From the NCBI GenBank assembly GCA_903883645.1, contig CAISBR010000089.1, forward strand, positions 1-37,392: DNA of 37,392 nt. The letters run 5' to 3'. Position numbers and translations under genes: made by a program. This DNA is from an uncultured Myxococcales bacterium. Its GTDB lineage: Bacteria; Myxococcota_A; UBA9042. Shown here piece by piece: positions 1-37,392 of the stretch. Below the pieces are notes generated by a model. That model had not been told where the DNA came from. It did no database searches and saw nothing but the letters and a program-made list of their open reading frames with translations. The first letter of the stretch is position 1; each line of letters begins with the position of its first letter.

Positions 1-2
1 CG

Positions 3-104
3 CGGCTGGCGGCGGGGCAAAAGGCGCGGGCGGTGGAGTTTCCGCAGTGGAGCTTTCCGGGGCGGGCCGGGGTGTGGCCGCGGTGGCCGGGCTTGGATCA
101 ATAG
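3..104 (+). CDS. 3' end of an unidentified gene entering from the left edge (partial)
   Basis: Only the last 33 codons and a TAG stop are present. Among the three forward frames this one has by far the strongest G/C bias at third codon positions, matching the real genes of the window. The peptide ends in ...EFPQWSFPGRAGVWPRWPGLDQ-like sequence rich in Trp, Pro and Gly, which I do not recognise. It would converge on the porin gene that ends at 151. It could instead be non-coding GC-rich sequence. Confidence 0.4.
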   Translation, partial: RLAAGQKARAVEFPQWSFPGRAGVWPRWPGLDQ

Positions 105-136
105 TTAATACTTTCGAGGGGTAGAAAATGGATGCT
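101..136 (-). repeat. 3'-UTR element, copy 1 (after the FadL-like porin gene)
   Basis: On the minus strand this reads AGCATCCATTTTCTACC followed by a weaker TTCGAAAGTATTAACTAT-like half. About 26 of 36 positions match the copy at 6860-6895. It begins 14 nt after the porin stop codon, in the sense orientation of that gene. No hairpin precedes the T-rich part, so it is not a classical intrinsic terminator. Function unknown. Confidence 0.5.
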
Positions 137-160
137 TTCAAAAATCACTTTCAAAAATCA
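135..160. repeat. 13-bp perfect tandem duplication across the porin stop codon
   Basis: CTTTCAAAAATCA occurs twice head to tail (135-147 and 148-160). The right copy contains the end of the porin gene (Asp-Phe-stop, stop at 151-153). It looks like a recent slippage duplication at the 3' end; the reading frame is unaffected because the stop lies in the gene-proximal copy. Confidence 0.75.
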
Positions 161-1479
161 TGGTGCAGCGCGACGGCGAGATGCCAACTATCACCGTACA
201 CCGACGTGCCGCCGACGGGGTCGAAGGGGTCCGCTTTCAGCACGGTCCGTCGCATCAGGCTCGTCCACCCCAGGCCAACGTCGACTTGCAGTGGCTTGCG
301 CGTCAGGCTGAGCGGGTCGTCTAGGGTAATGCCCGCGCCAAAAGTAGCTGTCGTTGCTGGCGAATCGAGGTAGTTGGCTACCCCGTCTGCCTTGGGGAGG
401 GGCGTGGGCCGGTACTGCACACCCGTGCGCAGCGCGAGCTGTGGGTGCGGCCGCCACTCAACGCCGGCCCGCGGGACCACGATGTCTTGCGCCCCCATCG
501 GCACTGGCTGGTTGTGGGCATACAAGATATCTGCCTTTGTTCCGCCTGGTTGTACGAGCTGGGCGTTATCTAGGCTGAGCGTCACCGTCGGCGCCAGCGG
601 CGGCAGTTCCGACCAGCGCTGCCAAGCCAGCCCGCCCGTCCACAGCCACTTTCCGGTCTGCCACGAGCCCGCCGCGGCCAGTGTATCGGGCAGCCACAAT
701 CCTACGCCGGCAACGGCAAAGGTCATCATTCCAACCTGTTCTACGTTCACATTGAGCGGCAGCGCGTAGCGCACCTCCGACTTGCCGCGCCACACCAGCG
801 CCAAGCGCACATCGTCGCGGGGCAGCACCGTCACGCCAAGAATTGGAAAAACCTCTGTACTTAGATTTACTTGTAGCGACTTCGAGTCGACGCGGTGGTC
901 GAGCGGCGACAGCGCAATGTCCGACCGCCCCGACAGCGCCGTCAGCACCTGCCCCGAGGCGCCCAGCGTCATCCACGGCAGCGGCCGCACCGACACGCCA
1001 AACACGAGCGCCAGCCGGTCGCCCAGCGTGTCGTAGACCGGCAGCTGCGGGATGCGGTAGTCTAGGCTATCGAGCCGCGTAGGTCCGCTAATTGGCAGGT
1101 GAAATGCCACCGCGAGCGCCGCGCGATCCTGCAACCAACCGGGCAGAGGGGTCGACACCCCCATGTGCATCAGGTAGTTGTCTTGAGGTAGTCGGCTGGG
1201 CCACTCGGGCTGACCGCCGGTTCGATCGATGCCAAAGCGATTTAGGATCAGGTCTGTACCAAAGCCGAAGTGGATGTGCTTGGCGAGCACTAGGTTCGCC
1301 GGGTTTTCGTAGACAGCGTAGTAGTCGTCGCTGATTGCCTCGGACGCGTTGCCCATGGCGATGGCTCGTGGGCCAAATCCGTAGAGCTCAAGTGAGCTTG
1401 CGTGGGCGCTCGTCGCAACCAGGACTGCGCGCAGCGTCAGCAATGCAACCACCACCCACAGTACGCGCAGCCGAGTCAT
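151..1479 (-). CDS. FadL/OMPP1-like outer-membrane beta-barrel protein
   Basis: A 442-residue exported protein. A signal peptide with hydrophobic core VLWVVVALLTLRAVLVA ends near Ala-His-Ala. The mature N-terminus has the typical FadL/OMPP1/TodX layout, GFGPRAIAMGNASEA followed by YYAVYENPANL, meaning a Gly-rich hatch then an 'NPA' turn. The rest alternates beta strands and the chain ends in ...ALHHDF, a C-terminal Phe of the sort recognised by the BAM machinery. The family moves hydrophobic compounds across the outer membrane; the substrate here cannot be told. The ATG at 1479 lies 2 bp after the stop of the upstream DNA-glycosylase-like gene, so the two probably share a transcript. Longer upstream starts would bury the signal peptide. 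Confidence 0.8.
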   Translation of the reverse strand: MTRLRVLWVVVALLTLRAVLVATSAHASSLELYGFGPRAIAMGNASEAISDDYYAVYENPANLVLAKHIHFGFGTDLILNRFGIDRTGGQPEWPSRLPQDNYLMHMGVSTPLPGWLQDRAALAVAFHLPISGPTRLDSLDYRIPQLPVYDTLGDRLALVFGVSVRPLPWMTLGASGQVLTALSGRSDIALSPLDHRVDSKSLQVNLSTEVFPILGVTVLPRDDVRLALVWRGKSEVRYALPLNVNVEQVGMMTFAVAGVGLWLPDTLAAAGSWQTGKWLWTGGLAWQRWSELPPLAPTVTLSLDNAQLVQPGGTKADILYAHNQPVPMGAQDIVVPRAGVEWRPHPQLALRTGVQYRPTPLPKADGVANYLDSPATTATFGAGITLDDPLSLTRKPLQVDVGLGWTSLMRRTVLKADPFDPVGGTSVYGDSWHLAVALHHDF

Positions 1480-1481
1480 GC

Positions 1482-2330
1482 CTACCGCCGCAGGCCCAAG
1501 TGATTCATGAAGCTTTTCAGGTCGTCCCATGCCTCGCGCTTGCGGGCGGGCTCGGCAAGTAGTTCTTCGGGCGACCAGGTGCATAGGGTAGGAACGCCCC
1601 GAATCTCAAACCATTTTCCGCGAAGTTGCGCCAACGGGCGATTTTGCCGCAGAAGGAACTGCGCCGGCACCTCACCAAATGATAACAGCGACTTAGGCTG
1701 CACGACTTCCCACTGGCGGCTGAGCCAGCTACTGCAGGCGCGCGTGTCGGCCAAGTCGGGGCGTGTGCCGCCGCCGTGGCACAGACAGACGTGCGTCAGC
1801 CAGGCGTCGTCGCGGTGCAAGCCGATGGCGCCGATCATTTTATCTAGGAGTACGCCCACTTCGCCCTGGCCCACGCGCCCGGCTTCGTCGGTGCCGGCGC
1901 TGGGGGAGCCTAGCAAGATCAGTGTCTTGGCGATCGGATTGCCGCTGCCGAACACAACTCGGCTGCTGCCTTGGCGGCGTGGGCACTTGGCGCATGCAGC
2001 AGCCTCCGTGGCGAGGGCTTCGAGTGCGGCCTGGGCCTCGGGGCGGCGCGACACCCCTGCCAGTTGTGCCAGGGTTGGTGCTCCGGCTCGCTCCGCGGGC
2101 GCGGGTGAAACACGAGGACTTGCAGCAGGCTGTGGATGTTCGGGTCGTTGGTTGGCCACGGAGTGCGCCGGAGCCGGCCGCGCCTTGCGCACCACCTGGT
2201 CGACGCCGCCCCAGCGCGCCATTCGCAACGCCGCCGCCACCTGCCCAACGAGCTCGGCCACGGCCTGGTCGTCGTTCGGGTCAAAGGGGGGGGCAACCTG
2301 CGATTGGGACAAGGACATTTGGCTGCTCAT
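1482..2330 (-). CDS. Uracil-DNA glycosylase superfamily protein (family 4-like) with altered active-site motifs
   Basis: 282 residues: about 100 residues of Pro/Ala-rich, probably flexible sequence, then a family 4/5-type UDG fold. The four cysteines expected to hold a 4Fe-4S cluster are visible: CAKC (113, 116), the Cys pair at 182/184 and Cys199 in ACSSWLSRQ. The region following motif A (DEAGR...GVLLDKMI) and the C-terminal KREAWDDLK helix fit well. However, the usual GEAPG is GSPSAG (141-146) and the usual HPxxLL is TWSPEELL (251-258), so residues associated with catalysis are changed. It may be a divergent glycosylase or a non-catalytic DNA-binding relative. ATG 2330 is chosen because longer starts run into dapF on the other strand; Met at 2318 is an alternative. 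Confidence 0.75.
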   Translation of the reverse strand: MSSQMSLSQSQVAPPFDPNDDQAVAELVGQVAAALRMARWGGVDQVVRKARPAPAHSVANQRPEHPQPAASPRVSPAPAERAGAPTLAQLAGVSRRPEAQAALEALATEAAACAKCPRRQGSSRVVFGSGNPIAKTLILLGSPSAGTDEAGRVGQGEVGVLLDKMIGAIGLHRDDAWLTHVCLCHGGGTRPDLADTRACSSWLSRQWEVVQPKSLLSFGEVPAQFLLRQNRPLAQLRGKWFEIRGVPTLCTWSPEELLAEPARKREAWDDLKSFMNHLGLRR

Positions 2331-2441
2331 CGATCCGCGGCGCGCGCTGCGTCCCCCAAGGATACGGCAAGCGGCGGCGATGCTCCAGCGCGTTGGCGTT
2401 TGACCAAAAGTTTCGGCATCATTGCGCCCGAGGTTTGTCGG

Positions 2442-3344
2442 ATGCTGCTCCAATTCGCAAAATTGCATGGTCTTGGCAACGATTTTGTAGTCGTCGACGC
2501 GCGTTCGGGCGGCCAGGCAAATGGCCGTTGGCCAGCGCTCGCGGCGCAAGCCCAGGTGACTCTGGTGCAAAGCGTCTGCGATCGCCACACCGGCATCGGC
2601 GCCGACGGGGTGCTGCTATGGACTGGCTCGCTGGCCGCGCCGCGTATGACGGTCATCAACGCCGATGGCAGCCAGCCCGAGATGTGCGGCAATGGTCTGC
2701 GTTGTTTCGTAAAGTATTTGGCTGATTTGCATGGTGTGCTTGGCGACGCGATCGCCGTGGAAACCGGCGCCGGGCTGCGCACCTGCCGGCTCTTTCGCGA
2801 TGCGGCGGGGCAGGTGACCGAAGTGGCGATCGACATGGGTCAGGCCGACTGGAGTGCCGATGCTGTGCATCTCGATCAAAAAGAGCCCATGATTGCGCAG
2901 GCTTGGCGCCTAAGCGGCCACGATTTTGAGCTTTCGGCTTTGTCGATGGGCAACCCGCACGCGGTGACGTTTTCGCCTTTTGTCCCCGACGCGCTGCAGG
3001 TGCTGGGGCCGCAACTCTCAAATCATCCACAGTTTTTGCAGCAGACCAATGTCGAATTCGTGCGTGTTGAGGGCCAAGGCGACGCGCTGCGGCTGGTGGT
3101 GAGCGTGTTCGAGCGCGGCTGCGGCTGGACCCAAGCCTGTGGCACTGGCGCCACGGCCGTGGCCTTTGAGGCGCTGCGCCGCGGAATCACCCAACAAAAT
3201 CGCGAAGTAGCGGTGGTCTTGCCCGGTGGGTCGCTGCTCATCGCCATCGGCGACAACGGCCGCGCGGTGATGCGGGGCCCGGCAAAGCTGGTGTTTACGG
3301 GGTCGCTCGACCTGGACCCATGGCTAGCTGGCGGCGCCGCTTGA
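2442..3344 (+). CDS. dapF: Diaminopimelate epimerase
   Basis: Cytoplasmic enzyme that interconverts LL- and meso-diaminopimelate, the last steps toward lysine and the peptidoglycan cross-linking residue. 300 residues, slightly longer than the usual ~275. It starts MLLQFAKLHGLGNDF, the family's N-terminal signature. The two catalytic cysteines are in MCGNGLRCF (Cys82) and QACGTGATA (Cys233), and the substrate-binding NPH (171-173) and ERG motifs are present. ATG 2442 is chosen because the family begins exactly here; the frame is open further upstream. The stop TGA overlaps the next gene's ATG (TGATG), so the two are likely translationally coupled. Confidence 0.95.
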   Translation: MLLQFAKLHGLGNDFVVVDARSGGQANGRWPALAAQAQVTLVQSVCDRHTGIGADGVLLWTGSLAAPRMTVINADGSQPEMCGNGLRCFVKYLADLHGVLGDAIAVETGAGLRTCRLFRDAAGQVTEVAIDMGQADWSADAVHLDQKEPMIAQAWRLSGHDFELSALSMGNPHAVTFSPFVPDALQVLGPQLSNHPQFLQQTNVEFVRVEGQGDALRLVVSVFERGCGWTQACGTGATAVAFEALRRGITQQNREVAVVLPGGSLLIAIGDNGRAVMRGPAKLVFTGSLDLDPWLAGGAA

Positions 3345-4657
3345 TGGGCCGCAAGCCCTTGCCCTTGCTGCCAAAAATCATTTTGATTGTGGGGTTGCTG
3401 CTGCTCGCTGACCCCGCTGCGGCCGCGGCCCACGACCCGGTGGCCCCGGTAGCCCTGCAGTTGACGCTGGTGCTGACCGGGGCGCTGCTTGCCGGCTTCG
3501 TGGCGACCCGTCTCAAGCAGCCGGCGGTGATGGGCGAGCTGCTCTTTGGCGTGATCGTGGCGAACCTGGGCTTGGGCTTTGCGGTAGAACTGCGCGACTC
3601 GCCAGCGATTGATCTGCTTGGCCGCATTGGTGTGCTGCTGCTGTTGTTCGAGGTGGGGCTCGAGTCGAGCGTGCGGCAGTTGCTGCGGGTGGGGCTCTCG
3701 GCGTTGCTGGTGGCGACCATTGGCGTCGCGACGCCGCTGCTGCTGGGTTGGTGGGTGGCCGCGCAGCTTTTGCCTGCAGGATCAAGCATGTTTGCCCCGT
3801 TGTTCTTGGGGGCGACCTTGACGGCGACCTCGGTGGGGATTACTGCGCGGGTGCTGCAAGAGCTGGGGGCTCTAGACCGCCCAGAATCGCGGGTGATTTT
3901 GGGCGCCGCCGTGATCGACGATGTGCTCGGTCTGATGGTGCTGGCGGTTGTCGCGGCACTGGTCGGAGCGGCCAACGCGGGCGAGTCGCTGGCGGTGGGG
4001 CCGATCGTACTCATCATCGCCAAGGGGCTGGCGTTCTTGGCAGTTTCGCTGGCGCTGGGTGTGTGGGCGACGCCGTGGTTCTTTAGGTGGGCGGCGCGGT
4101 TGCGGCACCCCTCGACGCTGCTGGCGCTGGGCATGGGGCTGTGTTTTGGCCTGGCCTGGGCGGCAGATGCGGCCGGTCTGGCGCCGCTGGTGGGTGCGTT
4201 TGCTGCGGGTCTAGTGCTCGAAAGGGCGCATAGCGAGCCGTACCGGGCGCAGGGCGAGCGCGGTCTCGAAGAGCTTGTGCACCCGATCGCTCAGCTGTTT
4301 GTGCCTCTATTTTTTGTGCAAATTGGCCTGCGTACCGACTTGCGGGCACTGCTGCAGCCGGGGGCGCTGGGGCTGAGTGCGGCGCTCATTGCGGTGGCTA
4401 TTGTCAGTAAGCAGGCCTGTTCGCTGATGGTTTTGCAGAGCAAGGGGCCGGTTGACCGCCTGCTGGTGGGCTTTGGCATGATTCCGCGGGGCGAGGTGGG
4501 CTTGATTTTTGCGGGCGTCGGCGCGGGGTTGCATGTGGCCGGCCAGCCGGTGCTGGGTGCAGCCGAGTACGCGGCCGTAGTGGCGATGGTTCTGGCGACG
4601 ACGCTGCTGACTCCTCCGCTGCTGCAGTGGCGACTCAGGCGGCTTGTAAGGGCTTGA
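3344..4657 (+). CDS. CPA2-family cation/proton antiporter (KefB/NapA-like membrane domain)
   Basis: 437-residue integral inner-membrane protein with about 12-13 hydrophobic segments. Near residue 190 it has the AAVIDDVLGL motif containing the paired Asp of CPA2 transporters, and LKQPAVMGELLFGVIVANLGLG after the first helices is typical of the Na+/H+ exchanger domain. No C-terminal TrkA-N/RCK domain follows, so it is the short, membrane-only type. Ion specificity (Na+, K+ or other) cannot be inferred. ATG 3344 overlaps the dapF stop as TGATG; an in-frame ATG at 3320, inside dapF, would add eight residues (MASWRRRL). The first hydrophobic stretch ends in ADPAAAAAHD and could be a cleaved signal peptide. 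Confidence 0.85.
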   Translation: MGRKPLPLLPKIILIVGLLLLADPAAAAAHDPVAPVALQLTLVLTGALLAGFVATRLKQPAVMGELLFGVIVANLGLGFAVELRDSPAIDLLGRIGVLLLLFEVGLESSVRQLLRVGLSALLVATIGVATPLLLGWWVAAQLLPAGSSMFAPLFLGATLTATSVGITARVLQELGALDRPESRVILGAAVIDDVLGLMVLAVVAALVGAANAGESLAVGPIVLIIAKGLAFLAVSLALGVWATPWFFRWAARLRHPSTLLALGMGLCFGLAWAADAAGLAPLVGAFAAGLVLERAHSEPYRAQGERGLEELVHPIAQLFVPLFFVQIGLRTDLRALLQPGALGLSAALIAVAIVSKQACSLMVLQSKGPVDRLLVGFGMIPRGEVGLIFAGVGAGLHVAGQPVLGAAEYAAVVAMVLATTLLTPPLLQWRLRRLVRA

Positions 4658-4789
4658 AGTTGTTCGAAGGTTTTGCGAATCCGCCCGTCTTGCGTCCTCA
4701 AGCCTAGTGCGCCACCCCAGGTGCAGCCCATCGCCCCCTTTGCTACACTCCTGGCCCCGCGCACCCGGCGCGACCCTACGAGGACCACG

Positions 4790-6709
4790 ATGAGCGACGA
4801 GAACCAGCAGCCCCAGGGCTCGCAAGAGCAGACGAATACGGCCCTTTTTGCCTTGAGCCAGGGTTTTACTTTCGCCAATAACCGTGTCGAGGGCGAAGAG
4901 ACGCGCGGCAAGCGCCTGCAGCGTCTGCGCCACTCGGCGGCCCACGTGATGGCCGAGGCCGTGCAACAGCTCTTCCCCACTGCGCAATTTGGCGCGGGGC
5001 CGGCGATCGAGCACGGCTTCTACTACGACATCTTGCTGCCACGGCCGCTAACGCCCGAGGATCTAGAAGAAATTGAGCGGCGGATGAAGAAGCTCATCAA
5101 GCGCGGCTGGCCCTTCCAGGTGGTGCAGGTACCGCTGGATGCCGCCCGCGAGCTGTTTGCCGGTGCGGACCAGCCATTTAAGTTAGAGATTATTGAGAAA
5201 ATTGAGCGCGAGCAGGGCACGGCCGAAGCGACGCTGTACCGGCAGAACCAGTTTGTCGACTTGTGCGCCGGCCCGCATATCAGCTCGACCAGTAAGCTTA
5301 AGTTTTACAAGCTGTTGCGCACATCGGGCGCCTATTGGCGCGGCGATGCCACCAAGCCGATGCTGCAGCGCATCTACGGTACCGCGTGGGAAACGCAAGA
5401 GGATCTCGACTCTTACCTCAACTTTCTCGAAGAGGCCAAGAAGCGCAACCACAAGCGCTTGGGCGCCGAGCTCGACCTGTTCCACTTCCACCAAGAGGCC
5501 CCGGGCGCCGCGTTTTGGACGCCCAAAGGCTTTACGATGGTGCAGGCGCTGCAGGCCTACTGGCGCGAGCTGGGGACACGTCGCGGCTACCAAGAGATTT
5601 GGAACCCCATGCTTTACAAGAAGGATTTGTACATCCGCTCGGGGCATTACACGCACTACAAAGACGATATGTTCATCTTCAAGCACGAGCACGAAGAGAC
5701 CGAATATTGCCTAAAGCCTATGAACTGCCCGGATACATTCTTGTATTACACCAGCAAGAAGCGCTCGTTCCGCGAGCTGCCGCTGCGCATTGCCGAGGGT
5801 GGTATCCTGCACCGCAACGAAATGGCCGGCGCTTTGAACGGTTTGTTCCGCGTGCGGCAGTTCATGCAAGACGATGCGCATATCTTCGTGATGCCCGAGC
5901 AAGTCGAGAGCGAGATTTTTGAGGTGCTCGACATCGTGCGCGAGGTGTATTCGCTCTTTAACCTGAGCTACTCGTTTACGCTGTCGACGCGTAACCCCGA
6001 GAAATTTATGGGCGAAATTGAGTCGTGGGACAAGGCGGAGCTGGACCTGAAGGCTGCGCTCGACAAGGGCGGCTTTGCCTACAGCGTCGACGAGGGCGGT
6101 GGCGCGTTCTATGGGCCCAAAATCGACATCAAAATCGACGATTGCCTGGGTCGCAAGTGGCAATGCGCGACCGTGCAGCTCGATTTTCAGCAGCCCATCA
6201 ACTTTGAGATGAAGTACACGGCCAGCGACAACACGCCGCAGCGGCCGATCGTGATTCACCGTGCGATTTTCGGCAGTTTCGAGCGGTTTATCGGCGTGCT
6301 GCTTGAACACACCGCCGGCGCGTTGCCCACGTGGCTGAGCCCGGTGCAGGCGGTGGTCGTGCCGATCTCCGACAAGACCATCGACTACGCGTGGACCGTT
6401 TGCAAGCACCTGCAGGCGAAGGGGATTCGCGCCGAAGTCGACGATCGCGGCGAGAAGATGCAGTACAAGATCCGTGAGGCCGAGATGAAGAAGACCCCGT
6501 ACATGCTGGTGGTGGGCGAGAAAGAGGCTGCCGAGGGCCTTGTGTCGCTGCGCACCTACAAAGACGGGCAGCGGCCGCCGAGTCCGTACCAGGCCGTGGC
6601 CGACGAGATTGCGCAGAAGATTGCGGCGCGCGAATTCGATGTAGAGATCAAGCCCTTGCGTGCATTTGATGCCGACGACGGCGCTGCGGCCGAGGGCGAC
6701 GAGTACTAG
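4790..6709 (+). CDS. thrS: Threonyl-tRNA synthetase lacking the N-terminal TGS domain
   Basis: Charges tRNA-Thr. 639 residues from ATG 4790, preceded by AGGA 9-12 nt upstream. After a ~45-residue polar N-terminus, in place of the usual TGS domain, comes the editing domain with HSAAH (48-52) and CAGPH (159-163). The class II catalytic core follows with zinc ligands Cys313 (MNCP), His364 (DDAHIF) and His490 (VIHRAIFGSF), motif 2 around LHRNEMAGALNGLFRVRQ, and a C-terminal anticodon-binding domain (VQAVVVPISDKT onward). The chain ends in a ~20-residue acidic tail (DADDGAAAEGDEY). The core resembles the NCPDTFLYY/LHRNE variant rather than the E. coli type. The open frame extends upstream only to a TTG at 4673 with no TGS-like sequence. 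Confidence 0.95.
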   Translation: MSDENQQPQGSQEQTNTALFALSQGFTFANNRVEGEETRGKRLQRLRHSAAHVMAEAVQQLFPTAQFGAGPAIEHGFYYDILLPRPLTPEDLEEIERRMKKLIKRGWPFQVVQVPLDAARELFAGADQPFKLEIIEKIEREQGTAEATLYRQNQFVDLCAGPHISSTSKLKFYKLLRTSGAYWRGDATKPMLQRIYGTAWETQEDLDSYLNFLEEAKKRNHKRLGAELDLFHFHQEAPGAAFWTPKGFTMVQALQAYWRELGTRRGYQEIWNPMLYKKDLYIRSGHYTHYKDDMFIFKHEHEETEYCLKPMNCPDTFLYYTSKKRSFRELPLRIAEGGILHRNEMAGALNGLFRVRQFMQDDAHIFVMPEQVESEIFEVLDIVREVYSLFNLSYSFTLSTRNPEKFMGEIESWDKAELDLKAALDKGGFAYSVDEGGGAFYGPKIDIKIDDCLGRKWQCATVQLDFQQPINFEMKYTASDNTPQRPIVIHRAIFGSFERFIGVLLEHTAGALPTWLSPVQAVVVPISDKTIDYAWTVCKHLQAKGIRAEVDDRGEKMQYKIREAEMKKTPYMLVVGEKEAAEGLVSLRTYKDGQRPPSPYQAVADEIAQKIAAREFDVEIKPLRAFDADDGAAAEGDEY

Positions 6710-6718
6710 CGGCAGAAG

Positions 6719-6754
6719 AGCATCCTTTTTCTACTGCTTGAAATGATTCAGGAC
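6719..6754 (+). repeat. 3'-UTR element, copy 2 (after thrS)
   Basis: Begins AGCATCCTTTTTCTACTG and ends with TTGAAATGATTCAGGAC. It starts 10 nt after the thrS stop. 30 of 36 positions match the copy at 6860-6895, including an identical first 15 bases. Confidence 0.65.
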
Positions 6755-6859
6755 AGCCACCCGGCCGGACTCTAGACCCCAGCTTAGCTAGCCGCGGCGA
6801 GGCCAAAGCCGCAGGGGCAGCAGAGCCCGAGTGTCGCCGAAGGTTGCCCACGACAAACA

Positions 6860-6895
6860 AGCATCCTTTTTCTAGTCACTGAAATTATTAAGGAC
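6860..6895 (+). repeat. 3'-UTR element, copy 3
   Basis: Begins AGCATCCTTTTTCTAGTC and ends CTGAAATTATTAAGGAC. It lies 141 bp downstream of copy 2 in the same orientation. No upstream stem is visible, so a simple intrinsic terminator is unlikely. Confidence 0.65.
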
Positions 6896-7022
6896 TGTCG
6901 CTTCCCCGCCGGCCGCCATCGTCGGCGACAAGATCAGGTGACACACCCCGCGCGCGCCACCCCTACAATGCACAGCGACTGCGCCCGCCATGGGCGCCCG
7001 CCGCGGCAAGGGGAGCAGCAAA

Positions 7023-9287
7023 ATGCGCGCATGGATTCGCAAGCTTGGAGCCATCTGGATCTCCGTCGTCGTCTTGATTGTGCTCTGCATCGCCCTGGCG
7101 AGCGGCACGCTGATCGAGTCGACCCAAGGGGCGGAGGCCGCCAAAATCGTCTACGATGCCGGCTGGTTTCGCGCCCTGCTCGCCATCTTCGCCATCAACA
7201 ACGCCTGCGCACTGATCGACCGCTTCCCTTGGGGCAAGCCGCGGATTGGCTTTGCGATTACCCACTCCGCGATGATCGTCATCTTGGTCGGCTCGTGGAT
7301 CACGCTGCAGTTCAAGGTCGAGGGCCAGCTGCCGCTGTACGAAGGCGAGTCGAGCGCGGCGTTCTTAGAGGGCGAGAGCGGCTCGCAAAAAGAGCATCCG
7401 CTGGGCTTTACCGTGCAGCTCGACGACTTTGAGCTCGGGCGCTATCCGGGCACTATGCGGCCGTCGCAGTTTCGCAGCAACGTGACCGTAACTCCCTCTG
7501 GCGGCGCGCCGTTTAAGGCTGTCATTCAAATGAATCAGCCGCTCTATTTCGGCGGGTGGAGCCTGTTTCAAAGCAGCTACGACATGGCCTCGGGCCGCGA
7601 GATGACGGTGCTGAGCGTGTCGCACGATCCGGGACAGGACGTAGTCTTCGTGGGTTACGGCCTATTGGTGCTGGGGATGTGCTGGGTGGCGGGCACGCGC
7701 ATCCAGGTGCGGCGCAAGATCGCGGCGGTGCAGAAGCAGATGGCGGCTGCGGCGGTTACGGCTGTGGCGCTGCTGTTAATGCTATGTACTTTATACGCTA
7801 TGCCGGCTGAGGCGACCTATATGCCCCCGGCCGATGTCGCCGACCGCCTGCACCGCCTGCCCGTGCAGCACGACGGCCGCTCCATGCCGCTCGAGACCAT
7901 GGCCAACGAAATGGTCAAGAAAGTCAGCGGGCCGTGCCTCGTGTACGAGAAAGACCCGGTGCGCCACCTGCTCGGTTGGGTGTATGACCCCCACGGTTGG
8001 GCCGACCTCGAGACCGTGTACGTGGGCGGCTCGGAGCTGGCGCTGGCGCTGGGTCTGCCGTCGACCGTGCAGTGCGCGTCGTTCAATGCGATCGCCGACA
8101 ATCCCCGGCTGCAGACCGTGATGCAGCAGGCCGAGGCCGCGCCCGACAAGGGCAAGCCCAAGCTGCTGCGCGACGCCGACGAACTGGGGAAGCGCCTAGA
8201 AATGCTCAATGGTTTCTACGATCATAGCGCCTTTCGCGTGCTGCCGGTGGCCGACCCGATGGGCAAGTGGCTGCCGCCGAGCTCGTTTAAGGGCCCCGAG
8301 GTGCTGCTCGATCTGGTCGCCAATCCGCCCAAGGGTTTCGCGCACTACCCCACCATTGCCAACATCGACTTAGAGCTACTGTACAACGGCGCCCGGCCGA
8401 CGCGGCTGGCGTGGCTGATTCTGGTGCCCGCGTCGGTGCTGGGTGCGCTTGGGCTGCGGCGGCCGCGCAAGCTTTACGATGTGGCCGGCGCGCTGGGCCT
8501 TGTGGCTGGTTTTGCCATGATGTCGTGGGGGATTTGGCTGCGCTGGCAGGTGGCTGGCCGGGTGCCCGCGTCGAACATGTACGAGTCGATGCTGTTCTTG
8601 GCTTGGGGCGTGGGCGCGTTTGCGATGGTGGCCTCGCTCTTCTGGCGGCAGCGCATGGTGGTGTTTAACGCCGCGGCGATGTCGGCTTTGACCATGCTCC
8701 TCATCGACTTACTGCCCATGGACGGCTTTGTGCACCCCGTGGCGCCGGTGCTATCGGGCACGGTGTGGCTGGCGATCCACGTGCCGATCATCATGGTCAG
8801 CTACTCGGTGCTGACGCTGGGCGTGCTGGTGGCGCACATGCAGATCGGCGTGACGATCTTTGCCAAAGATGGCGAGGAGTTGGCGCGCAAGCTGTACGAC
8901 TTGCTGTATTGGTACATCCTCATCGGCTCGATTCTGCTTATTGCCGGCATCCTTACCGGCTCGATCTGGGCCGCGTCGTCGTGGGGCCGCTACTGGGGCT
9001 GGGATCCCAAAGAGGTGTGGTCGCTCATCGCCTTCTTGGCCTACATGGCGATCTTACACGGCAAATTCGACCGTTTGATCGGCGCCTTTGGCGTGGCTGC
9101 CTTCAGCATCGGCGCGTTCTGGACCATCTTGATGACCTACCTGGGCGTCAACTACGTGCTCGCCGCCGGCATGCACTCGTACGGCTTTGGCGGCTCCGAC
9201 GTGGTCACCTGGATGATGGTCAGCGGCGCGGTCGAGGTCGCCTTCTTGGCCGCCGGCTTTGCCAAGCGCAAGCGGCTGCAGATCTGA
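7023..9287 (+). CDS. ccsBA: Fused ResB-CcsA cytochrome c synthetase (System II)
   Basis: Inner-membrane protein that carries heme outward and attaches it to CXXCH motifs of c-type cytochromes. 754 residues from ATG 7023; AAGGGGAG lies 8 nt upstream. The N-terminal ~270 residues are ResB-like: a first helix after MRAWIRKLG, a THSAMIVILVGSWI helix with a candidate heme-ligand His, and a periplasmic beta domain. A ~180-residue periplasmic stretch follows, and then from about residue 470 an eight-helix CcsA part. This has the WWD heme-binding motif WGRYWGWDPKEVWSLI flanked by periplasmic histidines in GFVHPVAP and GMHSYGFG. Such fusions are known from epsilon- and deltaproteobacteria and Bacteroidetes. 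It can service the decaheme protein encoded at 23135-26629. Confidence 0.9.
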   Translation: MRAWIRKLGAIWISVVVLIVLCIALASGTLIESTQGAEAAKIVYDAGWFRALLAIFAINNACALIDRFPWGKPRIGFAITHSAMIVILVGSWITLQFKVEGQLPLYEGESSAAFLEGESGSQKEHPLGFTVQLDDFELGRYPGTMRPSQFRSNVTVTPSGGAPFKAVIQMNQPLYFGGWSLFQSSYDMASGREMTVLSVSHDPGQDVVFVGYGLLVLGMCWVAGTRIQVRRKIAAVQKQMAAAAVTAVALLLMLCTLYAMPAEATYMPPADVADRLHRLPVQHDGRSMPLETMANEMVKKVSGPCLVYEKDPVRHLLGWVYDPHGWADLETVYVGGSELALALGLPSTVQCASFNAIADNPRLQTVMQQAEAAPDKGKPKLLRDADELGKRLEMLNGFYDHSAFRVLPVADPMGKWLPPSSFKGPEVLLDLVANPPKGFAHYPTIANIDLELLYNGARPTRLAWLILVPASVLGALGLRRPRKLYDVAGALGLVAGFAMMSWGIWLRWQVAGRVPASNMYESMLFLAWGVGAFAMVASLFWRQRMVVFNAAAMSALTMLLIDLLPMDGFVHPVAPVLSGTVWLAIHVPIIMVSYSVLTLGVLVAHMQIGVTIFAKDGEELARKLYDLLYWYILIGSILLIAGILTGSIWAASSWGRYWGWDPKEVWSLIAFLAYMAILHGKFDRLIGAFGVAAFSIGAFWTILMTYLGVNYVLAAGMHSYGFGGSDVVTWMMVSGAVEVAFLAAGFAKRKRLQI

Positions 9288-9397
9288 GTCGCGCGGCATC
9301 GCAATTGGCCGCTGCCTCAAGCACTTGACGCCACCGCCGGCGCCACGGCACAGTACTGCCCGGCCATCGGCGCGATGGGTGGCGGGGTGTAGGGGCG

Positions 9398-11746
9398 ATG
9401 ATGAGCGCAAAGATCTTGCAATTGTTCCGTTTACTGGCGCTGGTCGCCCTGGCGCTGCTGCCTGCCGCGGCTTGGGCTGTGCCGAACCAGGCGAGTGTTC
9501 AAGCCCTGTTCACCAGCAGCGGTGGTCCGGCGGCAGATGGTAACTACGCGGTTACGCTGCGGTTGTACGAAGACCAATACGCAGTGTCGGCGTTTTGGAC
9601 CGAGGGGCCGGTGTCGGTGTCAGTCAAAGGCGGGCTGTTCACCTGGAATATGGGTAGCAAAGTGCCGCTGACCCCTGAGGTTTTAGCCGGCAAGAGCCCG
9701 TGGCTCGCGGTGGCGGTGGGCCAAGACCCCGAGACCGACCGCGTGCCGCTGCAGTCGGTGCCGTTTGCCCTGCGCGCAGCGGTGGCCGAGGGCGTGAGTT
9801 GCGTGGGCTGCATCACCATGCAGAACCTGAACACCACGGCGAGTGGCGGTCTGGTCAAGACCTCGGACCTGGCTGGATTTGCCCAAAAAACTGACCTTGG
9901 TGACTACGTAAAAGCGGCTTCGCTGGCCAAGGTGGCGCAGACCGGCGGCTTCAAAGACCTGCTCGACGCGCCCAAACTGGCCGATGTTGCCAGCAGCGGT
10001 CTGTTCAGCGACCTCATCGGCACGCCCGTCTTGCCCAAGGCCGGCAGCACGTGTGGCACCGGTCTGGTGGTCAAGGGCATCAAGCAAGACGGCAGCCTCG
10101 AGTGTGTTACCGCGGGCGACTCGGCGATCGCCAAGCTATTTTCTACCGTGATTACTCAGCCTTTTGTGGCCAAGCCCGAGGTGCCGATCCTCGATGCCAG
10201 TCCGCAGGGTGTGTACGGCATTGCGACCGTGCCCTCGCTGGGGGCCGTCGATGCCGTCGAGATCGACGTGGATGTCGAAAATAGCAACGTGGCCAATGTG
10301 CGCTTAGAACTGCTTGATCCAGCGGGCAATTTGCTGACGCTGTACGATGGCGGCGCCACGGGTACCTCGTTGAAGACCACCTTTCCGACGCTGACCCCCG
10401 TGGCCAAGGGCACGCTCGACACGTGGAAGGGCAAGGATCCGCAGGGCAGCTGGTCGGTGATCGCCTACGACAAGCAAAAGACGAATGGCGGCACCGATGG
10501 CGTGCTGCACGCGTTTACCGTGCGCGTGACCTATAGTAACCAGAGTAAAGTACAGGTGAAGTCGGTGCTGATCGGCCCCGACGCCCAGCCGCTGGGGCGC
10601 ATTACAGCCAAGACGAGCGAGGCTCTGGCCGATGGTGCATCGCTGGCGGTGGCAACGGGCGCTGGACCTGCAGTGATGGCGCAGGGTTGGCTGTACGACG
10701 GCCAGACCAAGGTGTGGGTCGCGGCCAATACCGGCGCCAGCACGGTGGGCGGCTGTACCGACTGCGGCACCGGCAAAGATGGCGACTACCTCGCCGACAC
10801 CAACAAGAGCATGGTGGGTGGAACTTACGAATTTAAATCGTTTTCGATCAAGCCTGGCGTCACGGTCACGGTCACCGGCAGCGCGCCCCTGGTGCTAAAG
10901 GTGCAGGGATTGGTGCAGATCGACGGCCTGCTCGACCTGCGCGGCGGCGACGCGCCCGACGTCTCGACCTGTTGCCCCGATGCCCCGGGCGGTGCTGCCG
11001 GTGGCGGCGGCGGCTATGCGGGCGCGATCGGCCCTGGCGTCAGCGGTACCGCCAACGGCAATGGCCCCGGAGCGGGCGTCGGCGGTTGCGCCGCGGGCTA
11101 CGGTGCGGGCGGCGGAGGTGCGGGTCACGCGGGGGTGGGCGCGGCGGGAACCACGTCGCCGGCCTCGTGCTCGCCAGGCGGCACCGGCGGGCCGGCCTAT
11201 GGCAGCAGCAAGATGACCGCTGGCCTAGAGCCGGGTTCCGGTGGCGCATCGGGCGGTTACGGTTCGGCAGCGAATTCGGCGGGCGGCGGTGGCGGCGGCG
11301 GCGGCGGCGCGGTGCAGATCATCGCCAGTAAAATCGCTGTCAGCACAACGGGTTCAATTCGTGTCGACGGCGGCCATGGCGGCAACGTGATCGCCGACCG
11401 CGACGGTGGTGGCGGCGGTGGCGGCTCGGGTGGCGCCATTTGGCTGCGCGGGTCGCTGGTTACCATCGCTGGACCAGTGTCGGCCATGGGCGGTGCCGGC
11501 GGTAAGTCCGACAAGCTAAACAGCTACGGCGGCGACGGCGGCGATGGCTCAGCGGGGCGCATCATCATCGATTCGCCAGCGCCCGTGCAGGGTTCGACCA
11601 ATCCCAGCTACGAAAGCGTGGGCACCACTGGCCTCGACATCGCCGGCGCCAACAAGTTCGCCATGCAGACCGACGGAGCGGGCACCGTCACGCTCATTAA
11701 CCAGTCGGGTGCGGCGCAAAAGGTAATGCTAGTAGTGACTTACTAG
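9398..11746 (+). CDS. Large exported protein with P-domain and Gly-rich C-terminal region
   Basis: 782 residues, signal peptide (LLALVALALLPAAAWA, cleavage near residue 27). Residues ~28-130 form an all-beta domain (AVTLRLYED...VPLQSVPFALRA) seen at the N-terminus of many secreted myxobacterial-type proteins. Residues ~135-240 carry tail-fibre-like short repeats (TGGFKDLLDAPKLADVASSGLFSDLIGTP). Residues ~260-380 match the proprotein-convertase P-domain pattern (VRLELLDPAG, DTWKGKDPQGSWSV, DGVLHAFTVRV), but no protease domain is present. Residues ~500-740 are extremely Gly-rich with alternating beta segments (AIWLRGSLVTIAG), like a glycine-rich beta helix. Probably surface-located or secreted, with an adhesive or structural role; function unknown. 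The start could also be the ATG at 9401. Confidence 0.75.
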   Translation: MMSAKILQLFRLLALVALALLPAAAWAVPNQASVQALFTSSGGPAADGNYAVTLRLYEDQYAVSAFWTEGPVSVSVKGGLFTWNMGSKVPLTPEVLAGKSPWLAVAVGQDPETDRVPLQSVPFALRAAVAEGVSCVGCITMQNLNTTASGGLVKTSDLAGFAQKTDLGDYVKAASLAKVAQTGGFKDLLDAPKLADVASSGLFSDLIGTPVLPKAGSTCGTGLVVKGIKQDGSLECVTAGDSAIAKLFSTVITQPFVAKPEVPILDASPQGVYGIATVPSLGAVDAVEIDVDVENSNVANVRLELLDPAGNLLTLYDGGATGTSLKTTFPTLTPVAKGTLDTWKGKDPQGSWSVIAYDKQKTNGGTDGVLHAFTVRVTYSNQSKVQVKSVLIGPDAQPLGRITAKTSEALADGASLAVATGAGPAVMAQGWLYDGQTKVWVAANTGASTVGGCTDCGTGKDGDYLADTNKSMVGGTYEFKSFSIKPGVTVTVTGSAPLVLKVQGLVQIDGLLDLRGGDAPDVSTCCPDAPGGAAGGGGGYAGAIGPGVSGTANGNGPGAGVGGCAAGYGAGGGGAGHAGVGAAGTTSPASCSPGGTGGPAYGSSKMTAGLEPGSGGASGGYGSAANSAGGGGGGGGGAVQIIASKIAVSTTGSIRVDGGHGGNVIADRDGGGGGGGSGGAIWLRGSLVTIAGPVSAMGGAGGKSDKLNSYGGDGGDGSAGRIIIDSPAPVQGSTNPSYESVGTTGLDIAGANKFAMQTDGAGTVTLINQSGAAQKVMLVVTY

Positions 11747-11760
11747 CCATGCAGCGCGTG

Positions 11761-12690
11761 CTAAGGCGGCCAGGCTTGCCCAGTCATTTCCTTGGCTTTG
11801 GCCGCCAGCGCCGCGCAGCCTAGCCCCGCATCCACGGGCTTCCAGTGCAATTCCACGGGAGCCAGGCCGGGCAGCGGCTTGCTTACGTCTTCTACGACCA
11901 AAATCGAGCTGCTCGCGCCCACCGTGACTTGCTCTTGCGCAGCGCTGGGCAGGGCATCGATTCTGCCGTCGCTGCCTTGGGTTGCCTTCCAGTTGCTGCT
12001 GGTGCGCTGTACCACGTAGACCGCCTGCTGCCCCAAGACCGGCGCGTCGATATAGACGGTGACGCCGGGGTGGCCATCGCCGTCGCTGTCGACCAGCGCG
12101 CTGTGCGTGCCGTCGCCCACTGCAGGCATCGCGTCGGTGTAGCCAACCTTGAGCCCCAGCCAGGTGGTGGATTGCAACAGCTCGACCTGGCTTCCATTGC
12201 GCTGCATCGGCAACGGGCCACTGTCGAGCGCATTCACAAAGGCCGCCGGGTAGGTAAGTTGGCTCGAAAACACCGAGTTGCTGTTCACCGCGCACGTGTG
12301 GGTGTAGGCCGTGCCCTGGTTGCCCTGCCAGTCGACCTTGACGAGGCCGATCGACGACACGCGGCTGTCTTGCCAGGCGTCGCCAAAGGGCGAGGGGTTC
12401 TTGGCCAAGCGGCGGGTCTGCTGCCAAAATGCATAGTATTCGCTCGTATTTGCGACCAGGTCGCCGCTGCCTGCGCCGCTGTCGGAGGCGCCGGTGCTGC
12501 CATCGCCGCCGCCATCGTAGCTGCGCGAACTGTCGGCCCCACCTGCGGTTTCGCCGCCGTGGGCATCGAGCCAGGCGGGGTCATCGATGCTGCCGCCCGG
12601 TACGTCGACGCCGCAGGCGCTGGCGAGCACCGTGGCGAGCAGTGCGCAGAGATAGCGCGGACTTTCGACAAAGAAATTATAGATATTCAT
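11761..12690 (-). CDS. Predicted lipoprotein of unknown function
   Basis: 309 residues. The signal peptide CALLATVLASAC places a lipobox Cys at residue 26. A ~60-residue Gly/Ser/Asp linker (GGADSSRSYDGGGDGSTGASDSG) follows, and then a ~220-residue soluble domain with three Cys residues and an acidic DSDGDGHPG loop that resembles a Ca2+-binding turn. No catalytic motif was recognised. It converges on the Gly-rich protein gene with only 14 bp between stops. The linker composition is typical of outer-leaflet lipoproteins of Myxococcota-like bacteria. Confidence 0.7.
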   Translation of the reverse strand: MNIYNFFVESPRYLCALLATVLASACGVDVPGGSIDDPAWLDAHGGETAGGADSSRSYDGGGDGSTGASDSGAGSGDLVANTSEYYAFWQQTRRLAKNPSPFGDAWQDSRVSSIGLVKVDWQGNQGTAYTHTCAVNSNSVFSSQLTYPAAFVNALDSGPLPMQRNGSQVELLQSTTWLGLKVGYTDAMPAVGDGTHSALVDSDGDGHPGVTVYIDAPVLGQQAVYVVQRTSSNWKATQGSDGRIDALPSAAQEQVTVGASSSILVVEDVSKPLPGLAPVELHWKPVDAGLGCAALAAKAKEMTGQAWPP

Positions 12691-12772
12691 GGTTCCTGCG
12701 CGGCTTGCCAGCGTGGCGGGCTGGTGCGAGCGGTATGCCCGCCGAGCCGGTTCACAACTTATGCATCCCCGG

Positions 12773-12788
12773 CCCCTTGCGCAAGGGG
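12773..12788. promoter_or_regulatory. Perfect 16-bp palindrome in the photolyase promoter
   Basis: CCCCTTGCGCAAGGGG is a perfect inverted repeat with no loop. Its centre TTGCGC is also the best -35 candidate of the photolyase promoter, with TATCCT (12800-12805) 17 bp later as -10. It could be a second regulator's site or a chance palindrome in GC-rich DNA. Confidence 0.4.
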
Positions 12789-12793
12789 TAGAC

Positions 12794-12813
12794 TGTTCAT
12801 ATCCTGTTCAAAG
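12794..12813 (-). promoter_or_regulatory. Putative CarH/LitR operator in front of the photolyase gene
   Basis: Minus strand CTTTGAACAGGATATGAACA; on the plus strand it appears as TGTTCA, five bases, TGTTCA, i.e. two identical half-sites exactly 11 bp apart. It overlaps the candidate -10 TATCCT and ends 25 bp before the ATG. 15 of 20 bases match the site in front of crtI. Confidence 0.6.
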
Positions 12814-12838
12814 CCGGAATGGCCACGCAGTGAACAGC

Positions 12839-14248
12839 ATGCCCGAACTCGCCCACCTCGTGCCTAATCCTGCGCTGCTAGCCCGCACGCGTCGCCGTTC
12901 CGACCGAGCCATTGGCGCCACGGGGCCGGTGGTGCTGTGGCTGCAGCGGGCGCAACGGGCCTACGATAACCCTGCGCTCGACCTGGCGATTTCGCTCGGT
13001 AACCGCCTGGGTGCGCCGGTGCTGGCCTTCTTGGCGCCGCGACCCGACTTCCCCCTGGCGCAACTGCGGCACTATGCGTTTATGGTGCAAGGGTTTGCGG
13101 GGTTGCAGCGCGATCTGGCCGCGCGCGGCGTGCCGCTGGTGCTGCGGGCGCCACCGCAGACGTCGCTGACTCAATTCTGCCGAGAGGTGGGGGCGCGGGC
13201 GGTGGTCGGCGACGAGTATCCCCTTGAATTTTCCGAGAAGTGGCGAGTGGCGGCGGGGCAGCGCCTGCCCGTGGCGTTGTGGACGGTCGAGGCGGACCTA
13301 GTGGTGCCGTCGCGAGCCCTGCCGGCGGGCGAGTTTTGGGCGGCGCACACCTTGCGGCCCAAGATCGCGCGGCAATTGGCGCAGTGGCTCGAACCGCAAC
13401 CCGAGCCGGTGGCGCAGGTGCCATGGGCGGGGCCGCTGCCGCGGAGCGAAGACCCTCAGGATGTTCAGGGTTTCTTGACCCGCATGGGGCCGCTGCCCAG
13501 CCTAGCGGGCGCGGTCAACCTGCCCGGTGGTCGCGACGCGGGCTTGCGGCGGCTGCAGCCGTGGACCGACGGCGGTCTCGCGAATTACATGGAGTTGCGC
13601 GACGATCCCAGCCAAGACGGCACCAGCATGTTGTCGCCGTATCTGCACTTTGGTCAGCTGGGGCCGCGCGAGGTGGCCCGTGCGGCGCTGTCGGCCGAGG
13701 CGCCCGAGGCGGCCCGGCTGGGCTTTGTGGAGCAGCTGGTGGTGCGGCGCGAGCTGGCCTGGCACTTTGTCGCGGGTAATCCGCACTACGCCACGCTGCA
13801 AGGCTGCGAGAACTGGGCAAAAAAGACCCTCGCCGAGCACCTTGGCGACCGCCGGCCGTACCAGTACAGCTATGCCCAGCTCGAGGCGGCGCAGACCCAC
13901 GACACGGCTTGGAATGCCGCGCAATTGCAGATGGTTCGCACCGGCTGGATGCACAACCGCATGCGCATGTACTGGGCCAAGCAGCTGCTGCTGTGGACCG
14001 CCGACCCTGAGCAGGCCTTTGCCTTTGCCCTACAGCTGAACGATACCTACCAGCTCGACGGGCGTGATCCCAATGGTTATACAGGGATTGCCTGGTCGAT
14101 CGGCGGCAAGCACGACCGGCCGTGGCCGCCGCATAAGCCGGTGTGGGGGCTGATTCGGCCGATGGTGGCGAGCGGTTTGGCCAAGAAATTCAACGTAGAG
14201 CTGTATGCGCGTCAGCAGGGGACCGCGCGGCAACCTGGCCTGCTGTAG
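12839..14248 (+). CDS. phr: Class II CPD photolyase
   Basis: Light-driven repair of cyclobutane pyrimidine dimers, using reduced FAD. 469 residues from ATG 12839; the frame is open upstream but the family starts here. The N-terminal Rossmann-like half begins VVLWLQRAQRAYDNPALDLAI, the class II counterpart of the antenna domain. The FAD half contains LVVRRELAWHF, HDTAWNAAQLQMVRTGWMHNRMRMYWAK and LNDTYQLDGRDPNGYTGIAWSIGG (from residue 400), all diagnostic of class II enzymes. It has its own operator-overlapped promoter. It ends inside the convergent crtB gene, a 59-bp overlap. Its placement beside carotenoid and CarH genes matches light-protection clusters of other bacteria. Confidence 0.93.
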   Translation: MPELAHLVPNPALLARTRRRSDRAIGATGPVVLWLQRAQRAYDNPALDLAISLGNRLGAPVLAFLAPRPDFPLAQLRHYAFMVQGFAGLQRDLAARGVPLVLRAPPQTSLTQFCREVGARAVVGDEYPLEFSEKWRVAAGQRLPVALWTVEADLVVPSRALPAGEFWAAHTLRPKIARQLAQWLEPQPEPVAQVPWAGPLPRSEDPQDVQGFLTRMGPLPSLAGAVNLPGGRDAGLRRLQPWTDGGLANYMELRDDPSQDGTSMLSPYLHFGQLGPREVARAALSAEAPEAARLGFVEQLVVRRELAWHFVAGNPHYATLQGCENWAKKTLAEHLGDRRPYQYSYAQLEAAQTHDTAWNAAQLQMVRTGWMHNRMRMYWAKQLLLWTADPEQAFAFALQLNDTYQLDGRDPNGYTGIAWSIGGKHDRPWPPHKPVWGLIRPMVASGLAKKFNVELYARQQGTARQPGLL

Positions 14249-15167
14249 CCGCGCTAGCGTCAGCGCCGGCAAAGCCTTGCAAGTGCTGGTGCAGACTGGG
14301 ATTGTGCGCCCCTCGCCACAGCGGTGCCAGCAGCGCCACCCCCACCGCCCATAGAGTGCCCAGCACTTTTTGCCACGCGGGCACCATCGCCCGGCCGCGC
14401 CACGGGTCGCCACCCTGCCGCCGCAGCCGATCGCCAATCATGCTATAGAGTTGTCCGGCCACCGCCACCGCGAGGCGGGGTTGCAGCGGCAAGAACCGGT
14501 AGCCCTGGCGGGCGCTGTGGTATAGGACATCGGCGTCGTGCAAAACCTGTTCAATCACTGGCAGCACGCCCCGCGGAGTTTGCCGCGCCACGAGCAGGTC
14601 GCCCGGCGCCACCCCGGCCTTCAGCAGCTGCACCGCGGGCAAGTAGGTGCGGCCCATCGTCGCGTCCTCGGCAACATCCCGACAAATATTAGTGCGTTGC
14701 ATGGCTAGGCCCAGGTCGATCGCATAGGGCAAGGCCCGTGTATCGCGCACGCCAAACAGCCCGCACATCAGCACGCCCACCGCGCCCGCCACCTGGTAGC
14801 AGTAGCGATCAAACTCAGCCTGTGAGCGCACTTGTACCTCGCCCAGGTCGCTTTGTACCCCATCGACCAGCGCCAGCAGTGCCCGCAGATCGATCTGCCG
14901 CCGCTGCACCAAGGCCAGCATCGCCGCCACTAGGGGCGCGGCCGATTCGCGCCGTTGCAGGTCGCGCCGCACACTGTTCAAAGCCGTTTCAGCCTGTGCG
15001 GGATCGGGCGACTCGTCCGCCAAGTCGTCGAGATAACGACAGAAAGCGTAGGTGATGGCTACATCTTGCTGCAGCTGCCGGCCCAGCAGCGCTGCCGCCC
15101 ACGCAAAGGTGCGCGCGTGCTTTTGCAGACTGGCTTGGCTAGCGGCCAGCACCGCGGGCGCGCTCAC
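14190..15167 (-). CDS. crtB: Phytoene synthase
   Basis: Condenses two geranylgeranyl diphosphates into phytoene. 325 residues with the two Asp-rich motifs of head-to-head prenyl synthases: YLDDLADE (about 45-52) and NICRDVAED (about 160-168), plus AYAFCR-like ITYAFCRYLDD and RTYLP. It starts with GTG at 15167, which overlaps the crtI stop as GTGA, implying translational coupling. The C-terminal ~35 residues (Ala/Gly-rich) extend beyond the usual end and overlap the convergent photolyase gene. It could formally be a squalene synthase homologue, but the crtE-crtI context decides for phytoene synthase. Confidence 0.93.
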   Translation of the reverse strand: MSAPAVLAASQASLQKHARTFAWAAALLGRQLQQDVAITYAFCRYLDDLADESPDPAQAETALNSVRRDLQRRESAAPLVAAMLALVQRRQIDLRALLALVDGVQSDLGEVQVRSQAEFDRYCYQVAGAVGVLMCGLFGVRDTRALPYAIDLGLAMQRTNICRDVAEDATMGRTYLPAVQLLKAGVAPGDLLVARQTPRGVLPVIEQVLHDADVLYHSARQGYRFLPLQPRLAVAVAGQLYSMIGDRLRRQGGDPWRGRAMVPAWQKVLGTLWAVGVALLAPLWRGAHNPSLHQHLQGFAGADASAATAGQVAARSPADAHTALR

Positions 15168-16705
15168 GCCGGCACCGTCAGCGGCAGCAAGGGCTGGCTC
15201 TGGTCCTGCAAAACAGCTTGCGGCAGCAGGTGTTCAAGCACCTTGGCCGACGACAGCACGCCCGGTACCCCCGCGCCCGGATGCGTGCCCGCGCCCACAA
15301 AATACAGGCCTTGCACATCCTCGGAGCGGTTGTGGTAGCGGAACCAGGCCGACTGGGTCAGCGTCGGCTGCGGCCCAAAGGCGGCGCCCTGCATCGAGCG
15401 CAGCCGGCCCGCGAAATACCGCGTATCCACAGCGAAACTGGTGACCAGATGCTTGCGCAGGTCGGGCACACAGCGCTCCTCTAGGGTCTGCAGCACCGCG
15501 TCGAGGTACTGCGGCTGGCGCTCCTCCCAGTCGATACGGCCGATTTCATTGGGGATTGGCGATAGCACATAGAAGCTCTCGTGTCCCGCCGGCGCCATGC
15601 TGGGGTCGCTGCGGGTCGGCGCGTGCAGGTACAACGACATATCGCTGCTCAGGATCTTTTTATCAAAGATATCGCGAAGAAGCCCCTCGTAGCGCGGCCC
15701 CAGCACGATGGTGTGGTGCGCGAGATCGGGGTAAGTGCGGTTGGTGCCAAAGTAGGCGACGAACAGGCTCATCGACTGTTTGACCTTGTGCACCCGGCGA
15801 TCGGTATTCTTCTTGCGGTGTTGCGCCCCAATCATCGTCGAGTACACCATCGACGGGTCGGCATTGCACACCACCGCATCCGCGGCGTAGCGCTGGCCCC
15901 CCGCCGTGCGCACTGCCACCGCCTTGCCGTGCTCGACCTCGATCTGCTCGACCGGGCTGTTGTAGTCGATTTCTACACCCAAGTCGCCCAGCAGCCTGGT
16001 CAGCGCGCGGATAAGGCTGCCGGTGCCGCCCTTGGCCCAGTGCACGCCCCACTTGCGCTCAAGCCAATGAATTAGCAGGTAAATCGACGAGGTGTCCAGC
16101 GGATTGCCGCCGACCAGCAATGGCTCGAACGAGAACACCTGCTGCAGTCGAGGATCCTTAATATACTCACTAACTTGGCCAAAGACGCTTTTGTAGTTGC
16201 CCAGCCGCAGCATGTCGGGCACTACCCGCAGCATGTCGCTCAGGCGGTCAAACGGCGTGTGGGCCAACTGGCTGTAACCAATGTCGAAGATTCGCTCAGC
16301 GTGCGCTGCCAGCTTGCGATAGCCGTCGACATCGCGCGGCGACATCGCGTGGATCTGCTGCAACAGGCGCTCTTCGTCGCCCACATAGTCAAAGCGCGAC
16401 CCGTCGGGAAAATCGACGCGATAGAACGGATCGACGGGCACCAACTCAAAGTAATCGCGGGCATTCTTGCCGTGCAGGCTGAACAGTTCGTCGAGCAGAT
16501 ACGGCGCGGTAATTACCGTGGGCCCGGCGTCAAAGGTAAAGCCTTCGCGGTGAAACACCGAGGCGCGCCCACCGGCTTGCTCATTGGCTTCGAGCACTTT
16601 GACGTCGTAGCCCTTGGCGCGCAGCCGCACCGCCGCCGCCAGACCGCCAAAGCCCGCGCCGACCACCACTGCCTGCCGCTTGTTGCGATGTACTTGAGTT
16701 TGCAT
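15164..16705 (-). CDS. crtI: CrtI-type phytoene desaturase
   Basis: FAD-dependent desaturase that introduces four double bases' worth of unsaturation into phytoene to give lycopene. 513 residues. The N-terminal dinucleotide-binding motif VVVGAGFGGLAAAVRL is followed by EANEQAGGRASVF, and the C-terminal carotenoid-oxidoreductase signature is GLYFVGAGTHPGAGVPGVLSSAKV. ATG 16705 is preceded by AGAGGACGG. It is the middle gene of crtE-crtI-crtB, with its own putative CarH operator in the 48-bp gap after crtE. A neurosporene-forming three-step variant cannot be excluded from sequence alone, but crtY and crtZ nearby fit a lycopene producer. Confidence 0.93.
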   Translation of the reverse strand: MQTQVHRNKRQAVVVGAGFGGLAAAVRLRAKGYDVKVLEANEQAGGRASVFHREGFTFDAGPTVITAPYLLDELFSLHGKNARDYFELVPVDPFYRVDFPDGSRFDYVGDEERLLQQIHAMSPRDVDGYRKLAAHAERIFDIGYSQLAHTPFDRLSDMLRVVPDMLRLGNYKSVFGQVSEYIKDPRLQQVFSFEPLLVGGNPLDTSSIYLLIHWLERKWGVHWAKGGTGSLIRALTRLLGDLGVEIDYNSPVEQIEVEHGKAVAVRTAGGQRYAADAVVCNADPSMVYSTMIGAQHRKKNTDRRVHKVKQSMSLFVAYFGTNRTYPDLAHHTIVLGPRYEGLLRDIFDKKILSSDMSLYLHAPTRSDPSMAPAGHESFYVLSPIPNEIGRIDWEERQPQYLDAVLQTLEERCVPDLRKHLVTSFAVDTRYFAGRLRSMQGAAFGPQPTLTQSAWFRYHNRSEDVQGLYFVGAGTHPGAGVPGVLSSAKVLEHLLPQAVLQDQSQPLLPLTVPA

Positions 16706-16725
16706 GTCCGTCCTCTGCCTTGCGC

Positions 16726-16745
16726 GGTTGAATAGGTTTTGAACA
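16726..16745 (+). promoter_or_regulatory. Putative CarH/LitR operator in front of crtI
   Basis: Plus strand GGTTGAATAGGTTTTGAACA: two TTGAA half-sites whose starts are 11 bp apart. It lies 21 bp upstream of the crtI ATG, in the short gap after crtE, so crtI-crtB can be regulated separately from crtE. Confidence 0.6.
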
Positions 16746-16753
16746 AGATCTGG

Positions 16754-17836
16754 CTAGTGCCCACGCAACTGCGCGAGTTTGTGGCTTAGTCCTGCCGCCA
16801 GCCCACCCACTAGCTCTTGCAGCGCGTGCGGCAAGGTGGCGCACTGCTTGGGTAAGTCGCGCAGGCAGCGTTCGCAGCGCTCGAGCACCGCATCGCGGGC
16901 GCCGCTCTGCACAAATTCGTCTGTCCATGCCAGCACTTGCTCATCGGTGTGCTGGGGCCGCGGCAGGCGCAGCCAGGCCAAAAGCTCGGCGCCGCGCTGC
17001 GGATCGCGGTCGAGGGTCGCCGCCACCAGCGCACTGACCTTGCCCTCGCGCAGATCGGCACCGGGGGCCTCGCGGCCCTTCTGGCCCCACAAGTCCTCGA
17101 TATCATCAGCAAGTTGAAAGAGCAGCCCCAGATCGAGCAGCCCTTCGCTGGCCCGCCGCGCCGCCGGCCCCGACCAGCCCGCCAGGATCAGCACCCCCTC
17201 GAGCGCCAGCGCAAAGAACGGACCGGTCTTGGCCCGCGCCGCCTGTTCGTAATCGAGCCAATTGACTGCAGGTTGCAGGATCAGCAGCTGCTCTTGCGAC
17301 TGCCCGCACGCGGTCAAGATCGAGCGCTCGACCAGGGCGCGGGTCAGTTCCCAGCGCTCGATCGGGGCGTAACCCGGCACATCCAAAGCGCGAATCGGTG
17401 CCAGCAGCATCAGATCGCCGGCGTTGATCGCCTGCGCCAGGCCGTGGCGTACCCACAGAGCCGGCTGGCCGCGGCGCATGGCGTCGCCATCTTGCACATC
17501 GTCGTGCACCAGTGTGGCGTTGTGCAGAATTTCGCAAGCAGCGGCCCAGGGTTGCAATCGTTCCGCCTCTAGCCCGAGCGCTTCGCCGGCCTGCTGAATC
17601 AGCCGCGCCCGCACGCGCTTGCCACCCGAGCCAAGGTGTTCGGCGATCATCGCCGGCAGCGGCCCCGGCCCCGACACGGCGGCCAGCATGTGGCGCAGCA
17701 GCGGATCGGTCGTCGGGTTGCGGCCACGTTGTGGCGCGGTTCGGGCATGGCGAGTGCCGAGACGGCGATCAAGCCCTTGTACTGCGCCAGGTTGTGTGTG
17801 CGCCGGCAAGGGGCGGAGCGGTGCGATGGTCGCCAT
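16754..17836 (-). CDS. crtE: Geranylgeranyl diphosphate synthase (polyprenyl synthetase)
   Basis: Builds the C20 precursor for phytoene by adding isopentenyl units to an allylic diphosphate. 360 residues from ATG 17836 with GAGGA upstream; a GTG start at 17917 would add a non-homologous N-terminus. The first Asp-rich motif is VHDDVQDGDAMRRG (DDVQD 112-116) and the second is FQLADDIEDLWG (DDIED 244-248). The Lys of GGKRVRARL near residue 73 is the expected diphosphate contact. The residues before the first Asp-rich motif (HNATLV) are small, consistent with chains beyond C15. Product length is assigned mainly from the neighbours. It is the first gene of the crtE-crtI-crtB group. Confidence 0.88.
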   Translation of the reverse strand: MATIAPLRPLPAHTQPGAVQGLDRRLGTRHARTAPQRGRNPTTDPLLRHMLAAVSGPGPLPAMIAEHLGSGGKRVRARLIQQAGEALGLEAERLQPWAAACEILHNATLVHDDVQDGDAMRRGQPALWVRHGLAQAINAGDLMLLAPIRALDVPGYAPIERWELTRALVERSILTACGQSQEQLLILQPAVNWLDYEQAARAKTGPFFALALEGVLILAGWSGPAARRASEGLLDLGLLFQLADDIEDLWGQKGREAPGADLREGKVSALVAATLDRDPQRGAELLAWLRLPRPQHTDEQVLAWTDEFVQSGARDAVLERCERCLRDLPKQCATLPHALQELVGGLAAGLSHKLAQLRGH

Positions 17837-18034
17837 GGTGCGGTCGGTCCTCGGCGCCGGCAGGGCGCTTGTCCTTAGGATGCACGCCGCGCGTTCAAGG
17901 GTGTGCGCGATTTGCACAGATTATGAACCATGGTCGGTCGCGGTTGTGCGGTCTTTAACATCTTGGAATAACGTGATTGTGTAAATGAGCGCAGGTGCGA
18001 GTGCAAAAATATCGCCGTCGGTCCGTTCAGAACC

Positions 18035-18063
18035 TTGACAAGCTTGTGCGGATTGAATAGCTT
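18035..18063 (+). promoter_or_regulatory. Candidate sigma-70-type promoter of the ECF sigma gene
   Basis: A perfect -35 TTGACA (18035-18040) is followed after 17 bp by TAGCTT as a poor -10. The putative CarH operator (18051-18070) covers the spacer end and -10, which would suit repression in the dark. The -10 is weak, so the assignment is tentative. Confidence 0.4.
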
Positions 18064-18070
18064 TTGAACC
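18051..18070 (+). promoter_or_regulatory. Putative CarH/LitR operator in front of the ECF sigma gene
   Basis: GATTGAATAGCTTTTGAACC: two TTGAA half-sites 11 bp apart, 16 of 20 bases identical to the crtI site. It lies in the divergent crtE/ECF intergenic region, 31 bp before the ECF ATG, and about 215 bp from the crtE start. Confidence 0.6.
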
Positions 18071-18101
18071 GGTGCCCAGGGTGGTGCCGCTAGGTCTGCC
18101 A

Positions 18102-18722
18102 ATGCCCGCTTCCGCTATCGCTGCCCTCAGTCTGGTCGAGCGCCTGACCGCCCGCGACCCCCGCGCCGTCGACGAGTTTTACCGCCAGTACCGTCCGCGC
18201 ATCCTGGCCGTGGCGCTGCGCGTGGTTGGCAATCCGTGGGATGCCGAAGAGGTTTTGCAAGATGTGGTGTGGACGGTGGTGCGCAAGGCCGATACGTTTC
18301 GTGGCGAGGCCGAGTTCAGCTCGTGGCTGTACCGGGTGACCCAGAACTGCGCCAAGATGCTGCTGCGGAAGCGCAAACGGGTGCCGCTGCCCCTCAGCCC
18401 CGAGCAACTTGAGCCGGCCGTGGCGCGCGCGGGCCTGGCGACGCCCGACCTGCACGACCAGACCGAGCACCGTCAGCTTGCGGTGCAGCTGCACGAGCAG
18501 GTTGGGCGGCTCGATACCATGAATCAGCAGATCTTTTGGCTTGCAGAAGTCGAGGGCGAGGCGGCGGCGGAGATTGGCGCGCGGTTGGGGCTGACGGTGT
18601 CGGCGATCAAGGCGCGATTGTTCCGGATTCGTGCCACGCTGCGGCTGGGCATGGGTGGTCTGGTGCAGTTTCCTGCGGTCGATGGGCCGTTTGTGGCGCC
18701 GGCCCAGTTGCAAGCGGCGTGA
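18102..18722 (+). CDS. ECF-type RNA polymerase sigma factor of the light locus
   Basis: 206 residues. Sigma region 2 spans about residues 22-95 (AVDEFYRQYRPRILAVALRVVG, DAEEVLQDVVWTVVRKADTFRGEAEFSSWLYRV), and region 4 about 135-185 (MNQQIFWLAEVEGEAAAEIGARLGLTVSAIKARLFRIRATL). There is no transmembrane or zinc-binding anti-sigma gene next to it; the next gene is the CarH-like regulator. The layout recalls Streptomyces LitS beside LitR and Myxococcus CarQ, ECF factors that turn on carotenoid genes in light. ATG 18102 is preferred; GTG codons at 18072-18086 are in frame but overlap or abut the operator. Its target promoters could not be identified by eye. Confidence 0.85.
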   Translation: MPASAIAALSLVERLTARDPRAVDEFYRQYRPRILAVALRVVGNPWDAEEVLQDVVWTVVRKADTFRGEAEFSSWLYRVTQNCAKMLLRKRKRVPLPLSPEQLEPAVARAGLATPDLHDQTEHRQLAVQLHEQVGRLDTMNQQIFWLAEVEGEAAAEIGARLGLTVSAIKARLFRIRATLRLGMGGLVQFPAVDGPFVAPAQLQAA

Positions 18723-18753
18723 GGGGCACTGCAAGTGGATCAGCGCTGCCCAG

Positions 18754-18773
18754 GGTTGAAACGGTTTTGCCTA
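18754..18773 (+). promoter_or_regulatory. Putative CarH/LitR operator in front of carH
   Basis: GGTTGAAACGGTTTTGCCTA matches 15 of 20 bases of the crtI site. The first TTGAA half-site is intact; the second has decayed to TTGCC. It lies between the ECF gene stop and the carH ATG (51 bp before it), as expected for autoregulation. Confidence 0.5.
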
Positions 18774-18824
18774 GGATTTGCACGCGCGGCCGTTCCAAGG
18801 CACTCTATGGGCTAAGGAGTTCGC

Positions 18825-19826
18825 ATGACTAGGCAGAGCCTCGCCAAAACGGCACTTGCAGATCAGGCGAGGCCTGTCGAAGCCCACAGCGAGCCGCGGT
18901 TGAGCATTGGCGCGCTGGCGCGGGCTGCAGATATTCCCGTTGAAACTTTGAGGACTTGGGAGCGACGCTACGGCTTTCCCATCGGCATGCGCGATGAGGC
19001 GGGGCAGCGACACTACCACCTGTCGACGCCGGTGCATCTGTTGCTCATCAAGCAAGCGCTGCAACTGGGCATGCGGGCGGCGCAAGTGGTGCCGTTGCCG
19101 CTTCACGAGCTGCGACGGGTGCTCGCCGAGTCGGACGTGGCGTCGAAGCCAACAGTTGAGGCGCCCCCTGTGGGGTCGGCGCCGGAGCCACTGCCGCCGG
19201 ACCAGGAGCTCACCGCCGAGCTGGCGCGCTGGATCGATGCTGTGCGGCGCTTTGATGCCGCCGCTCTGTCCGGAGAACTTCAGCGCGCGTGGAATCAAGT
19301 GGGCAGCGTGGCGTTTTTAGACGACCTGGCGCGACCGTTCATGATCGAAGTGGGGCAGCGCTGGGCGCGGGGCGAGTTGAATGTGGCGCACGAACACTTT
19401 GCCACCGAGCAACTGCGCGCGCGGCTATCCGACATGGCTGTCGCGGACCGGCACGGCGCCCCCACGGTAATCTGCGCCAACTTGCCGGGCGAAATGCACA
19501 GTCTGGGCTTAGAAATGGCAGCTGTGGTGGTGCGCCAGACGGGCCTGCGCGTACTGTACTTGGGCGCCGACATGCCGCTGACTGACCTGGCCCAGGCTGT
19601 CAGGTATGCCCATACATTCATGACGTTGATTGGGGTGGTGGTGAGTCTGTCGGCCTCAATTGAGGTGATGCACGCCCGCGACCAAATGGCCCGCTTGCGG
19701 AGCTTGGTGCCGCAGTCGGTGCCGGTGCTGGCGGGTGGCGGTGGGGCGCCTAGCGATGTCGCTGGGGTGCTGGCGCTGCCGAACTTGCGGAGTCTGCAGG
19801 TGTGGGCCCAAAACAAGTTGGCCTAG
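18825..19826 (+). CDS. carH: CarH/LitR-type B12-dependent photoreceptor and MerR-family repressor
   Basis: 333 residues. The N-terminal MerR winged helix is at ~26-95 (LSIGALARAADIPVETLRTWERRYGFP). After a Pro-rich linker comes a cobalamin-binding helical domain with the diagnostic W180-x9-E190-H191 (WARGELNVAHEHFATEQLR), then a Rossmann B12 domain with E223-x-H225-x-x-G228 (the upper and lower ligand motifs of CarH). All known light-sensing residues are therefore present. In characterised CarH proteins the adenosylcobalamin-bound tetramer represses in the dark and falls apart in light. ATG 18825 has AAGGAG 7 nt upstream. It is followed at 72 bp by the macrodomain-sirtuin pair on the same strand. 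Confidence 0.9.
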   Translation: MTRQSLAKTALADQARPVEAHSEPRLSIGALARAADIPVETLRTWERRYGFPIGMRDEAGQRHYHLSTPVHLLLIKQALQLGMRAAQVVPLPLHELRRVLAESDVASKPTVEAPPVGSAPEPLPPDQELTAELARWIDAVRRFDAAALSGELQRAWNQVGSVAFLDDLARPFMIEVGQRWARGELNVAHEHFATEQLRARLSDMAVADRHGAPTVICANLPGEMHSLGLEMAAVVVRQTGLRVLYLGADMPLTDLAQAVRYAHTFMTLIGVVVSLSASIEVMHARDQMARLRSLVPQSVPVLAGGGGAPSDVAGVLALPNLRSLQVWAQNKLA

Positions 19827-19898
19827 TGGTAGCCCCTGGCGCGTGGTCAACCGGCTGCTATCTTGGCCGACCCGCCGCGCCCGGCGCCCAAGGCTGCC

Positions 19899-20708
19899 AT
19901 GCTGCACGCCCCTGACTCGACCGATGCTCTGACTCGGAACATTCTGAATATCCTGGGTGATCATCCGCTTGGCGATGCGCGCGAGGCTAGGACGCGGGTG
20001 CAGGCGCTGCTGACGCGGGTGCCCCCGGGCGAGCTGCCTGAGGCGGTGTGGCCACTTCTTGAGTCGCTGTGGCAGGCTGAGACCCATGGCCGCCAGCCGA
20101 CCGTGGCGTTCGACTTGCCGCGGCTGGCCAAGCACGGCTGGGCGTCGCGGGTGAGCCTGTGGCGCGGTGACATCACTACATTGGCGGTACAAGCGATTGT
20201 TAATGCGGCGAATTCTGGCCTGACGGGTTGCTATCATCCCATGCACGCCTGTGTCGACAACGCCATCCACACGGCCGCCGGTCCGTGGCTGCGCGAGGCC
20301 TGTGGCCGCATAATGGCGGAGCGTGGCCGGCCCGAGTCGACCGCTACGGCGACGCTGACCCCCGGATTCTTCTTGCCGGCGGCGCATGTGCTGCACACCG
20401 TGGGGCCGATTGTGCACGGCGGGCGGCCCAGCTTGGGCGACGAGCGCGACCTGAGCCAGTGCTATACGGCTTGCTGCGAGGCCGCGGTGCCGTGGCCTGC
20501 GGGGCCGATGCCACGCAATCTCGCGTTTTGTAGCATCTCAACGGGGGTGTTCGGCTATCCGATCGCCCAGGCGGCGCCCCGGGCTTTGGCGACGGTGCGG
20601 GCCGTGCTCGAGCGCGAACCTAGCTTAGAGCAAGTAGTTTTTGTGACGTACTCTGCCCACGATGCGGCCGTATATGCCGCCGCTGCCCAGGAGGCCCTGC
20701 ATGTCTAG
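19899..20708 (+). CDS. Zinc-type macrodomain protein (SirTM-linked ADP-ribosyl hydrolase)
   Basis: 269 residues, close to the ~265 of characterised relatives. An N-terminal helical part (~1-75) precedes the macrodomain: LWRGDITTLAVQAIVNAANSGLTG (ADP-ribose-binding GDIT and VNAAN at 101-105), then CYHPMHACVDNAIHTAAG, the Cys/His cluster typical of the zinc-containing subclass, and later ISTGVFGYP. These proteins remove mono-ADP-ribose from protein and are found in operons with class M sirtuins. ATG 19899 has AAGG 7-10 nt upstream; a TTG at 19863 is less likely. The 3' end overlaps the sirtuin start by 8 bp. The usual partners GcvH-L and LplA2 are not in the window. Confidence 0.9.
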   Translation: MLHAPDSTDALTRNILNILGDHPLGDAREARTRVQALLTRVPPGELPEAVWPLLESLWQAETHGRQPTVAFDLPRLAKHGWASRVSLWRGDITTLAVQAIVNAANSGLTGCYHPMHACVDNAIHTAAGPWLREACGRIMAERGRPESTATATLTPGFFLPAAHVLHTVGPIVHGGRPSLGDERDLSQCYTACCEAAVPWPAGPMPRNLAFCSISTGVFGYPIAQAAPRALATVRAVLEREPSLEQVVFVTYSAHDAAVYAAAAQEALHV

Positions 20709-21594
20709 CCAAGCGAGTATCTTGCAAGTGTCTGATCTTTCGCCACAAATGCTTCAGCAGGTCGCTTCCTGGCTGGCCGAGGCAGACCATGTGCTCATCA
20801 CTGCCGGCGCGGGCATGAGCGTCGATGCCGGCTTTGACTATACCCGCAGCGACCAATTTGTGCCGCGTTACCCGGTGTTGGCGGCGCGTGGGCCGCAGTG
20901 CCGCTACCATGTGTTTGGCTATGCGTGGGCCAGCGAGGCGGAGCAGTGGGGGCACATCGCCCGTCATCTTGAAGAGCTGCGCTATGCGCCACCGCCCAAT
21001 GCCTTGCCGTACGTACAGTTGCAGGCCCTGACCGCGGGCAAGAATCGCTTTGTGCTCACCAGCAATGCCGACGACTTGTTCGAGCGCAGCGGCTTTGATG
21101 CCAAGCATCTGTGGACGCGGCAAGGCAGTTATAGCCGGCTGCAGTGTTTTGGTGCGTGCGATGCCGCCTCGACCTGGCTGGCCGACGAGTGGGTGGCGCG
21201 CGCCGTGCCCGCCGTCGACCTGGTTAGCGAAGAACTCCGCGATCCTACGCTGATTCCGCACTGCCCCACCTGTGGCGGCCCGGCGATGCTCAACGTGCGC
21301 GGTGGCGACTGGTTCATCGACGCGCCGTATCTGCCGCAGGGCGAGCGCTTTGGCGAATGGTGGTCGCAAGCCCAAGGGGGGCAGCTACTTGTGCTCGATG
21401 TGGGCAGCGGTTTTAACACGCCAAGTGTGGTGCGCTGGCCGGCCGAGCAGCTGGCGGAGCGGCATCGGCAGGGGCGATTGGTGCGCGTTAACCGCGAGTA
21501 TCCCCAGGTGCCGGCCGAGCTGGGCGGGCGAGGGCTGGGGCTGGGGCTGGCGTGCAGCGGCGGCGAGCTGTGGCAGGCGCTGACGGCCTTGTAG
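20701..21594 (+). CDS. Class M sirtuin (SirTM), probable protein ADP-ribosyltransferase
   Basis: 297 residues. A SIR2 Rossmann fold is shown by VLITAGAGMSVDAGFDY (GAGMS 36-40) and TSNADDLFERSGFD (Asn122, Asp124). Where deacetylases have catalytic His-Gly, this has Gln141-Gly142 (TRQGSY), the substitution characteristic of SirTM, whose known members transfer ADP-ribose rather than deacylate. A four-Cys zinc site is visible (Cys149, Cys153, Cys188, Cys191). ATG 20701 has a perfect AGGAGG 6 nt upstream, inside the end of the macrodomain gene. The target protein is unknown here because the lipoylated GcvH-L carrier seen in pathogen operons is absent from the window. Confidence 0.9.
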   Translation: MSSQASILQVSDLSPQMLQQVASWLAEADHVLITAGAGMSVDAGFDYTRSDQFVPRYPVLAARGPQCRYHVFGYAWASEAEQWGHIARHLEELRYAPPPNALPYVQLQALTAGKNRFVLTSNADDLFERSGFDAKHLWTRQGSYSRLQCFGACDAASTWLADEWVARAVPAVDLVSEELRDPTLIPHCPTCGGPAMLNVRGGDWFIDAPYLPQGERFGEWWSQAQGGQLLVLDVGSGFNTPSVVRWPAEQLAERHRQGRLVRVNREYPQVPAELGGRGLGLGLACSGGELWQALTAL

Positions 21595-21663
21595 CTACCT
21601 AAAGGGCACGGGACTCGGCGCTGCCGGGGTTCGCTCAGTTTCGGACTAAGTGGCAATCGCGGC

Positions 21664-22644
21664 TCAATGGCGGCCAGGATTGACCTGCTGGTTGATCTTC
21701 AGCACGGCGTTCATGTTCACCGCCCCAGCCACTTCGCGCTCGGGTCCACCGGCCCGATTGCGGGTGATCATCCCACCGCTATTGCCCTTGGCTTGGGTCT
21801 CGGTGCGACCGTCGTTGCTGCCCCCCGCCGCGCTCTTGCGCGCGCCAATACCGTTGCCGTTGGTCTTCGCCTCGCTGTTGAGCATCGGCCCGCCGCCACC
21901 CATGCTGTCGTCGCGCTCATAGCCCGCTTTCTGTTTCTTGGCCTCTTGCTCCCAGTACGCCTTGCGGTCCGAGTCCGACATATTCTTGGTCGCCGCATAC
22001 CCGTCCGGCCCTACCGCTTGGGCATACGCCAGCTCCGCCGCATCTTTTTCCGAACTTCCAGACGAGGTGCCACCTTCTGCGCCCAACATGGCGGCAAACA
22101 TGTTCGCCGAGTCCTCGCGGTTCATGCCGGTCGAATCCGTGCCAGCGCCCACACCGATAATCGACCGCTCGCCGTCCGCGGGCGAGCCGCTGCCATCGTT
22201 CTCGCTGGCGAGGCCCGCGCCGCCGCCCGAAAAATCGCTCTTGGCGCCGCTAAAGTGGTGGTTGACCCGTCCGCCGGCAAAGGTGTCGCCGTAGCGCCCA
22301 CCGGTAATGGGGCCGCGCTTGCCGACAGCATCCTCAATGGCCGCTTTGGCGCCGCCCCCCACCTTAGAATTCCCCGTACTCATAAGGGGGTGTCCTGGGC
22401 GTCCGCGACCACGCCCTTCTTGCCAATCCGGTCCGGTACCATTGCCCTGCTTGGGGGCACCGGTCATGTCGCCTGAATCCGCAGGCTGCTTCAAGCCCTT
22501 GCCATCCGGCGAAACCACTAGGCGTCCTGCCGCATAGCTGCCCGCCGCTTTGGCCTTGGCCTCCATGGCAGAAGGCGCGTTGGGCGCAGGGGAATTGCCC
22601 TGCTGCTTGGCCGACATTGAGTCCGATTTTGCTTGGTGCTTCAT
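21664..22644 (-). CDS. Hydrophilic, probably disordered protein of unknown function
   Basis: 326 residues without signal peptide, membrane segment or cysteine. Composition is dominated by Gly, Ala, Ser, Asn, Lys and Asp, with few large hydrophobics. Segments such as AKAAGSYAAGRLVVSPDGKGLKQ and NMSDSDRKAYWEQEAKKQKAGYERDDS are the only likely ordered or helical parts; AVNMNAVLKINQQVNPGRH ends the chain. I do not recognise the family. Third-position G/C bias is strong, the ATG is clear and the opposite-strand frames are poorer, so it is probably a real gene. It is separated by 490 bp from the decaheme gene upstream on the same strand. Confidence 0.6.
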   Translation of the reverse strand: MKHQAKSDSMSAKQQGNSPAPNAPSAMEAKAKAAGSYAAGRLVVSPDGKGLKQPADSGDMTGAPKQGNGTGPDWQEGRGRGRPGHPLMSTGNSKVGGGAKAAIEDAVGKRGPITGGRYGDTFAGGRVNHHFSGAKSDFSGGGAGLASENDGSGSPADGERSIIGVGAGTDSTGMNREDSANMFAAMLGAEGGTSSGSSEKDAAELAYAQAVGPDGYAATKNMSDSDRKAYWEQEAKKQKAGYERDDSMGGGGPMLNSEAKTNGNGIGARKSAAGGSNDGRTETQAKGNSGGMITRNRAGGPEREVAGAVNMNAVLKINQQVNPGRH

Positions 22645-22827
22645 GGGCTTATGCCGTCCATTGGTTGAATGTGCGTGGTCGCCTTCGGTCCATACTTGAA
22701 CCGTTTAGGTTGCGCCAGGGTGGCAAACCGCGACGGTAGTCTCCAAACCTTAGACCGTCAAGGTTGGTTGGGGGTTTAGTTGGGCTTGCTGGGGTCTAGA
22801 GGGACCAAGGGGTCACGCTGGCGCCAA

Positions 22828-22852
22828 AAACTCTGGACACCAGACGGAATCT
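22828..22852 (+). repeat. Palindromic 25-mer, left copy
   Basis: Contains AAACTCTGGACACCAGACGG then AATCT. Its centre TCTGG-ACA-CCAGA is a perfect 5-bp inverted repeat with a 3-bp spacer. 23 of 25 bases match the inverted copy at 27333-27357. It lies about 185 bp upstream of the gene at 21664-22644. Confidence 0.6.
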
Positions 22853-23042
22853 GCCCTCAGCCTTGTCTTGCATCCGAGTTGGATGCCCATTTCTGTCACT
22901 GTTGGGAGGAGCCCCCCCGCAGCCGCGTCACCCGCCGAACAGCAAAGGCAGATGACACGACCGGAGGGTTTCTGTCCGCAGAACCCAGGCCGACTGCAGG
23001 GGGAGCCTTCGGCCGGGGCACGCGGAGCGGAACATCGGCGCG

Positions 23043-23104
23043 GTGCAGGTCCAGTCGCTAGAGGAGTCTCAAAGATTCCGCGGATGGGTGGACCGGACCT
23101 GCAC
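23043..23104 (-). terminator. Long-loop hairpin 30 nt after the decaheme gene
   Basis: GTGCAGGTCC (23043-23052) and GGACCTGCAC (23095-23104) are perfectly complementary 10-base arms with a 42-nt loop. On the minus strand the hairpin begins 30 nt after the decaheme stop. No T-run follows, so it may stabilise the 3' end or act with Rho rather than be an intrinsic terminator. Confidence 0.45.
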
Positions 23105-23134
23105 GCTGCCGTAAGGGGACAGACTCGCGGTCAG

Positions 23135-26100
23135 TTACTTGTGGACTACGCCGACCGCCGCGATCTTGCCGGGGCCATGGCAGAGCAGGCACTGCTCCTT
23201 GGTGGCATTCTTGGCGAAGACGTTGGCGCGGGTGTCGTAGAAGTGACCGCCGCCCGCTTGCATGTGGTCGATCGCCGGGGCGCTGTCGTGGCAAGCCGCG
23301 CAGGCCGCCATGATGGGCGTGATGACCAAGGTGGTGTCTTTGGCCGCGGTGATGACGCCGGTGCCCGCCGCGACGGCGTAGCCTGTGCCGTAGTCGGTCA
23401 CGTTGTCGGCCACCACGTAGGGCGAGACGCTGAAGTAGCCCGCCGGGTTGGTGGTCGCGCTGCCATCGAACTTGCCAGTGGCCACGGTGCTGACCAGCAG
23501 CTTGGGCGTGGCGGCGACGATGCCCGTACCCGAGTAGTCGAACGCTCCGGCCACGTGGCAAGCCGCGCAGTCGCTGAGCGCACCGGGGAACTCAACTTCC
23601 GAGAAGTTCTGGGTCGGCGAGATGGAGTGCCAGCTGAACGGAACGCTGCGCTTGCGGGCGCCGTGGATGCCGTGGATGAAGTCCTTGGCATTGGCCGACC
23701 ACGCCGAGCTGGTGCGGTTGGGGTTGTGGCACCAGATGCAGGTCGGGCCGTTGTTGCGCTGACCCGCGTGGAACGACGGCAGGGCGCCGAGCTGCGTGTG
23801 GCACTTGTTGCACAGGGTGTTGTCGACGATGACACGGCGAGCGGCCCAGGTGTTGCACGGCGTAGCGGTGCTGCAGGTGCAGGTGCCGCCGACCATGGTC
23901 GAGCAAAGGGTCGCAACGCTGCTAATCGTCTGGTAACCGTAGGCCTGCGTGCCGGTGGTGACCGCGGTATTGGCGGCAGGCAGCCAGACATCCGGCGCCG
24001 AGACGATAAGGCCACCCGACTTCAGTGCGATGCCCCACAGGTCCTTAGCGGCCGTGGTCTTCATCGGGTACAACGACAAGTTGGTCTGCGTCAGCGGCTG
24101 CGTGGCGGTCAGGCCGTAGGTGTAGCCCACGCCACCGGCGAGCATGCTCGCGTCGGCGCCGATCTTTACCTGATTTAGCTTGACCGTGTAGTAACCGGTG
24201 GCGGCGTCGAGGACCATCGTGCCGATCGGTACCAAGCAGTTAGCCGGTGCCACGCCGCAGGTGCAAGGAGCCGTTGTGGTGCAAGCCACGCCAGCCTGCG
24301 TGCCGGTGGTGTAGGTGCCGCTGGTGATCGAGGTGGTCAAGCCGGCCCAGATGCTCTTCAAGTACGCACTGCCGCTCGCGTTGAAGTCAGCGGGCATCGG
24401 GATGCCGTCTTGCGGCGCGGCCCATGCAAAGTAGACGCTGGGTGAGCCGACGAAGTTGGCGATCATCTCCGTAACGGCGCCGACGGAGTAGGTCTGGAAG
24501 GCCACGTCCGTGCCGTTCTTCTTTAGCTTCATGATGATCTGCGGACGACGCACGCTGCCGTCGAGCCAAGTGCCCACCGACTTGACGTCGTAGGTGATGA
24601 CGTCGGCGCCCGTGGGGACCGTGTTCGAGGCGGCCAGCCACGCGGCATTGGTGTTGTTGTTGGCCGAGGGGCACGCCGTGGTGGTCGGCTGGCCCGACAT
24701 GTCGAGCGCGTTGCAAGCGTTCGGCACATCGATGGGCTGGTGGTAGCCGGCGATGTCGGTGTCCGAGTGGCACGCGGCGCAGTCGGCATCGGTCTTGACG
24801 CCGCCCGTGTGCAGGCAGAGCTTGCGCTGGCCGGTCACCGGGTCGATGGTCGCCCAGCCGTTCGTACCCGCGCTGCACTTGGTCAGCGTGGTGTCGGTCA
24901 GGCTCACGTTGTCGTGGCACGACATGCACGCATTGCTGTGCGGGCGGGTCTTCCACTGATCAGCCTGCAAAGCGCCGCCGTGGCAGACCGTGCAGTTGCG
25001 CATGTCTTGCGGGAACGGGAACTTGACGTTTTGGTAGATGTTCGCCGGATTCAGATCCTCGCTGAAGTGCATGCGGTGGATGTACGACGCGGTGTTGGCG
25101 GCGCTGTTGGCCGCGCCCGTCGAGGTCTTGCGGTCATTGTGGCAGACGTTGCAGTAGTTGCCGACGATGCGGCCGCCACCGTGGAACGCCGACGAAACGG
25201 AGCCCTCGGGGACAAAACCGCGGTGGCAAGCATTGCAGGCGGCCGGGGCGACGAGCTCGCGGCGAACGGGCGGGGTCTTGCCGCTCGGCACGAAGGCGTA
25301 CTCCTTATCGATCGCCTTAAAGGTCGCGGTATTCTGAATGTTCACGGTGTCGACCTGGCGGGTAGCCTGGATCCACAGCGTGTGGGTTACATCGACCTTG
25401 GTCGCGTCGTACTTGACGGCTTGCGGGCCAGGGCTCGTGGCGACGGCCGGGAAGGTGTAGGTGTACTCGCCGGGTGCGACCTGCGTAAACGTGCCAGCGC
25501 CCGTCGACTTACCCGTGGCGTCGACCGCAGGCTTGCAGTCGGTGCCCAGCGGGCTGAGCATACCTGGGTTAAAGACCGTCAGCGCCGACGCCGAGTTCGA
25601 CTTGGTCATCACCAAATAGGGCAGCATCTTGCCGCTCGCGTCGGTCTGATTGTAGGTCAGGCCAAACGACGGGCGGATGACGGTGTTCAGCGAGTAGTTG
25701 CCGCACACGTCGACCGGGTAGCCCTTGTCGTCGGTCATGGTGAAGTTGACTGCGATCGGGTCCGCCGCGGCCGTGCTCACGCTTTTGACGGTGATGTTGA
25801 TGCCCGTGCTGGTCGTCGACAAGCCGTTGAGACCATTGGTGCCGTTGCTGCCATTGGTACCGTTGGTGCCGTTGGTGCCGGCCTTGCCGTCTGCCACGGT
25901 CGCGCTGGTGCCGTCGCCGCAGGTAACGGTCTTGGTGCCGTCGCCGTTGTCTTTGACGGTGCAGCCCTTGCCGTCCGCGCCGGTTTTGCCGTCCGCCACG
26001 GTGACTTTGGTGCCGTCTTCGCAGCTGATGGTCTTGGTGCCATCGCCGTTGTCTTTAACGGTGCAGCTTTTGCCCGCGGCGCCGTCGTTGACGGTCACGG

Positions 26101-26629
26101 TGTCGCTGCCGGGGCAGTTGATGGCCTTGCTGCCATCGCCGTTGTCTTTGACGGTGCAGCTCGAGCCGTTGGCGCCCGCCTTGCCGTCGGCCACCGTAGC
26201 GGTGGTGCCGTCTTCGCAGCTGATGGTCTTGGTGCCGTCGCCATTTTCTTTGACGGTGCAGTTCTTGCCGTTGCTGCCTGCGGTGCCTGCGGTGCCGTCT
26301 TTGCCCGCCGCGCCATCTTTGCCCGCCGCGCCATCGGCGACAGTTATCTTCGAGCCGTCGGCGCAGGTAATGGTCTTGGTGCCCTTGCCGTCATCGGAGG
26401 CGACGCAATTGGCGCCGTCTTTGCCGGCATCGCCAGCCTTGATCACGACGGATGTGCCGTCTGTGCAAGTTAAAGTCTTGGTGCCGTCGGTGTTATCCTT
26501 TAGGGTACACGCGGAACCGTCTTTGCCTTTGGTGCCATTGGTGCCGGCGGCGCCCTCGCAAGCCGCGAGGCTAAGCGCCATCGCCACCCACGAGGCCCCT
26601 GCAAGCATTCTCATCGTTTCTGAATTCAT
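23135..26629 (-). CDS. OmcA/MtrC-family decaheme c-type cytochrome lipoprotein
   Basis: 1164 residues. The lipobox SLAAC puts the lipidated Cys at 24. Residues ~40-265 hold six Cys-paired repeats (CTVKDNGDGTKTISCEDGT type) joined by collagen-like Gly-Lys-Asp-Gly-Ala and Gly-Thr-Asn linkers. After a beta domain come ten CXXCH heme sites in two groups of five: CNACH, CNVCH, CTVCH, CMSCH, CAACH (about residues 460-660) and CNKCH, CIWCH, CAACH, CAACH, CLLCH (about 930-1151), separated by ~270 residues of mostly beta sequence. This 5+5 layout is that of OmcA/MtrC surface cytochromes, which pass electrons to extracellular acceptors. No MtrA/MtrB-like partner is in the window. ATG 26629 has AGGAGA 7 nt upstream. 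Heme attachment would depend on CcsBA. Confidence 0.93.
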   Translation of the reverse strand: MNSETMRMLAGASWVAMALSLAACEGAAGTNGTKGKDGSACTLKDNTDGTKTLTCTDGTSVVIKAGDAGKDGANCVASDDGKGTKTITCADGSKITVADGAAGKDGAAGKDGTAGTAGSNGKNCTVKENGDGTKTISCEDGTTATVADGKAGANGSSCTVKDNGDGSKAINCPGSDTVTVNDGAAGKSCTVKDNGDGTKTISCEDGTKVTVADGKTGADGKGCTVKDNGDGTKTVTCGDGTSATVADGKAGTNGTNGTNGSNGTNGLNGLSTTSTGINITVKSVSTAAADPIAVNFTMTDDKGYPVDVCGNYSLNTVIRPSFGLTYNQTDASGKMLPYLVMTKSNSASALTVFNPGMLSPLGTDCKPAVDATGKSTGAGTFTQVAPGEYTYTFPAVATSPGPQAVKYDATKVDVTHTLWIQATRQVDTVNIQNTATFKAIDKEYAFVPSGKTPPVRRELVAPAACNACHRGFVPEGSVSSAFHGGGRIVGNYCNVCHNDRKTSTGAANSAANTASYIHRMHFSEDLNPANIYQNVKFPFPQDMRNCTVCHGGALQADQWKTRPHSNACMSCHDNVSLTDTTLTKCSAGTNGWATIDPVTGQRKLCLHTGGVKTDADCAACHSDTDIAGYHQPIDVPNACNALDMSGQPTTTACPSANNNTNAAWLAASNTVPTGADVITYDVKSVGTWLDGSVRRPQIIMKLKKNGTDVAFQTYSVGAVTEMIANFVGSPSVYFAWAAPQDGIPMPADFNASGSAYLKSIWAGLTTSITSGTYTTGTQAGVACTTTAPCTCGVAPANCLVPIGTMVLDAATGYYTVKLNQVKIGADASMLAGGVGYTYGLTATQPLTQTNLSLYPMKTTAAKDLWGIALKSGGLIVSAPDVWLPAANTAVTTGTQAYGYQTISSVATLCSTMVGGTCTCSTATPCNTWAARRVIVDNTLCNKCHTQLGALPSFHAGQRNNGPTCIWCHNPNRTSSAWSANAKDFIHGIHGARKRSVPFSWHSISPTQNFSEVEFPGALSDCAACHVAGAFDYSGTGIVAATPKLLVSTVATGKFDGSATTNPAGYFSVSPYVVADNVTDYGTGYAVAAGTGVITAAKDTTLVITPIMAACAACHDSAPAIDHMQAGGGHFYDTRANVFAKNATKEQCLLCHGPGKIAAVGVVHK
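25835..26520 (-). repeat. Six ~100-bp in-gene repeats encoding Cys-paired modules
   Basis: Each unit encodes a Cys, then a DNGDGTKT-like turn, then a second Cys and DGT-x-VTVADG, about 31-50 residues long. DNA copies are strongly alike (recurring TTGCCGTC, GTCTTTGACGGTGCA and GTCTTGGTGCC blocks), suggesting expansion by recombination. The last unit runs into a Gly-Thr-Asn-Gly tract. Confidence 0.85.
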
Positions 26630-26923
26630 GACTGTTCTCCTGTTGGCGGAAACCGGGTCGGCTGAAGTCGGAGCGCGGATGCAGAGCTCGAATCGAGGCA
26701 GGTCGGCGAGGGTCCAGGCCTGGATGAACGAAGGCGCCGCAACGGCAGTCGGGGGTCAGTTCCTGCTCAACTCACCCTACGGAACCATTTCCGCACGGCA
26801 CGCTGACATCGCCAGCATAGACCGACTGCAACACGCGGAACTTCTCAACACTCGGTTCATGACGCGGCCGTGACTTGCAAGGCTGCGGAGGTACGACCTT
26901 TCAATAGGTTACAAGTCGCCATC

Positions 26924-26937
26924 TTGATTTGAGTCAA
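26924..26937. promoter_or_regulatory. FNR/CRP-family-like box upstream of the decaheme gene
   Basis: TTGATTTGAGTCAA: TTGAT, four bases, GTCAA, one mismatch from the FNR consensus TTGAT-N4-ATCAA. It lies ~295 bp upstream of the decaheme ATG, so it would require a promoter far from the start and a long leader. Oxygen control of a decaheme protein would make sense, but the distance is against it. Confidence 0.3.
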
Positions 26938-27030
26938 GTTGTGATCCGAAATGATGCCTGCGCCGTGATCGCGCAGCAGCCCCTGTCAAGACCTGTGATT
27001 TGTGGGAAACGTGCTTAACAGACTGAAATA

Positions 27031-27062
27031 GTAGAAAAATGCCGATAAATGCTGCTCGGCAT
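27031..27062 (-). terminator. Intrinsic terminator, minus strand; related to the 3'-UTR element
   Basis: On the minus strand ATGCCGA, ten bases, TCGGCAT form a perfect 7-bp stem, followed at once by TTTTCTAC. The tail continues TATTTCAGTCTGTTAAGCAC to about 27012, which resembles the second half of the 36-nt 3'-UTR element with the same spacing. The nearest upstream minus-strand gene is crtZ, ending 420 nt earlier. Confidence 0.55.
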
Positions 27063-27332
27063 CATCATTAAGTACTGTAAACTTGAGATTGAATAGCGCG
27101 AAGAAGTGCTGAAGTCTCTGGAACCACAGCGTTCGCCGCTTGTGGCGCAAGTCGGGTGCGGGCAGCAGCGGCGGCAGAGAGGGGCCACCAGCCGACCCGG
27201 CCTCAACCTGGCGATGTGACAGCGCCGCCCAGAACGAACGATCCGATCGCATTGGGTTTTCTGTGGGCGGCCCGGTCCGTCTTGTGGGGCGCAAGCTCGC
27301 GCCCTTGCGGCCAACTCGCCGCGCCGCGACGT

Positions 27333-27357
27333 AGATCCCGTCTGGTATCCAGAGTTT
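27333..27357 (-). repeat. Palindromic 25-mer, right copy (inverted)
   Basis: Minus strand AAACTCTGGATACCAGACGG then GATCT, 23 of 25 bases equal to 22828-22852. The core TCTGG-ATA-CCAGA is again a perfect palindrome and the two differences include the spacer, as expected for a dimeric protein site. Confidence 0.6.
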
Positions 27358-27482
27358 CGGGAGCGAGTGTGAGAACTGATCCCTGCATCAGCCAGCATGT
27401 AGCGCTCGCGCAGCGGCAGCGGCCCGGCTGCGGGGGCCTTGCGCAGCACCTTGGCAAGCCGCACACCCACTTTGGCCCGAAG

Positions 27483-27968
27483 CTAGTTGCGCTTTTGCCG
27501 GGCGCGCCGCAGCTCCCACTGCCCCAAGAACAGACCAAAGGGCAGGCCATCGTCTTGCCGGCCGAAGCGGTGGTGTACGCGGTGGGCATTGCGCACCACG
27601 CGGAACCAGCGGAACTTGGCCAAGAATTGCACTGGAAGCCGCCCGTGGGCCAGGCCGTCGTGCACCACAAAATAGGCCATGCCAAACGCGGTCATGCCGG
27701 CGCCGATCGCCAGGGCCCACCAGTGCGGACCCACCAGCGCCGCCCAGCCCTGGCCCGCCTCGCCCCAAGCGATGAGCGCGATGGCAATGGCGGCGTGCAG
27801 CACGGCAAAGATGTCGTTGAACTCAAAAAGCCCTTGCCGCGGGCGGTGATGCGAGGCATGGGTGAACCACAGCCAGCGGTGCCAAACTTGACCGTGCAAG
27901 AACATCGCCCAAAATTCCATAAAGACCGCGACGAGCGCCGCGAGTGCAATAAAGGCCAGCAGTGTCAT
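27483..27968 (-). CDS. crtZ: Beta-carotene hydroxylase
   Basis: Membrane di-iron enzyme that hydroxylates beta-ionone rings (beta-carotene to zeaxanthin). 161 residues with four hydrophobic segments and the His clusters of the fatty-acid-hydroxylase/CrtZ family: HRWLWFTHASHH, VVHDGLAHGR and NAHRVHH. The start ATG 27968 overlaps the crtY stop as ATGA, so translation is coupled; the frame stays open upstream across crtY but that sequence is not homologous. Length is slightly below the ~175 of well-known CrtZ proteins. There is no ketolase (crtW) in the window. Confidence 0.9.
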   Translation of the reverse strand: MTLLAFIALAALVAVFMEFWAMFLHGQVWHRWLWFTHASHHRPRQGLFEFNDIFAVLHAAIAIALIAWGEAGQGWAALVGPHWWALAIGAGMTAFGMAYFVVHDGLAHGRLPVQFLAKFRWFRVVRNAHRVHHRFGRQDDGLPFGLFLGQWELRRARQKRN

Positions 27969-29146
27969 TGGGTTGCCTCCTGGCGGGCCAAAGCGGGCAG
28001 CGGGCGCGGCCAGTGCGCCATCCCCTTGGGGGGCCGGCCAGCGAGCAGGGCCAGGGCATCGAACCACTTGTGTTGCAAGGCATAGACTCGGCCAATCGTG
28101 CCCAGATTGCTGCGGTAGAAGTGTGCCAACATGCCGCGGCGGGCGTGCGGCTCGGCCATGCGAAACAGCGCCCAATTCAAGGTGGTAGCCAGTCGCGCTT
28201 GGCGGCGGTGGCGCTGTTGCAGCGCTTGCCACGCCGGCCCCAGAGGCTCGCCCGGGTCGCGCATGGCCAAGTGCTGGGCCACCGCCGCGGCAAACGGCAG
28301 CGAATAGCCCGTAAGGGGATGAAACCAGCCGCCTAGTACGCCACCGCGGGCATGATCGACCTGCGGTTGCTCCGGCAGCTGCCACGGCATCGCCAGCACC
28401 CCCGTCTCGCAGCGCAGCTCGGTGGCAGGTAACCAGGCGTGCTTGCTAGCATAATCCAAGACTTGCCGGCGGCGTTCGGCGTGGTCGAGCGCGGGCGAAT
28501 CGGCAAAGCACGTATCTTCGACCAGGAGCCGGTCGGGCCCCAGCGGCAGCACATACATGAAGCGAAAACCGCCTAGTTGCGGCAGCTTTGCATCCATAAG
28601 GATCGGCTGGTGCAGACCGTGGGGCGCGGCGGTCTGCAGCTCGAGACCCAAGAAAGTCTGCCAGCCGGCCTGGCTATGCGCGTGCCGCTCCTGGCCGCTC
28701 GCCACCAGCAGCCGCCGGCCGTGCAGCACCTCGCCGCTCGCCGTCTGCAGGCTAGTGTTGTCGCGCACTTGGGCCGCGGTATTCAGCAGCAGCCGATGCG
28801 GACCGCGTCGCAAAGCAGCCAGGGCGTGCTCGCGCAGATCGGCCGAGGTCAGCGCACTATAACCCAGCGGAATCTCGCGCTGATACTCGGGAAACTGCAC
28901 GGTATAGCCCGGCCACTGCACCGACAGCGCCGGCCACAGCCACTGCCGCGCCGGGCCGCTCACATCGCCATCGTGCAGGCACCAGGTGTGGTTGCCGGCC
29001 AGCTCGCTCCCTTGCTCGACCACGGCAATCGACGCCTGCGGCCGGTGGTGGCGCACCGCCAAGATCAGCAAACAGCTCTGCAGCCCGCCGCCCAGCAGCA
29101 GGTAATCGAACGGGGTATGGGCGCTAGTTCGGTCGTGCTCAGGCAT
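27965..29146 (-). CDS. crtY: Lycopene beta-cyclase
   Basis: FAD-binding enzyme that closes both ends of lycopene to beta-carotene. 393 residues. The N-terminal nucleotide-binding motif YLLLGGGLQSCLLILAV is followed by the CrtY hallmarks GNHTWCLHD, QPILMDAKLPQLGGFRFMYVLP, LVEDTCF and GGWFHPLTGYSLP. It forms a two-gene unit with crtZ, about 10 kb from crtE-crtI-crtB, so the pathway is split between two loci. A weak CarH-like site lies ~70 bp upstream, between it and the divergent permease gene. ATG 29146 fits the family start. Confidence 0.92.
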   Translation of the reverse strand: MPEHDRTSAHTPFDYLLLGGGLQSCLLILAVRHHRPQASIAVVEQGSELAGNHTWCLHDGDVSGPARQWLWPALSVQWPGYTVQFPEYQREIPLGYSALTSADLREHALAALRRGPHRLLLNTAAQVRDNTSLQTASGEVLHGRRLLVASGQERHAHSQAGWQTFLGLELQTAAPHGLHQPILMDAKLPQLGGFRFMYVLPLGPDRLLVEDTCFADSPALDHAERRRQVLDYASKHAWLPATELRCETGVLAMPWQLPEQPQVDHARGGVLGGWFHPLTGYSLPFAAAVAQHLAMRDPGEPLGPAWQALQQRHRRQARLATTLNWALFRMAEPHARRGMLAHFYRSNLGTIGRVYALQHKWFDALALLAGRPPKGMAHWPRPLPALARQEATQ

Positions 29147-29215
29147 GTGGCAAGGGCTCCGCTCTGTTCGATGCTGCGGCAGGGGCAGAGGTTGCGCCCG
29201 CCCGCTCGGCTCAGC

Positions 29216-29235
29216 CCTTGACAGTTAACTGAACA
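29216..29235 (+). promoter_or_regulatory. Weak CarH-like site between crtY and the permease gene
   Basis: CCTTGACAGTTAACTGAACA keeps TTGA at the first half-site and TGAACA at the second with the same 11-bp offset, but only about half of the 20 bases match the crtI site. Its centre CAGTTAACTG is a perfect palindrome. It could serve crtY-crtZ, the permease genes, or both. Confidence 0.35.
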
Positions 29236-29247
29236 GGTGCATATTTA
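29218..29247 (+). promoter_or_regulatory. Sigma-70-type promoter of the tandem permease genes
   Basis: TTGACA (29218-29223), 18-bp spacer, TATTTA (29242-29247), about 44 bp before the permease ATG. One of the best sigma-70-type promoters visible in the window. The operator-like palindrome lies inside its spacer. Confidence 0.55.
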
Positions 29248-29290
29248 TCTCAGCGCCGGCCCGCAGCGGGCTCGCGCCGTGGAGCTCGCC

Positions 29291-30520
29291 ATGTGGAACC
29301 TGCTGCGCATCGCGGTGCGCAATGTCCTTCGCAATCGCCGTCGTACGCTGATCACCTTGGCTGCCCTGCTGGTGGGTGTGGGGGTGATGGTGTCGATCCG
29401 TGGGTTACTTAACGGTTTTCAGCGGTCACTGGTCGAGAGTGTGGTCGCGGGTCAGACCGGGGCGCTGCAGATCCACAAGAAGGGCTATCTGCAGAACGTG
29501 CTGGCGGCGCCGCTGTCGATGGACCTGCCGGCGGACGAGGCGTTTCTTAAGAAAATCGAAGGTGTGCCGCATGTAACGGCCGTGGCGCCGCGCATTGCAT
29601 TTGCCGGCATGGTCAATCTGGGCGAAGAGACGATCTTCTTGGCCTTGCAAGCATCGGATCCTAAGCGCGAATTTAAGGTTTGTCCGCTGCGGCGCGACAC
29701 CATCCACGACGATGGGCGCTTTAAAGACGGCACGGTGGCCGACGCCATGGTGGTCACTACCGAGATGGACAAGGCGCTGCGCGACAAGGCCGCCAAGACC
29801 AAGGACCCGCCGGCGCTGCTCGCGGCCGACAAAGATGGCCAGCTGTCGGGCGAAAATGTAAGTCTTGTCGGTACATTGGCGCTTAACGGCCCGGGCGAGC
29901 GCAAGCTGGGGCTGGTGCGGCTCGATGTGGCGCAGCGGCTGCTGAAGATGGAAGGGCGGGCGACGGGGCTGCTGGTGGCGGTCGACAACATCGACAACAT
30001 CCCGACCGTGCAAACGGCGCTGCAGGCGCTGGTCGGGCCGAACTACGAGGTCAACTCGTGGGAAGAAGTGGCGAAATTTGTGGTGTCGGCGCGCGATCGG
30101 CAAAACGTCATCATCAGCGTGGTGGCGGCGATCTTCATGCTGCTGATGCTGCTGGGCGTGGCCAATACCATGCTGATGAGCGTGCTCGAGCGCACCCGCG
30201 AGATCGGCACGATGATGGCGGTAGGGGTGCGACGCGGCAAGATCGTTGTGCTTTTCTTGTTCGAGGCGCTTTTTATCGGCGGCCTGGGCGGTGTGGTCGG
30301 CAGCGGCGCGGGCTACGGGCTGGTGCTGTGGATGGCGGCGCGCGGCATCGAAGTCACGGCGCCGGGTAGCAATGTGCCGTTTACGATTAGGCCTTATGTC
30401 TCGCTAAGTTACTTGGGGATGATCACCGCGCTGGCGGCCCTGGGCGCGCTGGTGTTTGCCCTGTACCCGGCGTGGCGCGCCAGCAAGCTGCGACCCGTAG
30501 AGGCGCTGGCCGGCGGTTAG
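29291..30520 (+). CDS. FtsX/LolE-type ABC transporter permease (first of two)
   Basis: 409 residues with the MacB/LolC/LolE layout: an N-terminal cytoplasmic stretch MWNLLRIAVRNVLRNRRRTLITL, one membrane helix, a ~230-residue periplasmic domain, and three C-terminal helices with the conserved loop MSVLERTREIGTMMAVGVRRGKI. ATG 29291 is chosen because GGAG lies 7-10 nt upstream and the paralogue begins with the same MWNL; the frame is open to 29237. It is followed at 48 bp by a paralogue. The expected MacB/LolD-type ATPase is not adjacent on either side. Likely role: lipoprotein or other envelope-substrate release; substrate unknown. Confidence 0.88.
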   Translation: MWNLLRIAVRNVLRNRRRTLITLAALLVGVGVMVSIRGLLNGFQRSLVESVVAGQTGALQIHKKGYLQNVLAAPLSMDLPADEAFLKKIEGVPHVTAVAPRIAFAGMVNLGEETIFLALQASDPKREFKVCPLRRDTIHDDGRFKDGTVADAMVVTTEMDKALRDKAAKTKDPPALLAADKDGQLSGENVSLVGTLALNGPGERKLGLVRLDVAQRLLKMEGRATGLLVAVDNIDNIPTVQTALQALVGPNYEVNSWEEVAKFVVSARDRQNVIISVVAAIFMLLMLLGVANTMLMSVLERTREIGTMMAVGVRRGKIVVLFLFEALFIGGLGGVVGSGAGYGLVLWMAARGIEVTAPGSNVPFTIRPYVSLSYLGMITALAALGALVFALYPAWRASKLRPVEALAGG

Positions 30521-30526
30521 TCTAAC

Positions 30527-30540
30527 TGAACGATCGTTCA
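30527..30540. promoter_or_regulatory. Perfect 14-bp palindrome between the two permease genes
   Basis: TGAACGATCGTTCA has the symmetry and composition of TetR-family operators. The 9-mer TAACTGAAC that leads into it also precedes the first permease (29225-29233), and AACTGAACG recurs just after the second (31803-31811). No TetR-like gene is in the window. Confidence 0.45.
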
Positions 30541-30568
30541 ATTCCCTCTTGGCAAGCCCGGAGCGACC

Positions 30569-31795
30569 ATGTGGAATCTATTCAAGCTCTCGATACGCAA
30601 TGTATTTCGCAACCGCGGCCGCTCGGGTCTGACCATGGGCGCGATCGGCTTTGGCGTGTTCTTTACTATGCTAATCGGCTCGTTTATCGAGGGGTTAGGT
30701 AATGTGATGATCGACGACATCGTCCTTGGCAAGACGGGCGCCCTGCAGGTGCACCGCAAGGGCTACGACGATGTGCGCGAGAACCAGCCGCTCGACCTCG
30801 ATTTCGACGACAAGGGTAAAGAAGTCAAGCTGGTGCAGACGGCGCCCGGGGTGCGGGCGGTGTCGGGGCGGATTATCTTTGGCGGCCTGCTGAACAATGG
30901 CTCGCAGTCGACGATGTTCCAGGGCACGGCCTATGATCCCAAACAGGAATTTGTGGCGCTGCCGTGGGCCAAATTTGGTCTGGCCGGCAAGGCGGTGGGC
31001 GACGACCCGCAGCGGCCCAATGGCGCGGTGTTGGGCGAGCAGCTGAGTGCGGCGATGCAATTGGCGCCGGGCACGGTGGCGACGCTGCAGGCTGCGACCC
31101 GCGAAGGGCGGCAAAATGCCCTAGATCTCGATATCTTGGGCGTGCAGAACAATGGCAATGCCTTTGAGGCGCAGCGCTTGGTCAACGTGCCGCTCGTGTT
31201 CGCCCAAGACCTGCTGGGCATGAAGGGGCGGGTGACCGAGCTGGCGGTGGCCTTAAAAGACCGCGAACAGATTGAGGAAGTTGCCGCCGACCTGCGCAGC
31301 CGGCTGGGGCCCGAGTGGGAGGTGCAGACCTGGATGCAGCTGCGGCCCAACGTCGCCGATGTGGTGCGCTTCCAAAAGCAGATCTTGATGGTGATCGCCG
31401 TGGTTTTCTTGGTGATTGCCGTGATCGGCGTCGTCAATACCATGCTGATGGCGGTGCTCGAGCGGACCCGCGAGATCGGCACCATGATGGCGGTGGGCGT
31501 GCGGCGTGGGCGGATTACCTACCTGTTTTTGCTCGAAGGTTTGGCGCTGGCGGCCATCGGCGGCACCGCAGGGATTGCGCTGGCGGGCGGCATTGTCTGG
31601 GTCATCGCGGGGCGCGGCGGGCTAGCGTCGACGGCGCCGGGTTCGACGGCGGTGTACCACATCATCCCCGCCATGCCGCTGAGTCTGGTGCTGCCTACGT
31701 TCTTGGCCGCGACTCTGGGCACCCTGGCGGCGGCGGCGTGGCCGGCTTGGCGTGCGGCGCGGCTCAATCCGGTCGACGCGCTGCGGGCGCTGTAG
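30569..31795 (+). CDS. FtsX/LolE-type ABC transporter permease (second of two)
   Basis: 408 residues, the same architecture as the preceding gene: MWNLFKLSIRNVFRNRGRSGLTMG, one N-terminal helix, a large periplasmic domain, and three C-terminal helices with MAVLERTREIGTMMAVGVRRGRI. GGAG lies 7-10 nt before ATG 30569. The pair may form a heterodimer like LolC/LolE. The periplasmic domains have diverged much more than the membrane parts, suggesting an old duplication and separate roles. Confidence 0.88.
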   Translation: MWNLFKLSIRNVFRNRGRSGLTMGAIGFGVFFTMLIGSFIEGLGNVMIDDIVLGKTGALQVHRKGYDDVRENQPLDLDFDDKGKEVKLVQTAPGVRAVSGRIIFGGLLNNGSQSTMFQGTAYDPKQEFVALPWAKFGLAGKAVGDDPQRPNGAVLGEQLSAAMQLAPGTVATLQAATREGRQNALDLDILGVQNNGNAFEAQRLVNVPLVFAQDLLGMKGRVTELAVALKDREQIEEVAADLRSRLGPEWEVQTWMQLRPNVADVVRFQKQILMVIAVVFLVIAVIGVVNTMLMAVLERTREIGTMMAVGVRRGRITYLFLLEGLALAAIGGTAGIALAGGIVWVIAGRGGLASTAPGSTAVYHIIPAMPLSLVLPTFLAATLGTLAAAAWPAWRAARLNPVDALRAL

Positions 31796-31860
31796 GCGCA
31801 GAAACTGAACGCGTGACCAATTCGGTCGGTGGCCGAGCTCAATCGACAATTATGCGCAAA

Positions 31861-31884
31861 TTCAAGCAGTAGAAAATGGCTGCG
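31861..31884 (-). repeat. 3'-UTR element, copy 4 (after the acyltransferase gene)
   Basis: Minus strand CGCAGCCATTTTCTACTGCT then TGAA. Sixteen consecutive bases (TTTTCTACTGCTTGAA) are identical to the copy after thrS. It starts 23 nt after the stop of the minus-strand acyltransferase gene and is antisense to the convergent permease gene. Confidence 0.6.
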
Positions 31885-31907
31885 TAGTTCTTGGGGCCGA
31901 TTCTAGG

Positions 31908-32735
31908 CTAGCCGGCAAACTCGCGGCGGTCATCGTCGGCCAGCTTGCGCACCCCGTCGAACACCCGTTCGGTCGCCAGCATGGGGTCGAACTGCCCGTC
32001 GCGCTGACCCATTTGCATCACCTCGGCCACCGTCATGCTGGGGCCAAAGTGCAGCCGCACCGCCTCGCCGCGCTGGCCGTGGGGCTTGCGAGCGCGCCGC
32101 ATCTCGTGCAGCACCGACGACGACGCACCGATGCACAGCGCCGGCACGATCGTCACGTCGGCCGCGAGGAGCGGCAATAGCTGACCAAAACCCGGCTTAA
32201 GTGGCAGAAACTCGTAGGGATTCGGCCCCTTGCCGCGCGTGCCCTCGGGGTGGATGCCCATCATCGTGCCCGGCCCCAGGGACCACGCAACCTGCTGCAG
32301 CCCCAGGGGATTGAGCTGGCGCTTGCGCTCGTCGCGAAACACTGGCGGCCACATCGTGCCACCCGAGATAGCCAAGTTGACGGCCATGCCCAGCGGCGAG
32401 GTGTAAAAGAACGGCGAACGCACCGGAAACGTCACCTCTGCGACGAGCCCCGTGCGGCGAACCAGAATCGTGCCCAGGTAGTAAAAATCAAAGAATGACC
32501 GATGGTTCGATACCACGATCACGCCCGACTTGGGCCGCAGCGCGTGCAGATGCTCCTGGCCGCGTACCTGCCACAGGGGGCCAATCAGCTGGTCGATCCA
32601 CCAGGCGTTAAACTTGCCCGTGGTCGCGTACATCAGCCGTCGCGCCCGCTGGCTGCCGTTCAGTCGCTCGAGCAATGGTACGGCAACACGTTCGAATCCA
32701 CGCAGTTGGTCGCGCGGCATCCCCACCAGACCCAT
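31908..32735 (-). CDS. PlsC-family 1-acyl-glycerol-phosphate acyltransferase-like protein
   Basis: 275 residues. The acyltransferase signature HX4D is NHRSFFD (about 77-83) and the substrate-binding motif is HPEGTRGKG (about 165-173). A hydrophobic stretch follows the first motif, consistent with attachment to the inner membrane. The family transfers acyl chains to lysophosphatidate or other lysolipids; the true acceptor is unclear. It starts 3 bp after the stop of the small membrane-protein gene and is the last gene of a four-gene run that begins with an ABC ATPase. A Met at 32720 is an alternative start. Confidence 0.85.
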   Translation of the reverse strand: MGLVGMPRDQLRGFERVAVPLLERLNGSQRARRLMYATTGKFNAWWIDQLIGPLWQVRGQEHLHALRPKSGVIVVSNHRSFFDFYYLGTILVRRTGLVAEVTFPVRSPFFYTSPLGMAVNLAISGGTMWPPVFRDERKRQLNPLGLQQVAWSLGPGTMMGIHPEGTRGKGPNPYEFLPLKPGFGQLLPLLAADVTIVPALCIGASSSVLHEMRRARKPHGQRGEAVRLHFGPSMTVAEVMQMGQRDGQFDPMLATERVFDGVRKLADDDRREFAG

Positions 32736-32738
32736 GAC

Positions 32739-33380
32739 CTACCCCAGATACAGCGCCCCAGCCCACAGGGCAAATCCCGCACTCGCCAGCGCCAGCCACC
32801 GCCAGCCGGCCCGCTGCCACCGCCCGTCGCTGCCCGTGCCCCGGCTCGCCGCCAGCACCAGCCCAATCACCCACGCCAAGAAACCAAATGAAACGGCAAG
32901 CGAAACCGGCGTGCCCACCCCCACCGGTCGCTGATAATCGGCAGTAAACTGCGCCAGCAGCTGGTCGGGTGGACGAGTATCGCCGCGCGTGGCCGCAACT
33001 TGTAGCAAAAGGCTCGGAAGCACCTGATTACACATGGCAACTAGGTCACTGCGCGGCTGCCACAGCGAGCGGCCGGCGATGAGGCCCGAGCGCAGGTTGT
33101 CCCATGCCTGCACCGCCAGCTCGGGGTCGCGAGGCGCCGCCCGTGTACCCAGTTGCACCAGCGCCTCGGCCGCGCGATCGTGATCGGGGCCCCAGGGGGT
33201 GTACCACCTCAATGCCCAACGGTATTCATCTGCGGCGCGCCACAGATCGCCCTTTTGTTCAAAGGCCACGGCGCGCGCATAGGCCTGCCGCTGCTCGTGC
33301 GTCGCCCGCACGGCCAGCGAGATCAGCACCAGCGCCACTGCCAGCAAGGGCCAGCGTAGGCCGCGCAACCACTTGAGCAT
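32739..33380 (-). CDS. Small membrane protein, TPR-like periplasmic segment
   Basis: 213 residues: an N-terminal signal-anchor helix (LRWPLLAVALVLISLAVRA), a ~120-residue helical stretch (AYARAVAFEQKGDLWRAADEYRWALRWY...DHDRAAEALVQLG) that looks like one or two TPR units, then two C-terminal membrane helices separated by a short polar loop. I do not recognise a named family. Its ATG directly follows the stop of the ABC-2 permease gene with no intervening base, so it is almost certainly co-translated and may be an accessory part of that transporter. Confidence 0.75.
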   Translation of the reverse strand: MLKWLRGLRWPLLAVALVLISLAVRATHEQRQAYARAVAFEQKGDLWRAADEYRWALRWYTPWGPDHDRAAEALVQLGTRAAPRDPELAVQAWDNLRSGLIAGRSLWQPRSDLVAMCNQVLPSLLLQVAATRGDTRPPDQLLAQFTADYQRPVGVGTPVSLAVSFGFLAWVIGLVLAASRGTGSDGRWQRAGWRWLALASAGFALWAGALYLG

Positions 33381-34226
33381 TTAGGTAAAATCTCGCCGCT
33401 GAAACAGCAGCACCGCGCCCACGGCAAACGCCAGCGCCCAGCACAGCCCATACATGCTGGCCGAGGCGACATAGCTCCACGGCACGTCCCAACCCTGCAA
33501 GATCGGGTCGGCTACGGCAAAAGTCGACAGGTCGGGGATCGCCACCACCAGCGCCTTGCCCACCGCCCGCATCGCCGGCACTTCGACAAACAGGCCCTTG
33601 CGCGCCGCCAGCAGGTCGGTAATCACGTAGGTAACGCGCCCCACCACGAACACGCCGGCGGTCAGCAGACCCGACAGCACCGGCCTAGTAAGCGCAGAAA
33701 AGAACACAGCAATCGAGGTAACCAGCACCAGCTCGATCACATGCAGCGCCAGGCCGCGCACAATCGGCCCGGTCATCTGCCCGCCGCGCATACTCAGCAC
33801 CGCCCACCACACCAGCGCCAGGGCGACCAGCTCGATCACCAGCAGCGCGCACAGCCCCAGCAGCTTGCCGGCAATGAACTCGCCGCGGGCAATGGGCTTG
33901 GGCAAGATGGCGTACAGGGTCTTTTTATCGATCTCTTTGTGCAGCAGCAGCGCGCCCATCAGCACCGCCGTGCCGACGCACACCAGCGGCACCACCGCCA
34001 TACCAAAGCTCTGAACCAGGCGGGCTTTTTGGTCGACCAGCGCCAGATCGCTCAGCACCAGCGAAAAGCCAAGCAGCATCACCGCCGCGCCCAGCAGGCC
34101 GTAGAAAAGCTTGGCGCGCCCGGCCTCGCGCAGCGTATTGCCCACCACGGCACTGATGCGCCGCAGCATGGCAAAGGCCCCCGAGGTATGCAGCTCTAGG
34201 CCACTTTTCGTCACAATCGCCGTCAT
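33381..34226 (-). CDS. ABC-2-type transporter permease
   Basis: 281 residues with six hydrophobic segments. The cytoplasmic loop LHKEIDKKTLYAILPKPIARGEFIAGKLLG is typical of NosY/ABC-2 permeases. The start overlaps the ATPase stop as ATGA, so the two form one export system. Substrate unknown. The ~24-residue hydrophilic N-terminus before MLRRISAVVGNTLREA is not conserved-looking; a later Met at residue 20 is possible. Confidence 0.85.
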   Translation of the reverse strand: MTAIVTKSGLELHTSGAFAMLRRISAVVGNTLREAGRAKLFYGLLGAAVMLLGFSLVLSDLALVDQKARLVQSFGMAVVPLVCVGTAVLMGALLLHKEIDKKTLYAILPKPIARGEFIAGKLLGLCALLVIELVALALVWWAVLSMRGGQMTGPIVRGLALHVIELVLVTSIAVFFSALTRPVLSGLLTAGVFVVGRVTYVITDLLAARKGLFVEVPAMRAVGKALVVAIPDLSTFAVADPILQGWDVPWSYVASASMYGLCWALAFAVGAVLLFQRRDFT

Positions 34227-35215
34227 GCTGCGCCCCCGTCTTGGTCGCGCTTGACCGCTTTGCGCAAGAACAACTCTTCGAGCGAGTCGCGCCGCTGGTT
34301 CAATTCGCGCAAAAATCCACCCAGTTCTAGCAGCTTGGCCATCAGCGCGGGCACTTGCGCGGTCGGCAGCACCAGGCGCACGCCGCTGGGCAGATCGGTC
34401 AGCACCACGCCGGGCAGGGCGGCCAGCGTTGCTATTGCTGCAGGCCGGTTGTCACCGCTCGGAATCTCGGCCACTGCTTCACTTTCTAGCTCTTCGCTGC
34501 GGAGCAAGTCGCTCAGCCGGCCCTGCGCCACCGCCTGGCCGCGGTCTAGGATGCACACCGAGTCGCACAGGGTCTCGATATCGCTCAGCACATGCGACGA
34601 AAAGAAAAGCGACTTACCGTCAGCACGCAAAGCCGCCATAATATCACGCACTTCTTTGCGGCCCATCGGATCGAGACCGGAAAGCGGCTCGTCCCAGATC
34701 AGCAGCTCGGGGTCGGCGAGCAGGCTTTGGGCAATGCCCACCCGCTGCAGCATACCCTTTGAAAACCCGCGCAGCGGGCGCTTGGCGGCCTGATCGAGCC
34801 CCACTTGCCCCAGCAGCTTGTGGCTGCGCTCGGCGCGATCGCGGGCGCTCATGCCGTACAGCTTGCCTACATATTCCATGACCTCGATCGGGGTCAAGTA
34901 GTCGTAAAAATAGGGTGATTCGGGCAGGTAGCCCACCTTGGCCCGCCGCGGCGCCTCGCCTGGATCGCCGCCGAAAAGCTGCACCTTGCCCGCGCTGGCT
35001 TGGATGAGGCCGACGATGCACTTGATCGAGGTGGTTTTGCCGCTGCCGTTGGGGCCCAAATAGCCCAGCGACTCGCCGCGGCGCATGGTCAGGCTGACGC
35101 CGCGCAAGGCTTGGACCGGTCGGCCCCAGAAGCCAACGCGAAAAGTCTTCGCCAGACCGTCAAGGCTCAAGATGGCGTCGTCGGGCGACAAAGGCGTGGA
35201 GTTTGCGTCGTTCAT
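34223..35215 (-). CDS. ABC transporter ATP-binding protein
   Basis: 330 residues. Walker A GPNGSGKTT (54-62), signature FSKGMLQRVG (151-160), Walker B LLIWDEP (171-177) and the H-loop His208 (SSHV) are all intact. A ~90-residue C-terminal extension with DSLEELFLRKAV ending is common in ABC-2 exporter ATPases (CcmA/NatA-like). ATG 35215 is chosen because residues further upstream do not resemble the family. It is the first gene of the operon with ABC-2 permease, small membrane protein and PlsC-like acyltransferase. It is of a different subfamily from the ATPases that serve FtsX-type permeases, so it is unlikely to power the permeases at 29291-31795. Confidence 0.92.
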   Translation of the reverse strand: MNDANSTPLSPDDAILSLDGLAKTFRVGFWGRPVQALRGVSLTMRRGESLGYLGPNGSGKTTSIKCIVGLIQASAGKVQLFGGDPGEAPRRAKVGYLPESPYFYDYLTPIEVMEYVGKLYGMSARDRAERSHKLLGQVGLDQAAKRPLRGFSKGMLQRVGIAQSLLADPELLIWDEPLSGLDPMGRKEVRDIMAALRADGKSLFFSSHVLSDIETLCDSVCILDRGQAVAQGRLSDLLRSEELESEAVAEIPSGDNRPAAIATLAALPGVVLTDLPSGVRLVLPTAQVPALMAKLLELGGFLRELNQRRDSLEELFLRKAVKRDQDGGAA

Positions 35216-35380
35216 CGTGGGGCACACCTGCACCGGGGTCGTGTGCGCGGGGGAGAATAGCGTATCGCCCGCGCCGCTGGCGAGCCGACGCACTGAGCCT
35301 AGGTCGATTGTGCGGCTGTGTCTAGCCGGCGGCGGCAACTTACCCGCTGCCTGGCGGGGCCGCGTGCGCCGAGCTGTGAG

Positions 35381-36886
35381 CTACTTCCCCTTGATCTGCA
35401 AGTCGAAACCGACGTCGACGAGGTCTTCGCGCTCGCGCTGTAGATCGGCAAAAGTCAGCGGATGCTCGGCCAGCCAGCGCTGCGGCACCCGCAACACCAG
35501 GCTCTGCTTGTCGACCTCGACCCCAAGGGTCGGCAGCGGCTTGCTCGACCGCGACCGCTCGAGCAGCACCGCCAGCCGCAGCAGAATCGTCATGCGCAGC
35601 GTCGCCTCGCCCGCCGGCCCTTGGCGCTGCTTTAGGCTGGGCGACGGCTTGCGGCGATGGCCGCGGATCAGCTCGGCTACCGCCTGTTGCTCGTCGCGCG
35701 AGAAGCCGGCCATGTCGCTCTCGGCCACTAAGTACGCGCCATGCTTGTGGTATCCGCTATAGGCAACCGCCAGCCCCACTTCGTGCAGGCGTGCCGCCCA
35801 GGCCAGCAGCTGCCGCCGATCTTCGCCGGCCAAGTCCCAGCTTTTGTGAACCTGTTTCCATAGTTGCAGGGCGGTGCGCTCGACGCGGCCGGCTTGCTCC
35901 ACGTCGACATGCCAGCGCTCGCCCAATGCGGCGATGGTCCGGTCGCGCATGTCTTCGTGGCGAATACGACCCAGCAAATCGTACAAAACCCCTTCGCGCA
36001 TAGCACCTTCGCTCACGGTCATCCGCTGGATATGCAGCGCCTCGAACACGGCCGACAGGATCGCCACGCCCGCCGCGAGCACCGCCGCGCGATCGGGGCG
36101 CAGACCCGGCAACTGCACACGGGTCGCTTTACCCGCTTGCAGCAAGGCTTTCTTTAGCTTGTCGAGCCCGGGCGCGGTAATGCCCGTGCGACTCCAGCCG
36201 GTCTCGTGCAGCACTGCGGCGATCGACTCGACCGTGCCCGATGAGCCGACCGCGTGCTCCCAGCCGATGCGGCGGTAGCGGCGCTCCATGGGTTGCAACT
36301 CCAGGCCCGCGGCGGTCTCGGCTTGGGCAAAGGCCGCCTTGCTGATGTCGCCGTCGGCAAAAAAGCGCGCGGTGTAGCGCACGCAGCCCATGTCTAGGCT
36401 GTCGGCCAGCAGGGGTTCAAAGCGCTCGCCGATGATGCACTCGGTCGAGCCGCCGCCGATGTCGATCACAAGCCGCCGCCCGGGGTGATCGGCGATGCTG
36501 TGCGCCACGCCCAAGTAGATCAGGCGCGCTTCTTCGCGGCCCGACACGACCTCGATGGGGTGGCCCAGGGCCGTGCGGGCGCGCTGCAACAATTCTCCGG
36601 CGTTGCTGGCCTTGCGCAGCGTACTGGTGCCCACCGCGCGCACCGATCCGGCCGGCATGTGGCCGACGCGCTGGCCAAACAAGCCCAAGGCGGTCACGGC
36701 GCGGTCGATCGACTCTTCGCTCAGGCGATCACCGGGGCCCAAGCCGCCGGCTAGGCGCACCGACTCGCGCAAGCGGTCGACCACACTCAGTTCGCCGCCC
36801 AAGACGCGGGCGATCACCAAGTGGAAGCTGTTCGAGCCCAAGTCGACGGCGGCCAAGCTGTGGCCAGTGGCGGCGGGTGCGGTCAT
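35381..36886 (-). CDS. ppx: Exopolyphosphatase / guanosine pentaphosphatase (Ppx/GppA family)
   Basis: 501 residues, the long Ppx form with a C-terminal HD-like domain. The ASKHA phosphate-binding loops are AAVDLGSNSFHLVIARV (15-24) and VIDIGGGSTECI (about 140-150), with VGSSGTVESIA as the second subdomain motif; MREGVLYDLL marks the junction to the C-terminal helical domain, which carries AARLHEVG and GYHKHGAYLV. Hydrolyses polyphosphate and/or pppGpp. ATG 36886 has AAAGGAGG upstream. It is divergent from apaH, another enzyme of stress-nucleotide metabolism. Confidence 0.92.
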   Translation of the reverse strand: MTAPAATGHSLAAVDLGSNSFHLVIARVLGGELSVVDRLRESVRLAGGLGPGDRLSEESIDRAVTALGLFGQRVGHMPAGSVRAVGTSTLRKASNAGELLQRARTALGHPIEVVSGREEARLIYLGVAHSIADHPGRRLVIDIGGGSTECIIGERFEPLLADSLDMGCVRYTARFFADGDISKAAFAQAETAAGLELQPMERRYRRIGWEHAVGSSGTVESIAAVLHETGWSRTGITAPGLDKLKKALLQAGKATRVQLPGLRPDRAAVLAAGVAILSAVFEALHIQRMTVSEGAMREGVLYDLLGRIRHEDMRDRTIAALGERWHVDVEQAGRVERTALQLWKQVHKSWDLAGEDRRQLLAWAARLHEVGLAVAYSGYHKHGAYLVAESDMAGFSRDEQQAVAELIRGHRRKPSPSLKQRQGPAGEATLRMTILLRLAVLLERSRSSKPLPTLGVEVDKQSLVLRVPQRWLAEHPLTFADLQREREDLVDVGFDLQIKGK

Positions 36887-36978
36887 GGTTGCCTCCTTTG
36901 AAACGTGGACAGCAAGGGGCTGGGCGCGTTACACATGCGCCGCGGGTGGCCATTTGGCAAGGGCACCCAGGGGGCGCG

Positions 36979-37392
36979 ATGGCGACGTGGGTGATCGGCG
37001 ATGTGCAGGGCTGCAGTGATGCGCTGCTGCGGCTGGTGCAAGCCATCGCCTTCGACCCGCTGCGCGACGAGCTGTGGCTGGCGGGCGATCTTGTCAACCG
37101 CGGGCCCGACTCGCTGGGGGTGCTGCGCTGGGCGGTCGACTGCGAGCTGCGCCACCCGGGTCGCGTGCGCGCGGTGCTGGGTAACCACGACCTGCACCTT
37201 TTGGCGAGGGCCGAAGGGCTGGTGGGGCCCAAACGCCGCGATACACTGGACGAATTGCTGGCGGCGCCCGACTTGGCGCACCTGCTGCAATGGTTGGCGC
37301 GGCAGCCCTTGGTTGCGCAACTGGGCGATGTGCAAGGCAAGCCGAGCCTGCTGGTGCACGCGGGGCTGCTGCCGCAGTGGCCGGCGGCGCAA
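36979..37392 (+). CDS. apaH: Symmetrical diadenosine tetraphosphatase, 5' part (cut by window edge)
   Basis: 138 codons from ATG 36979 run to the right edge without a stop. The metallophosphatase motifs are clear: WVIGDVQGC (GDxxG), LAGDLVNRGPDSL (GDxVxRG) and VLGNHDLHLLA (GNHD), then LVHAGLLPQW. This pattern with GDVQGC and GNHDLHLL is that of ApaH, which splits Ap4A into two ADP. About half of the ~270-residue protein is present. It is divergent from ppx across a 92-bp region. Confidence 0.9.
   Translation, partial: MATWVIGDVQGCSDALLRLVQAIAFDPLRDELWLAGDLVNRGPDSLGVLRWAVDCELRHPGRVRAVLGNHDLHLLARAEGLVGPKRRDTLDELLAAPDLAHLLQWLARQPLVAQLGDVQGKPSLLVHAGLLPQWPAAQ

Follow-up and report, generated by a model that had tools for sequence, protein, structure and literature searches.

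Gene cluster and operator sites

The window (the whole stretch of DNA analysed, 37,392 nucleotides) contains the following genes.

12839..14248, + strand: phr, DNA photolyase (PF00875; best NCBIfam match TIGR00591 phr2, below its cut-off)
14190..15167, − strand: crtB, squalene/phytoene synthase family (a family assignment)
15164..16705, − strand: crtI, phytoene desaturase family (TIGR02734, over cut-off)
16754..17836, − strand: crtE, polyprenyl synthetase (start codon at 17836 of our choice)
18102..18722, + strand: ecf, ECF sigma factor (PF04542, PF08281)
18825..19826, + strand: carH, MerR-type DNA-binding domain and B12-binding domains (RTWERRY helix, WARGELNVAHEH, EMHSLG)

Five putative CarH-type operators were located before these genes, and promoter-like boxes before one of them; agreement with the TnnACA core is given for each repeat.

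12793..12814, − strand: before phr, TGAACA-N5-TGAACA (4/4 and 4/4)
16725..16746, + strand: before crtI and antisense to it, TGAATA-N5-TGAACA (3/4 and 4/4)
17909..17930, + strand: before crtE, TGCACA-N5-TGAACC (4/4 and 3/4)
18035..18040, + strand: predicted −35 box of ecf, TTGACA (the same in relatives L031 and L032)
18050..18071, + strand: before ecf, TGAATA-N5-TGAACC (3/4 and 3/4)
18058..18063, + strand: predicted −10 box of ecf, TAGCTT (17 bp after TTGACA)
18753..18785, + strand: before carH, degenerate, in three registers, TGAAAC / TGCCTA / TGCACG (2/4, 2/4 and 3/4)

Four of these sites had been described as 20-mers in an earlier note, and all four were found in place; the crtE operator was absent from that set. 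Their distances from the start codons, said to be 20–55 bp, were measured as 25 bp (phr), 20 bp (crtI), 31 bp (ecf) and 51 bp (carH), with the starts at 12839, 16705, 18102 and 18825 being our choice; for ecf, ATG 18102 was favoured over GTG 18072, since directly upstream of the former lie the operator and the −10 box. Identity to the crtI copy, given as 15–16 of 20 positions, was 15/20 for phr (as reverse complement only) and for carH, and reached 17/20 for ecf. The half-sites are exactly 11 bp apart at phr, crtI and ecf, as had been claimed for all four; the carH site has a disrupted second half-site. Judged on these letters, the shared predicted operator upstream of phr, crtI and ecf is real and its carH copy is weak.

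The published CarH repeat is nnnnTnnACAn (PMC9304148, available part). At least one full TnnACA repeat, within the tandem 11-bp arrangement, is present at each of the phr, crtI and crtE sites; none occurs at the ecf and carH sites of the window, and full repeats stand at the equivalent places in L032, a relative of the same genus. Two repeats were counted at phr, crtI, crtE and ecf, and three degenerate ones at carH; three or more good contiguous repeats were found at no site of the window. L032 carries a clearer three-repeat set at the place of the carH operator (TGAACA / TGCGCA / TGCACA).

The first repeat of the ecf operator overlaps the predicted −10 box. The same promoter-like boxes with an overlapping operator, TTGACA-N17-TAGCTT in the window, were found in L031 (TAGCTT) and L032 (TAGTAT). 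A search by eye for sigma70 promoters of phr, crtI and crtE gave no clear boxes.

Recurrence in relatives

Fifty-two loci of relatives, mostly from metagenome assemblies, were fetched and 4 were dropped as short partial matches; a pair was accepted at 10 or more of 12 matching positions. Upstream of carH in the remaining 48 loci, spacing 11 gave 30 matches in 19 loci vs an expectation of 2.7 derived from the remainder of the loci; spacings 10 and 12 gave 4 and 6 matches, and 29/48 relatives had no such pair before carH. The presence of the site there in 19/48 suggests autoregulation. For a phylum sample, 90 CarH-like loci were collected by protein family; the upstream 11-bp pair was present in 17 of these loci vs 1 in carH coding DNA; control spacings gave 5 (10 bp) and 7 (12 bp).

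Among the closest relatives, equivalent sites were found before ecf (L031, L032, L033, L034), carH (L031, L032, L033) and phr (L031). For the eight crtI-like matches in relatives, sites at threshold within 300 bp upstream were seen only in L053; before crtI of L032 there is just a weaker copy in flipped orientation. Alignment of 49 sites showed little conservation beyond the two repeats. The sequences themselves show the repeats, the spacing between them, the overlap with promoter-like boxes and the recurrence in relatives.

CarH protein

The MerR-type DNA-binding domain (PF13411/PF00376) has the recognition helix RTWERRY, of the RxWERRY pattern. Both cobalamin motifs ascribed to this CarH in the earlier note are intact: the upper-ligand motif Wx9EH (WARGELNVAHEH) and the D/ExHxxG B12-binding motif (EMHSLG, in alignment to 5c8d). 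The best PDB match is CarH 5c8d (E 8.6e-25). The NCBIfam equivalog NF052513 is matched with E 1.5e-29 and 103 bits vs a cut-off of 400, i.e. below it; as this cut-off was reached in 0/140 genomes of the phylum sample, it does not fit the phylum. An ATP:cobalamin adenosyltransferase family match is present in the genome.

His132, the light ligand of Thermus CarH, is replaced by Ala, and His is found at 140. His132 after the Trp (bis-His light state) is described as occurring in many CarH proteins and as not defining. In three samples, which may overlap and of which the window-like list is biased towards the query, proteins with Wx9EH were distributed as follows: window-like (113/120) – His132 1, His140 95, neither 17; Thermus-like (115/120) – His132 108, His140 3, neither 4; phylum sample (88/90) – His132 7, His140 33, neither 48; both residues together – 0 in each. 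His140 as the replacement light ligand was set aside, "neither" being the largest class of the phylum sample and independent switches on the tree too few; its taking the place of His132 is kept as a lead only. The H132A variant of Thermus CarH reportedly stays mostly tetrameric after aerobic illumination (PMC10442372, available part), which, with Ala at 132 here, raises a question on the CarH photocycle.

Repeat spelling and CarH clade

The half-site TTGAA/TGTTCA had been regarded as departing from the TGTACA-like sites of other CarH/LitR proteins. TGTTCA is TGAACA on the other strand and fits TnnACA, of which TGTACA is another instance, so it lies within the range of CarH sites; the departure holds in a narrower sense, apparently as the dialect of a clade. 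In a quick tree, CarH proteins with RTWERRY group in a single clade (28 rows, 25 with T; SH-aLRT 100) and tend to TGAACA; those with RAWERRY or RMWERRY incline to TnGACA, chiefly TAGACA. That operator spelling tends to go with the recognition-helix clade is new here. The idea that the helix residue causes the dialect was set aside: RTWERRY is confined to one clade, so that residue and clade effects are inseparable, and wing position 61 and other positions separate the spelling groups equally well.

Tentatively, and with rather more doubt than confidence, the DNA-binding domain may set the spelling, the Thr clade using TGAACA on compact two-repeat operators and the Ala/Met types TAGACA, with "nn" of TnnACA as the code; in the same clade, His before EH may replace His132 and thereby re-site the light switch. 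If a helix-spelling rule were true, regulons could be read from sequence, and separate CarH–operator pairs would become available for light-controlled expression.

Proposed regulation

The CarH encoded beside the cluster is likely (probability about 0.85) to bind the phr, crtI, crtE and ecf repeats and the degenerate carH repeats with adenosylcobalamin in the dark and to release them in the light; binding, B12 dependence, light response and repression are what we infer here from sequence. In the dark, CarH with adenosylcobalamin would occupy, as a tetramer, the 11-bp direct repeats (TGAACA) upstream of the five genes; since the operator of ecf overlaps the predicted −10 box there, the housekeeping RNA polymerase would be blocked sterically. 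In the light, CarH is predicted to leave the operators, and the photolyase, carotenoid synthesis, the ECF sigma factor and CarH itself would be switched on, with the ECF sigma factor as a likely amplifier.

Two other readings are improbable, to a like degree. In one, the repeats would be −35 elements (TGAAC-like) of promoters used by the adjacent ECF sigma factor and not repressor operators. ECF −35 boxes can be GAAC-like, ecf adjoins carH, and 17/48 relatives have an ECF match immediately before carH; however, among the 19 relatives whose carH has a site in the preceding 500 bp, 15 show no ECF match directly upstream (some contigs being short), the sites stand in both orientations to the genes (67 counts in 84 upstream regions, 51 antisense vs 16 sense, where an intergenic site may count twice), tandem steps of 11 bp are not characteristic of promoters, and ecf has its own TTGACA-N17-TAGnnT boxes. 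In the other, a different regulator would bind the repeats and CarH would be a bystander, with which the 73/90 phylum loci having a CarH-like gene and no upstream pair agree; against it, the repeat spelling tracks the CarH clade, the site fits the published CarH repeat (PMC9304148, available part), and its recurrence before carH itself points to autoregulation.

Occurrence in the genome

The genome (5,989,005 bp) was scanned with TGAACAN5TGAACA exactly, with 1 mismatch and with up to 2 mismatches, and with a reversed-pattern control; the consensus was partly derived from the window's own sites. The exact pattern occurs at two places, both in the window: one stands before phr (12794-12810), the other within a predicted gene (9496-9512). 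One mismatch gave nine further places, the crtI site among them. Up to 2 mismatches gave 136 places vs 158 for the reversed control, and the loose motif is therefore at background genome-wide; an earlier loose-motif scan had given 38 vs 39. The window holds nine of the 136 vs 0.85 expected from its length; four of the nine lie inside predicted genes (9496, 13462, 14537, 14975). The check named in the earlier note, by which random hits of the site matrix across the genome would refute the CarH-controlled regulon, has a mixed outcome: the loose matches are at background, and the exact ones are confined to the window.

Fifty off-locus loci, a part of all matches, were fetched, some of which overlap the same place (C51, C24) and 3 of which were too short; of the other 47, classified with a codon-usage gene caller, 43 fell in predicted genes, 2 (both C51) lay no more than 250 bp upstream of such a gene and 2 belonged to neither class. 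As candidates for a wider regulon, the C51 matches were rejected as falling in a Cys-rich repeat region (by eye), and a C147 pair as lying inside a 604-aa open reading frame, radical-SAM-like by eye; no convincing further promoter site was found among the off-locus matches followed. A fortuitous resemblance among AT-rich promoter regions of a GC-rich genome, with which the background-level loose counts agree, is already unlikely from the spacing control in relatives and is the least probable reading, since both exact copies and an excess of near-matches lie in the window and the classified off-locus matches are almost all genic.

Comparison with known systems

In Sorangium cellulosum and Haliangium ochraceum, the CarH operators are, like those here, tandem 11-bp TnnACA repeats with degenerate copies, belong to carotenoid clusters with carH and overlie proposed promoter elements, as the ecf site does its predicted −10 box; 3 or 4 repeats were footprinted there, whereas a two-repeat TGAACA core is read from sequence here, and, unlike there, the photolyase and ECF sigma genes also carry sites (PMC9304148, available part). 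Mapped CarH operators have three to five repeats, more than the two found here. Thermus thermophilus CarH (5c8d/5c8e) has the same domains, Wx9EH, ExHxxG and a direct-repeat operator (PMC9304148, available part); it differs in RQWERRY and His132 vs RTWERRY, Ala 132 and His 140. In Myxococcus xanthus, CarA/CarH with carQRS serve light-induced carotenogenesis, as is proposed for the window, with repeats over promoter elements, and CarQ is an ECF factor under the anti-sigma CarR and singlet oxygen (PMC8156234, PMC9304148, available parts); unlike there, ecf of the window directly precedes carH and has a CarH-type site at its predicted −10 box. Class II LitR of Pseudomonas, of the same LitR/CarH family, has TGTACA half-sites and photolyase among its light-induced genes, but the arrangement is TGTACA-N12-TGTACA and the class is said to be without B12 binding (PMC9758184, available part); here the repeat starts are 11 bp apart. 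Mapping of Myxococcota CarH operators has so far concerned the carotenoid genes of cultured species; the present set would add photolyase and an ECF sigma gene.

Spacing of neighbouring operators

Six opposite-strand operator pairs gave no helical-phase signal. Neighbouring two-repeat sites on the same strand gave 18 distances, of which 9 were 41–43 or 51–55 bp; the others were 22, 32, 46, 47, 48, 63, 83, 94 and 118 bp. At 10.5 bp per turn the phase departs from uniform (P 0.01, though several rows are related), and helical pairing of operators is noted as a lead only.

Putative operator sites in the window

Half-sites were aligned in 11-bp steps and scored against the T--ACA core of the published CarH repeat, 5'-nnnnTnnACAn-3' (PMC9304148). 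All four 20-mers of the earlier note were found at the positions it gave; a pair upstream of crtE, absent from its list, was added.

Putative CarH half-sites of the window (matches to T--ACA in brackets)
20-mer 12794–12813, phr (photolyase): pair TGAACA/TGAACA on the minus strand (4/4, 4/4)
20-mer 16726–16745, crtI: pair TGAATA/TGAACA (3/4, 4/4)
17909–17930, upstream of crtE: pair TGCACA/TGAACC (4/4, 3/4)
20-mer 18051–18070, ecf (ECF sigma factor): pair TGAATA/TGAACC (3/4, 3/4)
20-mer 18754–18773, carH: set TGAAAC/TGCCTA/TGCACG (2/4, 2/4, 3/4)

The identity of 15–16 of 20 positions to the crtI copy, as previously claimed, held for carH (15/20) and was too low for ecf (17/20); for phr, 15/20 was reached only as the reverse complement. 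The view that TTGAA/TGTTCA is unlike known CarH sites was not borne out: TGTTCA reads TGAACA on the opposite strand and fits the published repeat, as does TGTACA. Spacings of 8 to 25 bp were scanned, and 11 bp was the only one at which pairs clustered between genes (five pairs: phr twice, crtI, crtE, ecf; other spacings 0 or 1 each). Four more TGAACA-type 11-bp pairs lie within predicted genes: 9496–9512 (near the start of ORF 9398–11746), 13462–13478 (phr), 14537–14553 and 14975–14991 (both crtB); these may be fortuitous or may mark additional CarH contacts.

Operator size: an alignment of 49 sites from relatives carries its information in a pair of repeats, TTTTGAACAG-n-TTTTGAACAG, and little in the flanks (the pair, not the flanks, was used for selecting sites), whereas the mapped CarH operators described in PMC9304148 have three to five repeats; the same source describes a footprinted site with as few as one full and two degenerate repeats.

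Genome-wide occurrence

The check suggested earlier, a scan of the genome for the motif (5,989,005 bp, 244 contigs), gave a divided result. The only two exact copies of TGAACAN5TGAACA both fall within the 37-kb window, one upstream of phr and the other within a predicted gene (9496–9512), whereas loose matches (≤2 mismatches) were found at 136 places vs 158 for the reversed control and are therefore background; nine of the 136 fall in the window vs 0.85 expected by length (five intergenic, four in predicted genes). A second pattern, TTGAAYAGSTTTTGAAC, gave 38 places with ≤3 mismatches vs 39 in the control; the only two sequences matching it exactly, at crtI and ecf, are those used to build it. 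Fifty off-locus loci among the matches listed (two patterns, some overlapping at the same place) were classified with a simple gene caller based on codon usage. Three proved too short; of the other 47, 43 fell inside predicted genes, 2 lay no more than 250 bp upstream of a predicted gene, and 2 did neither. As far as this partial classification shows, the regulon would be local.

Recurrence in relatives

Named genome contigs were scanned with the window CarH, giving 52 loci, many with Myxococcales or Deltaproteobacteria in their titles; L032 and L033 are judged to share the genus code of the window, L031 and L034 its family code. The gene order phr crtB crtI crtE ecf carH is the same in L032. 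Sites recur upstream of ecf in L031–L034, upstream of carH in L031, L032 and L033, and upstream of phr in L031. A phr match whose upstream DNA could be read was present in five loci (window, L031, L043, L044, L068). Four of them have a site there, that of L043 being shared with a divergent ecf; L044 is without one. Of eight crtI-like matches, several of them distant, only that of L053 has sites ≤300 bp upstream; in L032 the copy is weaker and flipped. The looser pattern TTGAAN5TTTGAA (≤1 mismatch) occurred at 30 places in the 52 loci vs 6 in the reversed control.

Within 400 bp upstream of carH (48 loci; L079–L082 dropped as short partial matches), 30 pairs at 11 bp were counted in 19 loci, where the remainder of the locus DNA would predict 2.7. 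Counts were 4 at 10 bp and 6 at 12 bp, and lesser excesses appeared at 17 bp (12 pairs) and 22 bp (11 pairs). Same-strand two-repeat sites paired 41–43 or 51–55 bp apart (ca. 4 or 5 helical turns) were seen upstream in L036, L040, L041, L046, L049, L058, L059, L061 and L067.

Recognition helix and operator spelling

A phylum sample of 140 genomes was searched with NF052513 (matches in 71), and 90 of the 91 listed matches were used, the window's own being left out. TGAACA pairs at 11 bp were present within 350 bp upstream of carH in 17/90 loci vs 1/90 in carH coding DNA; at each of the remaining spacings (7 to 24 bp) the pair was present in 1 to 9 loci, with the maximum of 9 at 17 bp. By recognition-helix type, 13/25 RTWERRY CarH had the pair vs 4/65 of all others (Fisher P 4e-6, relatedness ignored). 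A spelling-neutral test required only the T--ACA core in pairs spaced 11 bp (≥7 of 8 core positions) and counted half-sites belonging to two pairs twice. The 12 RTWERRY loci with matches had G at position 2 and A at position 3 in 28/36 half-site counts each; the 10 RAWERRY/RMWERRY loci with matches had A at position 2 in 28/48 and G at position 3 in 34/48. Spacings 9, 10, 12 and 13 showed no helix-type split of comparable size. Exceptions: T-type, L212 (TGCACA/TGGACA) and L242 (TCAACA/TCAACC); A-type, L214 and L244 (TGAACA or TGTACA), L173 and L179 (mixed).

A quick tree (89 rows) places the RTWERRY proteins in a single clade of 28 rows, 25 of which are T, so that the apparent TGAACA dialect of RTWERRY CarH can be claimed only at the level of the clade. 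In the pooled set of 138 upstream regions (some loci count twice) the commonest TnnACA hexamer was TGAACA (94), then TCGACA (36); exact TnnACA pairs at 11 bp numbered 16 in 11 regions, mostly TAGACA, and at most 5 at other spacings. Strong tandem TAGACA at 11 bp was seen upstream of RAWERRY/RMWERRY-type carH in L188, L195, L196 and L205, the last three being related and hence not independent.

In Streptomyces, LitR works in a light circuit together with the sigma factor LitS. Searches of openly licensed literature listed no title or abstract that deals with an RTWERRY/TGAACA dialect or an ecf–carH operon with CarH operators in Myxococcota. For other subfamilies of the MerR family, a protein–DNA correlation method found most of its correlated pairs within the recognition helix (PMC5045206), which is compatible with a link between helix and spelling.

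Predicted promoter overlap and site orientation

The predicted ecf promoter is TTGACA-N17-TAGCTT in the window and L031, and TTGACA-N17-TAGTAT in L032. The first ecf repeat is TGAATA in all three and overlaps the predicted −10 box; its T, where phr has C, would be explained by that T starting the box. Promoter-like box pairs were found in 7/36 upstream regions with a site vs 1.2 in shuffled DNA, overlapping the site in 5 of them (null mean 1.8, P 0.012). With these predicted boxes, CarH at the operator would sterically block RNA polymerase. No promoter could be assigned for phr, crtI or crtE. The 84 upstream regions gave 67 site counts, 51 antisense and 16 sense relative to the gene, a bias that argues against a −35 element and is consistent with a repressor operator.

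CarH sensor protein

The product of 18825–19826 is identified as CarH by Pfam, NCBIfam and PDB matches; it scores below the NCBIfam cut-off, which was reached in 0/140 genomes of the phylum sample. The Wx9EH and ExHxxG cobalamin motifs are kept, as the earlier note stated. The residue after Trp is Ala, whereas Thermus CarH has His132, the cobalt ligand after light exposure; a His stands just before EH (WARGELNVAHEH). Thermus H132A is reported to remain mostly a tetramer when illuminated under aerobic conditions; the same paper mentions that disassembly had been reported before (PMC10442372). In 316 Wx9EH proteins (three samples, which may overlap) His132 and the His before EH did not co-occur; 69 had neither. 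AdoCbl supply in the host is plausible, since an adenosyltransferase family match was found elsewhere in the genome.

Neighbouring genes

Photolyase, 12839–14248: only the N-terminal Pfam photolyase model matched (E 0.001), with no FAD-binding photolyase domain listed; TIGR00591 (phr2) covered residues 27–458 of 469, below cut-off. phr and crtB converge, and their reading frames share 59 bp at the 3' ends (14190–14248). A macro-domain protein gene (PF01661), 19863–20708, lies downstream of carH on the same strand. Reading frame 6990–9287 matched a ResB-like model as well as the cytochrome c assembly model PF01578; its product is likely a fused cytochrome c biogenesis protein.
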